Positions 1-64,000 of a stretch of DNA of 64,000 nucleotides are shown here, in pieces. The translations under genes were made by a program, and so were the position numbers. The notes under the pieces are model-generated. The model was not told the DNA's origin. It saw only the letters and a program-made list of their open reading frames with translations, and did not search any database. Position 1 is the stretch's first letter. The number at the start of each line of letters is the position of its first letter. Source of the DNA: Agrobacterium rubi TR3 = NBRC 13261 (GTDB lineage: Bacteria > Pseudomonadota > Alphaproteobacteria > Rhizobiales > Rhizobiaceae); NCBI RefSeq assembly GCF_000739935.1, contig NZ_BBJU01000024.1, positions 124,001-188,000 on the forward strand. The letters are read 5' to 3'.

Positions 1-515
1 ATTCGCCTGTTTATTTCCGCGCATGGACAAGGCTCCGAAACCGTCCTCTTTTCCAAAGGCTGCACTCAGGGAAGATCGGCTCAATTGATATCCCTTTGCA
101 TTTTTTAGTTCAGTGCAGTCGACGTTGCATCACCGTGTTGCACCAGATCGCAACCAGAGGGGTGGGGCCGGATAGGTAATGCTTTCTAACCTAGGCGTTT
201 TAGGCCGCAGCGTGAAACCGGAAAAACCGCTGCGTCTACCATCCCTATCACGTCCGGTTGACACGGCCCCTACAGACGAACGTAGGGTCGGACGTTTTCA
301 GAAGGATTTCAGAAACGCCGGCGAAAGCTTCATTTGAAACAAATGGGGCCGTACATTCGAGACCTGATGTCCCTTCAGAATTTGTGAGGGAAGTGATACG
401 GGATCAAACAGCATTCGCGTCATGGGGCGGTTCAACTAAAGACGTCCCCAAAAGTCCCGTCAGCGGCAAGACGATGCGATGTGTCAACTTACAACAGCGC
501 GGTGGATCCAGGAAA
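1..515. other. Left-edge stretch without a supported gene
   Basis: No reading frame here looks like a recognised protein. A plus-strand frame is open from the window edge for about 36 codons and then stops. A second frame of 89 codons (258..527) has only a TTG start, no convincing ribosome site, and overlaps the end of virF. Both could be remnants of vir-region genes. I see no clear hairpin or repeat. Confidence 0.4.
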
Positions 516-1454
516 TTATCGCGATAGTCCAGAGCGACTTCTGTCACGTGAAGAAGCGTCTAGCTCGGCTCGCGTACGGTTGTAGACCTCATTGATATTT
601 TTCTCAAAGCTTTCGTTCGTCGTTAGGAGTCCCACTGCATTTGGACCGCCTCTTGCTAACGACGCACTATATCTCTCAATTGTCTCAATTACTGTGTCTA
701 CAGCTCTGACCTCAGGCCCCGCCGCGTCCCTATATCGTCTAGGATTTGCGTCCATGGTTTTTTGAACCTCGAAATCGGCTATGGCTCGGCCAAACAGGGG
801 AGACAGTCGCGGACGGCTGCTCCTCTCTTGTTGTATGCGAGCCAGTTGATCCGCATTTAGGTACTTTTCGCCTTGGACCAGCACGTCGACCGCAGGGCAT
901 TTCTGGCCCATATTCCAGGTCAAAGGGGGTTCTAGCCGCAAAATTTCGATAGAGCGTTCGATAAGTCGCGTCTTGTTTGCTTCACCAAGATCATTCAAGT
1001 GTTTTATGACACTAAGAATTGCGTCGCACTGAGCAGATTCAGGCAAATTGAGTATATTGGTGACAAATCTCGATTTTCCCGCTTCAGACTGGAACTTAAG
1101 AATTGGGCCAACGGCTCGCGTTCTGGCCGTCGGAGAGGGTCGGTTCGTCTCCCACTCAGGTAATTGATTTCCGGGAATGACCGTATCGAACACGGTTTTG
1201 GCGGAGGCGCCAATTCGTTTCATTCGCGCGTGATATTTTCCGACGGGATCACTTGTAACGGCTTCACGACCTGCACGCCCTGTACGTTCCAGGCTTCCAA
1301 GATTTCGTGCCGTTTCTACCGGGTCCTGGGTAGGAATATAAGTTGCCACCTTAGCCAAAAGCTCGGGAGGCATATCCCTATTTGTCGATGTAGAATGGAC
1401 TTCCGTACGGGACGCTTCGGATTCATCACTTAAGCTTCGTTGGCTGGGCTCCAT
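516..1454 (-). CDS. virF: VirF-type F-box effector (T4SS-translocated virulence protein)
   Basis: This 312-residue protein matches the VirF family, F-box proteins that Agrobacterium injects into plant cells through the VirB/D4 system to recruit the plant SCF ubiquitin ligase against VirE2/VIP1 coats. The F-box-like segment starts at about residue 28 (MPPELLAKVATYI) and continues through DPVETARNL and EAVTSDPVGKY, the same pattern as octopine VirF. The last 18 residues contain R-x7-R-x-R-x-R exactly (Arg295, Arg303, Arg305, Arg307), the published consensus for VirB/D4 transport signals. It is longer than the 202-residue octopine VirF, with an extra central region. Two vir-box-like sites lie 80-110 bp upstream. 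The neighbouring virH genes fit the vir-region order of nopaline-type plasmids. Plant-signal induction through VirA/VirG is inferred. Confidence 0.82.
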   Translation of the reverse strand: MEPSQRSLSDESEASRTEVHSTSTNRDMPPELLAKVATYIPTQDPVETARNLGSLERTGRAGREAVTSDPVGKYHARMKRIGASAKTVFDTVIPGNQLPEWETNRPSPTARTRAVGPILKFQSEAGKSRFVTNILNLPESAQCDAILSVIKHLNDLGEANKTRLIERSIEILRLEPPLTWNMGQKCPAVDVLVQGEKYLNADQLARIQQERSSRPRLSPLFGRAIADFEVQKTMDANPRRYRDAAGPEVRAVDTVIETIERYSASLARGGPNAVGLLTTNESFEKNINEVYNRTRAELDASSRDRSRSGLSR

Positions 1455-2164
1455 CGTGCATGCTCCTTCTTTCTCTCAATCGGTCGGAACCTACTGTGAT
1501 AAAGAGAGAGCCTCAATTTTTATTGTATTACTTTTGCAATTAACAACCTGTGATTCAATTGACCTGGTGAAAATGCACGATGTTGAAGTAGTCATTTTCC
1601 GAAACCAAAGCTGGAGTAGTGTCTTAGCGCCGTAGATGGTCACCCTCACGTTTAAGCGCCAAGCGATTCCGATTGCCACAGGCGGAATGATATAAGAAAA
1701 TAGCTTATGGTCGATCTTATAGAGTAATATTAATCAGACTATAGCATGATTTTTCTCCTAACGCACATGCTGCAGGCTGACTGATTATAAAGAGAATCTT
1801 TACATTTCGATTCTCGAATAAGATACCGAACCACGTCGAAACGGTCGCATTCCTGGGGGCAGAACAAGATTAGTGCGAAATCGTACGCTCTCATAAGCGA
1901 TTTAGGTTTTCCGGGCGCATTTAAACTACCCCGTTTTCGCGAGGTCAGTCAATTGATGCAGCCTGTGCACGGTGCTGGAGATGGCGATCCGAACCGATGG
2001 TTATCATACTCTCATCCGCGGATTTTCACCGCCTGACCATATTCGATGCGGGCTTGCCTCTCTCTAAGGACGGATATCTATCCCAACGTAAGTCGAGGGT
2101 TCCCTGTTCTTTGGCCGTCATCTCCAGCATGCTGCACAGGCAGAAAGGTGCGGTACGTCTCGGG
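1455..2164. other. AT-rich intergenic region between virF and the IS110 remnant
   Basis: This stretch holds the virF promoter, an AT-rich segment (about 1680-1850) and the left arm of the 28-bp inverted repeat (1860-1887). No protein-like frame was found apart from out-of-frame transposase debris from about 2026 onward. Confidence 0.5.
1532..1565 (-). promoter_or_regulatory. Pair of vir-box-like sites upstream of virF
   Basis: Two sites with vir-box cores lie on the virF coding strand. The core CAATTG is at 1556-1561 and a core AATTGC at 1536-1541. Against RTTDCAWWTGHAAY they score about 11/14 and 10/14. Their centres are 20 bp apart, close to two helical turns, as expected for VirG dimers side by side. 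The match is imperfect, so this is a candidate. Confidence 0.45.
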
Positions 2165-3507
2165 CTATGCTGGGATCGGCACGTGCCGGGCAATATCCCA
2201 GATAAAGCCAGCAAGTTCGCGCGCAATAGCGGTCAGAACACGAGGTTGTGGTTTCCCGGTTTTTGAAAGGTCCCGGTACCGCTTGCACAATCGCGTCTGC
2301 GCTTTCCAGCCAATATCTTTAATCTCTTGAGGCTGATGCTGACTGCGCTTCAAAAAAGGATGTCTTTCTCGAGGTGGGTGTCGATACGACAACTAGCTTC
2401 AACCATCATGGTTCGGGCCAGGGCATTACCTGTCTTTGTAATGCGCCCCCGTCTGACTGTCCTGCCGCTGGAATGCTCACTTGGCACCAGCCCCAACCAG
2501 GCCATGAGCTGGCGTGGATTGTCGAAGCGGTTGATGTCGCCGATCTCTGCGGCCAGTGTCGCAGCGATGATCGTGTTGACGCCGCGCAATGATCGCAGGG
2601 CATCGACCAGTGCATCAAAACGCCAATCCTTTACAGCATCTTTAATGGCCTGATCCAACGTGGCGATGCGCTCTTCGATCTGGCGGATGGTTCGCTTCAG
2701 TTCCTCAAAAGCCAGTTGCTGATGTGGAAAGCGGAATTTGCGCAGCTCATTGACCCAGCGCCAATGGATTTTGGTCCAGTAAGTAGGTCGATTGTAGCGA
2801 AGGCCATGCCGCAGCAGAAAGCTCTGGAGCTGCTGTTTTGCAATCTTCAGCGCATCCAGGGACTGTTTGCGGGTTCGGATCAGATCCCGCATAGCTTCCT
2901 GTTCTTCATCCGGTGTCCAGACCGGGGTCAATTCGCCTGCTCGCCACAGCCGCGCCAGCATTTCCGCATCGCGTCGATCGGTTTTGATCCGGTCGCCTGC
3001 ACGACGAGGGATCATGGCCGGAGAGACGACAGCACAATCAAATCCAAGCTTCGTGAGCAAGCGATGCAGACCGTATCCGCATGGGCCTGCTTCATAGCAG
3101 AAGATGGGTTGGGTGTTTGCGGCAACAAGCCGCTTGGTGAGACCTAGAACACTATCTGCAGTATTTTCAATCACACCGTGAAATCGGATCTCTCGATTCC
3201 GACCGTCGTCAGCAATGGCGACAGCTATCGTGTCAGCATGAACGTCGAGGCCTACATAAACTATTTTCTCCATGGCTTTTCCCTTCGAAACCAATATTGG
3301 CTCAGCAAGGAAAACCTAGCGGCTTTACCGCCAAAAATCGCTCATCTGGTCTAACCGAATTCGTGCATATTTCCCGTAGTTTGCGGCCTGTGCTGAATAA
3401 GAAGTTTTAGGGTGAAATGCTATTTAAGACTCAGTTTTGGGAACGGATATCCATCTCGATCATCACTTTCCCGGCCAAACGTACGATTTCGCACTAATCT
3501 TGTTCTG
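1860..3507. repeat. Perfect 28-bp inverted repeat flanking the IS110-family copy
   Basis: Positions 1860-1887 and 3480-3507 are exact reverse complements over 28 nt and diverge immediately on both sides. The left arm begins CAGAACAAGATTAGTGCG; the right arm ends with its complement. They enclose 1,592 bp with the broken IS110-like transposase. IS110 elements normally lack terminal inverted repeats of this kind, so the arms may belong to another element into which the IS110 copy inserted, or may be duplicated flanking sequence. Confidence 0.75.
2165..3273 (-). pseudogene. IS110-family transposase, frameshifted near the C-terminus
   Basis: The first frame (2350-3273) gives an IS110/IS116/IS902-type transposase. 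Its N-terminal RuvC-like DEDD domain shows GLDVHADT, YEAGPCG and KTDRRDAEML. The C-terminal domain shows LRSLRGVNTIIAATLA and the PSEHSSG motif with the catalytic serine. Around 2390 the reading shifts: the expected continuation (SYRHPPRERHPFLKRS, KAQTRLCKRYRDL, LTAIARELAGFIWDI) is in another frame that ends at 2165. More matching debris in a third frame reaches about 2026. I chose ATG at 3273 because the next in-frame upstream start is a TTG and an AGGGA lies just before the ATG. The copy is therefore probably inactive. Confidence 0.82.
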
Positions 3508-3548
3508 ATCCCTTTCTACGGCTTAATGCCAAGCGACAGTGGTTACGA

Positions 3549-4724
3549 TTATATAAGCGTAACCGGTAGACTAATCGGTCCGCGGAAGCCGAAGCCGCGC
3601 CATTGCACCGCGTCCGGGTTAGTCAGCGTCATGTTCGGAAAACGTTCAAACAGCGTAGGCAACATGATCGCCCCGACGGTTTGACGCGAGATTTGCGCAC
3701 CGGCACAGTGATGCGGCCCCGAGCCGAAGGACTGGTGCGCATTATTCTGGCGGAAGACATTGAAGCGCTCTCCGTCGTCAAAGACATCTTCATCACGATT
3801 GGCAGAGGCTTGGATGGTCATCACGGTATCGCCCTTCGGGACAAGAAAACCGCGAATTTCCGTGTCCTCCAGGACGAGGCGCGAACTCGCCTGGATCGGA
3901 GCAACCCAGCGCACGCCCTCCTCGAAGACTTGCCCCCAGCACTGCTGCCTCTTAACCTCCTCGAACTGCTCCGGATTGGTCAGCAATCCATAGATGATCG
4001 TGCCAAGAGCGTCGCGAGGCTCGTTGATGCCTCCGCCGACGGCGATTTTGATGTTGGCGTAAATCTGGCTCATGGGTATGGGATCAGACGCGGTCACCAT
4101 GATCGCGAAAGCCGAGGGGTTCGGTTCCGCCCGGTGCTTTTCGACCAAGTTGTCGAAGAGCCGGTTCATCTCCGCATTGGCTTCGTTTGCCCGCTCGAAA
4201 GGCTCAGGCCGCCATCCGAAGTTGCCCGCCCCTTCAATTAGCCGCTGCGACCAACGTATCATTTCTGCGTCGGATGCTTCGCTAATTCCAAGGATATGAG
4301 CCAGGATACGGGCAGCCACCGGGCCGCAGATCTCCGCGAACAGATCTACTGTGCTGCCGCGGGATAGGCGATCAAGATACTCGTTTACAATGTCCCGATA
4401 GATCGCCGCCCAATGCTCCGCGGTCGTTTTGGGAGCAAAGGCCTTAGCCATGGCCATTCTTTCGCGGGCGTGTTCCGCGCCGTCCTTGCGCATTAGAGTA
4501 TGGGCCTGGAAGGCCGGCTTCATTGGCGTGTTGGGGTCATCCGAACTGAAGCGCCTGGGCTGATCCTTCACCATCTTCGTATCGGAGGCCTTGGTCAGAA
4601 ACGTTCGCATCACTGAGGCGACCCGCACCACCGGGGTCTGCGCGCGCATTCGGCGATAAATCGGATAGGGATCAAGTGTAAGGTCGTCGATTGTGGTTAC
4701 GCGATCCACTGGTGCCAATTGCAT
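3549..4724 (-). CDS. virH2: Cytochrome P450, vir-region type (VirH2-like)
   Basis: This is a 391-residue bacterial soluble P450. The heme-binding loop FGSGPHHCAGAQISR carries the FxxGxxxCxG pattern with the ligating cysteine. The I-helix segment GGGINEPRDALG and an ExxR-like segment lie in the expected order. It follows the other P450 by 76 nt on the same strand, and the pair sits next to virF, as virH1-virH2 (pinF1-pinF2) do on Ti plasmids. VirH2 of octopine plasmids O-demethylates ferulate-like phenolics that act as vir inducers; that role is known for the family and inferred here. Redox partners are not in the window. Assignment of 1 versus 2 rests on order in the operon. Confidence 0.72.
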   Translation of the reverse strand: MQLAPVDRVTTIDDLTLDPYPIYRRMRAQTPVVRVASVMRTFLTKASDTKMVKDQPRRFSSDDPNTPMKPAFQAHTLMRKDGAEHARERMAMAKAFAPKTTAEHWAAIYRDIVNEYLDRLSRGSTVDLFAEICGPVAARILAHILGISEASDAEMIRWSQRLIEGAGNFGWRPEPFERANEANAEMNRLFDNLVEKHRAEPNPSAFAIMVTASDPIPMSQIYANIKIAVGGGINEPRDALGTIIYGLLTNPEQFEEVKRQQCWGQVFEEGVRWVAPIQASSRLVLEDTEIRGFLVPKGDTVMTIQASANRDEDVFDDGERFNVFRQNNAHQSFGSGPHHCAGAQISRQTVGAIMLPTLFERFPNMTLTNPDAVQWRGFGFRGPISLPVTLI

Positions 4725-4800
4725 TGGGAGTTCTCCCGGTTCATTTAATCCTGGCTGTGATACTCAACGTCATCTCCGTCAACCGAACGGAACGGTGACC

Positions 4801-6060
4801 TCACCGATCGACGCCCAGATTGACTGTCATCCCCGTGGCGCGCCGTGCACCCCCGTGACCTATCATCCGTGGCCAGTCGCCTGTCACCCTAAGGCTCGGC
4901 GCGCGGCGCAGAAGTGTTCTAAGTCCTTCTTGCAATTCAATCCGCGCCAGAGCTTCGCCGAGGCACCGATGCACACCCGCGCCAAATCCGAGGTGCCTGC
5001 GCATTTGTTTGCGTTTTATGTCAAAAAGCTGAGGATGCTCGTAGTGTCTCTCGTCCCGCAGGCCGGACATGATGCTTAGGGCTAGGAAACTTCCCTTTGG
5101 CAATACGTACCCATCCAGATCAATATCTTCGAGCGCCAACCGCGGGAAAGACCCAACTGATGGCTCGAAGCGAAGCCCTTCCTCCACTGCGGCCGCGACG
5201 CCGGATTGATCGTGGCATAGAGAGGACCAGACAACAGGATTTTGCAGCAAAAGAGTCGGCAGCATCACCATCGCGTTACGAGTTGCATCGCTTCCGGCGA
5301 GTATGAGAAACACCAATTGCATGATCTCCTCGATGGGTGAAAGCGTTCCTTCTTCCCGCACCGCTTTCAAGTAGCAAGAGAGGAAGTCATCGCTTATACG
5401 TCGGCTGCGATCCGCTACCACTGCCCGGACATAATCCTGGAGCTCGACGGCAGAAGCCTCAATCTCCGGAAAATCGTCTTCTCCCCACGAAGGACTTAAG
5501 CAGCGCGAAACGTTGTAAACAAGTCGTGTGAAGAAAGGTGCATCCCCAAATGGCAAACCAAGTACACTGGCAATCGTTAGCGCAGGCAATTTCGACGCGT
5601 ACATTTCAGCAAAGTCAAAATCGTCAACTCTCGGTACATCGTCCCACAAATGCTCCGTTAACTTCGTGATCTCCGGGCGTAGCGCGTCGATCATCCGGAA
5701 TGCAAAGGTCTTCGCAAAGGCTGAGCGCCGTTTCACATGGACCTCGCCGTTTGAAAAGAGCATGCTGTAGCGGATTAAGTCGAAAACGGCGCCGCGGGTT
5801 ACGCCTCGATTTAACATGAGTTCTGTTTCTATTTGCCTCGTACGAGGATCGGTGCCCAGCAGAAAGATATCATCCGCGCGGAGAACCAAAAAGACGCCGT
5901 CCTCCCTCCGAAGGAACGGGCGCTTAGGTCGCCATTCAGCAAAAATTTCATGGCCTTCAGAATCAAGCCTGCTTACAGGAACAGCATCAGGATCGAGCTC
6001 TTTTGGCTGCGTGGCGTTTTGAAACTGCTGGTCGGTCCCAGAAATGCTGCTCGTGATCAT
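4801..6060 (-). CDS. virH1: Cytochrome P450, vir-region type (VirH1-like)
   Basis: This is a 419-residue P450 and the first gene of the two-gene P450 operon. The heme loop is FGAGVHRCLGEALARIE with the conserved Cys and Gly, and the I-helix carries LAGSDATRNAM. No signal peptide or membrane segment is visible, so it should be cytoplasmic. A good vir-box match lies about 130 bp upstream (6190-6203), supporting plant-signal induction by VirA/VirG. The substrate is not predictable from sequence; plant-derived phenolics are likely from the virH family. Confidence 0.74.
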   Translation of the reverse strand: MITSSISGTDQQFQNATQPKELDPDAVPVSRLDSEGHEIFAEWRPKRPFLRREDGVFLVLRADDIFLLGTDPRTRQIETELMLNRGVTRGAVFDLIRYSMLFSNGEVHVKRRSAFAKTFAFRMIDALRPEITKLTEHLWDDVPRVDDFDFAEMYASKLPALTIASVLGLPFGDAPFFTRLVYNVSRCLSPSWGEDDFPEIEASAVELQDYVRAVVADRSRRISDDFLSCYLKAVREEGTLSPIEEIMQLVFLILAGSDATRNAMVMLPTLLLQNPVVWSSLCHDQSGVAAAVEEGLRFEPSVGSFPRLALEDIDLDGYVLPKGSFLALSIMSGLRDERHYEHPQLFDIKRKQMRRHLGFGAGVHRCLGEALARIELQEGLRTLLRRAPSLRVTGDWPRMIGHGGARRATGMTVNLGVDR

Positions 6061-6513
6061 TTTTACATACTTTCATCGAAGTCGATACCAGAATCGACGT
6101 AAACCGTATGGGAATTCAAAGCCTTAGCTTCAATAATAAGCCTTCGGTTTAACGTAGCAACAAAAGATATGTCGACAAATTTGAATCTCGTTTCATCTGT
6201 AATATGGTCGAAATTATATTTCCGGCTTTGGTGCTTGAGGCGCTCGTCGCACAGGCCGCAGGCTACCGTCGACCAACTTTGTCCGTCGCGGAATTGGTGG
6301 AAAGCTGTAGGGATTGCGCCTAAGTTTGCCGCAAAGGCATTGTCCATTTTAAGCACAAAAGTTAGATGTGCGAATTCCACTCTGAACCCGGCCGCCATTC
6401 CAATCATTGACCGGCCACCATTCCTATCAATAACCGGTCAGTTTCCGGCACTCAAGTTCCCCTGGGTCAGCAACATTGGCATGTGTCCCCTCGATATCCA
6501 CGAGGGGAATTTA
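6061..6513. other. virH1 promoter region and left end of the IS21-family fragment
   Basis: The first ~300 bp hold the virH1 leader and vir box. From about 6388 the sequence carries two tandem 23-bp direct repeats (6388-6410 and 6411-6433, CCGGCC-CCATTCC-ATCA pattern) followed by ACCGGTCAG. Multiple short terminal repeats of this kind are typical of IS21-family ends. A minus frame of 114 codons (6063-6407) runs through it but starts inside the IS end, so I do not call it. Confidence 0.5.
6190..6203 (-). promoter_or_regulatory. vir box upstream of virH1
   Basis: Read on the minus strand the site is ATTACAGATGAAAC, which matches the vir-box consensus RTTDCAWWTGHAAY at 13 of 14 positions. It lies about 130 bp before the virH1 start and points the right way. 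VirG binding is inferred. Confidence 0.6.
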
Positions 6514-7046
6514 ATGCCTGCAAAAAGAAAGCTGACCATGCGACACATACGACAAATGCTGCGGCTTGCGGGTAGCGGAACGAGTAGCCGCGAGATCGCT
6601 GTAATGCTTGGCATTGCTCGCAGCACCGTGCAGGACAACTTGAAGCGGGCTGCGATGGCAGGGCTGAGTTGGGCCCTCGCCAGCGGCCTGACAGACGATG
6701 TTCTCGAGGCCAAGCTCTTCGTTCACCCCGGCGTCAAGCGGGGCCAGCGACTGCGCCAAGAGCCCGACTGGGGACCGCTTTCAATCGAGCTGAAGAAGCC
6801 AGGCGTGACGCTGCTGATTCTTTGGGAGGAATACCGCAGCGCCCATCCGGATGGGTATGGATATAGCCGTTTTTGCCAGCTGTTCCGCGGCTTTGAGAAG
6901 CGCCTGTCACCGACGATGCGCCAGGAACACATCGCCGGCGACAAAGTCTTCGTTGATTATTCCGGCAAGAAGGTGCCGATTGTCGATCGCAAGACCGGTG
7001 AGATCCGCGAGGCGGAACTGTTCCTCGGCGTGCTCGGCGCGTCGAG
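6388..7046 (+). mobile_element. IS21-family insertion sequence, 5' fragment
   Basis: The fragment has terminal-type direct repeats at its left side, then the start of istA, and breaks off at about 7046 inside istA. No istB or right end is present. The break coincides with the point where the reverse strand becomes the truncated P-loop kinase gene, so insertion was followed by a deletion, or the element inserted as a fragment. Confidence 0.75.
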
Positions 7047-7050
7047 CTAC
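6514..7050 (+). pseudogene. istA: IS21-family transposase IstA, 3'-truncated
   Basis: The frame starts at ATG 6514 with GAGGGGAAT upstream. It encodes about 179 residues of IstA: an N-terminal helix-turn-helix (MRHIRQMLRLAGSG, SSREIAVMLGIARSTVQDN), the linker ILWEEYRSAHPDGYGYS, and the start of the integrase core (AGDKVFVDYSGKKVPIVD). The family protein is about 500 residues. After VLGASSY the frame runs by chance into unrelated DNA to 7422. The DDE catalytic core is mostly missing, so it cannot be active. Confidence 0.85.
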
Positions 7051-7142
7051 TGTACGAGAGGAAGATCGGTGATCTTGGCGAGTTGCTTCGCAAGCGTGGA
7101 TTTTCCAGCACCTGGGCAACCGACGATCAAGACGCGTTTCAT
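7047..7142 (-). pseudogene. P-loop kinase (adenylate-kinase-like), N-terminal stub
   Basis: Thirty-one codons encode [20 protein letters not shown] and continue to a stop created at the junction with ist[10 protein letters not shown] is a clean Walker A motif, and the spacing matches small adenylate-kinase-like or topology-modulation ATPases. The gene begins 35 nt after the stop of the epimerase-like gene, so it was probably the last gene of the acc operon until the IS21-related rearrangement removed the rest. Confidence 0.7.
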
Positions 7143-7176
7143 TTCCTGTCCCCCGTTTGAGGCCCTACCAGCTCCT

Positions 7177-8160
7177 TTAGTTGGAACAACAGCAATCGGT
7201 CAGTTCAACTTGCAACGAGTTCTTGCAGCTTTCGCCAGGCAGAAGCAAAGGTCTGTCCTGTGCCAGGTCGGTGCGGGGTTCGACGCCGAGCGCAAACACT
7301 CCAGACTGATAAGCTCTCCAGATAGCAAGCTTGTTCAGTTGGTCGCGAGTGAACGTCAGGCCGACGGATATGTCGAGTTCACGGTTGCTGACAACGATCG
7401 GATCCGCTTCCGGAATCTCTAGGCTATCGACCGAGTCGACGTATTCGCCGTAATCGTCACTTGGCCGAGGTGGATCCACGACCAATTTTGCCGCAAGGAG
7501 CTCAGGAAGACCCGTGATCTCGAGGTTCTGATCCAGAAACGGATAGCCGTAGTTCAGGTGATAGATTATTGCATGTCCAGACGGGCGAAACCCCCGGTTT
7601 GTCACTGTGTCGTCAATCCGCAGCACCTGACCAAAGACTGGTAAAGTGATCCTCCGTCTCAGCTCCAGGTTTTCGCCGAAGACACTTGCCTGCCTGACGA
7701 TCCCCTCACAGAAGATCTCACCGGATTCTGGGTCGACGTCATATCCGACCAATCTTGCTTTTTCGGTCGAGATTCTGCCATGCTGAGGCATGCTTTTCGT
7801 CTTCAGGTGCGGATGATTATAGTGGGCCATATCAACTTCCAGAGGACGGCTGATGTGGTCGAGCCCGCATGTCACAAGGAAGCCATCGAAGTTGCGCATG
7901 AAAGCCCAGCCGCCTTCGGAGCCTGGATCAACCATTGGAAAACGCATCTGAATCGGCGAGTTCCAACCAATATTGGTCCCCCTAAACGAAAGGCTGGAAA
8001 TATCGAAGCCGCGATCCAACGCCACTTCGAACGCAATTCCTGTTGCATTTCGAGCGATCAACAGCCGTTGGCCACGCGCCGGACCGTCCTCGAGGGTCGC
8101 CAGCCGGATATCTGCTATGGCTCTTAGGTCGGGTGTTTTCTTGAGAAGTTCGATGTCCAT
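7177..8160 (-). CDS. Aldose-1-epimerase-like protein (DUF4432 type)
   Basis: This 327-residue protein resembles the DUF4432 branch of the aldose-1-epimerase (galactose mutarotase) superfamily: conserved stretches include [28 protein letters not shown] and [13 protein letters not shown] 8160 is chosen because GAGGA lies 4-8 nt before it; a longer frame has no site. It is 20 nt downstream of the NUDIX stop and co-oriented with acc, so it is likely in the same transcript. A role in interconverting the anomers of the sugar freed from agrocinopine is plausible but not shown. Confidence 0.72.
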
Positions 8161-8180
8161 GTCGTCCTCAATTGTGTGGG

Positions 8181-8639
8181 TCACTGCTGTCGCAGCTTTA
8201 AAAGCAGTTGTTTGAGCTCCGGCTCGATAACCAATCCAGAAGCTTCCTCCGGAGAAAACCACCTGATCTGGCGTTGTCCTTTCTCGGGGAAATCATCCTT
8301 CAGGGTCGATACGGTCAGCAGGTGAACCTGAACCAGACAAGGGATGAATTCGTCATGTGATACCTTCTTGTCATAGCGGTAGTGACCATACGGGTTTTTG
8401 CAGACTCTTCCCCGCACGCCGGCTTCTTCCCAAGCTTCCTCCCGTGCGACTCGATGAAGCTTTTTCCTGCCCTCCGACCAGCCCTTGGGGATTACCCAGC
8501 GGCCAGTTTCGCGGCTGGTGATCAGAAGCGCTTCCATCTCGCTGTTAACAAGGCTTGTCGAGCGTACGCAAATCGCGCCGCATTGGTCCGCGTCGACCAG
8601 TGGCGATCTGTGACCGTTATTGTCAGAGGCGCGCCGCAT
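8181..8639 (-). CDS. NUDIX hydrolase
   Basis: This 152-residue protein has a NUDIX box ending in EEAWEEAGVRG, preceded by VIPKGWSEGRKKLHRVA, as in rhizobial diphosphoinositol-polyphosphate-type NUDIX enzymes. The glycine-to-glutamate spacing is one residue shorter than canonical, with Lys at the usual first Glu. Its ATG overlaps the accG stop (TAATG), so translation is coupled to the acc operon. The substrate is unknown; a role in sugar-nucleotide or phosphosugar cleanup would fit. Confidence 0.8.
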   Translation of the reverse strand: MRRASDNNGHRSPLVDADQCGAICVRSTSLVNSEMEALLITSRETGRWVIPKGWSEGRKKLHRVAREEAWEEAGVRGRVCKNPYGHYRYDKKVSHDEFIPCLVQVHLLTVSTLKDDFPEKGQRQIRWFSPEEASGLVIEPELKQLLLKLRQQ

Positions 8640-9457
8640 TATGCGGCCAGCGCCACTTTATCGAGCAACGGCTTCACCTTCTCCAGGAAGTCGTGGCTGC
8701 CACAAGCAAACCGGAGTTTGGCCGACAAGTCGGTCCTGTCCCAGTCGATCGTATCCGCAACACCCAGATTGCTCAAAATAGGCAACGCTGCCATAACGTC
8801 CCACGTCGAGTCTCCCAATGAAACGTAGCCATCTGTCTCGCCCATGGCCACCTCGACCATCGAGAGTGTCGCAGCGCCGCAGAAACGGAAGCTGATATTG
8901 AGATCATCCGAGATATAACGGATGACTTCGAGCCTGTCCGCTGTCGAAGCCGAAGGATGGTAGCTGAACCCGGTCGATGCACGCGACATATCGAGCGGCG
9001 GAAGTGGCTTGACCGCCATGCCGTTGAGCTTCGTCTCCACCGTTTTCCCTCCAACAAACATCAGGTTTCGGACTGGAGCGAAGATAACCCCGAATGTAGG
9101 ACGCTTGTTTTCATAGAGACCGATGGAAATTGCCCAGTTCTGACCGCCGCGGACGAAATTGAATGTCCCATCAATCGGATCGATCACCCAGATACGACCT
9201 GAACGCCCTTTGATTTCGCCCCCTTCTTCTCCAAATATGCCGTCTGCGGGAAACGCCTCCCGCAACTGCGCGATAAGAAATGTTTCGACCTCCTTGTCCG
9301 CCTTCGTCACAAGATCGAGATGTCCCTTGGTCTCGACCGACAGGCTCGATAGGGAGCGGAAATGAGCGAGGGCAAGGTCGCCTGCCTTGCGCGCGATCTC
9401 TTCCACAATCGAAGCTGTTTCTCCTGCGTGAGATGTCGATGTGTCCCGATCAGCCAT
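8639..9457 (-). CDS. accG: Inositol-monophosphatase-family sugar phosphatase (AccG-like)
   Basis: This 272-residue member of the Mg-dependent IMPase family shows all three metal-site motifs: GIFGEEGGE, WVIDPIDGTFNF and GDSTWDVMAALP. On pTiC58 the corresponding gene, accG, dephosphorylates the arabinose phosphate released from agrocinopine by AccF. Position directly after the phosphodiesterase gene supports the same role. The ATG at 9457 lies inside the accF end (8-nt overlap); a much longer upstream frame is an artefact of reading through accF. Confidence 0.85.
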   Translation of the reverse strand: MADRDTSTSHAGETASIVEEIARKAGDLALAHFRSLSSLSVETKGHLDLVTKADKEVETFLIAQLREAFPADGIFGEEGGEIKGRSGRIWVIDPIDGTFNFVRGGQNWAISIGLYENKRPTFGVIFAPVRNLMFVGGKTVETKLNGMAVKPLPPLDMSRASTGFSYHPSASTADRLEVIRYISDDLNISFRFCGAATLSMVEVAMGETDGYVSLGDSTWDVMAALPILSNLGVADTIDWDRTDLSAKLRFACGSHDFLEKVKPLLDKVALAA

Positions 9458-10256
9458 TTGCACGGTCCTTGAGCCTGGCGACCTGTGCGACGTCGTCTCC
9501 GAGCAACTGATCCAACTGACCTTCACGAACCCACTGAACGACCTGCGTTTCCACGTCCACGCCGTACTGCGCGAGTTTTTCATGGTACCCCGTCGGTAGG
9601 TAGCAAAAAGCGGCAAATCCCTCGTTGTGGAGTTGGCGGGCTTCACCGCTGGCGAAATGGTAGATCTCGATGTTCATGGCATCGAGATTGGCCTGACGGG
9701 CAAGGGCGGCTGGATCGATGAGGCGCGAATGCATCAGGCCAACGGTCGGTACCTCGGGAATTGCTTCCTTGACGGCCTTCAGCTGAACGTAGTCGAAGGA
9801 AGAGAACTGGAGGAGATCCGCACAGCCCAATTCATCGATGAGCGTCCTCAACTTTGGGAAGAAGACGTCGTTCGCGTCGTAGATCTTCAGTTCAAGCTGA
9901 TAGATAATGCCAAGCTCACGGGCGAGCTGAAGCGCGTCCTTAAGTAGCGGCACACGCTCTCCGACAAACTCCGAACTGAACCAACTCCCTGCGTCGAGTT
10001 TCGACAACTCCGAATAGGTCATGTCGTGAACGATGCCGTGACCGTCTGTTGTGCGGTCGACGGTCTTGTCGTGAATCAGCACAAGTTCTCCATCGCGGGT
10101 AATTCCGAGATCGGTTTCGCATGTGACGTTACGTCCGCCGAATTCAAACGCCTTCCGAAACGCCGCGAGCGTGTTTTCGGGGGCGCCGGCGCTGTGGCCG
10201 CGATGGCCGCCCAGGCGGATCGTCTCCGGTGTCATTCTGAGAGGGTTCATTTTCAT
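9450..10256 (-). CDS. accF: Glycerophosphodiester-phosphodiesterase-family agrocinopine phosphodiesterase
   Basis: This 268-residue protein has the GDPD fold signature: GGHRGHSAGAPENTLAAF with the catalytic His-Arg, CETDLGITRDGELVLIHD with the metal-binding Glu-x-Asp and second His, and LELKIYD further on. AccF of agrocinopine-type Ti plasmids splits the sugar phosphodiester into sucrose (or glucose) and a sugar phosphate. No signal peptide is seen, so it acts in the cytoplasm after uptake. It follows accE by 9 nt. Confidence 0.87.
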   Translation of the reverse strand: MKMNPLRMTPETIRLGGHRGHSAGAPENTLAAFRKAFEFGGRNVTCETDLGITRDGELVLIHDKTVDRTTDGHGIVHDMTYSELSKLDAGSWFSSEFVGERVPLLKDALQLARELGIIYQLELKIYDANDVFFPKLRTLIDELGCADLLQFSSFDYVQLKAVKEAIPEVPTVGLMHSRLIDPAALARQANLDAMNIEIYHFASGEARQLHNEGFAAFCYLPTGYHEKLAQYGVDVETQVVQWVREGQLDQLLGDDVAQVARLKDRANG

Positions 10257-10265
10257 TCCTTTCGT

Positions 10266-11126
10266 TTATCGCAGGCGCGCGTCGAAGCGATCGCGCAAGT
10301 AGTCGCCGAGCAGGCTGATGGACAGGGTGGTGAGAACAATAACAACGCCGGGCAACGCGATGAGCCACCAGGCAATCGCGATATAGTTTCTGCCGTCTGC
10401 GACCATCAGCCCAAGGCTCGTTTCCGGCGGTTGGATCCCAAGCCCAAGGAAGCTCAATCCGCTTTCGAGCAGGATGATATCCGGGAAATTCAGGGTGATT
10501 TGAACGATGAGCGGTCCAGCAATGTTTGGAAGGACGTGGCGCACATAGATCCGAAGCGATGGCACGCCGACGATGCGCGCCGCCTCCGCATATCCCTCCT
10601 GGTTCGCACTCAAGACGAGGCCACGCGTCAGCCGCGCATAACGCTCGAATGATGCGACACCAACGAGCATAAGAAGTATCAGCGGGCTTGACCCGAGAAA
10701 CGCCAGGACACCAAGCGCGAAGATTATAAAGGGCACGGAAGCCTTCGCGTCTGCGAAGCCCATAATGAGATTGTCGACCCAGCCACCGAAATGTGCCGCA
10801 AGAAATCCGAGGGTCGTACCGATGAACGCGCAGATGAGAGAACCGACAAGAGCGATCATCAAAGACGTCTGGGTAGCGACCAGAATGTTGCTGAGCACGT
10901 CACGACCGAGATAATCAGTTCCCAGCAAATGTCCCGGCGCACCCGGCGGCGCAAATCGCGCCAGAGGTGACTGCTGCAGATAGTCGAACGGTGCCAACCA
11001 TTGCGCCGTGATGCCCACGAAGACGACAACCGCAATCCAGATCAGGCATAGCCAGATACTGATCGGAATGCGGCGGGCAGATTTCAGGAATTGCCGCTTT
11101 GGTAATGAGAGTGTCGTATTAGCCAT
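10266..11126 (-). CDS. accE: ABC transporter permease, DppC type (AccE)
   Basis: This 286-residue membrane protein has one N-terminal transmembrane helix and then five more, with the DppC N-terminal domain and LLGTDYLGRDVLSNIL. The EAA loop is EGYAEAARIVGVPSLRIYVR. It pairs with the upstream DppB-type permease to form the channel of the agrocinopine importer. The start overlaps the previous gene by 8 nt. Confidence 0.88.
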   Translation of the reverse strand: MANTTLSLPKRQFLKSARRIPISIWLCLIWIAVVVFVGITAQWLAPFDYLQQSPLARFAPPGAPGHLLGTDYLGRDVLSNILVATQTSLMIALVGSLICAFIGTTLGFLAAHFGGWVDNLIMGFADAKASVPFIIFALGVLAFLGSSPLILLMLVGVASFERYARLTRGLVLSANQEGYAEAARIVGVPSLRIYVRHVLPNIAGPLIVQITLNFPDIILLESGLSFLGLGIQPPETSLGLMVADGRNYIAIAWWLIALPGVVIVLTTLSISLLGDYLRDRFDARLR

Positions 11127-12045
11127 TTTTTTGAAGCCTGATTTTCGGGTTCAGCACCGCATAGAGAACATCGACGATCAAGTTGATCGTGACCATGAAC
11201 GCCGTGAAGAGAAGGATCATTGCCTGAACGACATTGAGATCGCTGAGCGTGATTGCTCGAACAAAACCGCTACCAAGCCCGGGCCAGGCGAATACGGTCT
11301 CTACGATAGCCGACCCCCCCAGCAAGCCAGCTGCAACGAAACCCAGCATGGTCACCATCGGGATCGCCGCGTTCGGGAGCGCGTGGCGGATAACCACTTC
11401 CCACTTGGGAATACCATCGGCGCGAGCCGCTGCGATATAGGGCTGTTCCAGAACTTCGATCAGCGCGGAACGTGCGAAGCGCGCAATCGCAGCCGCATTG
11501 ACAAGACCGAATGTCGCAACGGGCAGGATCGCATGCTGCCAGGTGGAACTTCCCGAGCTCGGCAGCACACGAAACCAGACGGCAAACACGAAGATGAGCG
11601 TCAGTCCGAGCAAGAAATTTGGTACGCTATAGCCGAGAACAGCGCCTGCCATGACGGATTTGTCGGCGGCACTGTCGCGGCGGACTGCTGCAATGATTCC
11701 CGCGGGGATACCGACGAGTACGCTTAGCACGAACGCTGAAATCGTCAGCGTCAATGTCTTGGGTATACGTTCGGCGATGACGGTGAATACCTCACGACCG
11801 TCGGCTGCCGATACCCCGAAGTCGCCTCTGAGCGCGCTGGCGAGATAGATCAGGAACTGTTCAGGAATGGATCTGTCCAGGCCCCATGCTGTTCGGAATG
11901 CTGCCAGCGCCTCTGGCGTCGCGTTCTCGCCCAACATGGCCCGAGCTGGATCTCCACCCAACCTGAGAATGATGAAGACAAACGTCACGGTCAGCATCAT
12001 GACAATGATCGCTCGAACGAGGCGTGCAAGGATGAAACTAATCAT
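11119..12045 (-). CDS. accD: ABC transporter permease, DppB type (AccD)
   Basis: This 308-residue protein has six predicted membrane helices. DppB-type landmarks include RLGGDPARAMLGENATPE near residue 30, and the EAA loop EQPYIAAARADGIPKWEVV. It overlaps the ATPase gene by 4 nt (ATGA), a sign of coupled translation within the acc operon. Confidence 0.88.
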   Translation of the reverse strand: MISFILARLVRAIIVMMLTVTFVFIILRLGGDPARAMLGENATPEALAAFRTAWGLDRSIPEQFLIYLASALRGDFGVSAADGREVFTVIAERIPKTLTLTISAFVLSVLVGIPAGIIAAVRRDSAADKSVMAGAVLGYSVPNFLLGLTLIFVFAVWFRVLPSSGSSTWQHAILPVATFGLVNAAAIARFARSALIEVLEQPYIAAARADGIPKWEVVIRHALPNAAIPMVTMLGFVAAGLLGGSAIVETVFAWPGLGSGFVRAITLSDLNVVQAMILLFTAFMVTINLIVDVLYAVLNPKIRLQKNG

Positions 12046-13061
12046 CGCGCCACCTCCATCATCTGCGCCGGATCAGTCTGCGCGACTATAGATCTCGGAA
12101 ACTCTTCCGCTCTATGACACGCTGCCAGTTGCCCGCCCGCAGGCCGAAGCAGCGGCGTTTCTTTCGCACATCTTTCGATTGCAAAAGGACAGCGTGACCG
12201 GAAGGCACAGCCAGTCATTACCTTGCCAGCGTCGAGTTCCCCCTTGATCGGTGGTTCAATATTGCGGACCGTCGGGTCCATAGTGGGGACGGAGGCAAGC
12301 AATGCGCGGGTATAGGGATGGCGTGGCCACGCATACACAGATTTGATATCGCCGGTTTCGACGACGCGGCCAAGATACATCACGACAATACGATCAACGA
12401 GATGGCGAACGATGCGCAGGTCGTGGGTGATGAACACATACGCCAGATCAAGCTCCTGCCAGAGCTGCCGAAGCAACGCAACGACCTGGGCTTGCACAGA
12501 GACGTCGAGCGCAGATACCGCCTCATCGAATACGACCAATTTGGGGTCGAGGATCAAAGCTCGGGCAATAACAACTCTTTGTCGCTGCCCTCCCGACATC
12601 TGATGTGGATAGCGGTTCATCATCGCGCTCGAGAGGCCGACCCGGTCCAGCATGGTTGCCGCCCGATCACGCGCGCCCGCGCGGTTGGCAACCCGGTGAA
12701 CCCAGACGGCTTCAGCGATTTGCTCGCCGATCGTCATTTGTGGATTAAGGGCGGACAGCGGGTTTTGCTGGACCAGGGAGGTCTCCTTTCGGAACGTCGA
12801 CCAGTCTCGCGCGCTACGATCTGTGTGCGCGAGTCCTTCGAACAAGACCTCTCCCTCGGTGGTGGAGGTCAAGCCGAGCAGAAGTCTACCGAGTGTCGAT
12901 TTCCCGCTCCCAGATTCACCGACCACACCTACCCGCTCACGCGGCGCAAGTTCGAGATCAATTGAATTAACCGCCACATGTACCGATGGCTTTACGAAAA
13001 GCCCGGATTTCAGGCGAAAGACCTTGGTGACCCCGCGGGCCTGAAGAAGAGGCGCACTCAT
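12042..13061 (-). CDS. accC: ABC transporter ATPase, OppF/DppF type (AccC)
   Basis: This 339-residue ATPase has Walker A GESGSGKST, the signature MSGGQRQRVVIARAL, Walker B LVVFDEAVSALD and the C-terminal oligopeptide/dipeptide domain with the cysteine cluster CAFRSRCPFAIERCA, a likely Fe-S site. ATG 13061 overlaps the upstream stop by 4 nt, which is why I prefer it to a start 21 nt upstream. It energises agrocinopine uptake with AccB. Confidence 0.87.
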   Translation of the reverse strand: MSAPLLQARGVTKVFRLKSGLFVKPSVHVAVNSIDLELAPRERVGVVGESGSGKSTLGRLLLGLTSTTEGEVLFEGLAHTDRSARDWSTFRKETSLVQQNPLSALNPQMTIGEQIAEAVWVHRVANRAGARDRAATMLDRVGLSSAMMNRYPHQMSGGQRQRVVIARALILDPKLVVFDEAVSALDVSVQAQVVALLRQLWQELDLAYVFITHDLRIVRHLVDRIVVMYLGRVVETGDIKSVYAWPRHPYTRALLASVPTMDPTVRNIEPPIKGELDAGKVMTGCAFRSRCPFAIERCAKETPLLRPAGGQLAACHRAEEFPRSIVAQTDPAQMMEVAR

Positions 13062-14023
13062 GGGCTCACCGGATGGTAACACGCCGCGTCATGGAACGCG
13101 CCGACGTTGACAGGCCCGGGAAAGCTCACGGAACATTGTTCGCTCGCGCGGGGACAGCGTGGGTGATAATAACATCCGGCAGGCAGGTTATCGAGAAGAG
13201 GAACAGAACCCGGGATTGGTACTGGCGGCTCCAGGTCGTCCGCATCGATCGTTGGCATGCAGCCGATCAGGGCGCGAGCGTAAGGATGCGCTGCACGCTC
13301 CAACAATTCCGCAACCGGCGCCGTTTCGACGATCTTTCCGCAATACATGACCGCCGCACGATCCGCGAGGCGGGCGATCACGCCGAGATCGTGCGACACG
13401 ATCAAAAGCGCCATGCCTGTTTCAGATCTGAGTTCCTCCAGAAGATGAAGGATCTGCGCCTGCGTCGTGACATCGAGCGCTGTCGTGGGCTCGTCGGCGA
13501 TCATCAGCTTGGGCTTCGCAGCGAGCGCGTGGGCAATCATGACGCGCTGGTTCATACCGCCCGAGAACTCATGAGGATAGGATCGCAGCCGACTTTTGGC
13601 GCGGTCGATACCGACACGTTCGAGAAGACGCATGGCCTCGAGCCGTGCATCGTTGCCCTCCAGACCCTGATGGCGATAAAGGCTGCTCTCGAGATAATAA
13701 CCGATCGAATGAACCGGATTGAGGCTGCTGGTCGGGTCCTGATAGATCATGGCAATAGCCGGCTTGCCATCAGCCTTTGGTCCACTGTTCAGCTCAATAG
13801 TTCCGCCCGTCTGCGAAATCCCTCGCGGCAATGCCTTGGCTATTGCGTAACATGTCATGCTCTTTCCGCAGCCCGACTCCCCGACGAGTCCAAGCGTCTG
13901 CCCTGCATCCAGTGAAAAACTGACACCGTTGATGATTGTGATATCGCGCGCCGGCACCTGAACGACCAGGTCGCGAACTGTTAGTAGATTTGACAACTTA
14001 GGCTCCTCCAGGGCGACGCGCAC
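13058..14023 (-). CDS. accB: ABC transporter ATPase, OppD/DppD type (AccB)
   Basis: This 321-residue ATPase has Walker [10 protein letters not shown], the signature [15 protein letters not shown], Walker [13 protein letters not shown] and a C-terminal oligopeptide-type domain with [14 protein letters not shown]. The final serine/threonine of Walker A is Ser, with Met following, which is acceptable. It is 33 nt downstream of accA and overlaps accC. Confidence 0.87.
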
Positions 14024-14056
14024 ACCTCGCGCGCGCCGCCTTCTCGATTAACGAGT

Positions 14057-15622
14057 TCAGCCGAAGCTGAGATTGTTGCGGAATTCCATCATCTCGAAGC
14101 TCACGGGCTTCCAGTGGACATCCTTGCGCGCGGCATAAACGTCATACGGCTGATAGAGAATGACGGCTGGCGCCTCCTCTTCGAAAATATCCCGCATGCG
14201 ATTGTAGGCGTCGAAGCGCTCCTTGCCATTCGGCAGAACCGTGACCTTCTGACATAATTCGTTGAACTCGGCCGGCGCCTTCCAACCCCAACGCTTTTGA
14301 ACCTGACCATTCGGCCCGAATTCGGGGACGATCGTGGCGTAGGCATCGGTCATCCATTGGCCGTTGGACCAGTTTCTGATCCAGGTCTGGTTGTCCGGGG
14401 GGAAGCTACCCGGTGCGTAGGTTTTCATGACCACGTTCACACCGATCTGCTTCCACATTTCGATCATCATCATCAACGCAGGCATGGCGTTGGCATAATA
14501 GTTGCCCATCGTGTGATAGGTGATCGGCGTTCCATCGTAGCCGCTCTCCTTGACGAGACGCTTGGCCTCCTCGACATTATATTCCATGGCCTTACGCTTT
14601 GGATCGAAGGTTTCCCCATAGTTCGGGAAATTGAAGCCGGCCGGGATAGATGCTTGTTTCTTCCAGAGCGCTTCAACCATGATTGGCCGGTTGACAGCCA
14701 GAGCAAGAGCGCGCCGAAGCTTCTTATCCTTGAAAACTTCTTGGTTCATATTGAAGGTGAACATGTGGAAGTTTTCGATGAGCGTCCCGCGCGTTTCGAG
14801 GTCCGGATAGCTATTTATCAGCTGAATGTCGTCCGGCGTCAGGGTAGTGATGATATCGTATTCACCGCTGATCAGACCCGCGACGCGTGTGGCTGGCTCT
14901 GCGACGATCTGGTAGGTGATCTTCGATGCAGTCGGCTTTGGACCCCAGTAGGCGTCGTTGGCTTCCAGCACCACACGGTCACCGGCAACAAAGTCCACGA
15001 ACTTGTACGGGCCTGTTCCAACGGGCTTGTTACCGAAATCTACTGCTCCCAGTTTCTTGTAGTATTCTTTGGGAACAATGCGGCTCATCCAGGATGCGAC
15101 GAAGGTCTCGATGAGATAGCTCGGGGTCTTTGTGCGAAGTGTGACTATGTATTTGTCCTCGACCACGGGCTCATCGAAATCGAGCGAATAGGATTTCCCA
15201 AGCGGGATTTTCTTGATCGCTTCGGGACCCCAAAGGCGTTCGGAAGAAAAGGTGTATGCGACATCGTCCGCGGTCAGTTCAACACCATCGTGGAACATGA
15301 CCTTCTGCCGCAGCTTGAAGCGAACCGATTTCTCATCGATGCGCTCCCAGCTCTCGGCAAGTGCCGGAACGAGGTCGATGGCATTGCCGGGAGCTCCCTT
15401 CGCGAAAAAATCGCGCGCTATCAGCGTGTCGAATATCTGGTTGACGATACGCGGGCCGACATTGCTGATTGCATTGACCGGCTCCAGCGAGTTCGGCAAT
15501 CCGTTCACACCCAGGCGAAGCGCCCGGCGTTCTTGCGCGAAGGTGAACTTCGCACCGGCAGTTGAAGCGACCGCTATCGCCGCGGTGCCCATCATAAAAT
15601 TCCTGCGATTGGTCTTAAGCAT
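14057..15622 (-). CDS. accA: Periplasmic solute-binding protein, family 5 (AccA)
   Basis: This 521-residue protein belongs to the DppA/OppA family (SBP_bac_5). It begins with a twin-arginine-like signal, NRRNFMMGTAAIAVAST, ending near FAQE (about residue 30). On Ti plasmids AccA binds agrocinopines and also takes up the antibiotic agrocin 84, making strains sensitive to it. It is the first gene of the operon, 57 nt after the accR stop. Confidence 0.88.
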   Translation of the reverse strand: MLKTNRRNFMMGTAAIAVASTAGAKFTFAQERRALRLGVNGLPNSLEPVNAISNVGPRIVNQIFDTLIARDFFAKGAPGNAIDLVPALAESWERIDEKSVRFKLRQKVMFHDGVELTADDVAYTFSSERLWGPEAIKKIPLGKSYSLDFDEPVVEDKYIVTLRTKTPSYLIETFVASWMSRIVPKEYYKKLGAVDFGNKPVGTGPYKFVDFVAGDRVVLEANDAYWGPKPTASKITYQIVAEPATRVAGLISGEYDIITTLTPDDIQLINSYPDLETRGTLIENFHMFTFNMNQEVFKDKKLRRALALAVNRPIMVEALWKKQASIPAGFNFPNYGETFDPKRKAMEYNVEEAKRLVKESGYDGTPITYHTMGNYYANAMPALMMMIEMWKQIGVNVVMKTYAPGSFPPDNQTWIRNWSNGQWMTDAYATIVPEFGPNGQVQKRWGWKAPAEFNELCQKVTVLPNGKERFDAYNRMRDIFEEEAPAVILYQPYDVYAARKDVHWKPVSFEMMEFRNNLSFG

Positions 15623-15679
15623 GTGGTTTTCCTCCCAGCTCTGTTGAATGAGGGTTTAATTCGCCCGCGGCCGTCGAAC

Positions 15680-16456
15680 CTAGTTCGCAACAACGAACTT
15701 CTTCCGCAGCTTTTCCGGTATTGTCTCAATGATGGTTCGGGTTCCAGAGTCGGTGACGATCACGCCGACATCCTCGATCCTGGCCGTCACCGAGAGGCTC
15801 GATTTTGTGAATTTCGAATGATCCGCGACGACGATCACGCGGCTCGAAACTTCGATCATGGCGCGAGCGACACTCGCGTTCACGGGCGACGACGTACAGA
15901 TCAATCCGCGATCAACATCGATCGACGCCGCGTTGAGAATGAGTTTGTCGACATTGAATTGGCGGATAAACTGCTCCGCCAAAGGGCCGCGGAAGGAGCG
16001 GTTCGTTTCGGTATACTCGCCCCCGACCGAATAGATGCTTTTGCCCTCCCCTCTCGTCAATTCCTCGACAATGTCGAGACCATTCGAGATGAAGGTGAGG
16101 TTTCTGCGGTCAGCGAGCTTCTTGGCAACTTCCAGCGCAGTTGTACCGGCGTCCAGAAGAACCGTGTCACCCTCGACGATCATACCGGCAACGACTCCGG
16201 CTATGGCCGCCTTCTCCGCCCGATTCCAGACGGCGCGGGCAGCGTTCGGCTTGTCCTGTGTAACCTGCGTGACGCTGACCGCACCGCCGTGAGTTCGACG
16301 CAAGAGTCCGGCCTCGTGGAGTTCGCTCAAGTCGCGCCTCGCAGTGGCCACCGAAATCTGGAAGTGCTCCGTCAATCTGCCGATAGCCAAAAACTGCTCA
16401 TCGCGCAAAAGCTCAACGATTTTCGCCTGGCGGTCCTGAGTCGAGTTGAACACCAA
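15680..16456 (-). CDS. accR: DeoR-family transcriptional repressor AccR
   Basis: This 258-residue regulator has a DeoR N-terminal helix-turn-helix (RLTEHFQISVATARRDLSEL, then GLLRRTHGGA) and the DeoR C-terminal sugar-phosphate sensor (DAGTTALEVAKKL, SNGLDIVEEL, VVADHSKF). It heads the acc operon and faces the operon that contains traR. In pTiC58 AccR represses both operons and agrocinopines relieve it, which couples opine sensing to quorum sensing. Gene order here matches that arrangement. Confidence 0.87.
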   Translation of the reverse strand: MVFNSTQDRQAKIVELLRDEQFLAIGRLTEHFQISVATARRDLSELHEAGLLRRTHGGAVSVTQVTQDKPNAARAVWNRAEKAAIAGVVAGMIVEGDTVLLDAGTTALEVAKKLADRRNLTFISNGLDIVEELTRGEGKSIYSVGGEYTETNRSFRGPLAEQFIRQFNVDKLILNAASIDVDRGLICTSSPVNASVARAMIEVSSRVIVVADHSKFTKSSLSVTARIEDVGVIVTDSGTRTIIETIPEKLRKKFVVAN

Positions 16457-16997
16457 CGCTTCCCTTCCAACAAGAAATGGTCTATATCGCTCACACTATG
16501 AGCGTAATCGTTCTTCGTCAAATGAAAGTTTGGTGACAGTTTTGTTGCATCGCAACGATACATTACAAGTGATTACGCATTGTTGGGGATCAAGAAGCTT
16601 CGGGTAGCTAAGCGGAAGCCTTTGTTAGTGTGATCGAAATCGCTCACTTTCGCACCGCACCAAGATCGTAAGCTTCTAGGAGGAGTGATGACTCATTCGA
16701 TGTCGAACTGCCGTCAACAAAACCGGCGCGGATCAGCGCTACTCCGCACGACAACAATACGAAACCAGTTGGAATTCATCTTGCCTGCGATACGGCGCGG
16801 GCAAGATGCCGGTGGGCAGCTCTCCTCCCTGCTCGCCCACCGGCACCCTCATCAACCGCAAGCTGGACAAGGTCTGCGACGAGAACCGCTTCCCTCTCGA
16901 GACAAATCAAGACGGCACCCGTCTGGCCGATCTCTGTTGCGAGCAGCCGCTTCGCTGATCAAGGCTTACTTCCAACAGAATTAGCGAGAGGCGCGAC
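16457..16997. other. Divergent intergenic region with a possible gene remnant
   Basis: Besides the candidate operators, 16685-16984 contains open frames with no recognisable product. The frame from about 16801 reads MPVGSSPPCSP and ends QPLR at a TGA; its TLINRKLDKVCDENRFPLE segment looks protein-like but I cannot place it. It could be a decayed first gene of the arc-type operon. An AGGAGT at 16679-16684 precedes ATG 16688. Confidence 0.35.
16483..16655. promoter_or_regulatory. Candidate AccR operators in the acc/arc divergent region
   Basis: The nonamer ATCGCTCAC occurs twice, at 16486-16494 and 16639-16647. The first is part of a palindrome GCTCA-N5-TGAGC (16489-16503). A second palindrome, GTTGC-N3-GCAAC, is at about 16542-16554. 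One copy of the nonamer lies close to accR and the other close to the divergent transcript, as expected if one repressor controls both. Confidence 0.5.
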
Positions 16998-18650
16998 TTG
17001 GAATCGATAATCGTTCTCATAAATCTCTGCGGCGCCGTCGCGTTGCTGCTGTTCGGCCTGGCCCAGGTGAAGGACGGAGCCTCCCGTGCGCTTGGGGCCA
17101 GATTGCGAACGGGCCTCGCCTCCGGCACGAAAAGCAGCGCCCGGTCGTTTCTATCAGGGTTCGTCGCCACAGTCGCGCTTCAGAGTTCTACAGCGACGGC
17201 GCTGATGGTCTCCTCGTTTGTGGAACGAGAGCTTATCAAGCCTCGCATGGCGCAGGTCGTCCTCCTCGGCGCCAATGTCGGAACGGCGGTCACCGCCTGG
17301 ATCGTCGCAACGGGCATCGAATGGGTGTCCCCTGCCCTACTCTTCATCGGCATCATTCTCTATCGAGGCGGTTCGACCTCCAGGCAGGGCGCCGGAACAG
17401 CGTTGCTCGGTATCGCGCTGATGCTGCTGTCACTACACCTACTCAGCAACGCGACCGAGCCGCTTCGCCATTCGCCGGCGCTCGCAGCGTTTATCGGCCT
17501 GCTTGAAAACGCCTGGCCGGTCGCGATGATCTTTTCCGCGGCCATCGCATTCGCTTCATCTTCAAGCTTGGCTGCGGTCGTTCTGATTTTGTCGTTGACC
17601 TCCACCGGAATCCTCTCTGGCGGGCTTGTCGTAGCGCTGGTTCTTGGAGCCAATTTCGGTGGCGCAATACCTCCGGTGATCGCGTCGTTATCAGCATCGG
17701 CGGCGGCCAGGCGGGTCACACTAGGCAATCTGATTGTCCGGGCAATCGGCTGCCTGCTGATCCTGCCAGTGGCCGATATTTTGGCCAGCTGGCTTTCGAT
17801 GTTGCCGGTCCCAGCGTCCAAACTTCCCGTGGACGCGCATCTCGCGTTAAATATCGGCCTGGCTCTCCTGGCCATGCCGTTTTCCCGCCTTCTTGCACGG
17901 TGGATGGGGGTCCTCATCCCCGCGTCCGAACAGGCTGACAACACACCGAAATTCCTCGATCCGGATGAGCTATCAACACCAGTCGTAGCACTGACGAGTG
18001 CTGCACGCGAAGTGCTTGGCGTTGGAGACCTGATCGAAAGAATGCTCTTGAGAGTGTCGGACGCGTTCCAGCAGAACAATGCCGCGAGATTGAAGGATAT
18101 TGCGCAGCTTGAGCGCCAGGTCGACCGGTTACAGCAGGAGGTCAAGGTCTACTTATCGAAACTCGGCCGTACTGGACTGTCGGAAGACGAAGGCCGCCGC
18201 TCGATCGTCATCATCGACTACGCCATCAACCTCGAACATATCGGGGATATTGTCGAGAAAGGTCTGCTGCCCGAGGTCACGAAGAAGATCGCCCACGGTT
18301 TGAAATTCTCTGATGACGGCTTCTCCGAACTAACACAACTCTTCCAGCTCACCGTCGATAATCTCCGGATCGCACAAACAATCCTTATCACCCGGGACAT
18401 CAATCTCGCGCGTCAGCTCATGGAGCGGAAAGTCGAAGTCCGGCACATGGAAAAACAGTCTTCCGAGCGCCACCTGGAACGTCTGCGCGACGGGCGCACC
18501 GACAGCCTTCAAACCAGCTCGCTTCACCTCGACATCTTGCGTGATCTCAAGCGGATCAACGCGCATATCGTCTCGGTTGCTCACCCGATCATGGACGAGC
18601 AAGGATTACTGGGCGAGAGCCGTCTCATCGCGGGCGGCTCTGCAGACTGA
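16998..18650 (+). CDS. Na+/phosphate cotransporter (NptA/PNaS type) with PhoU-like tail
   Basis: This 550-residue protein has an N-terminal membrane domain of about eight to nine helices with the Na/Pi repeat motif LQSSTATALMVS and its degenerate partner FASSSSLAAVV. A PhoU-like helical domain follows (about residues 340-530, LKDIAQLERQVDRLQQEV). The start is TTG 16998, with GAGAGGCG just upstream. It is followed without a gap by the sucrose-phosphorylase-like gene. Agrocinopine breakdown frees phosphate, so a phosphate transporter beside it makes sense; direction and role are inferred. Confidence 0.82.
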   Translation: MESIIVLINLCGAVALLLFGLAQVKDGASRALGARLRTGLASGTKSSARSFLSGFVATVALQSSTATALMVSSFVERELIKPRMAQVVLLGANVGTAVTAWIVATGIEWVSPALLFIGIILYRGGSTSRQGAGTALLGIALMLLSLHLLSNATEPLRHSPALAAFIGLLENAWPVAMIFSAAIAFASSSSLAAVVLILSLTSTGILSGGLVVALVLGANFGGAIPPVIASLSASAAARRVTLGNLIVRAIGCLLILPVADILASWLSMLPVPASKLPVDAHLALNIGLALLAMPFSRLLARWMGVLIPASEQADNTPKFLDPDELSTPVVALTSAAREVLGVGDLIERMLLRVSDAFQQNNAARLKDIAQLERQVDRLQQEVKVYLSKLGRTGLSEDEGRRSIVIIDYAINLEHIGDIVEKGLLPEVTKKIAHGLKFSDDGFSELTQLFQLTVDNLRIAQTILITRDINLARQLMERKVEVRHMEKQSSERHLERLRDGRTDSLQTSSLHLDILRDLKRINAHIVSVAHPIMDEQGLLGESRLIAGGSAD

Positions 18651-18701
18651 GTGAAAGAAAATCAACTCGTCCTCGTAAGACGACACATACTGGAAATTGA
18701 A

Positions 18702-20159
18702 ATGCAAAACAAAGTGCAGTTTATCACCTATGTTGACCGCCTGACCAGAGGTGGTTTCAGGCAATTGAAGGAACTGGTCGATGGCAAGTTCGCTGGCCTG
18801 TTCGGCGGCGTCCATGTCTTGCCTTTCTTCAATCCGATCGATGGCGCTGATGCCGGATTCGATCCAACAGATCACACGATCGTCGATCCGCGCCTCGGCG
18901 ACTGGGAGGATGTGCGGGCTTTGTCGGGATCCGTGGAAATCATGGCCGATCTTATCGTCAACCATGTCTCATCGCAATCCGGCGCATTCACGGACTTCAT
19001 TGCCAAGGGTTCGGCGTCCGAATTTGCCGACATGTTCATGACGTTCGATAAGGTATTTCCCGATGGCGCCACCGAAGAAGACCTTCTGAGGATCTATCGA
19101 CCGCGCCCCGGTTTACCGTTTTCGAAGGTGACCCTGGCTGATGGTACTCAGCGGATGCTCTGGACAACCTTCACACCGGAGCAGATCGACATCGATGTCC
19201 ACAGCGCCAAAGGCACAACCTATCTCGAAACGATCCTCGATCGCTTTTCGGAGGCGAATGTGACGGCGATCCGCCTCGACGCCGCGGGATACGCGATCAA
19301 GAAAGCGGGCAGCAGTTGCTTCATGATCGACGATACCTACGCATTCCTCGAAGAAGTGGCTGGAAAGGCCCGCAACCGCGGCATGGAGGTTCTGGTTGAG
19401 ATTCATAGTTATCATCGTGACCAAATCGAGATCGCGAAGAAGGTCGACCGGGTCTATGATTTCGCACTACCACCGCTCATCTTGCATGCATTGTTTACGG
19501 GAGACGCCACGCCGCTGGCAAAGTGGCTGGCAATAAGCCCCCGTAACGCGATCACCGTTCTCGACACCCATGACGGGATCGGCGTTATAGATGTCGGTGC
19601 CCATAGCGACGGCCGGGCGGGCCTCCTCGAACCCCAGGCGATCGACAATCTTGTGGAAGAGATCCATAGGCGATCGGATGGCCAGAGCCGCCAGGCGACG
19701 GGGGCCGCTGCATCGAATCTGGACCTTTATCAGGTAAACTGCACCTACTATGACGCGCTTGGTCGCAACGATAATGATTATCTCATCGCTCGGGCAATTC
19801 AGTTTTTTGCTCCAGGAATTCCGCAAGTCTATTATGTCGGTTTATTGGGCGGTGTAAACGATATGGACCTGCTCGCCAAAACGGGCGTGGGGCGTGACAT
19901 TAACCGGCACTATTACGGCAACGACGAAATCGGTACGGCCCTTGAGACGCCGCTCTTCCATCGCCTTTCAAATCTGATCCGTTTCAGGAACACCCATCCC
20001 GCCTTCGGTGGAGCGCTCAAGGCCACCATTGCTGATGCCGGAGCGTTGGTGCTTTCATGGCAACACGGCGATGCTTTTGCTGAATTGAAGATCTCATTTG
20101 CCGACCGCAAGGCGAGCATTGCCGCATCTGGTCAGAGCGAGATGCAGATCGTCGAGTGA
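18702..20159 (+). CDS. splA: Sucrose-phosphorylase-family enzyme (SplA-like, GH13_18)
   Basis: This 485-residue GH13 enzyme starts MQNKVQFITYVDRLTRGGF, a typical sucrose phosphorylase N-terminus. Catalytic landmarks are VTAIRLDAAGYAIKK (nucleophile Asp), EVLVEIHSYH (acid/base Glu) and VLDTHDGIGVIDV (transition-state Asp). I chose ATG 18702 for the family match although the frame is open back to a GTG at 18651, directly after the transporter stop. Family members convert sucrose, sucrose phosphate or glucosylglycerate and phosphate to glucose 1-phosphate. Sucrose is a product of agrocinopine A cleavage, and an splA gene lies upstream of traR on pTiC58. Confidence 0.83.
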   Translation: MQNKVQFITYVDRLTRGGFRQLKELVDGKFAGLFGGVHVLPFFNPIDGADAGFDPTDHTIVDPRLGDWEDVRALSGSVEIMADLIVNHVSSQSGAFTDFIAKGSASEFADMFMTFDKVFPDGATEEDLLRIYRPRPGLPFSKVTLADGTQRMLWTTFTPEQIDIDVHSAKGTTYLETILDRFSEANVTAIRLDAAGYAIKKAGSSCFMIDDTYAFLEEVAGKARNRGMEVLVEIHSYHRDQIEIAKKVDRVYDFALPPLILHALFTGDATPLAKWLAISPRNAITVLDTHDGIGVIDVGAHSDGRAGLLEPQAIDNLVEEIHRRSDGQSRQATGAAASNLDLYQVNCTYYDALGRNDNDYLIARAIQFFAPGIPQVYYVGLLGGVNDMDLLAKTGVGRDINRHYYGNDEIGTALETPLFHRLSNLIRFRNTHPAFGGALKATIADAGALVLSWQHGDAFAELKISFADRKASIAASGQSEMQIVE

Positions 20160-20346
20160 ACTGCACGCAAGTGCCGCTTCCCCGGCTCGATAGCATGTAC
20201 AGGGGGATAGTACGGATATTCGTGAAGCGTTGGAGCATGTATGCCTCGTGGAAAAATGCTTCGGCTCAGCCTGAGTTGTCTGGGTAAAAGAGGATGAAAG
20301 CAGATTCAGCCCGGCGGTCGGCTGCTGGGAGCAAACGTTAGAGTAG

Positions 20347-21081
<735 letters not shown>

Positions 21082-21110
21082 AAACGTGACAGACAAACCA
21101 GGGGAGAGGA

Positions 21111-21439
21111 ATGATGTCAGTAACTTCCTATACGTTCTACACCTATTCTCAGGCGACTGCCGATGACCAGGCGCACTGGCTGCACGGGCACACCACCGTT
21201 CAGTTTTTCGATAGCCTGGAAGCGGCCCGGCAGGAGATAGTCAAGTTGCACGAAGACCTAAGCCAGGATCTCGACCTCACGTGGCGTCCGCTCTATCTCG
21301 AAAAAGCGAGACCCGGGCCGTCACAAAAGACCTGCTGCTGTCTTTGCTCAATCGCAACATGGAAGCCCTTATCGAGCGGCACATGATTGTTGATACAATC
21401 TCCTCCTTCTCTTCGAGCGCTTTAAGCGGGCATAATTGA
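21111..21439 (+). pseudogene. Small unknown gene with a frameshift in an A-tract
   Basis: The first frame starts at ATG 21111/21114 behind GGGGAGAGG and reads MSVTSYTFYTYSQATADDQ. It continues plausibly to RPLYLEKA and then, after the five-A run at 21301, becomes unlike protein and stops at 21386. Shifting by one base at that run restores a natural C-terminus (ETRAVTKDLLLSLLNRNMEA) ending at 21439. So it is a one-base frameshift, a slippage site, or a sequencing error. The function is unknown; it lies between traR and mcpA. Confidence 0.6.
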
Positions 21440-21541
21440 TGGATGCCAGTTCCATGTTTAAATGAAGATTAAACATCGTATGCAACTATTCGCGCTCTGC
21501 CGCGACCTTCGGTCCGGTAAGTATCCTTGGGAGGTCGCCTA

Positions 21542-23281
21542 GTGAATATTCTCAATCGTGGTGCCAATGCATGCGCGGTACTTGCTGCCCTCTCTAAGTC
21601 TCAGGCCATGATCGAATTCGATCTGTCCGGCAGGATACTCACTGCCAACGACAATTTCTGCCGGGCGCTTGGCTATGAGCTATCAGAAATTATCGGCAAA
21701 CATCACAGCATGTTCGTTGAACCGGCATTTGTGAAATCGGCAGACTATAAGGCGTTCTGGGCGAAACTCGCCGCCGGCAACTTCGACCAGCAGCAATATA
21801 AGCGCATCGGCAAGGGCGGCAAGGAAGTCTGGATCGAGGCGTCCTATAACCCTGTCATGCGCCGTGGCAAGCCGGTCAAGGTTGTCAAGATCGCCACCGA
21901 CATCACCGCCCAGAAGCTGAAAGTTGCAGAAGATGCCGGCAAGATCGAGGCTTTGTCGCGGGCGCAGGCGATTATCGAGTTCACGCCGACCGGCGACGTC
22001 CTGACCGCCAACGAGAATTTCCTGTCCGCCCTCGGATATTCTCTGAGCGAGATCCAGGGCAAACACCATTCGATGTTCTGCGAACCATCCTATACCGCGT
22101 CGCCCGACTATCGGAATTTCTGGAAGATGCTTGCAGGCGGGGATTTGATGGCGGACGAGTTCATGCGGCTCGGCAAGGGTGGTCGCAAGGTCTTTATCCA
22201 GGCCTCATACAATCCGATTTTCGATATGAACGGCAGAGTCTTCAAAGTCGTGAAATTCGCGACCGACGTGACGGCCCGGGTCGAAAACGTCGAACAGCTC
22301 GCGGGCTGCCTGAACAGTCTGGCGGACGGTGACCTGGCGCAGCAAATCGAAAAACCGTTCATCCCCTCGCTCGAACGTTTGCGCACCGATTTCAACGCCG
22401 CCTCCGACAAGCTGAAGCGCGCGATGGCGACTGTCGCCGACAACGCCAGGGCGATCTCCGCGGGATCCAGCGAGATTCGGACCGCCGCCGACGAGCTGGC
22501 AAAACGCACCGAGCAACAAGCCGCCTCGGTCGAGGAGACCGCCGCTGCGCTCGAGGAAATCACCACAACGGTCAAGGATTCCAGTCGTCGGGCGGAGGAG
22601 GCTGGCCAACTCGTTGCACGCACCCGCGAACATGCAGAGCATTCCGGGCAGGTGGTGCGCGACGCGATCGGCGCCATGGATCAGATCGAAACGTCCTCTC
22701 GCGAGATCTCCAACATCATCGGTGTCATCGATGAGATCGCGTTCCAGACCAACCTCCTGGCGCTGAATGCCGGTGTCGAAGCGGCCCGTGCCGGCGAAGC
22801 GGGCAAGGGATTCGCGGTCGTCGCGCAGGAAGTCCGCGAGCTCGCGCAGCGATCGGCCAAGGCCGCCAAGGAAATCAAGACGCTGATCACCGCGTCGGGT
22901 AGCCAGGTCCAGAGCGGGGTATCGCTTGTCACGAAAGCCGGTTCCGCGCTGCAGGAAATCGCGACCCAGGTCCACGACATCAACACGAATGTCGTCGCGA
23001 TTGTCGAAGCGGCACGCGAGCAGTCGAACGCTCTCGGTGAGATCAACAAGGCCGTGAACAGCGTCGATCAGGGAACGCAACAAAACGCCGCGATGGTCGA
23101 GGAGCAGACGGCGGCCAGCCACAGCCTTGCTCGCGAGGCCGCCGCGCTATTCGAGCTGCTGGAGCATTTCAGGTTCGATGACACCGGCCGAACGCAAGCG
23201 TTTGCTGGCCAGGTTCATCGGCCATCCGTCGCGCCAGTCGCCAAACCGTCGAGCCGCGCTGCCCAGGTCTTCGCTGCGTAG
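21542..23281 (+). CDS. mcpA: Soluble methyl-accepting chemotaxis protein with two PAS domains (McpA-like)
   Basis: This 579-residue protein has no membrane segment. Two tandem PAS domains (about residues 20-130 and 145-250) both carry [14 protein letters not shown]-type and GKHHSMF segments. A short HAMP-like stretch and the MCP signalling domain follow, with the hairpin tip [19 protein letters not shown]. It ends QVFAA without a CheR/CheB pentapeptide. I chose GTG 21542 because GGGAGG lies 9-14 nt upstream. An mcp gene follows traR on other Ti plasmids. The signal is unknown; PAS domains suggest redox or energy sensing. Confidence 0.85.
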
Positions 23282-23443
23282 GGTTCCACCGCGGTCGGTA
23301 TCAAAGAGACCGAACGGAGGAGCTCGTGTCACGCCGCCTTGCCTCCGATGAAGATAGCGGGTCTGAGCTGCCGCAATAGTTCAGGACCGATATGACATCA
23401 TAGCCCGCTATAAAAATTCGCCATGAGACAAACGGAAGCCGGT

Positions 23444-23752
23444 TCAGTTCACGGAGGCGTTCGGGATATAGCCAAGAATGCTGATTAGCGTGCTGACAGC
23501 GCTCATCTGCGCGTGCATCTCGATACTGGCCTCGATGTAACACAGATGCTGTGGGCCTCCGACTTCCTTTCCCGACTTATAGCTTTCCGGCAGGGCCTGG
23601 AAAAGTTCGTCGGCCTTTTCGACAAGTCGCCGATGTGCACGGATTGCGTCTATGGTCAGTTTCTCGAGGTCAGCCGGGTGTAGTCCACGAGTTAAGCCGA
23701 CCAGTGGCCGGAGCTCAACTTTTTTCGTCAATGTTGCATCTTCCGATTCCAT
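23444..23752 (-). CDS. traM: TraM, TraR antiactivator
   Basis: This 102-residue protein matches Ti-plasmid TraM in length and sequence (PLVGLTRGLHPADLEKLTID, AIRAHRRLVEKADELF, MHAQMSAVSTLISILGYIP). TraM binds the DNA-binding domain of TraR and keeps conjugation off until enough TraR-autoinducer complex accumulates. It faces mcpA tail to tail. I looked for a tra box in the 500 bp upstream and found none that is convincing. Confidence 0.93.
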   Translation of the reverse strand: MESEDATLTKKVELRPLVGLTRGLHPADLEKLTIDAIRAHRRLVEKADELFQALPESYKSGKEVGGPQHLCYIEASIEMHAQMSAVSTLISILGYIPNASVN

Positions 23753-24277
23753 TCCTGACCTAACCCTGGTTTTGTCTGCGGTGCGCCCCCGCCGACGTTG
23801 AACCCTTTGAACCCTAGCCGGGGGTTAGAATCCGAGATGAATCGGCCCTGAGACCTTTAGCACCGAGGCGCCTGGACATGAGTCACAGGCCCCCGGCCAC
23901 AAGGTCAGAGGGTTCCTGGCACCGTTTCGGTCAGCGCCAACCGTTCATCTGCGGATTCTAAGCCGCAACACAGCGCGTACTGCGTCATGCCCCTTATAAG
24001 AGCCATTCCAAAGAGATGCCAGCGCCGATCGACAGAACGACGGTGCAAATCTTCACATGCCCATCTCGATGCAAGGCACAAAATACCTCAAGGCCTATGC
24101 TTTCGAAGAAGAAATCAACGCGACTTGCGACCAGGGATAGAATGCATTGTTGAAGCGTGACGACACTTAGTTGTTTTCCGCCATGGTCTCATTAAGTGCG
24201 ATTCGCTTGGCCCACGGACCGAGCGATTTTTCCCTCCTGGCCCGCGTTCATCCACGCAGACGCGAGGAACCTGTTCC
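23753..24277. other. Intergenic region upstream of traM, downstream of traH
   Basis: About 525 bp with no protein-like frame. It must contain the traM promoter. I see GC-rich direct runs such as TGAACCCTTTGAACCCT near 23802, but no clear tra box or terminator. Confidence 0.4.
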
Positions 24278-24907
24278 TCACTTCCCGCGCGCGCCGATGC
24301 CGGAAAGGTCGATCCGAATACCGGCCTTGTTCGGGTCAGCTGGTTCCGCCTCGAGTGCAGTATCGACGTTGCCGCCCTTCATCTTGTCACTACCGGCTTC
24401 GGACGTTTCCGCTTCCACCCCTGGATCCGGCTCTGGCAGCTTCACGTCGCCCGGATCGGCTGCCCGGAACACCGCTGTCCCCTCGAAATACCCCGTTTGC
24501 CATGCGATGATCGCGTCTTCAAAAACCTGCGGAAGGACCTCGCTTTCGGGAGGGTTACCGTACCATTTGGTGACGATACGATAGACTTTGGCGAACAGGG
24601 CCGTGCCCATCTTGATGTTTTCGCAAGGCTCGATCAGGTCCGGCTTCAACTGGCCCGCCTCGACGATACCGAGGCCGGCGGGATACTGCGTCAAGCCGAC
24701 GCGAACGATATTGCGGCCGAGGTTCTGGCGTATCAATGCGAGCGCTTCGTCCGGCGTTGTCGGCTTCGGCACCAGAACGATGCGGTTGCCGGAGCGGACA
24801 GTGACCGCGAGCGGGTCCGGCGCCCCTGCCCGTTCGATGAACTCTTCGACGATCGCGGGCTTCAGGCCGGGATCGCTGCATTCCTTGATGAGGGCGGAAT
24901 CGACCAT
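24278..24907 (-). CDS. traH: Conjugal transfer protein TraH
   Basis: This 209-residue protein is the last gene of the traAFBH transcript. Its segment NIVRVGLTQYPAGLGIVEAG with ENIKMGTALFAKVY recalls VirB1-like lytic transglycosylases, which locally open peptidoglycan; this relation is weak and partly inferred. The C-terminal third is acidic and low in complexity (EPDPGVEAETSEAGSDK). It starts 13 nt after traB. Confidence 0.87.
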   Translation of the reverse strand: MVDSALIKECSDPGLKPAIVEEFIERAGAPDPLAVTVRSGNRIVLVPKPTTPDEALALIRQNLGRNIVRVGLTQYPAGLGIVEAGQLKPDLIEPCENIKMGTALFAKVYRIVTKWYGNPPESEVLPQVFEDAIIAWQTGYFEGTAVFRAADPGDVKLPEPDPGVEAETSEAGSDKMKGGNVDTALEAEPADPNKAGIRIDLSGIGARGK

Positions 24908-24920
24908 CGCGAAAGTCTCC

Positions 24921-26186
24921 TTATGTGTTGAAAGCCGTGACGACGGGTCGCCCGAAGAGTTTCGCCCAGGCGATCACGCCTGCTTGTTGGATGGCGACGA
25001 TCGACGTTCCCTCGGTCCACCATCCGTTGCCCGTGGCGACGATGGCGGCGGGGGAAAACAGCATCGAGTGCAGTATGGGCCAGACGATGAGCTGCTCGTA
25101 GCAGATCAGCGGCGCGATCCTCGTGCCAGCGAGATCCACGGCCGGGTTGGCGAAGAAATGCGCTTGAGCGCCACCGCCCTGCCCGGTCCATTGCAACCAT
25201 GGCTGCCACATCGATACCGGGATCGGCATGCGCTCGCGATAGAGGATCCGTGCTTCACCCTCCGAGACCGTCACCATGACGTTGTCGTAGCCGCCCGGAT
25301 CGATGACGGCCGCGCCGGCGATCACGGTGACGTCCGCCCCTCGCAAGCCCGCCTGCCAAAGCCGTGCGACAGTCGGGGTCCATAAGCCGAGGGCGCTTTC
25401 GGGAAGAACGATGACACGGGTTTCCGCTCCTGCCGCCGCGCGCACCGTTGCGATCAGGTCACGGTGATGGTCAAGCGAACCATCACGTCCAAGCGTTTGA
25501 CCCTGTTCGAGGTCGACGCCTTTCCATCCATCCGGTAGGACAGGTTGCGTCCACGTAGCGGCGGACCAGAACCAGAAGCCTCCCAGGGCAATGGCAGCAG
25601 CCGGCCAGTATCGCGATGTCATCATCGCGAGGCCGGCTGTGGTCGCACCCAGCCCCCACCATCCAAAGCCGGGAAACAGAATGCCCGCTGCGGTCAGTGG
25701 ATGCGCCCACCCGGTGATGCCGAAGGGCGGCAGCCCCATCAGCACCGCGGCCGCAAGGTAGCGCACCGGCTTTCCCCAACCCAGAGCGCCCCTTCCCGGG
25801 AGCCTCTTTTGCAAGCGCGCGGGCCAGAACGCCGCATGCACGGCGACAAAGCCGGCCGAGGCCGCCAGCCATAGCAGGAGGCCGGGCCAGAAATCGGCGG
25901 CGTAGAAGTTCGCCACACCCTGCGGCAGGCCGCGCGAGGCGGTGAGGAAGTACCCGGCAGACACCGCGCCCGCAACCAGTCGTGATGGAGATTGCGCCCA
26001 TAGCAACGGAAAGAGCATGGCTGTCGGAAGAAGGAGGGCCTCGCCGCTCCAGCCGACCGCTCCGACGGCGATCGAAAGCAGGATCAGGAGCGCCACACGC
26101 CAGCGGTCACGGGTCAAACGTGAACACCGGCCGCGCCTGACCGAGAAGGCCGGATGCCGGGATCGGCCCAAAATATCGTGAATCAT
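24921..26186 (-). CDS. traB: Conjugal transfer protein TraB
   Basis: This 421-residue protein has several N-terminal membrane helices and a C-terminal carbon-nitrogen-hydrolase-like domain related to apolipoprotein N-acyltransferases. Landmarks are [14 protein letters not shown] (Glu) and [13 protein letters not shown] (Cys). The segment with the expected catalytic Lys reads [12 protein letters not shown], so the Lys may be replaced. I chose ATG 26186; the frame is open further up only because it overlaps traF. TraB stimulates Ti plasmid transfer but is not essential in published work. Confidence 0.88.
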
Positions 26187-26637
26187 AGGAGCTCGCAAAG
26201 GATGAGTGAAGAAAGAGATGGCCGGGTGGCACGACGCCGCCGGGATAGGGATGGATCGCCCTGCCGGCACCATCCGTCGCCCGCACAGCGGATGCGGGTA
26301 CCGGGCGGCCGTCGATGATGACCTCGCCGGCGATCTCGACCCGGTCGCCGGGAAGAGCGACAATGGTCTTGATCAGCGGCGCAAAACCGCCCCTGCAAAG
26401 CCCGCGGTGGAGATATCCGCGCTCTAGCGCCTCGATGAACGGCGCGTTCGACGGCGGGCAGATGAACACCAGATCCCCGACCTCAGGGGAGCGGTTCAAT
26501 GCCTCGATGCGCCAGAGCCCGAGCGGCTCGCTTGGTGTTAGGTTCAGGCGATAGCCGCCGACCGCGGCGACGACCGATTCGCAGAGAATGACGGTCACAG
26601 AGGCACGGATCAGGATGATCGCCCGGCGCGGCGTCAT
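26107..26637 (-). CDS. traF: TraF, S26-family pilin-maturation peptidase
   Basis: This 176-residue protein has one N-terminal membrane helix. The signal-peptidase-like active site shows [12 protein letters not shown] (Ser) and [17 protein letters not shown] (Lys with the GDxV motif). RP4 TraF and its Ti relatives cyclise or process the T-pilin. It overlaps traA by 4 nt (ATGA) and traB by 80 nt. Confidence 0.9.
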
Positions 26638-29600
26638 TGCTTGATCACCGGTGTCTGGCGCTGCGATAGCCGCAGGTCCTCGACCTGCCTCAAGGTCGCG
26701 GCGGTGCGCTCGTGGGCAGCGAGTTGCTGGGCGGTGCGCATCACCGGCCATGCCTCGGCCAGGTGCTCCTTCTCTTGGGGCTGGAGCCCCTTGGCGAGCT
26801 GCTCGAACAGCCGCCCGGACGGTTCGCGCGCGGCGTTCGGCAGCAGGCTGCGTTCACCGAAGCGTTCCGATACAGCCTTGTTGAATCCGTCGATTTCGAG
26901 CTTGGCCTCCTTGTCGCTGACCGCATATCCGAGTGCTGCGGGAAGGTCGTTGCGGTCGATCGCATCGCGCACCCGTTCGAGCACCGTGCGGGCGGACGGC
27001 GACAGTGCCGGAATGTCGATCGAGACGCGATGCCGGATTGCCCTCTCCTCCGTTTCAAGGCGCTGCATGGCGTTCGTTCGCATCTGAAGATAACGTTCGA
27101 GGTCACGCGAAAGCGCCGGCGCATTGACGTGTGCAATATCGCGGTCCTCCTTCTCCACGCGGCTGGCGAACAGGCCGGTCTTGCCTTTGAGCGCTCCAAA
27201 ACTCTCCGGCTCGTTCGCGATCTTCGCGAGCGTGGATTTCGCAGTCGCCGGATCCTTCAACGCCGCGTCGACATCGACCGCGCGGAAGGCGGCTTCGGGC
27301 TGGGCGTAGATCAGATGAAAACGGGAGGAGACTTCCTCCCATTGCTTCTTCAGACCGGGATCGGCGGCGAGCTTGTCCTCGACCGCCTGGTCGAGGGATT
27401 TCGGATGAATGGTGATGCCGGCAACCATCGGCCTGACCTCCTTCATGTTGCTGGAAAGCGATTGTTGCTGCTGAGTGCTGGAAACGAGACCGAGCTTGCC
27501 GCCGATGGCGAGCAGCCGGCTTCCGAGACGGGCAAGCCGCTGTTTCTGCCGGACCGTCCAGTCGAGCCGGTCGCGCATCATGGTCCGGGCGACGTTCATG
27601 AGGCGCAGGCCATGCGTGTCGGCGAAGCGGAGTGCCGCGCGATAGAAGCTGGCGTTCTCGTAGTCGAGCGTCGTTTCCTTCGCTGCGTCGCGCGACATGC
27701 GTTCCGTCATCCGCGACAGCGCCAGCTCGCGGATGTCGACGACCTTCCAGGTATGGCGCTTGACCTTCTTGCCGTCGGGAAGACGGACCATTTCGGAACC
27801 CTTGTGGTCGAGGCCGATGCGGTCGCCGATCTGAGGCGCCGCCTCTGCCATCGCGCGCTTCAGGTCGACGCCCCAGATGGTGTTCTGCTTCCCCTCGCCG
27901 GTTTCGAGCGTGACGAAATAGCTGTCGTGGTTCTCGGGCTTGTTCTCGTAGGGAGCCTCTCCGTGATCGACGAGAACGCCGCCGCGGTTGGTGAACTCGT
28001 TCATGCCGACATAGAGCCGGGCTGCATCACGATGACGGGTGAGCGCGACATAGGTCAGATGGCGGTCCATCGTGCCGGAGGCGAGCACCCTGACGACGTC
28101 GACCGTCGCGCCCTGCGATTTGTGGATGGTGGTCGCATAGCCATGATCGACATTGGCGTAGAGATGCTGATCGACCGTCACCTGGCGGCGATCCTCCCCT
28201 TCGCCAATCTCGGCGACAAACCTGCCGGGTGCGGCTTCGACCACCTTCGCCAGCATGCCGTTCTTGACGCCGAGCGATCCCTCGTTCTTCAGGAAGACGA
28301 TCCGGTCGCCGGCGTCGAAGCGACGCTCGCCCTCTTCTGTCCGGAAGGCGAAGCCCTCGCCGACGAGACCGCGCCCGACCAGCCTTTCGCGGGCGAGTTC
28401 GTTGAGTGCGCGCACGTCGAGTCGTCGATGGGCGAGAATGAGAGAAGACCTCGCCGGATCGTAGTCGCGGTTCCAGTCTTCGATCAGCGAGGCTATGGCC
28501 TCGTCCTTCGACCAGTGCGAATGGATCAGGTTCGCGCGGTCATAGGCTGCGAGCGCCGACCCGACTTGACGGTGGGCAAGATCGACCGAGGCGCGACGCA
28601 TCCACGCCTCGCGCTGACGATAGATCGTGCCAAGTTCGGCATAGCCGATGCGGTCGGTGATCGCGCGGAATGCGGCGCCCGCTTCGATCGGCTGGAGCTG
28701 ATCGGGATCACCGACCAGCACCAGCTTGGCCCCGGCCTCGGTCGCTGCCTGGACAAGCATCGCCATCTGCCGCGACGACACCATGCCCGCCTCATCCAGC
28801 ACCATGACGGTCCTGTCGTCGAGGCGGTCACGCTCCTGCTGCCAGCGTAGTTCCCACGACGACAGCGTGCGCGCGATGATGCCGGCCTCTTTCTCCAGAC
28901 CCTCCGCCGCCTTGCCAGCAAGCGCTGCGCCCACGACGCGATATCCGGCGGCTTCCCATGTCTCGCGGGCCGCTTTCATCATTGTGGTCTTGCCCGCTCC
29001 GGCACGGCCAACGACGGCGGCTATGCGATTGGCGCCGGCGATATGCGCAAGCGCTGTCCGCTGTTCCTGCGACAGCCGGTCGTGGCGCGCGAAGGTCGCG
29101 TCGAGAACGGCCTTGCCGATACCATGCGAGGAGCGTCGGTCAAGCCACATCGCGCTCCGGGCCATCGTCGCTTCGAGGCGGATCAGCTCGTGCGTCGTGA
29201 ACTTCGACGGCTCGCGCTTGCCGGTTGCCAACGAGATCCGCTCGCGCTCCAGCCGCAGCACTTGCCCACTCTGCATGATGCGCGCCATCATGTTGCGGAA
29301 CAGGCCCGCATCGTCGATATAGCGATGCAGGATTTTGGCGACATCGCGCTCGTCGAAGACGCTCTTCTCGCGGGTGATGAGATCCAGCACGAGTTCGGGA
29401 TTCTCCCGGATGCGGCGGGCATTTTCCTCGCGCCGCTCCTCGTTGAGCTCAAGGCGTTCGAGCTCGGCTTTGCGTCCCTCCCCTTCGGCCTTACGCTCGA
29501 TCGCCTTGGCGCCGACGCCGAGATGAATGGTCGGCACCAGATCGATACCCTGCTTCTCGTAGGATCGCCCGTCGACGCGCAAATTGATGCCGTTGAGCGC

Positions 29601-30218
29601 CAGGTGATGGTTCATCCGTTCGAACCAGGCGTCGCGAAACGCGTTGAAGTCGTCCGTTCCGCCGGCCCATAGCTCATAGACGATCTTCCCGGCTTTCGTC
29701 CGCAGAGGTTCGCCCTCCTCGCCGATCACCGCGACCTTCTTCGCGCCAAAACCGTATTCGGTCAGCGGCCGCAGTGTCGTCATCAGGTGGATGTGCGGAT
29801 TGCCGGGATTGTCGTGATAAACCCAGTCGGCAACCATCCCTCTGGAGAGAATGTGCTTTTCCACGAAGTCACGGACGAGCGCGATATTCTGCTCGGCTGT
29901 GAGCTCCAGCGGCAGCGCCACCGTCAGGTCCTTGGCGAGCTGGGCGTCGATCCGCTTCTCGAAAGCCTCGACCCTGTTCCAGAAGGCCTCCGAAGCGCCG
30001 GCGACAGAGCGGTCGGCGATCAGCATCCGGACCCATTTCGGCGCATGGTCCGGCAAAAGGAACTCTTCGTGAAGGAGCCCAACCTTGCGGGTGTAGTCGA
30101 TGGTGCGCGCCTCACGCTCGTAGTGCATCTTCGCACAGTGCCGGTAGGCCGCCGACAGCACCGCGCTGCGGCCGTCGCCGCGGCTGACGATGCTGGCTGA
30201 GAAGTGGGCGATGGCCAC
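26634..30218 (-). CDS. traA: TraA, conjugative relaxase with helicase domain
   Basis: This 1,194-residue protein combines an N-terminal MobA/MobL relaxase ([33 protein letters not shown] with the His-x-His metal site) and a RecD/TraI-type helicase (Walker [14 protein letters not shown], Walker [28 protein letters not shown]). A long helical C-terminal region follows. It nicks oriT and pilots and unwinds the transferred strand. The start lies 80 bp from the putative nic. It leads the traAFBH transcript, presumably activated from the tra box at 30383-30400. Confidence 0.95.
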
Positions 30219-30298
30219 GGCGGCGAATACTCCCGGTCAATCGGTCGAAACAAGCTGCTCGTCGCGAATAGCGGCCCCGCCAGGGTCATTGAGCAACG

Positions 30299-30328
30299 CG
30301 TCGCGCCAGCGACGTATAATTGCGCCCT
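30299..30328. other. oriT: oriT nic region with adjacent inverted repeat
   Basis: A 6-bp inverted repeat CGTCGC-GCCA-GCGACG (30299-30314) is followed by TAATTGCGCCCT (30317-30328). The latter differs at one position from the RSF1010-type nic core TAAGTGCGCCCT, with the same order of inverted repeat then nic. Ti oriT is known to belong to this type. It lies between the divergent traA and traC, as expected. Confidence 0.82.
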
Positions 30329-30382
30329 TGGATCCGCTCCTTCGGAACGGCGGGATCATCTTCCAAAGTGTCGGCTTTGCCG

Positions 30383-30400
30383 ACGTGCAAATCTGCACGT
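30383..30400. promoter_or_regulatory. tra box (TraR-binding site) between traA and traC
   Basis: The 18-bp near-palindrome ACGTGCAAATCTGCACGT closely matches the Ti tra-box consensus ATGTGCAGATCTGCACAT. It is 75 bp upstream of traC and 165 bp upstream of traA, as in pTiC58 where one tra box drives both divergent tra operons. Confidence 0.9.
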
Positions 30401-30474
30401 TCCTTCGGACGTGCTTTTGAGGAAGTCTGGCGGCGAGAACATCACCGCGAGACTTCCAGGGAGATCCGACCGGA

Positions 30475-30771
30475 ATGAAGAAACCGTCATCGAAGATACG
30501 TGAAGAAATCGCCCGCCTTCAGGACCAGCTCAGACAGGCGGAGACGCGGGAGGCCGAGCGCATCGGCCGCGTCGCGCTGAAGGCCGGTCTTGGCGAGATC
30601 GAGATCGAGGAGGCCGAACTCCAGGCAGCGTTCGAGGACATCGCCGGGCGCTTTCGCGGAGGTAAGGCAGGGACATCCGGAAGGAAAAATGCCGATGACG
30701 GCCGGACCGCCGGCGAGCCGGGCGCGACGCTCGCATCTGGCTCGGATGCGGGCAGCCGTGGCGAGGCTTGA
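30475..30771 (+). CDS. traC: Conjugal transfer protein TraC
   Basis: This 98-residue protein is the first gene of traCDG. It is highly charged and helical ([20 protein letters not shown]), the typical Ti TraC pattern with a C-terminal GRFRGGKA stretch. TraC is an accessory relaxosome protein that helps TraA act at oriT. Confidence 0.9.
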
Positions 30772-30775
30772 GCGG

Positions 30776-30991
30776 ATGCACCGGACCTCATCGACCGACG
30801 CCCGAAAGAAGGACACCCGCGAGAAGATCGAGCTGGGTGGCCTGATCGTCAAGGCCGGGCTGCGCTACGAGAAACGGGCACTGCTGCTCGGCATGCTGAT
30901 CGATGCAGGTCGCCGCATCAAGGGCGACGATGCCGAGCGATCGCGCCTCACCACGATAGGGGCGGAGGCCTTTGGTCGTGACGGCGAATAG
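30776..30991 (+). CDS. traD: Conjugal transfer protein TraD
   Basis: This 71-residue protein matches Ti TraD ([20 protein letters not shown], then [20 protein letters not shown]). It starts 4 nt after traC and overlaps traG by 14 nt. It is a small conserved conjugation protein, probably part of the relaxosome. Confidence 0.92.
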
Positions 30992-32927
30992 AATTCTCCT
31001 CGCCGTCGTCCCCGCCACGACGATGATCGCCGCGGTGATCCTGATGCCGGGGATCGAGCACTGGCTGGCGGCGTTCGGAAGGACGGCGCAGGCGAAGCTG
31101 ATGCTCGGGCGGTTCGGCATCGCCCTGCCCTACATCGCAGCGGCTGCGATAGGTACGATGTTCCTGTTCGCGGCCAACGGTGCCGCCAACATAAAGACGG
31201 CTGGATGGAGCGTCGTCAGCGGAAACGTCGCGGCGATTATCATCGCGATGATCCGCGAGGCGGCTCGTCTTTCCGGCATCGCCGGAAGCGTCCCCACGGA
31301 CCAGTCCGTCCTCGCCTACACGGACCCGGCGACAGCGCTCGGTGCGGCCGGCCCATTCCTCGCCGGCGTCTTCGCACTTCGCGTCGTCATCAAGGGCAAG
31401 GCTGCATTTGCCAGTCCGGCGCCGCGCCGTGTCCGCGGCAAGCGGGCCGTGCATGGCGAGGCGGACTGGATGGGCGTGGTCGAAGCGGGAAGACTGTTTC
31501 CCGATGCGGGCGGCATCGTCATCGGAGAACGCTATCGCGTCGATCGCGACAGTGTGGCGGGCATGTCGTTCCGCGCCGATCAGCGCGAGACATGGGGCGC
31601 GGGCGGCAAGTCCCCGCTGCTCTGCTTCGACGGCTCGTTCGGCTCGTCGCACGGCATCGTCTTTGCCGGCTCCGGCGGTTTCAAGACGACATCGTTGACG
31701 ATCCCGACGGCGCTCAAATGGGGTGGCGGGCTTGTGGTTCTGGACCCGTCGAGCGAGGTGGCGCCGATGGTCTCGGAACACCGGCGCAAGGCCGGCCGAA
31801 AAGTGATCGTGCTCGATCCCGCCACGCCCGCCATCGGCTTCAACGCGCTCGACTGGATCGGGCGGTTTGGCGGAACGAAGGAGGAGGATATCGTGTCGGT
31901 CGCGACCTGGATCATGACCGACAACGCGCGGACTGCGTCCGCCCGCGACGACTTCTTCCGGGCTTCCGCCATGCAGCTGTTGACCGCGTTGATCGCAGAC
32001 GTGTGCCTGTCAGGGCATACGGACGAACAGGACCAGACGCTGCGCCGGGTGCGCGCCAATCTCTCGGAGCCTGAACCGAAACTGCGCGAGCGGCTGACGC
32101 GGATTTACGAGCAGTCCGAATCCGAATTCGTCCGGGAGAACGTCGCGGTGTTCGTCAACATGACGCCGGAGACGTTCTCCGGCGTCTATGCCAACGCCGT
32201 CAAGGAAACGCACTGGCTCTCCTATCCGAACTATGCCGCCCTGGTGTCCGGCGACAGCTTCTCGACGGACGATCTCGCCAAGGGCGAGACGGACATCTTC
32301 ATCGCACTCGACCTGAAAGTGCTGGAGGCACATCCGGGCCTTGCCCGCGTCGTGATCGGCGCGTTCCTGAACGCGATCTATAATCGCAACGGCGAGGTCG
32401 AGGGCAGGACGCTGTTCCTGCTCGACGAGGTGGCCCGTCTCGGCTATCTGCGCATCCTCGAGACAGCGCGCGATGCCGGTCGCAAATACGGCATCACGCT
32501 GACGCTGATCTTCCAGAGCCTCGGGCAGATGCGCGAGGCCTATGGCGGTCGGGACGCCACGAGCAAATGGTTCGAGTCGGCGTCATGGATCTCGTTCGCG
32601 GCGATCAACGATCCCGACACGGCCGACTACATCTCGAAGCGATGCGGCGACACGACGATCGAGGTCGACCAGACGAACCGGTCGACCGGAATGAAGGGAT
32701 CGTCGCGCTCGCGGTCGAAGCAGCTTTCGAACCGGCGGCTGATCCTGCCGCATGAGGTGATGCGCATGCGGACCGACGAGCAGATCGTGTTCACGGCTGG
32801 CAACGCGCCGCTCAGATGCGGCCGCGCCATCTGGTTCCGCCGCGACGAGATGACGAGGATCGTCGGCAAGAACAGGTTCCATCAAGGCGATGCGCCGGCC
32901 AAGGGGCCGGAACCTTCCACACCCTGA
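30978..32927 (+). CDS. traG: TraG, type IV coupling protein (VirD4 family)
   Basis: This 649-residue protein has N-terminal membrane helices and a VirD4/TraG ATPase domain. Walker A is [10 protein letters not shown] and Walker B is [14 protein letters not shown]. It brings the TraA-bound strand to the mating channel. I prefer GTG 30978 ([10 protein letters not shown]) over a TTG 6 nt upstream. It overlaps traD. Confidence 0.95.
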
Positions 32928-32947
32928 CAGAACGAAAGGAAGCGCGC

Positions 32948-33349
32948 ATGATGCATTGGAGAAAAGACTGGTACTCGTTGATGGGGCCGTTGATGACCTG
33001 GGTGGCGTTCATCATCGCCATTCCGTTTCTCGGCGCCGGGGCGATCGTCAGCATGGCCATTCTGCCAGCGATCGGCGATACGATCGTGAAGACGGTTGGC
33101 CTTTTCTGCGCTCTGGTGCTTGGGCCACTGGCGGCGTTCACGGAGATCGCGCCGCCATTTGTGACGAGAGAAGAGGTGGCCTGGCGCAACAGAAACAGAG
33201 AGATGCTCTTCGAAGGCGATGTCGCCTGGGAAGATGTTCCGTTTCTGCCACCGGTGCTGAACCGGATTCGGTCCACAACCGGAAAACGAAAGCGGGAGGA
33301 AGAGAAGGAGGGGGCCGCTGCCAGCGATGCGAAGCCGTCCATCGCATGA
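32948..33349 (+). CDS. Conserved small membrane protein downstream of traG
   Basis: This 133-residue protein has two hydrophobic segments (LMGPLMTWVAFIIAIPFLGA and a stretch around VGLFCALVLGPLAAF) and a charged C-terminus (KRKREEEKEG). ATG 32948 is preceded by GAAAGGAAG. It is 20 nt downstream of traG, in the same transcript. I know no function; position suggests a transfer-related membrane protein. Confidence 0.72.
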   Translation: MMHWRKDWYSLMGPLMTWVAFIIAIPFLGAGAIVSMAILPAIGDTIVKTVGLFCALVLGPLAAFTEIAPPFVTREEVAWRNRNREMLFEGDVAWEDVPFLPPVLNRIRSTTGKRKREEEKEGAAASDAKPSIA

Positions 33350-33447
33350 CGTCCGAAAGCGCGTCCCCGGATGCCGTACGGGACCTGTATCCGGCACACT
33401 GCGACAAGCTGCTGAATTCAGGGGGAGAGGCTATCACCGGTGCATAA
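33346..33447 (+). CDS. Possible 33-codon peptide gene
   Basis: An ATG overlaps the preceding stop (ATGA) and opens a 33-codon frame ending GGEAITGA. The overlap suggests coupling, but composition gives little support, so this is tentative. Confidence 0.3.
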   Translation: MTSESASPDAVRDLYPAHCDKLLNSGGEAITGA

Positions 33448-33726
33448 AATCACCAATGAGCGACGCCGATCTCCCGGAGCTTTAAGCCGGCCGCAGGCCG
33501 CACCCGGGAGAGGGATAGGGGTTTGGGGAAAGGGTGGAGGGAACCGTCCCCTTTCCCCATGGGAGGGTGTTTGAGGGAGGGGCTTGCCCTTCCCTCATGG
33601 GGTGAGCGGCGAGAGGGGCGGCGCAGCCCCCCTTTCGTTAGCCATGCCGGCCGGTCGATCCGGCTGACGAGGCTCGCAGACAGGGATACGGACGAAAGGT
33701 GGCACCACCACCTTTCGTCCTCGACA
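33448..33726. other. Hairpin-rich intergenic region
   Basis: Three strong stem-loops lie in a row. 33525-33558 has 10-bp arms GGGGAAAGGG/CCCTTTCCCC. 33572-33597 is TGAGGGA-GGGC-TT-GCCC-TCCCTCA, with one mismatch. 33690-33720 has perfect 13-bp arms. The first two have no T-tract. No gene was found. Confidence 0.65.
33690..33720. terminator. Strong 13-bp stem-loop between convergent genes
   Basis: GGACGAAAGGTGG pairs perfectly with CCACCTTTCGTCC around a 5-nt loop. It lies 7 nt past the stop of the minus-strand gene and downstream of the traCDG transcript. There is no T-run, so it may be a bidirectional hairpin or RNA-stabilising element rather than a classical terminator. Confidence 0.5.
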
Positions 33727-34053
33727 TTAATCGGGGCTAACGTTGAGTTCACGGATCACCGTGTCGATGCGCCAGTCGCCAATCTCGGTTCGTCGCTGGG
33801 CAACCAGAATATCGACGGCCGTTTCGTTCGCCTCGATAGCACTGATCGCCGCGTCCATCGCATCCCATGGACCGAGGTTTTCGACAGGGATGACGTCGCC
33901 GTCATCGTCATAGGCGCCTGAGATGTACATTGGCGCGCGCGTGACGCGGTCATGTGCACGCTCGGCTTCTCGAATCAACCGAAAACCCTCTTCCCGCTGA
34001 CGCCAGTATTCCGGGCTGCCACCATCGATGTATTTGATTTTCTGCTCTGTCAT
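33727..34053 (-). CDS. Conserved plasmid protein of unknown function (108 aa)
   Basis: The protein is acidic, begins MTEQKIKYIDGGSPEYWRQR and has no membrane segment. The RBS is AAAGGAG just before the start. Between residues 60 and 95 it reads GPWDAMDAAISAIEANETAV. I do not recognise a domain. Its leader carries structured element A (34124-34195). Confidence 0.62.
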   Translation of the reverse strand: MTEQKIKYIDGGSPEYWRQREEGFRLIREAERAHDRVTRAPMYISGAYDDDGDVIPVENLGPWDAMDAAISAIEANETAVDILVAQRRTEIGDWRIDTVIRELNVSPD

Positions 34054-34484
34054 GACAATCTCCTTTCGTCTTTCTGACGCAAGGAGGCTGCGCCGTAGAC
34101 GCGAGGGGTCAGGGATCGCATTGCGACCGCCGGAGGCGGCGAGTGGAGGAGCCGATTTGCAAGAGCCGTCGCGGACGGCGGCTGCAAATTGGAGGTGCTA
34201 CGACGTCCTTGACGCCGGAGTGGCGGGTGCAAAATACAAAGTCAGAGAGAAGAGAGACCCGCGCCTGCAGGGCGCGTCCGTCTGCCGGTAGAACCGGCCG
34301 CGAGAGGATCGCAACCGGATGGCCGAAACCGCTTGCGGGTTCGGTGCGCTTGCGCATAGAGCCATGCGTTGAAGCCGCCTCGCCCAGTTCCCTGTCTGAA
34401 ATCATCACGGCGATGAATCGGTGACACCGGATCGATTCAGATAACTCGTTGGACGCTGCTTGCCGAGATAGCGACAATGAGGGC
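34054..34484. other. Intergenic region with structured element A
   Basis: About 430 bp without a supported gene. It contains the promoter and leader of the minus-strand gene at 33727-34053, with the hairpin element at 34155-34189. The right half has only unconvincing open frames. Confidence 0.45.
34124..34195 (-). repeat. Structured leader element, copy A
   Basis: A ~72-nt sequence shared with 35447-35518. Its core is a 35-nt hairpin (34155-34189) with outer stem ATTTGC/GCAAAT and inner stem GCCGTC-CGC-GACGGC. Next to it lies a GCCGCC-TCC-GGCGGT hairpin conserved in both copies. Both copies precede a minus-strand gene. Confidence 0.7.
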
Positions 34485-34742
34485 ATGGAAGACAAGGAGA
34501 CATGCCCGGTTCATCTTCACCGCATCGAGACGGCGCAGAACATGCGACGCTTCTACATTCTGGCGATCCAGCCGACACTGTTCGGCGGGGCTTCGGTCAT
34601 CCGCAACTGGGGCCGGATCGGATCGGGCGGCCAGACGATGATGCAGACCTTCGATCATCCGGATGATGCGAACACAGCACTCTCCTGTCTCGAACGAACG
34701 AAGAGACGACGTGGCTATCGGGACGCGGGCAACACCGAATAG
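34485..34742 (+). CDS. WGR-domain protein
   Basis: This 85-residue protein is almost entirely a WGR domain (RFYILAIQPTLFGGASVI, then NWGRIGSGGQ). WGR domains bind DNA or nucleic-acid enzymes and occur as small stand-alone proteins on rhizobial plasmids. ATG 34485 is chosen over a TTG at 34449. The role is unknown. Confidence 0.8.
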   Translation: MEDKETCPVHLHRIETAQNMRRFYILAIQPTLFGGASVIRNWGRIGSGGQTMMQTFDHPDDANTALSCLERTKRRRGYRDAGNTE

Positions 34743-34880
34743 CCGGTTTCAATCGACCGCATTGCTGCATTTCCTGTGGCTTACGCGCTCCTTCCGGGGA
34801 TTCCTGCCTTTCTGCCCCTTTCTTCGCCACATCTTCATTGCCAAAGCTGAGGGACCGAAACAACATGAGGAATGTCCAAT

Positions 34881-35159
34881 ATGACCACGACCAACGAAAT
34901 CGCCGACAAGATCGCAGCCGAACAGAGCCTGACCAAGGCGCAGGCCAAGACGATCGTCGAGAGCGTCTTCAAGCAGATCACCGACGCGGCGCTTGCTGGC
35001 GCAGAAACGTCGATCCCATCATTTGGAAAGTTCAAGCTGAAGGACACTCCGGAGCGCGAGGGACGCAATCCGGCGACGGGTGCTACGATCAAGATCGCGG
35101 CATCGAAGAAGCTGACCTTTACGCCCGGCAAAGCGGTCAAGGACGCACTGAACGGCTGA
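34881..35159 (+). CDS. HU/IHF-family DNA-binding protein
   Basis: This 92-residue histone-like protein starts TTTNEIADKIAAEQSLTKAQ and has the HU arm region IPSFGKFKLKDTPEREGRNP with the ATGATIKIAASKKLTFTPGK tail. ATG 34881 is 10 nt after GAGG; the ATG at 34872 is too close. HU-like proteins bend DNA and may assist plasmid replication, partition or transfer. Confidence 0.9.
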   Translation: MTTTNEIADKIAAEQSLTKAQAKTIVESVFKQITDAALAGAETSIPSFGKFKLKDTPEREGRNPATGATIKIAASKKLTFTPGKAVKDALNG

Positions 35160-35194
35160 AGCGACCACGCCGCCGGAAACGGCAGCATGATGGA

Positions 35195-35214
35195 AGCCTC
35201 CTAGAAAGGAGGCT
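35195..35214. terminator. Perfect 8-bp hairpin between convergent genes
   Basis: AGCCTCCT-AGAA-AGGAGGCT lies between the HU gene (plus) and the small minus-strand gene whose stop codon is inside the stem. There is no T-tract, so termination is inferred from position only. Confidence 0.5.
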
Positions 35215-35371
35215 CCGCGCTGATGCGTCCGTCCTGTTCGGCCTCGATCGTTGCAAGCTCCGCCTGTACCATCTCCAGCTCCGCCGCAATCCGGCGGCGC
35301 TCGGCCGGATCGCAGGCATTCCTGAATTCGGCCCGAAGCTCTTCGCGCTGAATTTCGAGAGAAATCGTCAT
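35201..35371 (-). CDS. Small conserved helical protein (56 aa)
   Basis: The frame reads MTISLEIQREELRAEFRNAC, then DPAERRRIAAELEMVQAELA, and ends EPPF. The protein is strongly helical and charged, likely a short coiled coil. An AAGGAG lies 9-14 nt before the ATG. Codon use and the structured leader element upstream (copy B) support it as real. Function unknown. Confidence 0.65.
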   Translation of the reverse strand: MTISLEIQREELRAEFRNACDPAERRRIAAELEMVQAELATIEAEQDGRISAEPPF

Positions 35372-35655
35372 CGTCGTCTCCTTGACGTTTGTGAAAGACG
35401 ACGCCGCGCGTCATGGCGGAGCGGAGGGGTCCAGCATCGCGGGACGCGACCGCCGGAGGCGGCGAGGGGAGGAACCGATTTGCGGGAGCCGCCATAGGCG
35501 GAAGGAGCAAATTGGAGGCGCCGCTCGTGCTGGACGCCTTCGTTTCGCCATGGCACCCTTGGACGAACTGAGCAGCCCACAACTCCTCGTATGGCACCGG
35601 AAAAGCCGGAAGCAGGCTCGATGCCTGCGCCCGGCTCTCCCTCGCGACACGAAAA
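35372..35655. other. Intergenic region with structured element B
   Basis: This contains the leader of the 56-codon gene, including the second copy of the structured element, and then sequence without a supported gene up to the DUF736 terminator. Confidence 0.45.
35447..35518 (-). repeat. Structured leader element, copy B
   Basis: Second copy of the element at 34124-34195. The hairpin core is 35478-35512, again 35 nt, with the same outer stem ATTTGC/GCAAAT but a different inner stem, CCGCC-TAT-GGCGG. The pairing is kept although the bases differ. Confidence 0.7.
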
Positions 35656-35679
35656 GAGCCCCGCCTTTCGGCGGAGCTC
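35656..35679 (-). terminator. Rho-independent terminator of DUF736 copy 1
   Basis: On the minus strand the stem GAGCTCCGCC-GAAA-GGCGGGGCTC (one G-T pair) is followed by TTTTC, 10 nt after the DUF736 stop. Confidence 0.82.
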
Positions 35680-35689
35680 GTTGCGGTGA

Positions 35690-36007
35690 TCAGGCCTCCC
35701 GCTTCGGGCGGTTCCAGATGAGGGCGTATTCGCCTTCCTTCTCGCCCGGCCAAAGGGCTGCTGTGATCGGGGCATTGAAGCTGGGGTCGTCGAGCTTGAC
35801 GGAGATGAAGGGCTCGCCATCGTTGGAGACCTTGTTCCAACCCGCGCCGACCTCGACGCCGTTGCCGGCGGTGATGCGGAAGTCCGGAGCGTCGCGCGAG
35901 ACGCGCTCGATGGGGTTCAGGCGGGCCTTCATGCTGACTGTGAGCGTGCGCACGTTGCCGATGATGGAGTTGTTGCCGTTGGTGTTGAATTCGCCGATGA
36001 CTGCCAT
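35690..36007 (-). CDS. DUF736-family protein, copy 1
   Basis: This 105-residue protein of the DUF736 family is common on alphaproteobacterial plasmids, often beside ArdC and ParB-like genes. It starts MAVIGEFNTNGNNSIIGNVR and ends RPKREA. ATG 36007 is chosen because AAAAGGA lies upstream and family members start MAxIG; the frame is open further up but without support. It differs from copy 2 at one residue (NTNG versus TTNG). Function is unknown. Confidence 0.88.
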   Translation of the reverse strand: MAVIGEFNTNGNNSIIGNVRTLTVSMKARLNPIERVSRDAPDFRITAGNGVEVGAGWNKVSNDGEPFISVKLDDPSFNAPITAALWPGEKEGEYALIWNRPKREA

Positions 36008-36016
36008 TGTCGTGCT

Positions 36017-36123
36017 CCTTTTCCGGTTTGCTCGGGCCGCGCCCATCGCGTCCTCGATGACGGTGTTAAGACCGACGGCGATCGACGTCGCACCGCTGGC
36101 GGCCGGAACGAAGTGGAGGACGG
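36017..36123 (-). promoter_or_regulatory. Shared leader blocks upstream of DUF736 copy 1
   Basis: Three blocks recur in other leaders: CCTTTTCCGGTTTGCTCG (36017-36034, also before 40735 and, with small changes, 44184), GGCCGCGCCCATCGCG (36035-36050, also 40763 and 43293) and GGCCGGAACG-AGTGGAGGACGG (36101-36123, also before ArdC at 43364-43387). Confidence 0.55.
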
Positions 36124-36153
36124 CCGGGAGCGGCTTTCTTGGCCCGCGAGGAA

Positions 36154-36169
36154 TGCAAACCTGTTTGCA
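36154..36169. promoter_or_regulatory. Palindrome upstream of DUF736 copy 1
   Basis: TGCAAAC-CT-GTTTGCA is a perfect palindrome with 7-bp arms, 147 bp upstream of the gene. In copy 2 the same site is TGCGAAC-CT-GTTCGCA, changed at both arms so pairing is kept. A protein-binding operator is the simplest reading. Confidence 0.6.
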
Positions 36170-36474
36170 GGGGAAGAAAGTCGCGTATGGCCGTTGCGGC
36201 CAAGGCGATCGAGACGAAGGCGTCCTTCGGTCACACCAGATCCATCGAGGTCTGCGTGGGTGTGGCCAGCCAGAACCGGATTGCGCACGACATGCCGAGA
36301 AACCAATCGTTGAACTCACTACCAGCACGCCGCTGGCACAATCGTTTTCGGCACCCTGCTCACACCACGTCACGGCTGCGGACCTGCCGTTCCTTCGACG
36401 CCATCGCCGATGGGTGCGTCTGAACTACCTGTCGTTCGACAGTCGAGCGATGCCGAGACGGCTCTGACTCGACG

Positions 36475-36959
36475 TCATGAACATCGCATTGCTCCACGCG
36501 TCGAATAGATAAGGAGGTGTCGAACCGGCTGTCGCTGTACGAACTCGGCCTGCACATGCTTCAGCACATGGCGTTGACCCGCAAAAGGCACCATCCCCAA
36601 GGCCGTTTCGAACGGCACCCATCGAAATTCGCTATGTTCGTGATTGATGACAACAGTTGCCCCAGCATCCACGAAACCAACGAAGACCGGCAGCATGCTG
36701 ATTGCGTCGCGATCCGCCTCATAGAACTGCTCACATATGTCTGCCGAATAGAGCTGACCACAAGTCAGGCCGGTTTCTTCACGAACTTCGCGCAGCGCTG
36801 CTTCCCATGCTTTCTCCCCCTCTTCAATTCCACCGGCAATCTGGCACCACTCGCCGATCAGCGTGCGATTCCGGCGTAAAAGCAGTACCTCGGGTCCAGC
36901 GGCGACGCTGCGAAGAAGTACGACGGATACGGCAAAAATCGGATCGGAATTTCAGCCAT
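36475..36959 (-). pseudogene. NUDIX hydrolase with an N-terminal frameshift
   Basis: The main frame encodes a full canonical NUDIX box, G-G-I-E-E-G-E then AWEAALREVREETGL, and continues to RGAMRCS at 36475. It lacks any ATG, GTG or TTG start before the box. The natural start is probably ATG 36959 (MAEIPI), which is in another frame; a one-base deletion in the next few codons would explain it. It may be inactive or a sequencing error. The family hydrolyses nucleoside diphosphates linked to other groups. Confidence 0.65.
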
Positions 36960-37090
36960 CTGCTGCGCTTCCCTTCACTCACATAGTTTCCGGCAGACCT
37001 AAGCGACATCAATCCATCAGGGGTAAACATTCGCATTTCGATGGTCTATAGCAGTTTGCAACTTCCAGTCATTTGTCTCCCGGAATAACA

Positions 37091-37942
37091 ATGATCCTTT
37101 TTCATCATACTTCTGTTTCCCTTGCCGAGGGAATTTTGGCATCTCAGCTCAACCAGGGTCACGTCACCAGGCGGTCCGAAGAGCCATTGCGCGACGTCGT
37201 ATGGCTGACGACCGATGAAAGGCACGAGGGGCACGGACTGACGACGGGAGAACAACTCGATCCAGTGCACCGTTCTTATGTTGAAAAAGTCGAGCAAACG
37301 AAGCTTCGCCAGGGGCGTGTGTGGACGGCCGATAAGACGCGCATCAGAATTAAGGTCAAAATTCCGACGCGGGACCGCAAGCTTTTCAACTATTCTGCCT
37401 GGTCCCGGAAAAACGACGGTCCGAGGTTCGCGAAGTTCATGGGCCTTTCCTGCGTCGAGTCCGTGGCGGGTCTGAACGCTTCGGAGCTGGAAAGAGTGAT
37501 GTTGATGACAGCGACGAAAGAAGAGACCTGGTATCTCTCGTTCCGGCCCATCGATCCTAAGGAATTTGAAGAAGTATTATACCGGACGGAGGACGGCTAC
37601 ATCCCGTATGACTTCGAACTTCACGGCCGCCACGAGCTTGAGAACGTGGGAATTTATTCGGCAGGGAAAGCGGCCTTGGAGGAATTGCGCGAGGTTGTCG
37701 CGTCGCGACACGGGTATGACCGTGCAAGTGCTGTCGTAACCTGTGCTGATCTCGCGATGCCGGCAAACGTTGTCGTTCGTGGCGGAGGAATCAACGTGGC
37801 TTTCAACCTCGACACCCTCCGGCGACTTGAAGGTAGCGCCGGCCCGTACGAGGAGGAGATTGTAGCCTGGATTGAACGGCATCGTTTGGATCTCAACGAG
37901 GCCTGGCAGAAAAGCCGGACGCAGCTCATCAGCTACTCGTAA
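37091..37942 (+). CDS. Unrecognised 283-aa protein
   Basis: The sequence begins MILFHHTSVSLAEGILASQL and WLTTDERHEGHG, which recalls the opening strands of small ADP-ribosyl-transferase-like or uncharacterised plasmid proteins, but I cannot place it. The C-terminus, EEEIVAWIERHRLDLNEAWQ, resembles the end of DUF4160-type proteins. I see no membrane segment. ATG 37091 has CCGGAA upstream. It sits 62 nt before the HEPN gene, on the same strand. Confidence 0.62.
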   Translation: MILFHHTSVSLAEGILASQLNQGHVTRRSEEPLRDVVWLTTDERHEGHGLTTGEQLDPVHRSYVEKVEQTKLRQGRVWTADKTRIRIKVKIPTRDRKLFNYSAWSRKNDGPRFAKFMGLSCVESVAGLNASELERVMLMTATKEETWYLSFRPIDPKEFEEVLYRTEDGYIPYDFELHGRHELENVGIYSAGKAALEELREVVASRHGYDRASAVVTCADLAMPANVVVRGGGINVAFNLDTLRRLEGSAGPYEEEIVAWIERHRLDLNEAWQKSRTQLISYS

Positions 37943-38004
37943 AATTCGGCGATTTTTGCCGCTTCGATTAACCTTCTCTGTCCAAACTCCATCATGGTGA
38001 GCAG

Positions 38005-39411
38005 TTGCGCCATCCCTCAATCGCCACGGTCGTCACTCCGCAGTCAAAGTCGGTCAACCAGTCCGACGCCTTCCTTGCCAGCAAACACAATCAGCTCAAT
38101 CTGTTCAACTCGATCGATCATCTGGTTACGGATGAGAAGAAACTCAGCGACAGTGAACGGGGCGCAATCGAACACCATATCGTAAATATTCGCGCGGCTA
38201 TCGCCCGATCGCTGTGGTCAAAGGAAATTTATGTCGGTACGTCTCTCTTGGATGAGCATGTTCTCGCATGCGCTAAGCAAGGTGGGGGTGGCGTTCCCGG
38301 AAAAATGCTGAGTGATCTCGCTTCGGCCGGAGTCGAGCGTCCCGGGTTCGTCCTTTATCCGCTAACCAGCTTCGGCATGAAGATGGAGATGCTGCCCTGG
38401 AGGAATTCGGGACTGAAAAGCCACATCCTGTTTCGTGCGGCCGGGTTTGCCGTCAGCGCCCAGACCAATTCAGTCGCGCGGGCACATGACCGCCTGATCG
38501 AAATGGCACGCGGGTTGGGCATACGGCAACGTATAGAGCGAGGCGACATCGAACATTTCTCGCATGCTGCGCAATGGCTTAAAACTAACCCGTTGCTGCT
38601 CGTCAAGCTGACATCGCACACGGGAGACATGTATGAAAACCAGTTTGTCTACACTCTCAAGATCCGGTCGGCTGCGTCCGCGCTACTGATGCTTCACGCG
38701 CTGTCGGTCGAGCGGGACGGCTCGATCGACAAATTCAGCTCGTCCGCTCACGTCAACAACTGGGAAACACTCGACATCCGCCACTATCTGATCGGGGAAG
38801 GTCGACGCTCTGGAAAGATTGCCACCCGGCGCGTCCCCATGAACGTGTCGGCGCTGGATCTCGCGAGACTGTCGGATGTCGCCGCCGTAGTCTCGACAGA
38901 GGCGATGGAGACGAACACGATGAAGCGTTTCGAAAGACAAATCGTGGCTGCGCTCAAGACTGTCGAGCAGGGATATTTCCGGCACGTCCATCTCACGGCC
39001 GGCTCAAAGATGGAGGCGAGGTTCTACAAGCGCATCGTCACCGCGCTCGACTGGTTCCGACAGTCATTCGGTTCACATGCCAACGAGTCGGAGGCGATTG
39101 TCGCTCTTGCGGTGGCGTTCGAAACGTTGCTCACCGACCACTATCAGCCAGGCGTGGCGGAACGCATCAAGCGCCGGGCTGGAATTTGCATGAAAGGCGT
39201 TCCCCGCGTTTCCTCCTATCAGCAAAGTATCATTGAACTCTACCACGCCCGCGGCAGCATCGTTCACACGGGGGAACTTGGCCAAGCCGCGAACGTAGAA
39301 CGTGCTCAGGCAGCGTTTGCGCGATGCTTCTGCAGTCTCGTCTCTCGCCTCCCAAGCGGTCGGCTACCGAACAGCGATCCTGTTCGCAACCTGCTCGGCG
39401 ACACCGGATGA
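38005..39411 (+). CDS. HEPN-domain protein (Apea-like C-terminal HEPN)
   Basis: This 468-residue protein ends in a HEPN-like helical domain: ESEAIVALAVAFETLLTD, then KRRAGICMKG, then ELYHARGSIVHTGEL, which has the R-x4-H motif (RGSIVH) of HEPN ribonucleases. The N-terminal ~330 residues are unlike anything I recognise. The first usable start is TTG 38005, with GGTGAG upstream; there is no ATG until well inside. HEPN proteins are common in toxin-antitoxin and phage-defence systems. Confidence 0.7.
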   Translation: MRHPSIATVVTPQSKSVNQSDAFLASKHNQLNLFNSIDHLVTDEKKLSDSERGAIEHHIVNIRAAIARSLWSKEIYVGTSLLDEHVLACAKQGGGGVPGKMLSDLASAGVERPGFVLYPLTSFGMKMEMLPWRNSGLKSHILFRAAGFAVSAQTNSVARAHDRLIEMARGLGIRQRIERGDIEHFSHAAQWLKTNPLLLVKLTSHTGDMYENQFVYTLKIRSAASALLMLHALSVERDGSIDKFSSSAHVNNWETLDIRHYLIGEGRRSGKIATRRVPMNVSALDLARLSDVAAVVSTEAMETNTMKRFERQIVAALKTVEQGYFRHVHLTAGSKMEARFYKRIVTALDWFRQSFGSHANESEAIVALAVAFETLLTDHYQPGVAERIKRRAGICMKGVPRVSSYQQSIIELYHARGSIVHTGELGQAANVERAQAAFARCFCSLVSRLPSGRLPNSDPVRNLLGDTG

Positions 39412-39491
39412 ATCGAGAGTACGCATTAGGAGGACTGGTCTTTTCGTGCTCTATGATGCTTGCTATATTAAGGTGAAAAATTGGAGCAGAC

Positions 39492-39734
39492 ATGGCAAAA
39501 GTCGTCGTCAAAAAGCTTAATGGCCCTAAGTCCGGAGTGCGTGGCAAAGCGGTTACGGAGAAACGGGTTCGGGATTCGAGCAGCGGGCAGTTCGTCACTG
39601 TGCGGACGATCGACGCAAAAAGCCAAACTTTCGGGCAAGATCTTACCTATGTCTTCAGCAGGAATGTCGCCAAGGCCCGCCGTGATAATAAGGCCGTGAC
39701 TGGCGTTGTCGATCGTGCGCCTGAAAAAGCTTGA
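39492..39734 (+). CDS. Small basic protein upstream of zeta toxin, putative antitoxin
   Basis: This 80-residue protein is basic in its N-terminal half (MAKVVVKKLNGPKSGVRGKA). ATG 39492 follows TTGGAGC. The toxin gene starts inside its 3' end (29-nt overlap), the usual order for an antitoxin. No DNA-binding fold is obvious. The antitoxin role is inferred from position. Confidence 0.65.
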   Translation: MAKVVVKKLNGPKSGVRGKAVTEKRVRDSSSGQFVTVRTIDAKSQTFGQDLTYVFSRNVAKARRDNKAVTGVVDRAPEKA

Positions 39735-40326
39735 GCAGCCCGTCTTTCTGATTGTTGCTGGCCCGAACGGATCCGGTAAGAGCAGCGTCTACGCAAATGC
39801 GGATCTCGAGTTGGAAGGGCGCTCCGTATGGATCGTCAACCCCGATCTTCTCGCCGGCCGGATCAGTGAGGTAGAAAACAAACCACTTCCGGAAGCCAAC
39901 TTGGTTGCTGTTCAGCGCATTGAGGCCTGGATTCAGTCATCGATATCCGTTCATAAGACGATCGGGGTAGAGACCGTTTTATCGACGGATAAGTACCGCC
40001 GTCTGGTTGAGGCGGCTGAAGCCGTGGGATTTGCCATCTGGCTTTTCTACACCGTTTTGGACAGCCCGGAGCGGTCGATCGAACGTATCAAACTTCGCGT
40101 TGCGAAGGGTGGACACGACGTTCCGGCTGATAAAGTGCGTGCCCGTTACGCAAGATCGCTCGATCAACTTCCGTGGTTTCTCGAACGAGCTGACAGAGCC
40201 TGGATTTGGGACAATAGCGGTGCGACGCCCAAGCTGATCGGCGAAAAACAGGATGGTGTGATCGGCCTTGATGAGAATGCTCTCGCCGTCGTCGCTTCAG
40301 CTGTGAAATCCATCGCGACCGAGTGA
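39706..40326 (+). CDS. Zeta-toxin-family kinase
   Basis: This 206-residue protein has the zeta-toxin/ATPase P-loop GPNGSGKSSVYAN near residue 20 and the following WIVNPDLLAGRI, ETVLSTDKYRR and FYTVLDSPERSIERIK segments typical of the family. Zeta toxins phosphorylate UDP-N-acetylglucosamine and block cell-wall synthesis. Starts are non-ATG: TTG 39706 or GTG 39715. It forms a likely addiction module with the gene upstream. Confidence 0.8.
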   Translation: MSIVRLKKLEQPVFLIVAGPNGSGKSSVYANADLELEGRSVWIVNPDLLAGRISEVENKPLPEANLVAVQRIEAWIQSSISVHKTIGVETVLSTDKYRRLVEAAEAVGFAIWLFYTVLDSPERSIERIKLRVAKGGHDVPADKVRARYARSLDQLPWFLERADRAWIWDNSGATPKLIGEKQDGVIGLDENALAVVASAVKSIATE

Positions 40327-40381
40327 TGAAATGGGCTCGATGCCCACCTCCGGCTTCACCATGTGAGAAAAAGACGAAAAA

Positions 40382-40407
40382 GAGCCCCGCCTTGTCGAGC
40401 GGAGCTC
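40382..40407 (-). terminator. Rho-independent terminator of DUF736 copy 2
   Basis: On the minus strand, GAGCTCCGC and GCGGGGCTC-type arms form a stem followed by TTTTTCG and a second T-run, 10 nt past the DUF736 stop. It also lies downstream of the zeta-toxin gene. Confidence 0.78.
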
Positions 40408-40417
40408 CTCTGGGTGC

Positions 40418-40735
40418 TCAGGCCTCCCGCTTCGGGCGGTTCCAGATGAGGGCGTATTCGCCTTCCTTCTCGCCCGGCCAAAGGGCTGCGGTGATCGGGG
40501 CATTGAAGCTCGGGTCGTCGAGCTTGACGGAGATGAAGGGCTCGCCGTCGTTGGAGACCTTGTTCCAACCCGCGCCGACCTCGACGCCGTTGCCGGCGGT
40601 GATGCGGAAGTCCGGAGCGTCGCGCGAGACGCGCTCGATGGGGTTCAGGCGGGCCTTCATGCTGACGGTGAGCGTGCGCACGTTGCCGATGATGGAGTTG
40701 TTGCCGTTGGTGGTGAATTCGCCGATGACTGCCAT
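40418..40735 (-). CDS. DUF736-family protein, copy 2
   Basis: This 105-residue protein is almost identical to copy 1, starting MAVIGEFTTNGNN. The same leader blocks and palindrome lie upstream. Keeping two copies may reflect a recombination that captured the block between them. Confidence 0.88.
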   Translation of the reverse strand: MAVIGEFTTNGNNSIIGNVRTLTVSMKARLNPIERVSRDAPDFRITAGNGVEVGAGWNKVSNDGEPFISVKLDDPSFNAPITAALWPGEKEGEYALIWNRPKREA

Positions 40736-41406
40736 TGTCGTGTTCCTTTTCCGGTTTGCTCGGGCCGCGCCCATCGCGTCCTCGATGACGGTGTTAAGAC
40801 CGACGGCGATCGACGCCGCACCGCTGGCGGCCGGAACGAAGTGGAGGACGGCCGGGAGCGGCTTTCTTGGCCCGCGAGGAATGCGAACCTGTTCGCAGGG
40901 GAAGAAAGTTGCGTATGGCCGTTGCGGCCAAGGCGATCGAGACGAAGGCGTCCTTCGGTCACAACAGATTCATCGAGGTCTGCGTGGGTGTGGCCTGTCC
41001 GAACCGGATCGACCACGACATGCCGCGAGACCAATCGTTGAACTCACCACCAGCACGCCGCTGGCACAATCGTTTTCGGGACCATGCTCACACCACGTCA
41101 CGGCTGCGGACCTGCCGTTCCCTTCGACGCCATCGCCGATGGGTGCGTCTGCATTACCGACCGTTCGACATCAGAGCCATCTTCGACTGGATGGTGTCTC
41201 CTCCCAACCGGCAAGGGCCTCCGCTATGCTGCGATCCCCCTTGCCCTCAGCGCCCCACACCGCAACGGCTGGTCGGCATGGAACGTGTCCCCCACTTCAG
41301 AAACTGACTGGGCCGGCGTCTTTCACGGCAGAGTTCCACCATATGGCGGTGCCTCTTCCGCTCCAAATGGAGCGGTCAGCCGTTACCGCAGCGCCGGAAG
41401 GCTGCC
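40736..41406. other. DUF736 copy 2 upstream region and unassigned DNA
   Basis: Up to 41151 this is the repeated upstream region. The remaining ~250 bp contains open frames without recognisable protein and no clear regulatory site. Confidence 0.4.
40882..40897. promoter_or_regulatory. Palindrome upstream of DUF736 copy 2
   Basis: TGCGAAC-CT-GTTCGCA, the counterpart of 36154-36169, with matching changes in both arms. Confidence 0.6.
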
Positions 41407-42345
41407 CTAGACGCCACACATGCCTTCGCATTCGATGGGCCAGAGATCGAGTTGGCCATGATCGGCGGCCGTCGACAGGTCGGCTTCGTCAAGAGGAACA
41501 CATGAGCGATGAAGATAAACTTCGCCACGGATGCGTCGAATGCCGGTCCGCAGCGCTCGATCGACTTTCACCGCGTCTGCCCAGGCTTCCGGATCATGAT
41601 CACGCATGTGGCGCCAGCGTCCGTTATCGTGAAACGGGCATCCGATGCAGGCCGATTTCGGGGGCGTCGGATAATCATGACGGCGCAACCAGGCCAGGCA
41701 ATCGCGCCTGCTCATGCGTTGTTCGATCAACGGCCAACGATTGATCTGCCAGTCCTCGAACGAGGGTTTGATCCGGCTGGCCTCGTCTGTCGAAATGCCA
41801 ATCCACTGCTCCGCGACGGGATGATCAGGTGATCGCTTGCGCGTGAGGCCCAACAATTCCCGGACCTTCCTCCGGATCGGCACGATCTTGTAATCCGCAG
41901 TGCAGGCCCTGCGCATCATGCCGATCGATACGGTCTCGCGCGATGTCGCGCGGGAACCGATCTGGACGAGTTCGCCGTCGTCGTCCTCATCGAGAACCGG
42001 TCGTGCGCTCCCGGCTGGCGTCACGGTTTTTGCAAAAGCCGGAATCGAAGCCCACCGTTTGCCGGCAGCGGCGTCCATGAGATTGTCGCGAATATTGCCG
42101 GCCGAGACGACATGGATCGGGAACGGAACGACATTCGGCGACATCAACCATTCAAGATGATCGTAGACGGCTTTTGGCTCCCAACCAGTATCGGCGAAGA
42201 TCGCGCAATCGGGCATCGGCCCGATCTCACCATGCGCTGCCATCAACGCCATGGTGGTGGACTGGACGCCGGCGCCGAGCGAAAGCGCCCGCAGCCGGAT
42301 CGGGGAGGACGCGCCATCCCCGGTAAAGTTCGACACCTGGAGCAT
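41407..42345 (-). CDS. PP-loop (PAPS-reductase/adenine nucleotide alpha-hydrolase-like) protein
   Basis: This 312-residue protein has an early PP-loop-like motif ALSLGAGVQSTTMALMAA, then CAIFADTGWEP, RRACTADYKI and the cysteine motif SACIGCPFHDNGRW. Such proteins occur on phages and plasmids and are relatives of PAPS reductase and DndC. Their substrate is unknown; nucleotide or DNA sulfur chemistry is possible. It is coupled to the ArdC gene by a one-base stop-start overlap (TGATG). Confidence 0.75.
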   Translation of the reverse strand: MLQVSNFTGDGASSPIRLRALSLGAGVQSTTMALMAAHGEIGPMPDCAIFADTGWEPKAVYDHLEWLMSPNVVPFPIHVVSAGNIRDNLMDAAAGKRWASIPAFAKTVTPAGSARPVLDEDDDGELVQIGSRATSRETVSIGMMRRACTADYKIVPIRRKVRELLGLTRKRSPDHPVAEQWIGISTDEASRIKPSFEDWQINRWPLIEQRMSRRDCLAWLRRHDYPTPPKSACIGCPFHDNGRWRHMRDHDPEAWADAVKVDRALRTGIRRIRGEVYLHRSCVPLDEADLSTAADHGQLDLWPIECEGMCGV

Positions 42346-43271
42346 CAGGCCGCCTCCTTTCCGGAAGCTGCCTGCGGCTGAAGGTCGTGCAGATAGGCGA
42401 CAGCGCGCTGCGCATGCGCCGCCGCATTGAAGATCGCCCGCTTGTCGGATCCGAGGATTTCGGCCCAACTCTGGATATAGGCGGCATGATCCGGCCGAGG
42501 CTCCAACTCTGGCACGATACCCAGATCGGCGCAGATCATCGCTGCCCCAAGCTCCACCAGCATCTCTTCGAACGCCCTCTCACGGCGATCCTTGTGGTAG
42601 CGGCTCAGGTCCCTGTTCAGTCGGGCGGGACCGCCCGCCCAATGCAAGGTTTCGTGCGCTCTCGTCGCAACGAAAGAGGCCATGTCCCGGAACTGTTCGG
42701 GCCGCGGCAGCTGGATGTGGTCGGAGGCAGGAGAATAATAGGCCTTGTCGCCGCCGTAACGGACGACAGCGCCCGTGTTATCGAAGAAGCGATCGGCATG
42801 CTCGATACGCTCGAGCGGTTTCGCGATCGGTTCGGGGCGACTGTAATAATGATCTGCAAGGCCATCGATTTGATCGCAATTGAAAACTGTATAGGCCTTC
42901 AGGAAGGGAATATTGCGCTCGACCTCTCCGCCGCCCGCGTCCGTCTCGGTTTTGGTGAAGCGGCTGGCATAGACGACGGTCGCGCCGCTCTCGCCCTTGC
43001 GCACGTGAGCGCCGAGTTCGTTTGCCTGGCGCAGCGTCATCCATGTTGACGACATGAAACCACTGGCGACGCTCTCCGACCACAGAAGCAGAACATTGAG
43101 GCCGGTGTAAGCTTGTCCGTTGTGACGAAGCGGCCGGCTCACCCGGCCCGATAGATTGGCCGCACTCCACGGCTGCACCCATGGGCGCACGCCCTTTTCC
43201 AGATCGGCGACGATCCTGTCGGTGATGCGTGCATAGATATCGGTCCGCGTGTTTGCTGTTTTCCTGCTCAT
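42345..43271 (-). CDS. ardC: ArdC-family antirestriction protein
   Basis: This 308-residue protein has the N-terminal ssDNA-binding ArdC domain (TRTDIYARITDRIVADLEKG, RPWVQPWSA, TGLNVLLLW, WMTLRQANELGAHVRKGE) and the C-terminal metallopeptidase-like domain with THETLHWAG (HExxH) and EEMLVELGAAMI. ArdC shields incoming plasmid DNA from type I restriction. ATG 43271 has GGAGG 8-12 nt upstream. It shares leader blocks with the DUF736 genes. Confidence 0.88.
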   Translation of the reverse strand: MSRKTANTRTDIYARITDRIVADLEKGVRPWVQPWSAANLSGRVSRPLRHNGQAYTGLNVLLLWSESVASGFMSSTWMTLRQANELGAHVRKGESGATVVYASRFTKTETDAGGGEVERNIPFLKAYTVFNCDQIDGLADHYYSRPEPIAKPLERIEHADRFFDNTGAVVRYGGDKAYYSPASDHIQLPRPEQFRDMASFVATRAHETLHWAGGPARLNRDLSRYHKDRRERAFEEMLVELGAAMICADLGIVPELEPRPDHAAYIQSWAEILGSDKRAIFNAAAHAQRAVAYLHDLQPQAASGKEAA

Positions 43272-43584
43272 TTCCAAACCTCCGTTTCAGGAGGCCGCGC
43301 CCATCGCGGCCCCGTCGCGGAGGGCCGAAAGCAGGAGCGATCAGGGGGAAGGCGCACCGGAACGGCCGGAACGCCAGTGGAGGACGGCGCAGCCGTTGCG
43401 GCTTGCCGCCGGATCCTGCAGGACCGACGAACGGGACGGGGCAGCGATGTCGCCCCGCGTCTCTTCGTCTTTCCTCTGTTTCCCCATTGAGCTTTACTCC
43501 AACGGCGACACAAAAAATGGCCGCCTCGGAGTGAGACGGCCTCGTCCCGACGAAGGCGGAGCTGGATGCTCCGCCGGAGACGTC
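43272..43584. other. ArdC leader and terminator region
   Basis: This holds the two shared leader blocks (43293-43308 and 43364-43387) and the terminator of the upstream minus-strand gene (43519-43541). No gene was found. Confidence 0.55.
43519..43541 (-). terminator. Rho-independent terminator
   Basis: On the minus strand, GGCCGTCTC-ACTCC-GAGGCGGCC (one mismatch) is followed by ATTTTTT. It lies about 45 nt past the stop of the gene at 43585-44184. Confidence 0.85.
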
Positions 43585-44184
43585 TCAGCCAAGAGCGTCC
43601 ATCTGCGCTGCGGCCGCCTTGCGGTCGAGCGTCTGGCCGGGATTGTCGACCGGCCGATCGAAAGGCTTCCACGCTTCGCCGACAATCTGTTCGTAGGCTG
43701 CGACGGCGCCTTCAGCTGCCAGGCGGAGCGCGTGGGCCTGAATACCCATGTCGGCTGCGAACTCGCGCTTGCGCTGGGCGGCGCTGTCGTAACCGACCGG
43801 GCCATCGATATCCTCGTCGCGAGCGTCCGACGCACCCTTGGCGGTCGCATCGCGTGCTTCGGTGACGGCCTTGCTGTAGAACTGGCCAGCGCCATGGGCC
43901 GATCCGACATAGGCGCCGACGATGCGCTGGAGATGGATCTGCATCGCCCGTTCGCCGAGGCCCTCGGAGAGGCCAGTCGCGGTTTCGACGATAAGGCGCT
44001 CGTGCATGTCGCGGATGCCGTCGCTGTCGAGGATGGCCGTTCCGAAGCTTTCGGCGATCCGGAGCGCCTGCGCTTCATCGGGGCATGTTAGGCGGACCAT
44101 TTCGATCGTGGCGCCCTTGCGGAGCTGCACGACACGGGCGGCAGGGCGAGAAGCTTGACGTGAAGAGGTTGCGGGCTTTGCCAT
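43585..44184 (-). CDS. Conserved plasmid protein of unknown function (199 aa)
   Basis: The protein is helical and alanine-rich and starts MAKPATSSRQASRPAARVVQ; a segment near residue 60 reads MHERLIVETATGLSEGLGER. No domain is recognised. Its leader shares the CCTTTTC-GGTTTGC block with the DUF736 genes, and a 30-bp inverted repeat begins 30 nt upstream. It has its own terminator. Confidence 0.7.
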   Translation of the reverse strand: MAKPATSSRQASRPAARVVQLRKGATIEMVRLTCPDEAQALRIAESFGTAILDSDGIRDMHERLIVETATGLSEGLGERAMQIHLQRIVGAYVGSAHGAGQFYSKAVTEARDATAKGASDARDEDIDGPVGYDSAAQRKREFAADMGIQAHALRLAAEGAVAAYEQIVGEAWKPFDRPVDNPGQTLDRKAAAAQMDALG

Positions 44185-44701
44185 GATGGTTTCCTTTTCG
44201 GTTTGCCCGAAGCGATCGGCCCCTTGGCCGTTCTGTCCTTCGGTGCGGTCGAAAAGAACCGGCGCAAGCCGGGCGGTTCAGGGTCCGGGCAGGCCTGATC
44301 GAGCGAAGCAGGTGGGCGGGCAAGCGGAACCCACGGTTCTGCGAAGCCCGCGTTCCTGTTTTGTCGAGAGCGGCATGACCGGCCGTCCCGCGGCGCGACA
44401 GCGGCCTTGAACCGGACGGGCGCTGGTTCAGACCGCCACGAAACCGAAGGACAGAACGGCCAAGGGGCTGATCCCGGATGCCGAAGCCGGAAAGGAGGTC
44501 ATGCAAAATGCGCGCCAGGCCCGCACCTGCAAGCTGGTCTTTCCATGCTGACGTCACTGGTGCTCCACGTCGCCAGAATGGATCGCCGATATGCCCGATG
44601 TGCCTGTCAGATCACTCTGATTTGCTTGCCCCGCCTTTCCCCGATAGACGCGCATCTGGCGTTACGACCGACCAACAGTATTCGCGAAAGGAACACCGCA
44701 G
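44185..44701. other. Divergent intergenic region bounded in part by a long inverted repeat
   Basis: 517 bp without a supported gene. It includes the inverted repeat 44215-44244 / 44443-44472 and a GC-rich middle. The right end carries the leader of the PhnA-like gene (GCGAAAGGAACACCGCAG before 44702). Confidence 0.5.
44215..44472. repeat. 30-bp inverted repeat enclosing ~200 bp
   Basis: 44215-44244 and 44443-44472 are reverse complements at 29 of 30 positions (core CCTTGGCCGTTCTGTCCTTC). They could be the ends of a small non-autonomous element or the arms of a large stem-loop. No clear target duplication is visible. Confidence 0.75.
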
Positions 44702-45007
44702 ATGAGCGATCATAGCGGCGACGATTATGTCTATGACGAAGCAACCGGAGAATGGCGTCCGGCATCCGAGATTTCCGCCGAAAAAGCAAAAGCCGCAGAA
44801 GTGCGCGACGCCTCCGGCAACGTGCTGGCCGATGGCGACTCCGTCGTGCTGCTCAAGGACCTGAAGGTCAAAGGCGCCGGCCAGACCTTGAAGCAGGGCA
44901 CGGTCATCCGCTCGATCCGGCTGACAGACGATCCGGAAGAGATTGACTGCCGGCATGATGCAATCAAAGGCCTGGTCCTGCGCACCGAGTTCGTGCGCAA
45001 GCGTTGA
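44702..45007 (+). CDS. PhnA/YjdM-like domain protein
   Basis: This 101-residue protein matches the C-terminal PhnA domain: LADGDSVVLLKDLKVKGAG, then LKQGTVIRSIRLTDDPEEID, then HDAIKGLVLRTEFV. The zinc-ribbon N-terminus found in longer members is absent. Despite the name, the family has no proven role in phosphonate use. ATG 44702 has AAAGGAAC upstream. Confidence 0.8.
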   Translation: MSDHSGDDYVYDEATGEWRPASEISAEKAKAAEVRDASGNVLADGDSVVLLKDLKVKGAGQTLKQGTVIRSIRLTDDPEEIDCRHDAIKGLVLRTEFVRKR

Positions 45008-45026
45008 TCAGGGCTGTGCCGATTGC

Positions 45027-45236
45027 TCAAGGTTTCGGCAGCCGATAGCGGTCCAGCCAGGTCGGGCCGTGCGTGTTGCGCAGCTTGCGAAGGATCTGGC
45101 CGTCATCGCAGCGCGCTTCGCCCATCCAGACGGTGTTGAGGATGCGCTTCCATGATCGGCCGTGCCTCGCTGCGTAATGCTGAAGCGCCTTTACCTCCTG
45201 ATCCGTGAGGGACGGAAGCGGTTCATGGCGCTTCAT
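45027..45236 (-). CDS. Small conserved protein (69 aa)
   Basis: The sequence reads MKRHEPLPSLTDQEVKALQH with KILNTVWMGE-like and GPTWLDRYRLPKP segments. It overlaps the upstream gene by 4 nt (ATGA), making it the last gene of a four-gene coupled set. Function is unknown. Confidence 0.68.
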   Translation of the reverse strand: MKRHEPLPSLTDQEVKALQHYAARHGRSWKRILNTVWMGEARCDDGQILRKLRNTHGPTWLDRYRLPKP

Positions 45237-45541
45237 GGTATCGTCTCCTGCAATGCCGCAATCGCGGACTGCTGCCGCATAAGCTTGCGCGCCAGAGCAT
45301 CGATCTCTGGCTGGCGCTGCGCGGTGATCGCCGCAAGATTGGAGCGGTAGCGGGTGAGGAAGGCTTCGGGTTCAGGAGGCCTGACGCGGCGATATCCGTA
45401 TTTGCGCCGTCCAAGCGATGGGATCAGCGCGGTCATCCTGCGAATGATCTGGCGGTCGATCATGTCGAGCTGATGCCGCGTCTGCCGGCACGCTTCTTCC
45501 ATGCGCCGCAATTCCGCCTGTCGATCGATGGACCGGTTCAT
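45233..45541 (-). CDS. Small helical protein (102 aa)
   Basis: The protein is charged and likely coiled-coil (RQAELRRMEEACRQTRHQLD, then LARKLMRQQSAIAALQE). ATG 45541 overlaps the upstream stop by 4 nt. Function is unknown. Confidence 0.65.
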   Translation of the reverse strand: MNRSIDRQAELRRMEEACRQTRHQLDMIDRQIIRRMTALIPSLGRRKYGYRRVRPPEPEAFLTRYRSNLAAITAQRQPEIDALARKLMRQQSAIAALQETIP

Positions 45542-46425
45542 GCCGCCGTCCTCCTCGTCCATGAGGCAAAGCTTGATGGACCGTCGTAGGCTGCGTGGCG
45601 CGCTTCATCGATGATGAAGCCGAAACGGCCCGCTTCGTATTCGGGTGACGGCACGAGAAATCGCCGTTCCTCGCCGCCATGATCGCGCCTGCCTGCGCGC
45701 GTGGCGATTACCTCGGTCATGCCTGGATGATGATCCGATCGAAGTGCCGAGATCACGATCCAGTCGCTGGCGTGCTCGAGCTCGAACGCGCGGCGATCCT
45801 TCACATGAGATTCGCCGTGAGCAAGCACAGTCGCAAAAATCGCCTCCCACGCATCGGGCTCCCAATCCTTTAGCGTCTCGCTGGCGCAACGCTTCTCGAA
45901 GCTGGTGAACAGTTCAGGGAAGGTGTGCGCCACGGCAGCCCAAGCGCAATCCTCCTCGTAGAACCCGTCGTCCGCCCGGAGCAGCGGATGGACCGCGCGG
46001 TTTCGGTCGGCCGAGAGCCTGAAGCCGCCGTGGCTTGCAGTGGAGTGGAATTCGATCCCCTCGGCATAGGTTGTCGAGTGCTGGGCCGAACCCCATGGCG
46101 TATGCACATGGGGGGCGGTATTCCGACGTCCGAGCGCCTGTATTTCGCGCTGATGTTCGGCCTGTTCGAGGACGTGTGCACTAAAAGCCGCCTCATCGGC
46201 GAGTTCGCCGCAATGACCGTAGAAGTCTCCCCGTCGCCACTCGGGAAGCGGACGTCCAATCTTCCAGCCGGTGGCCAGATAATGCCGCCCGGCCTGACCT
46301 GGCAGCATGGCAAAGGCGTGATCGCCGACGCGGGCGACGGGGAACCCTTCGCAGGACAGACCAAAGAAAACCCCCGGAAATCCGGGGGTGCAGTCGGGCA
46401 TGTTCGTGTTGGGAAGATCGATCAT
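45538..46425 (-). CDS. DUF7007-like conserved plasmid protein
   Basis: This 295-residue protein has PGVFFGLSCEGFPVARVGDH near the start, then AEGIEFHSTASHGGFRLSAD and YEEDCAWAAVAHTFPELF, and ends in RHAAYDGPSSFASWTRR. I believe this is the DUF7007 family of rhizobial plasmids, but the name is from memory. It is coupled to both neighbours by ATGA overlaps. Confidence 0.7.
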   Translation of the reverse strand: MIDLPNTNMPDCTPGFPGVFFGLSCEGFPVARVGDHAFAMLPGQAGRHYLATGWKIGRPLPEWRRGDFYGHCGELADEAAFSAHVLEQAEHQREIQALGRRNTAPHVHTPWGSAQHSTTYAEGIEFHSTASHGGFRLSADRNRAVHPLLRADDGFYEEDCAWAAVAHTFPELFTSFEKRCASETLKDWEPDAWEAIFATVLAHGESHVKDRRAFELEHASDWIVISALRSDHHPGMTEVIATRAGRRDHGGEERRFLVPSPEYEAGRFGFIIDEARHAAYDGPSSFASWTRRTAA

Positions 46426-46895
46426 GCGGCAGCCCTCCCTTCCACAACATCGGCGGCGATCTCATCCGCCGTGACGTCCTCGAGAACGGCGAACGGATAG
46501 CCATGGGTGGTCAGCCATTCCTCGGCAGCCTGCCGGCTCGCCGCGAGATGGACGAGCTCGGCGCTGTCGCCAGGGCGGTCGAAGACACGGTAACTGCCGA
46601 CCGCCGGACGTTCGACGATGGTGAACATCAGGCTGGTTTCCAGCGAAAATGTGCGGTGGACGCGGATCGCAATAACACCGCCGCTGCCATAGTCGCCTTC
46701 GTGGAGCGTGAAGCTGGGCGGCAGGCTGATGTTGCCGGCGCCGCGCTCGTCCTGCTTGCGTATCAGCCGGCCTCTGCTGTTGTTGGTCTTCCACGCGGAG
46801 AGCTTTTTGCGATGGCGCTCCGGCGGGCGCGGCTGGCCGTTGGACCACGCCAGAACGGTGCCGATCGGCGCCAGGAATGCGAGATGTGCGGACAT
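46422..46895 (-). CDS. Conserved plasmid protein of unknown function (157 aa)
   Basis: The sequence contains WSNGQPRPPERHRKKLSAWK and SYRVFDRPGDSAELVHLAAS. No domain is recognised. AAGGAGAT lies just upstream of the ATG. It is the first of the four coupled genes and follows the ParB-like gene by about 96 nt. Confidence 0.66.
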   Translation of the reverse strand: MSAHLAFLAPIGTVLAWSNGQPRPPERHRKKLSAWKTNNSRGRLIRKQDERGAGNISLPPSFTLHEGDYGSGGVIAIRVHRTFSLETSLMFTIVERPAVGSYRVFDRPGDSAELVHLAASRQAAEEWLTTHGYPFAVLEDVTADEIAADVVEGRAAA

Positions 46896-46991
46896 GTTGA
46901 TCTCCTTGATCTTTAGAGTTGGAAACGAAGCCGCCGCCAGTGGAAATCACCGGCGGCGCACAATCATTCGGAAGGAGAAGGAGGGACGCGG

Positions 46992-48752
46992 CTACTCCGC
47001 GGCGATCCCGTAAGCATCCTGCTCTTCGTCAGGATCGACGGCTTCGGGAGCATCGTCGGCGCTGTCTGGAAGGTCGGCCTCGTCTTCGGGGGTGGCGAGG
47101 CCCTCTTCTCTATCAAGGTCGGACTCATCGACGTCTGCTTCTTCCGCGCTGTCGTCGGCATCGAGAACCTCGCCACTCTTGATGAGATCCACGATGTCCT
47201 GCGGATCGGGCGCGAAGAGTGCGGTCGTGTGAACGAAGCGCTCTTGCCTGAAATGATCAACGAGAGCCGCACGAGTCTCCCGCACCTTCTGGCGCGCAAG
47301 CACGTTCGCCTCCTTCGCCGCTGCTTCCATCGCCTGGCGAGACAGGCACAGCAGAAAGTCCTCCGCGCCCATGTTCGGCAGGAAGTTGTCGGCGCCGATC
47401 GCGTGACCTGCGATCCTGGAGATCACCCCGCTGTTGGACATACCCCGCCGGCACGACAGCACATCGATCAGCATCGAACGCGCGGCCACGCGCAGTGTCT
47501 CCACGTCGAAGGCGAGCCTGCCGTCTTCGCCGATCAGCCGGGCGGCGTGGCGCTTGAAGCGCTTCGACCCGAACACGGTATCGGTCGCGCCGGAATCCAC
47601 GCGGACGTTCAGGCCGGCGAATGCAAGCACGAGCAGGGCCATCAGCATGTCGTCCTCGATCGGGGCGCGTCCAAGCGCCTCATGCAGGGCGTCGGTGCGG
47701 AAGTCGCCGATCATGTCCTGCCCCTTCTGGGTCACATCCGGGCGCGGCTTTGGCGTGTCGACGATTGCATCATCGGCTTCGGCTAGACCGCCCGCGGTCG
47801 CCGCGCCGCCTTTGCCCTTCTTCTTGTCCTCGGGCATGCGGAAGGCGACCGACTGCACCTTGCCGTCACGGTCGAGATACATGGCGACGTGGTCGGATTT
47901 CGAAGGCTTGCCGTAGACGCGTTCCGCCTTTTTGGGCAGCTCCGGCTGGCCCCAGTTGTTGACCTCGACGATCGACCCCTGCTTCGGAAGCGTCGTCGTC
48001 ATCCATTCCTGCTGGGCGCCGAGAAACGCTTCCACGTTAGTGGTGTATCGGCTGTCCTGGTCAGCTGGTGCAAACAGATCCTCGACCCATTCGATTCCGT
48101 AGGCGCTGGCAAGATCGTCGCCGAAGCTCGCATCCTTGGCAAACATGCGCGTCTTTGAAAGAGACCGGGAGATGTTGTACCAGTCCGCCCGCTCGGTCTT
48201 CTTGGCCTTGTTCGCCTTCCACACCTCCCTCTGCTCGTCGAGCGAAGCGGCCGCGATGGTGCGCAGCTGCTGCTCGTTGGGGATATCGCCGAGCGCCATA
48301 TGGTCGAGCATGGCCGGCAGCACGTTGGCCAGAAGCCGAAGCTTCCTGATTTGCCGGACCGGCAGGGCGAGCGCGATACCGATCGCTTCCTCGGTCCAGC
48401 CGAGAGCGACGAGACGTTCGATGCCACGCCATTGGTCGACGGCGCCAAGAGGCTCTCTCGCGATATTTTCGACCATTGAGCGCATGGCGCCATTGTCGTT
48501 GGCAGCCTCGCGGACGATCACCTCGATTTCCTCAAGGCCAGCGGCGATGGCCTGCCGGACACGGCGATGGCCTGCTTGGATGATATAGCCGTTGCCGCCA
48601 TCGGTTTCGGGTGAGACCACTGGAGGTTGGATAATGCCGACAGCCTTCACCGTAGCCAGCAGCAGTGCATCGGCTTGTGGGGACGATTTCGAGCGGCGCG
48701 CATCGTCGGGATTGTCCTTCAGCCCGCGGGGGTCGAGTTTAAGGATTTGCAT
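46992..48752 (-). CDS. ParB-like nuclease-domain protein (non-partition type)
   Basis: This 586-residue protein has an N-terminal ParB/sulfiredoxin domain (ADALLLATVKAVGIIQPPVV, YIIQAGHRRVRQAIAAGLEE, VENIAREPLGAVDQWRGIER) and a helix-turn-helix like that of KorB/ParB. The middle is unique and the C-terminus is acidic (DSAEEADVDESDLDREEG). No ParA is adjacent, so plasmid partition is unlikely. Such long ParB-like proteins accompany DUF736, ArdC and methyltransferase-helicase genes on alphaproteobacterial plasmids. AAGGAG lies 9 nt before the ATG. Confidence 0.82.
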   Translation of the reverse strand: MQILKLDPRGLKDNPDDARRSKSSPQADALLLATVKAVGIIQPPVVSPETDGGNGYIIQAGHRRVRQAIAAGLEEIEVIVREAANDNGAMRSMVENIAREPLGAVDQWRGIERLVALGWTEEAIGIALALPVRQIRKLRLLANVLPAMLDHMALGDIPNEQQLRTIAAASLDEQREVWKANKAKKTERADWYNISRSLSKTRMFAKDASFGDDLASAYGIEWVEDLFAPADQDSRYTTNVEAFLGAQQEWMTTTLPKQGSIVEVNNWGQPELPKKAERVYGKPSKSDHVAMYLDRDGKVQSVAFRMPEDKKKGKGGAATAGGLAEADDAIVDTPKPRPDVTQKGQDMIGDFRTDALHEALGRAPIEDDMLMALLVLAFAGLNVRVDSGATDTVFGSKRFKRHAARLIGEDGRLAFDVETLRVAARSMLIDVLSCRRGMSNSGVISRIAGHAIGADNFLPNMGAEDFLLCLSRQAMEAAAKEANVLARQKVRETRAALVDHFRQERFVHTTALFAPDPQDIVDLIKSGEVLDADDSAEEADVDESDLDREEGLATPEDEADLPDSADDAPEAVDPDEEQDAYGIAAE

Positions 48753-49132
48753 GAGATTGGCTCCTTCGGGGATTGCTGAGCCGGCGCCTTGCCAGCCCCT
48801 TTTTCGTCTTCAGTTCTTTCCGAAGACACTTCCCAGACCGCGGAGCGGACGGGCCGGTGCAACTGCGGCTGAGCATCCCTGCCCGGCTGGTCAAGCAGGG
48901 CTGACAGCCCTGCGCAGGGCGACGGGCCGGGATCGCGAGTGGCGCGGTTGAGCGCAAGCGTCAGCGGCCTGCCCGATCTGCGAGCAAGCTTCCCCCTTTC
49001 CCTATTTTCTCATTTCAGGAGAGCGATTATATAAATTCAAAATAATCGGTCGCGATTTGCGAAGACCGGATACAGAAAATCGACCTGAGATATGCGGTAG
49101 GCGCTTTGAGCCTTCTGCGGGTGCTGGTGTTT
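48753..49132. other. Upstream region of the ParB-like gene
   Basis: About 380 bp without a gene. GCAGGGCT-GAC-AGCCCTGC (48895-48913) overlaps a second palindrome GCCCTGC-GCAGGGC (48907-48920), giving two alternative hairpins. An AT-rich patch (49025-49050) could hold promoter elements. Confidence 0.5.
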
Positions 49133-50116
49133 TTACGCGATGTTCACGACCAGTTTGCCGAAGTGTCCTGCATCACGAAGTGCATTATAGGCAGCTTCGG
49201 CTTCGGCGAACGGGAAGACCTGATCGACTTGCGGCTTGATGCCGGTTCTCACCAAGGCGGCGAGTGTCGCGACCGGACCGACATAGATCCCTTGCAGCGT
49301 GATCCTCTTTTCCAGAATCGCCCCTGTATCGATATGACCGTCAAAGCCGGTCAGCACGCCCATGAGTGAAATACGCCCATCGAACCGGGTGGCCTTGAGC
49401 GTTTGACTGAGCGTCGCGGGGCCTGCCACATCCACCGCCAGGTCAGCACCGACACCGTCCGTCAGACGCAGCACTTCGTCCTCCCAGGCCGTTGTGCGGC
49501 GATAGTTGATCATTTCATCCGCCCCGAGCGCGCGGGCACGCTCAAGCTTTTCGTCGGAACTGGAGGTGATGATGACACGGGCGCCCGCCAGTTTTGCGAG
49601 TTGAAGGGCGAAGATCGAAACGCCACCAGTTCCGAGCAGGAGGACCGTTTCACCTGGCTGCAAGGGCCGACGCTCGAACAGGGCCGAAAATGCGGTCACC
49701 CCGGCGCATGGTAAGGTCGCGGCCTCCTCGAACGTCATGGCATCGGGAATGCGCACGATACTGTTCGATGGAACAACGATACGTTCCGTCAGCACGCCGT
49801 CCATCGTCTGGCCGCCGAGACTTGTGGCCTTCTTCGCGGGGGTGATCGGGCCTTCCACCCATCCGGGCATGAAGCCGATTACGACGCGATCGCCGACCTT
49901 CCAGTCTTCCACGCCTTCGCCAACAGCTGCTACGACGCCCGCGCCGTCCGAGAGCGGAACAACGTCCTTGAAGTTCCTGGCAATAACCAGGTCCCGGTAG
50001 TTCAGCGAAGCAGATCGCACGTCTACGGCAACCTCGCCTTTTTCGGGCTGGCGCACGTCGCCTTGCGTGAGCTTGAGACGGCGGGTTTCGTTTCCGGTCA
50101 GAATGTATCGGTGCAT
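49133..50116 (-). CDS. Zn-type medium-chain alcohol dehydrogenase / quinone reductase family
   Basis: This 327-residue MDR protein has the N-terminal GroES-like fold (SLNYRDLVIARNF, then GAGVVAAVGEGVEDWKVGDR) and the NAD(P)-binding Rossmann site TVLLLGTGGVSIFALQLAK. The catalytic zinc ligands of true alcohol dehydrogenases are not evident, so it is probably an NADPH-quinone-oxidoreductase-like enzyme. It is divergent from an HxlR regulator, a common pairing for redox or xenobiotic response. Confidence 0.85.
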   Translation of the reverse strand: MHRYILTGNETRRLKLTQGDVRQPEKGEVAVDVRSASLNYRDLVIARNFKDVVPLSDGAGVVAAVGEGVEDWKVGDRVVIGFMPGWVEGPITPAKKATSLGGQTMDGVLTERIVVPSNSIVRIPDAMTFEEAATLPCAGVTAFSALFERRPLQPGETVLLLGTGGVSIFALQLAKLAGARVIITSSSDEKLERARALGADEMINYRRTTAWEDEVLRLTDGVGADLAVDVAGPATLSQTLKATRFDGRISLMGVLTGFDGHIDTGAILEKRITLQGIYVGPVATLAALVRTGIKPQVDQVFPFAEAEAAYNALRDAGHFGKLVVNIA

Positions 50117-50194
50117 GTGAGATATCTCCTTTTGAGAGATCCACCATAGGGATACAAGTCATATCTATGAAGTACACACAAATTACGCATGTAG

Positions 50195-50208
50195 TATCAT
50201 GAATGATA
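50195..50208. promoter_or_regulatory. Palindrome overlapping the hxlR start
   Basis: TATCAT-GA-ATGATA spans the ATG of the HxlR gene in the 82-bp divergent region. It is a candidate autoregulatory operator for the HxlR dimer. Confidence 0.5.
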
Positions 50209-50558
50209 GTATCCCCATTAAGCGCACACGCCGCCGCGCCGACAAGACGGGGTGCGCGGTCGAGGCAACCCTGTCGGTCATCGGCGGCATCTGGAAGCCG
50301 GTTATCCTGTTTCACCTCCTGGAAGGAAAGCTGCGCTTCAATGCGCTTTGTCGCCTCGTACCGGCCGCTACCCCCCGCATGATGACCTTACAATTGCGCG
50401 AGCTGGAAGCGGATGGGGTCATCAACCGGATTGTTTACCCGGAGGTGCCGCCGAAGGTGGAATATGAACTCACCGCGTCGGGCATTTCCCTTGCTCCCGT
50501 CCTGATAGCGATGCGGGATTGGGGAGAGCGACTTCAAAGAAACGAGGAAAACGCATAG
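50199..50558 (+). CDS. HxlR-family transcriptional regulator
   Basis: This 119-residue winged-helix protein shows the family pattern: TGCAVEATLSVIGGIWKPVI, FNALCRLVPAATPRMMTLQL, RELEADGVINRIVYPEVPPK and YELTASG. The first cysteine (TGCAVE) is the residue oxidised in redox-sensing HxlR/HypR members. It probably controls the divergent dehydrogenase gene. Confidence 0.87.
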   Translation: MNDSIPIKRTRRRADKTGCAVEATLSVIGGIWKPVILFHLLEGKLRFNALCRLVPAATPRMMTLQLRELEADGVINRIVYPEVPPKVEYELTASGISLAPVLIAMRDWGERLQRNEENA

Positions 50559-50653
50559 GGCGATCAAGGTCGGACTGTCGCGAGACTTTCACTTGCGCGA
50601 TAGAAACTCCCATGAAAATTCAACGCCGGCGATTTTGTCTCACTGTTAAAATT

Positions 50654-53600
50654 TTACGCCGCCATTGGCGGTGCCGCGCCCTCAACATCCGCGGCCAGTG
50701 AAGCCTCCACCTCCGCAAGCTGCAAGCGTTTCTCGGCCAGCTCGCCGGCGAAGGCAAAGTCGCCGCCATCGTCGCGCGTCTGGTATGACGCGAGCCTGCG
50801 GCGGGCGTCAGCAAGGCGCTGGCGATTGCGCTCGCGTTCACCCTCGAAATCATCAAGCGCGTGCTCGAGGCGGGAGACGGCACCGAGCGGCGTGACCGTC
50901 ACGGGCAGATCGATCTCGAAATCCGCGCCGGTGCGCATCAGCATGGTGGTGTAGCGATAATTGTCATGGCCGAAGCGTTCGCCGCGATATTCCAAATCGA
51001 AGCCGCCGATCGACGCGATCACCGTCTCGTCGTCCTGCTGGAGTTGTACCTGGGTCAGGATCTCCTTCATCAAGGCACGACCGGCCTCCTTGCGCTCGGC
51101 ATAGACCTTGCCCATGACCGTCATCGAGAAGGCGGCGCCAGCGGTCGAAAGCAGACGCTCGATATCCTGGCCAACCTCTGCGATCCGCCGCGTGGCATAC
51201 TCGATATCGCGTTCGGCGTCGCGAAGCTGGCGGCGAACGGCGTGCTGGTCGTCAATGTGTGCCGCGCGCAGGCGTTCCAGCCGCGCGATGTCGGCCTCCA
51301 ACCCCGCCTTCTGCATCAGGCGCTGGTCGCCCGAGGCGATCGCCTTGGCCATGGCGAACTGGTTCGCCTGCCCCTCGCCGAGATCTTCGAGACGCCGGAT
51401 GGAGGTATCACCGGAAAGGGCCGCCGCGATGAACCGGGCCTTGCGCTCATTATTCTGCCACATCGTGGCATCGAGGCTGCCTTCGGTGGCGTAGGCGAAG
51501 ATATCGACCTCGTCATGCTGGTTACCCTGGCGCACGATGCGGCCCTCGCGCTGCTCGATCTGGGAAGGGAGCCAGGGCACGTCGAGATGATGGAGTGCCT
51601 TTAGCCGCAGTTGCGCATTGACGCCGGTCCCCATCGTCTCCGACGAGCCGATCAGGAACCGGACCCTGCCTGCCCGGACGTCGCCAAACAGCCGCTGCTT
51701 CGCCTCCGATTTCTTGAAGTCCTGCATGAAGGCGATCTCCGATGCCGGCACGCCTAAGCGGATCAGTTCGTCACGAATCCAGCGATAGGCGGAAAAGCCT
51801 CTGGTCTTCTCGACGCTGATGGTGCCCAGATCGGAAAAGATCATCTGCGCAGCACCTGGCAGTTCGAACGGCTTGCCATCATGGCGGAGATAGGTGCTGC
51901 CCTCGGTCGCCTTCCAGATATTGAAGGCATTCGAGATGAGACTGTTGAGCTTGTTGTCCGCCTCATTGTCATTGTCGGCATCCACGAGGCGCAGGTCGAT
52001 CGCCGCATGCCGGCCATCGGTGATGACGGAAAGCAGGATGTCGTCGCCGGGTTCGGGCGGCCGGTCGCGCTCCTCGATCGCCTTGATGCGCTCGGCCAGC
52101 ACCATCTGGTAGTGCTTGAACGCCTGTGTTGGCTTCGACGTGACGATCTGGCGCCTGCCGGTCGAGACCGCCGGCACCTTTACATACTCGCGCAAGTCCG
52201 CCGGCATCACGACATCCGCGAAGCTGCGGAACATCGCGATCAGTTCTGGCACGTTGACGAAGCTCGCGAAGCGGGAGACCGGCTTGTACTTGCCGGAAGG
52301 CTGAAGCTCCAGCTCGGTGGTGGTGTCGCCGAAGGTTGACGCCCAGGCGTCGAACTCGTGCAGGCCGCGCTCCATCAGCGCCGGGTGGCCCATCAACCGC
52401 TGGACAGAGAACATTTCGCCGAGCGTATTTGTGATCGGCGTGCCCGAAGCGAGGACAAGCGCCCGGCCGGGATTGATCGTCTCGATGAAACGGGATTTCA
52501 CATAGAGATCCCAGGCCCGCTGCGAGCCGTTCGGATCGACGCCCTTCAACGTCGACATATTGGTTGCGAAGCTGAGCTTTCTGAACTCCTGCGCCTCGTC
52601 GACGATGATCTGGTCGACGCCGATCTCGGCGATGGTGAGGAGATCGTCCTTGCGGGTGGAAAGCGCTTCGAGCCGCTCCTGCAGCCCTTCCTTCAGGCGC
52701 TCGAGGCGCTTGCGAGAGACGCGGTCCTCATCCTCGACCTTTAGGAGTAGGGTTTCGTAGAGCTCCAGTTCGTCGTGGATCATCTGTTGTTCAAACACCG
52801 CCGGCACACCGATGAACCTGAAGGCGGAATGCGTGATGATGATCGCATCCCAGGTTGCCGTCGCCGCGCGCGACAGGAACCGGGCGCGCTTGTCCTTCGA
52901 AAAATTTGTCTCGTCCGCAACGAGGATGCGAGCCGTGGGATAGAGCGCCAGGAACTCGCGCGCGGCCTGCGCAAGGCAATGCCCCGGCACGACCTGCATC
53001 GCCTTGGCGACCAGGCCGAGACGCCGCTGCTCCATGATGCTTGCTGCCATCGTCATGGTCTTGCCGGCGCCGACGGCATGGGCGAGATAGGTCGAGCCGG
53101 CCGAGATGATCCTCCAGATCCCGCGTTTCTGATGCCCGTAGAGAACAAAGGCGCCTGAGGCGCCTGGAAGTTTGAGATGATCGCCGTTGAACTTTCGCGG
53201 CGCGATGTTGTTGAAGCGGTCGTTATAGACGCGTGCCAGCCGGTCGGTGCGATCGGGATCGGACCATATCCAGCGCTGGAAGGCCTGCTTGATCTTGTGA
53301 AGCTTTTCCTTGGCCGCTTCGGTATCGACGACGTTGAGAACCCGCTTTTCGCTGTCGCCGTCCCTGATCGTATCGAAGATCTGCGGCACCCGGCTGTTCA
53401 GGGCATCGGACAGCAGTTCGCCGGCATGGCGGCGGTCCGTTCCCCATTCGGATGTTCCGGCGGCGAGGTAGGAAAGCTGGCGGGCCTCGACGGTCCATGA
53501 CGCCAGTTCGGGCATGTGATGGATCCGGATATCGGTTCCCATCGTCTCCTTGACGAAGGCGACGACATCTCCAGCCGGTATCCACGGAGCGCCGAGGCGC

Positions 53601-55744
53601 GCGGTGATGTCCGACGGGCGCAGATCGACCGGCTGGACGGCAGTGAGCGCCGAGACGTTGCGCTCATAGGCGGGCTCGAGCGCGGCCGCAGCTTCCGCGA
53701 CCTTGAGCTTCTCGCGGACATGACCGGACAGATAGGCGTCGGCCATCTGCCAGGACCCGTCGGCGGGGTCGCGGAAGATCGCGCTGCCAAGCTCAGTGAC
53801 GACGTCTTCGGGATTACGGTGCAGAAGTTCCGCGATATGGTCGAGATCGACGTGCCCACGTTCGTTGAGCACCACGGCGAGCGCATCCGCCGCACTGGTG
53901 ATCACCGGCGGCGCGGGCGGCGAGATGACACGGTCGGTGAAGATCGGCCCGGGCCTTGCCGTATCGTTTTCGAGGTCATAGTCCTCGATCGAGGCGACCA
54001 GCCAGCAATCGGGATCGTCTGCGAACGGCTGGAGATTAGGCCGGCGATGGCTCTCGCGCGTCTCGCCTGTCTCCGGATCCTCGTTGATCGAGACCGTGGT
54101 GTGGTTGATCGGGCCGAAGTCGCGCACGAAGCTCGACCAGGCAATGCGCAGCTTGACCTGCAGATCCTTCCAGGGTTGGTCCAGCTCCTGGGCCTTCAGC
54201 ACCTGACGTACCGCGTCACGGACCGGGATCAGCTTCCTGATGATCCGGACGTGCTTCTCCGGGATACCGTCCGCGCTGCGGCCCTTTCGGACCGTAATAG
54301 TGACCGGCTGGCCATCGATCACCTGCATGAGGCCTCGGGCGTTGTGGAAGAAGAAGCTGCCTTCGCGGACATGCTGGCCGGACGGAAGATCGGCAGGAAT
54401 ATCTTCGGTCGCGCCCTCAAGATCGAGATCGATCGCGGTGGGCTCGCCGTCATAGCGGCCTTCCGGAAGAAGATGGACGGCGGCCGACAGCGCCGCGGCG
54501 AGATCCTCGCTGTCACGCGGAAGGCATGTATAGGTCTCGCCGAAAGGACCGGCGGTCAACGCGTGGGTACCGAGCACGAATTCCGGATGCTGGGCGAACC
54601 ACCTGTTGACACGTATGGCGCCCTCATCCTCCGTGGCGGGCCGGATTTCGTCCGTGTCGAGCCAAGAAAGATCGCCCTCGGGCTCGGCGACCTTGCGTTT
54701 ACGGAAGAAGAGGATGTCCACGACGACGTCGGTTCCCGCGTCGGCCCGGAAGCTGCCTTCCGGCAGGCGGATGGCGGCAATCAGGTCCGCCGTCTTGGCA
54801 ATATGCTCGCGCGCCGAGGAATCCGCCTTGTCCATCGTGCCGGAGCTGGTAACAAAGGCTGCGAAAGCCCCGGGCTTCAACAGGTCGATCGACCGGGCAA
54901 TGAAATAGTCGTGCAATCGCAGCCCGAGCGAGCGATAGGCGCGGTCGGAACGGACGGTCCGGTCCGAGAAAGGCGGATTGCCGATGGCAAGGTCAAAGCT
55001 CGCCGGCAACTCCGTGCGCGCAAAATCTCCGGTGAGGATCCGCGCTCGCGGCTGCAAAAGCCGTACGATGCGTGCCGTTACGGGATCGAGCTCGACGCCG
55101 GTGACGTGCGACAGATCACGAAGCGCTTCCGGCATCAGCGCCGGAAACAGGCCCGTGCCGATCCCCGGCTCCAGCACCCGGCCGCCGCGCCATCCGAGAC
55201 GCTGAAGGCCAGACCAGATCGCCCGGACGATGAACTCCGGGGTGAAATGGGCATACTGGGTGCAGCGGGCAAGCGAGGCATAGTCGGTCTCGCCGACCGC
55301 ATCCTCGAGATCGGAACCGATGTCGTCCCAGCCCTTGCGGAATTCGAGCTCGCCGGGACGGCGGAAGACGCCGTTGGCAAGATCGGACGCGCCGAAGCCG
55401 GTGAAGCGGATCAGCATCTCCTGTTCCTCGCGCGTCGCAGGACGTTCGTCCGCCTCGATCTCGGCCGCGAGCCGGATCGCGGCAATATTGTCGCGCGCAC
55501 GGTCCTTCCAGCTGCGGGCGAGACCACGGTCATCGGCGAGATGGAAGTTCAGACCACGGGCACGGCCCGCCGGGGACGACGGCCGCACGACCGCGGCGAT
55601 CGGCAAGGCCGGCGCTGGAGTTGTAGGATCGGGATCATCGTCGGGCTCGAAGTTGCTGGCGAAGGCCGTCACGCCAAGGCCAAGGCCCGACGAAAGCCCG
55701 GTGTTGCCGAAAAGATCGATGGTGAAGGGATCGTCATGTGACAT
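50654..55744 (-). CDS. Giant N6-adenine methyltransferase-SNF2-type helicase fusion (DarB-like)
   Basis: This 1,696-residue protein combines a methyltransferase (motif I VLEPGIGTGLFPALMPEA, motif IV FDLAIGNPPFSDR, around residues 175-290) and a superfamily 2 helicase. The helicase shows YLAHAVGAGKTMTMAASIME (Walker A-like), QIIVDEAQEFRKLSF (DEAQ) and IEQREGRIVRQGNQ (motif VI). The middle and C-terminal parts are helical. Similar fusions (P1 DarB and plasmid relatives) protect DNA from restriction. ATG 55744 has AAGGAGA 8-14 nt upstream. Relation to DarB is by architecture, not shown by alignment. Confidence 0.85.
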   Translation of the reverse strand: MSHDDPFTIDLFGNTGLSSGLGLGVTAFASNFEPDDDPDPTTPAPALPIAAVVRPSSPAGRARGLNFHLADDRGLARSWKDRARDNIAAIRLAAEIEADERPATREEQEMLIRFTGFGASDLANGVFRRPGELEFRKGWDDIGSDLEDAVGETDYASLARCTQYAHFTPEFIVRAIWSGLQRLGWRGGRVLEPGIGTGLFPALMPEALRDLSHVTGVELDPVTARIVRLLQPRARILTGDFARTELPASFDLAIGNPPFSDRTVRSDRAYRSLGLRLHDYFIARSIDLLKPGAFAAFVTSSGTMDKADSSAREHIAKTADLIAAIRLPEGSFRADAGTDVVVDILFFRKRKVAEPEGDLSWLDTDEIRPATEDEGAIRVNRWFAQHPEFVLGTHALTAGPFGETYTCLPRDSEDLAAALSAAVHLLPEGRYDGEPTAIDLDLEGATEDIPADLPSGQHVREGSFFFHNARGLMQVIDGQPVTITVRKGRSADGIPEKHVRIIRKLIPVRDAVRQVLKAQELDQPWKDLQVKLRIAWSSFVRDFGPINHTTVSINEDPETGETRESHRRPNLQPFADDPDCWLVASIEDYDLENDTARPGPIFTDRVISPPAPPVITSAADALAVVLNERGHVDLDHIAELLHRNPEDVVTELGSAIFRDPADGSWQMADAYLSGHVREKLKVAEAAAALEPAYERNVSALTAVQPVDLRPSDITARLGAPWIPAGDVVAFVKETMGTDIRIHHMPELASWTVEARQLSYLAAGTSEWGTDRRHAGELLSDALNSRVPQIFDTIRDGDSEKRVLNVVDTEAAKEKLHKIKQAFQRWIWSDPDRTDRLARVYNDRFNNIAPRKFNGDHLKLPGASGAFVLYGHQKRGIWRIISAGSTYLAHAVGAGKTMTMAASIMEQRRLGLVAKAMQVVPGHCLAQAAREFLALYPTARILVADETNFSKDKRARFLSRAATATWDAIIITHSAFRFIGVPAVFEQQMIHDELELYETLLLKVEDEDRVSRKRLERLKEGLQERLEALSTRKDDLLTIAEIGVDQIIVDEAQEFRKLSFATNMSTLKGVDPNGSQRAWDLYVKSRFIETINPGRALVLASGTPITNTLGEMFSVQRLMGHPALMERGLHEFDAWASTFGDTTTELELQPSGKYKPVSRFASFVNVPELIAMFRSFADVVMPADLREYVKVPAVSTGRRQIVTSKPTQAFKHYQMVLAERIKAIEERDRPPEPGDDILLSVITDGRHAAIDLRLVDADNDNEADNKLNSLISNAFNIWKATEGSTYLRHDGKPFELPGAAQMIFSDLGTISVEKTRGFSAYRWIRDELIRLGVPASEIAFMQDFKKSEAKQRLFGDVRAGRVRFLIGSSETMGTGVNAQLRLKALHHLDVPWLPSQIEQREGRIVRQGNQHDEVDIFAYATEGSLDATMWQNNERKARFIAAALSGDTSIRRLEDLGEGQANQFAMAKAIASGDQRLMQKAGLEADIARLERLRAAHIDDQHAVRRQLRDAERDIEYATRRIAEVGQDIERLLSTAGAAFSMTVMGKVYAERKEAGRALMKEILTQVQLQQDDETVIASIGGFDLEYRGERFGHDNYRYTTMLMRTGADFEIDLPVTVTPLGAVSRLEHALDDFEGERERNRQRLADARRRLASYQTRDDGGDFAFAGELAEKRLQLAEVEASLAADVEGAAPPMAA

Positions 55745-55873
55745 GCTGGAATCTCCTTGGGTGAAGGCGCGCGTCGCCACCCCCCTGGAAGGTTCCAGTC
55801 GGCTGACGACGTGCGGGGATGAAGAGAACTGGGTGGGCTGGACGGCCGCGGGACGGCGAGCGTCTGCGGATCG

Positions 55874-56275
55874 CTAGTCTCGCGCGATCACGGTGAGTTG
55901 CATCGAATCCCCGTGGAAGGCGATCCTCAGATGCGTGCAGGCGGGGCTGGCAGCGATTAGCTTCACGAGCATGGCACCGTCGAGAAACTCGATCCCGTCA
56001 TCGCCGCCGAAATGCTGGCGCTTGTAGTGCCAGTAGTCGGGGTTCGACTTCGGATCGCACTCTTCGGCATAGACGACAAACGGACGTTGCCCCTCTGCGA
56101 GCTTGCCGTTGGACATGAGGTACACGCTCTCGTCGCCGACCAGCCAAAGACCGGGCTTCTCATCGCGGCCCGGAAACATGCCGTAGTGGGGATTGCGGAA
56201 GCCGCCATTGAGGTGCGCGTCTAGGCGTCCGCGCATCATGACGACGTGGATGTCCGTCACGGAAAAGGTGAACAT
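55874..56275 (-). CDS. DUF3085-like small plasmid protein
   Basis: This 133-residue protein has PGLWLVGDESVYLMSNGKLA, typical of DUF3085 proteins, and an ending SMQLTVIARD. It is 130 bp upstream of the methyltransferase-helicase and 12 nt downstream of the next gene. Function is unknown. Confidence 0.72.
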   Translation of the reverse strand: MFTFSVTDIHVVMMRGRLDAHLNGGFRNPHYGMFPGRDEKPGLWLVGDESVYLMSNGKLAEGQRPFVVYAEECDPKSNPDYWHYKRQHFGGDDGIEFLDGAMLVKLIAASPACTHLRIAFHGDSMQLTVIARD

Positions 56276-56287
56276 CGCCGCCTCCCG

Positions 56288-56890
56288 TTACGCCGCGATC
56301 GCGTCAGGGAGGTAGCGCAGGTGCACCGGCAGCTTCGATGCGATCTGCGCATCCGTGAGGTCGTCGAGCAGCTTCAGGACGGTGCCCTGGCGTCCGCCGT
56401 AGAACAGCACGGTCCGCTTGCCGTGGTCGTGTTCCGGCCAGCGCTCGCCGGCATAGCCGCGATAGTCATCATGGGTGCTCGACCAGATGTGGTCCAGGCG
56501 TTCCTCGCGCGTCATTGCCCGAACGGGCCGGGTTTCGCGCTCGATGATCGCATCGCGCATCCGTTCGGGCGAACCCTTGCCAGCGAGGTCGCAATAGGCA
56601 TGGAAATACCGCATCCGGTCGTCGATCTTCAGCGTGAAAAAGATGCTGGTGATGCTGTCGGTAAGGAACTCGCGCATGGCGAACATGTCGCCCCGCATGA
56701 ACAGCGGTGGCAGGATCTCGAACATGTAATCGTGTTGCGCCTGGGCAACTTCGAACCATTCGCCTCGATAAAGTGCGCTGTCGTCACCCTCCCAACGGTT
56801 CGGGCGTTGCGCGTGGCGGTCGAACATGCGGAACATCTGCCGGCGATCGGCAATGCCTTCAAGGACTTTTCGGATCGGAGAGACAGTCAT
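56288..56890 (-). CDS. DUF1419-like conserved plasmid protein
   Basis: This 200-residue protein contains RKVLEGIADRRQMFRMFDRH, then YMFEILPPLFMRGDMFAMRE, then DRMRYFHAYCDL, and ends HLRYLPDAIAA. I associate this with DUF1419 of rhizobial plasmids. It is soluble and without a known role; it heads a likely two-gene unit with the DUF3085-like gene. Confidence 0.7.
   Translation of the reverse strand: MTVSPIRKVLEGIADRRQMFRMFDRHAQRPNRWEGDDSALYRGEWFEVAQAQHDYMFEILPPLFMRGDMFAMREFLTDSITSIFFTLKIDDRMRYFHAYCDLAGKGSPERMRDAIIERETRPVRAMTREERLDHIWSSTHDDYRGYAGERWPEHDHGKRTVLFYGGRQGTVLKLLDDLTDAQIASKLPVHLRYLPDAIAA

Positions 56891-64000: not shown

Follow-up and report, generated by a model that had tools for sequence, protein, structure and literature searches.

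Candidate single-strand promoters in the leading regions of conjugative plasmids of Alphaproteobacteria

A Ti-type plasmid stretch of Agrobacterium rubi TR3 contains two copies of a short repeat (76 nt, 82% identical), both of them placed, as a sequence-only reading had observed, ahead of small genes on the minus strand. Each copy contains a 35-nt hairpin ATTTGC...GCAAAT of equal length (34155-34189 and 35478-35512), and the inner stems differ, being GCCGTC/GACGGC in copy 1 and CCGCC/GGCGG in copy 2. This reading proposed a structure under selection, acting either as a cis-regulatory RNA or as a signal in single-stranded DNA. The question is what exactly is folded, on which strand, and to what effect. 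The window, that is, the whole analysed stretch of 64,000 nt, carries traA on the minus strand, a predicted oriT, traC-traG on the plus strand, and then WGR, HU and DUF736 genes together with small minus-strand ORFs. The features that frame the two copies are the following.

26634..30218, minus strand: traA, relaxase/helicase (MobA_MobL, AAA_30)
about 30303..30330, plus strand: predicted oriT nic core CGTCGCGCCAGCGACG-TATAATTGCG/CCCTTGG, by motif match
33727..34053, minus strand: 108-aa ORF behind copy 1, DGGSPEYWRQR family, without a Pfam match at E values up to 0.1
35201..35371, minus strand: 56-aa ORF behind copy 2, EELRAEL family (ATU_RS26615 in pTiC58), without a Pfam match at E values up to 0.1

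In the predicted fold the repeat unit is larger than originally described: the hairpin is part of one arm of a four-way junction, and the flanks of the junction also pair. The arms are the basal helix P1, hairpin A, hairpin B and a long arm composed of P3, a purine internal loop, H1 and a variable tip. Eight copies were aligned, the structure was written on the plus strand, and a covariance model, R1, was built from these. In the window R1 scores 110.6 bits at copy 1 and 106.4 bits at copy 2, both being among its eight training sequences, and the next best score is 12.9. A third copy (70 bits) was found on a different contig of the same genome. All parts listed below are on the plus strand.

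34106..34216, plus strand: copy 1, four-way-junction element (R1 110.6 bits, DNA fold)
about 34073-34246, plus strand: copy 1 including the flanking helix P0 (DNA fold)
34109..34115, plus strand: copy 1, P1 5' arm TCAGGGA, pairs with TCCTTGA at 34206-34212, template side of the -35 box
34116..34126, plus strand: copy 1, hairpin A, TCGC ATT GCGA
34127..34139, plus strand: copy 1, hairpin B, CCGCC GGA GGCGG, with a GNA triloop
34140..34205, plus strand: copy 1, long arm (P3, purine internal loop, H1, inner stem)
34140-34146 with 34198-34205, plus strand: copy 1, P3
34152-34160 with 34184-34192, plus strand: copy 1, H1
34165-34170 with 34174-34179, plus strand: copy 1, inner stem GCCGTC/GACGGC
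35427..35538, plus strand: copy 2, four-way-junction element (R1 106.4 bits; DNA fold z -5.67 on the plus and -3.76 on the minus strand)
35430..35436, plus strand: copy 2, P1 5' arm TCCAGCA, pairs with TGCTGGA at 35528-35534
35437-35449, plus strand: copy 2, hairpin A, TCGCG GGA CGCGA
35450-35462, plus strand: copy 2, hairpin B
35463..35527, plus strand: copy 2, long arm, with P3 formed by 35463-35469 and 35520-35527
35475-35483 with 35507-35515, plus strand: copy 2, H1, with the inner stem in 35488-35501

The covariance-model search that had been suggested for the hairpin gave R1 matches, with paired changes, in 106 of 394 Rhizobiaceae genomes. Matches were found in 17 of 397 genomes of the order sample, nine of these from Rhizobiaceae, and in seven of 289 genomes of the class sample, one being the window's own. 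A blastn search with copy 2 and its flanks returned 572 plasmid records, 508 of them labelled Agrobacterium, Rhizobium or Sinorhizobium. The elements and their genes form arrays, mostly with a spacing of about 0.5-1.5 kb and with different genes. Base pairs were counted on 102 distinct copies, obtained from 109 R1 matches in 77 fetched sources. With the rules already fixed, a later set was collected by scanning named genomes with a short pattern; 107 stretches were found, 80 were passed to R1, and these yielded 31 matches (21 distinct), nearly all from Sphingomonadales. The sources include Sphingobium, Novosphingobium, Sphingomonas plasmid pIC081B, Rhizorhabdus and Porphyrobacter, as well as a MAG of the Beijerinckiaceae and a record with the title Rhizobiales bacterium 24-66-13. 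The pattern fixed 17 bases of the element, and the later set is not independent at those positions.

The claim of selected structure holds for the whole junction. The 102 distinct copies contain 195 two-sided compensatory cells, compared to 44.5 in shuffled data (none of 500 shuffles as high), and two-sided changes occur in 21 of the 32 pairs. P1 of copy 2 is itself a compensated version of TCAAGGA/TCCTTGA, and the key pair of hairpin B is C-G in 58 copies and G-C in 35. Standard pairs make up 95.2% of 3200 cells in an alignment that was fitted to the model and thus favours the structure; pairing falls to 38-47% when the partner columns are slid by 1-3 positions. Of the 87 stems found for hairpin A, 59 have 3-nt loops (52 GNA), and by the rule applied 15 of 102 copies have no hairpin A stem. 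The loops of hairpin B have 3 nt in 71 of 79 cases (38 GNA), with no stem in eight of 87 copies examined. The motif GCGAAGC, a DNA mini-hairpin type, is present in 20 of 102 copies, and 3-nt GNA loops are of the kind formed by DNA. The z-scores of DNA folds of seven copies on the plus and minus strand are -5.67/-3.76 (copy 2), -3.04/-2.48, -5.71/-3.41, -4.88/-4.04, -0.99/-0.46, -1.97/-2.21 and -3.48/-0.45. In the fifth of these (L006) neither strand is more stable than its shuffles, and the sixth (L007) folds slightly better on the minus strand.

The strand that forms the structure can be read from wobble pairs, as G.T on one strand is A.C at the same position of the other. On the plus strand there are 209 G.T and 38 A.C cells in 102 copies, and 25 of the 38 A.C cells are in two outer pairs of P3 that fail in one subtype. 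By parsimony, 49 G.T and 16 A.C were gained from Watson-Crick pairs, or 45 and 13 if three outer P3 pairs are set aside. As a model allowing G.T could bias this count, it was repeated with folds that forbid G.T. Single mismatches then were 66 G.T, 7 A.C and 256 other inside the element, and 14 G.T, 2 A.C and 108 other in the flank stems. A scan for stems with one mismatch was run at four settings; the most informative gave 169:42, compared to about 88:70 in shuffled sequences, and the remaining three lean likewise, more weakly. In the later set the 21 copies have 570 Watson-Crick, 55 G.T, 1 A.C and 26 other cells. The internal loop is informative as well: 90 of 94 copies exchange A-G for G-A between its two sides, which sets purine against purine on the plus strand and pyrimidine against pyrimidine on the minus strand. 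A conserved structure formed by the mRNA strand is thus not supported, and of the two roles initially offered, the wobbles and the internal loop speak for a single-stranded DNA signal and against a cis-regulatory RNA. A flip of the wobble polarity to the mRNA strand within the leader was considered and found unsupported; mismatches near the start codon are mixed and indicate no clear strand.

The structured plus strand is the template strand of the small genes and, by prediction, the transferred strand. The nic-core motif CGTCGC..GCGACG-TATAATTGCG/CCCTT is on the plus strand at about 30321; its identity and polarity are presumably those of the RSF1010-like motif, in which case the plus strand is transferred. 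Counted from this predicted nic core, the copies lie 3.8 and 5.1 kb into the leading region. Of 22 stretches searched, nine contain the motif, and in all nine the element is downstream of the nic core on the same strand. The layout is the same in five further stretches, where TraA is more distant and the nic-core motif is absent. Among the 150 element matches listed in the Rhizobiaceae scan, 79 are within 20 kb of a listed TraA (62 contigs, median distance 5.5 kb), and all 79 have the polarity and side seen in the window. Opposite polarity near TraA was observed outside those listed matches, in G020 (48 bits, about 14 kb from TraA) and in a second weak match (G071/L019:287-378, 37.6 bits). The element and TraA, present in 106 and 148 of the 394 genomes, co-occur in 80 (Fisher p 8e-21). 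From the polarity shared with TraA and the nic core, the strand carrying the structure is predicted to be the first to enter the recipient.

The distance to the gene is nearly constant. In 90 of 102 copies the edge of the element is 49-59 nt ahead of a start codon with a Shine-Dalgarno motif. The remaining 12 comprise seven picks of an earlier in-frame start, one copy at 67 nt and four with no start supported by a Shine-Dalgarno motif. In the later set the first start codon bearing such a motif is at 50-58 nt in 14 of 21 copies, at 36 nt in three and at 69-73 nt in three, and it was not found in one. The genes themselves belong to several unrelated families. Nine clusters were obtained, which overstates their number, since six 46-aa ORFs that form one cluster probably represent the LANR family read in a wrong frame. 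Among eight gene representatives, one passes the Pfam cut-off (DUF2958). Competition of the Shine-Dalgarno sequence TCAAGGAG with P1 (TCAAGGA) was considered as a mechanism and dropped, because the Shine-Dalgarno sequence is unaltered in window copy 2 and in L002, whose P1 has changed.

The element and its flanks contain candidate promoter boxes. The P1 3' arm TCCTTGA continues as CTTGA[C/G]G, which we take to be the alphaproteobacterial -35 consensus. A candidate -10 hexamer [TC]AnnnT is found in the flank 15-18 nt from TTGA[CG]G. In the window these features, with the helices that enclose them, are as follows.

34208..34213, plus strand: copy 1, candidate -35 box CTTGAC in the P1 3' arm (non-template arm of the fold), absent from the strict-scan picks
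34230..34235, plus strand: copy 1, candidate -10 box CAAAAT, 16 nt from CTTGAC and 15 nt from TTGACG, absent from the strict-scan picks
34073..34078, plus strand: copy 1, P0 5' arm TCTGAC, pairs with GTCAGA at 34241-34246
35413..35427, plus strand: copy 2, 5' side of the spacer helix, pairs with about 35537-35551 and stops just before the -10 box (predicted DNA fold)
35530..35535, plus strand: copy 2, candidate -35 box CTGGAC, weaker than the family consensus
35554..35559, plus strand: copy 2, candidate -10 box CACCCT, weak, with A2 and T6 kept

The best match to TATAAT has on average 3.66 of 6 positions, compared to 2.19 in shuffled flanks. A hexamer with A2 and T6 is present in 115 of 126 copies (shuffled mean 17.3, maximum 29); at other places in the flank, beyond the neighbouring offsets, the count is at most 30, and the best place in the leader gives 37 of 126. 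The boxes had been noticed by eye before the 126 copies were scored for them, and only the later set tests them afresh: there the -10 rule holds in 13 of 21 copies (shuffled mean 2.0, maximum 6), and by the same rule eight of the 21 have no clear -10. A strict scan for E. coli-type sigma70 promoters on both strands of 33900-35750 found none.

The geometry of the boxes depends on the state of the DNA. In duplex DNA they are directed away from the gene. When the single strand is folded, the 3' arm takes the place of the non-template strand, and the 5' arm that of the template running into the gene. In predicted DNA folds, 5-6 bases of the -35 box are paired in 109 of 126 copies, and at least 3 bases of the -10 box are unpaired in 92 of 126. 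The flanks pair with their own partners better than with swapped ones: for 122 pairs the duplex energy is -14.8 vs. -10.9 kcal/mol on the plus strand and -12.0 vs. -9.8 kcal/mol on the complement. In the later set the values are -20.9 vs. -15.7, and -19.5 vs. -14.6 on the complement; as the complement gains about equally, this comparison demonstrates pairing there and does not tell the strand. Many copies are closed by a helix beyond the -10 box, P0 (for example TCAATGACG/CGTCATTGA, TCTATGAC/GTCATAGA), whose place is fixed, and in copy 1 it closes the predicted promoter fold approximately 20 nt ahead of the start codon. Its mean longest stem in 126 copies is 5.19 bp, compared to 4.84 bp with swapped partners (none of 200 swaps as high). 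P0 stems at the fixed place occur in the types other than the 56-aa type, and not in the latter. Thus the -35 and -10 boxes appear to be rebuilt in the modelled fold and aimed at the leading gene.

As the folded plus strand is both the predicted transferred strand and the template, the evidence points to a promoter in folded single-stranded DNA, and it is quite probable that each copy is a promoter working only in this form. The proposed sequence of events is as follows. During conjugation the plus strand would enter the recipient 5' end first. Once in the cell, the two half-sites, one formed by the 5' flank and the P1 5' arm and the other by the P1 3' arm and the 3' flank, would fold back together with the four-way junction as a cap. 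In the fold the -35 box would be double-stranded within P1, the spacer paired and the -10 box mostly unpaired, which would allow the host RNA polymerase to bind. The 5' arm would serve as the template, continuing as a single strand into the gene, and the 3' arm as the non-template strand. Transcription would begin some 20-30 nt ahead of the start codon, and the RNA would include the Shine-Dalgarno site. Once the second strand is synthesised, the hairpin would be absorbed into regular double-stranded DNA with the boxes directed away from the gene, which would make expression early and transient. In this way the first genes of the plasmid would be switched on before the second strand exists.

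A similar solution has been described for the F plasmid. According to PMC9849209, the Frpo stem-loops contain -10 and -35 boxes, and leading genes depend on them for an early and transient expression that second-strand synthesis switches off; the same source tells of single-strand promoters tested on the F and ColIb-P9 plasmids. BLAST found 13,089 promoters homologous to Frpo in 6,006 conjugative elements (PMC11541004); in the main text of the latter paper, MOBQ, Agrobacterium and "rhizob" were not found. The Frpo/ssi sites of F and ColIb-P9 and the element considered here have in common the position in the leading region, a fold of the transferred strand that rebuilds -35 and -10, a template arm continuing into leading genes, and several copies before different genes. 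The distances are comparable, as the main predicted stem in F is 46 nt before ssb, compared to 49-59 nt for the element edge here. However, the fold differs: a compact four-way-junction cap with short triloop hairpins here, an imperfect hairpin of about 320 nt in F. The setting differs as well, being Alphaproteobacteria, a TraA relaxase of MOBQ type and leading genes mostly with no Pfam match. The leading region of F folds strongly on the transferred strand (z -6.48), and R1 had no cmsearch match up to E 10 in this region and six homologous stretches. Thus the element may work like Frpo by analogy, with no homology to it detected. When applied to Frpo as a positive control, the wobble count gave 23 G.T and 37 A.C cells (G.T-free folding) in eight close sequences, which carry little information, and the box scan found no boxes; both methods therefore lack validation on a known case. 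Among the papers listed in a search of openly accessible literature, none was seen to describe a single-strand promoter for Agrobacterium or rhizobia, and the only one containing both "Frpo" and "rhizobi" was an unrelated paper on a Neorhizobium isolate. The genes treated in PMC4294206 are located elsewhere.

Other explanations were weighed against a single-strand promoter. One is a site of second-strand priming, similar to ssiA and ssiB of RSF1010 or the origins of G4-type phages, where folded single-stranded DNA is recognised by host or plasmid enzymes and primes DNA synthesis with no known tie to start codons. The folded transferred strand would then recruit a primase or polymerase, and the proximity of genes would be incidental. 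The strand, the place and the multiplicity of copies agree with this, and both functions may coexist: the title of a 1997 paper by Masai and Arai reportedly cites Frpo for transcription as well as for the synthesis of primer RNA. However, priming alone requires neither the fixed distance of 49-59 nt to the start codon nor the -35/-10 geometry, and we consider it unlikely as the sole function. An attC-like site, at which folded single-stranded DNA recombines and shuffles cassettes of an element and a gene, would account for the arrays with their spacing of mostly about 0.5-1.5 kb and different genes. It leaves the boxes and the fixed distance to ATG unexplained, and we give it hardly any credence.

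The remaining alternatives place the structure in RNA. Polarity alone does not separate DNA from RNA of the plus strand, and an antisense or small RNA would produce the same asymmetry, with the boxes read in duplex DNA as a promoter facing away from the gene, or with some other promoter. The Ti plasmid has 42 antisense RNAs and four sRNAs according to PMC3738593, and the Ti plasmid rows of a table in PMC10469942 give 170 antisense start sites, one of which could lie at the element. However, the structure is upstream of the boxes rather than downstream, the strict scan has no promoter on either strand, and in eight of eight annotated copies the neighbouring annotated gene on the right is convergent, lying on the minus strand. 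An exception in the window is copy 1, which has a plus-strand WGR ORF to its right. The loop type, with 3-nt GNA loops being DNA-like, the lack of a sensible plus-strand transcript and the promoter geometry together argue for DNA, and the antisense or small RNA seems improbable. A cis-regulatory leader of the minus-strand mRNA is less probable still. Structured leaders and riboswitches likewise are multi-branched, located upstream of genes and covarying, and between the element and the start codon there is a hairpin that holds the Shine-Dalgarno site and shows compensated changes by eye. However, unlike in such leaders, it is the non-coding strand that carries the structure here. At three positions, 38 of 102, 45 of 102 and 83 of 99 mRNAs would have an A.C mismatch, and the reverse case, G.U in the mRNA, occurs there 0, 1 and 0 times; in the later set the ratio is 55 to 1 against. 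The leader or riboswitch was thus rejected on strand asymmetry. In Rfam at gathering scores the window contains only Atu_Ti1 and Atu_At1, both outside the copies. Below threshold, 33700-36200 contains five matches at E values up to 5, one of them BjrC68 (14.8 bits, 35646-35761), and all are outside 34106-34216 and 35427-35538.

Returning to the single-strand promoter, we think it likely that conjugative plasmids of Alphaproteobacteria have a DNA-promoter family of their own, unrelated to Frpo in sequence, in which a four-way DNA junction converts the incoming single strand into a promoter with a premelted -10 box and recurs ahead of each of many uncharacterised leading genes. Together these genes would make up a programme for the early establishment of Ti, symbiosis and sphingomonad plasmids; the leader hairpin may silence read-through mRNA made from the duplex. 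What is new is this alphaproteobacterial family of candidate single-strand promoters, with function suggested by structure, strand and position. If it is real, the solution of F and ColIb-P9 recurs with a different fold in rhizobial Ti and symbiosis plasmids and in sphingomonad plasmids, and the wobble-strand count suggests a general test for selection on single-stranded DNA. The elements would also provide a sequence handle on the genes expressed first in a new host, most of them with no known function.

The interval between the element and the start codon can form a second hairpin, which encloses the Shine-Dalgarno site in both copies of the window:

34060-34086, leader hairpin of the first copy
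35373-35402, leader hairpin of the second copy

Examples of its stems are CCTTTCGT..ACGAAAGGAG and GATCTCC..GGAGATC, and the changes in the stem look compensated between copies. In many copies the 5' half of this hairpin coincides with part of an arm of P0, the helix closing the promoter fold beyond the -10 box, and thus the two structures would be mutually exclusive. The leader hairpin might silence read-through mRNA.

In the purine internal loop, between P3 and H1, columns 50, 136 and 143 of the alignment of element copies (A2) display non-canonical covariation of three positions, being either A,A,G or G,G,A. The pattern may reflect a base triple, or else contact with a protein.

Two copies separated by 615 bp were found on L155, L167, L177, L204, L206, L211 and L218, which are sphingomonad contigs and one record titled Rhizobiales. 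These pairs are similar between strains and constitute a module of recent spread. The window's own genome has, besides the two copies of the window, a third and more diverged one on another contig:

C26:49231-49324, element copy, 70 bits

The plasmid stretch L008 has no element match by the covariance model; at positions 1501-1544 it retains the 3'-flank block alone (TGAGCAG and adjoining sequence).

The window also contains the following features:

36008-36260 and 40737-41000, upstream regions of two DUF736 genes, near-identical over at least 160 nt
25549-25640, plus strand, Atu_Ti1, Rfam match
165-273, minus strand, Atu_At1, Rfam match

The DUF736 upstream pair is a recent duplication, unconnected with the four-way-junction element.
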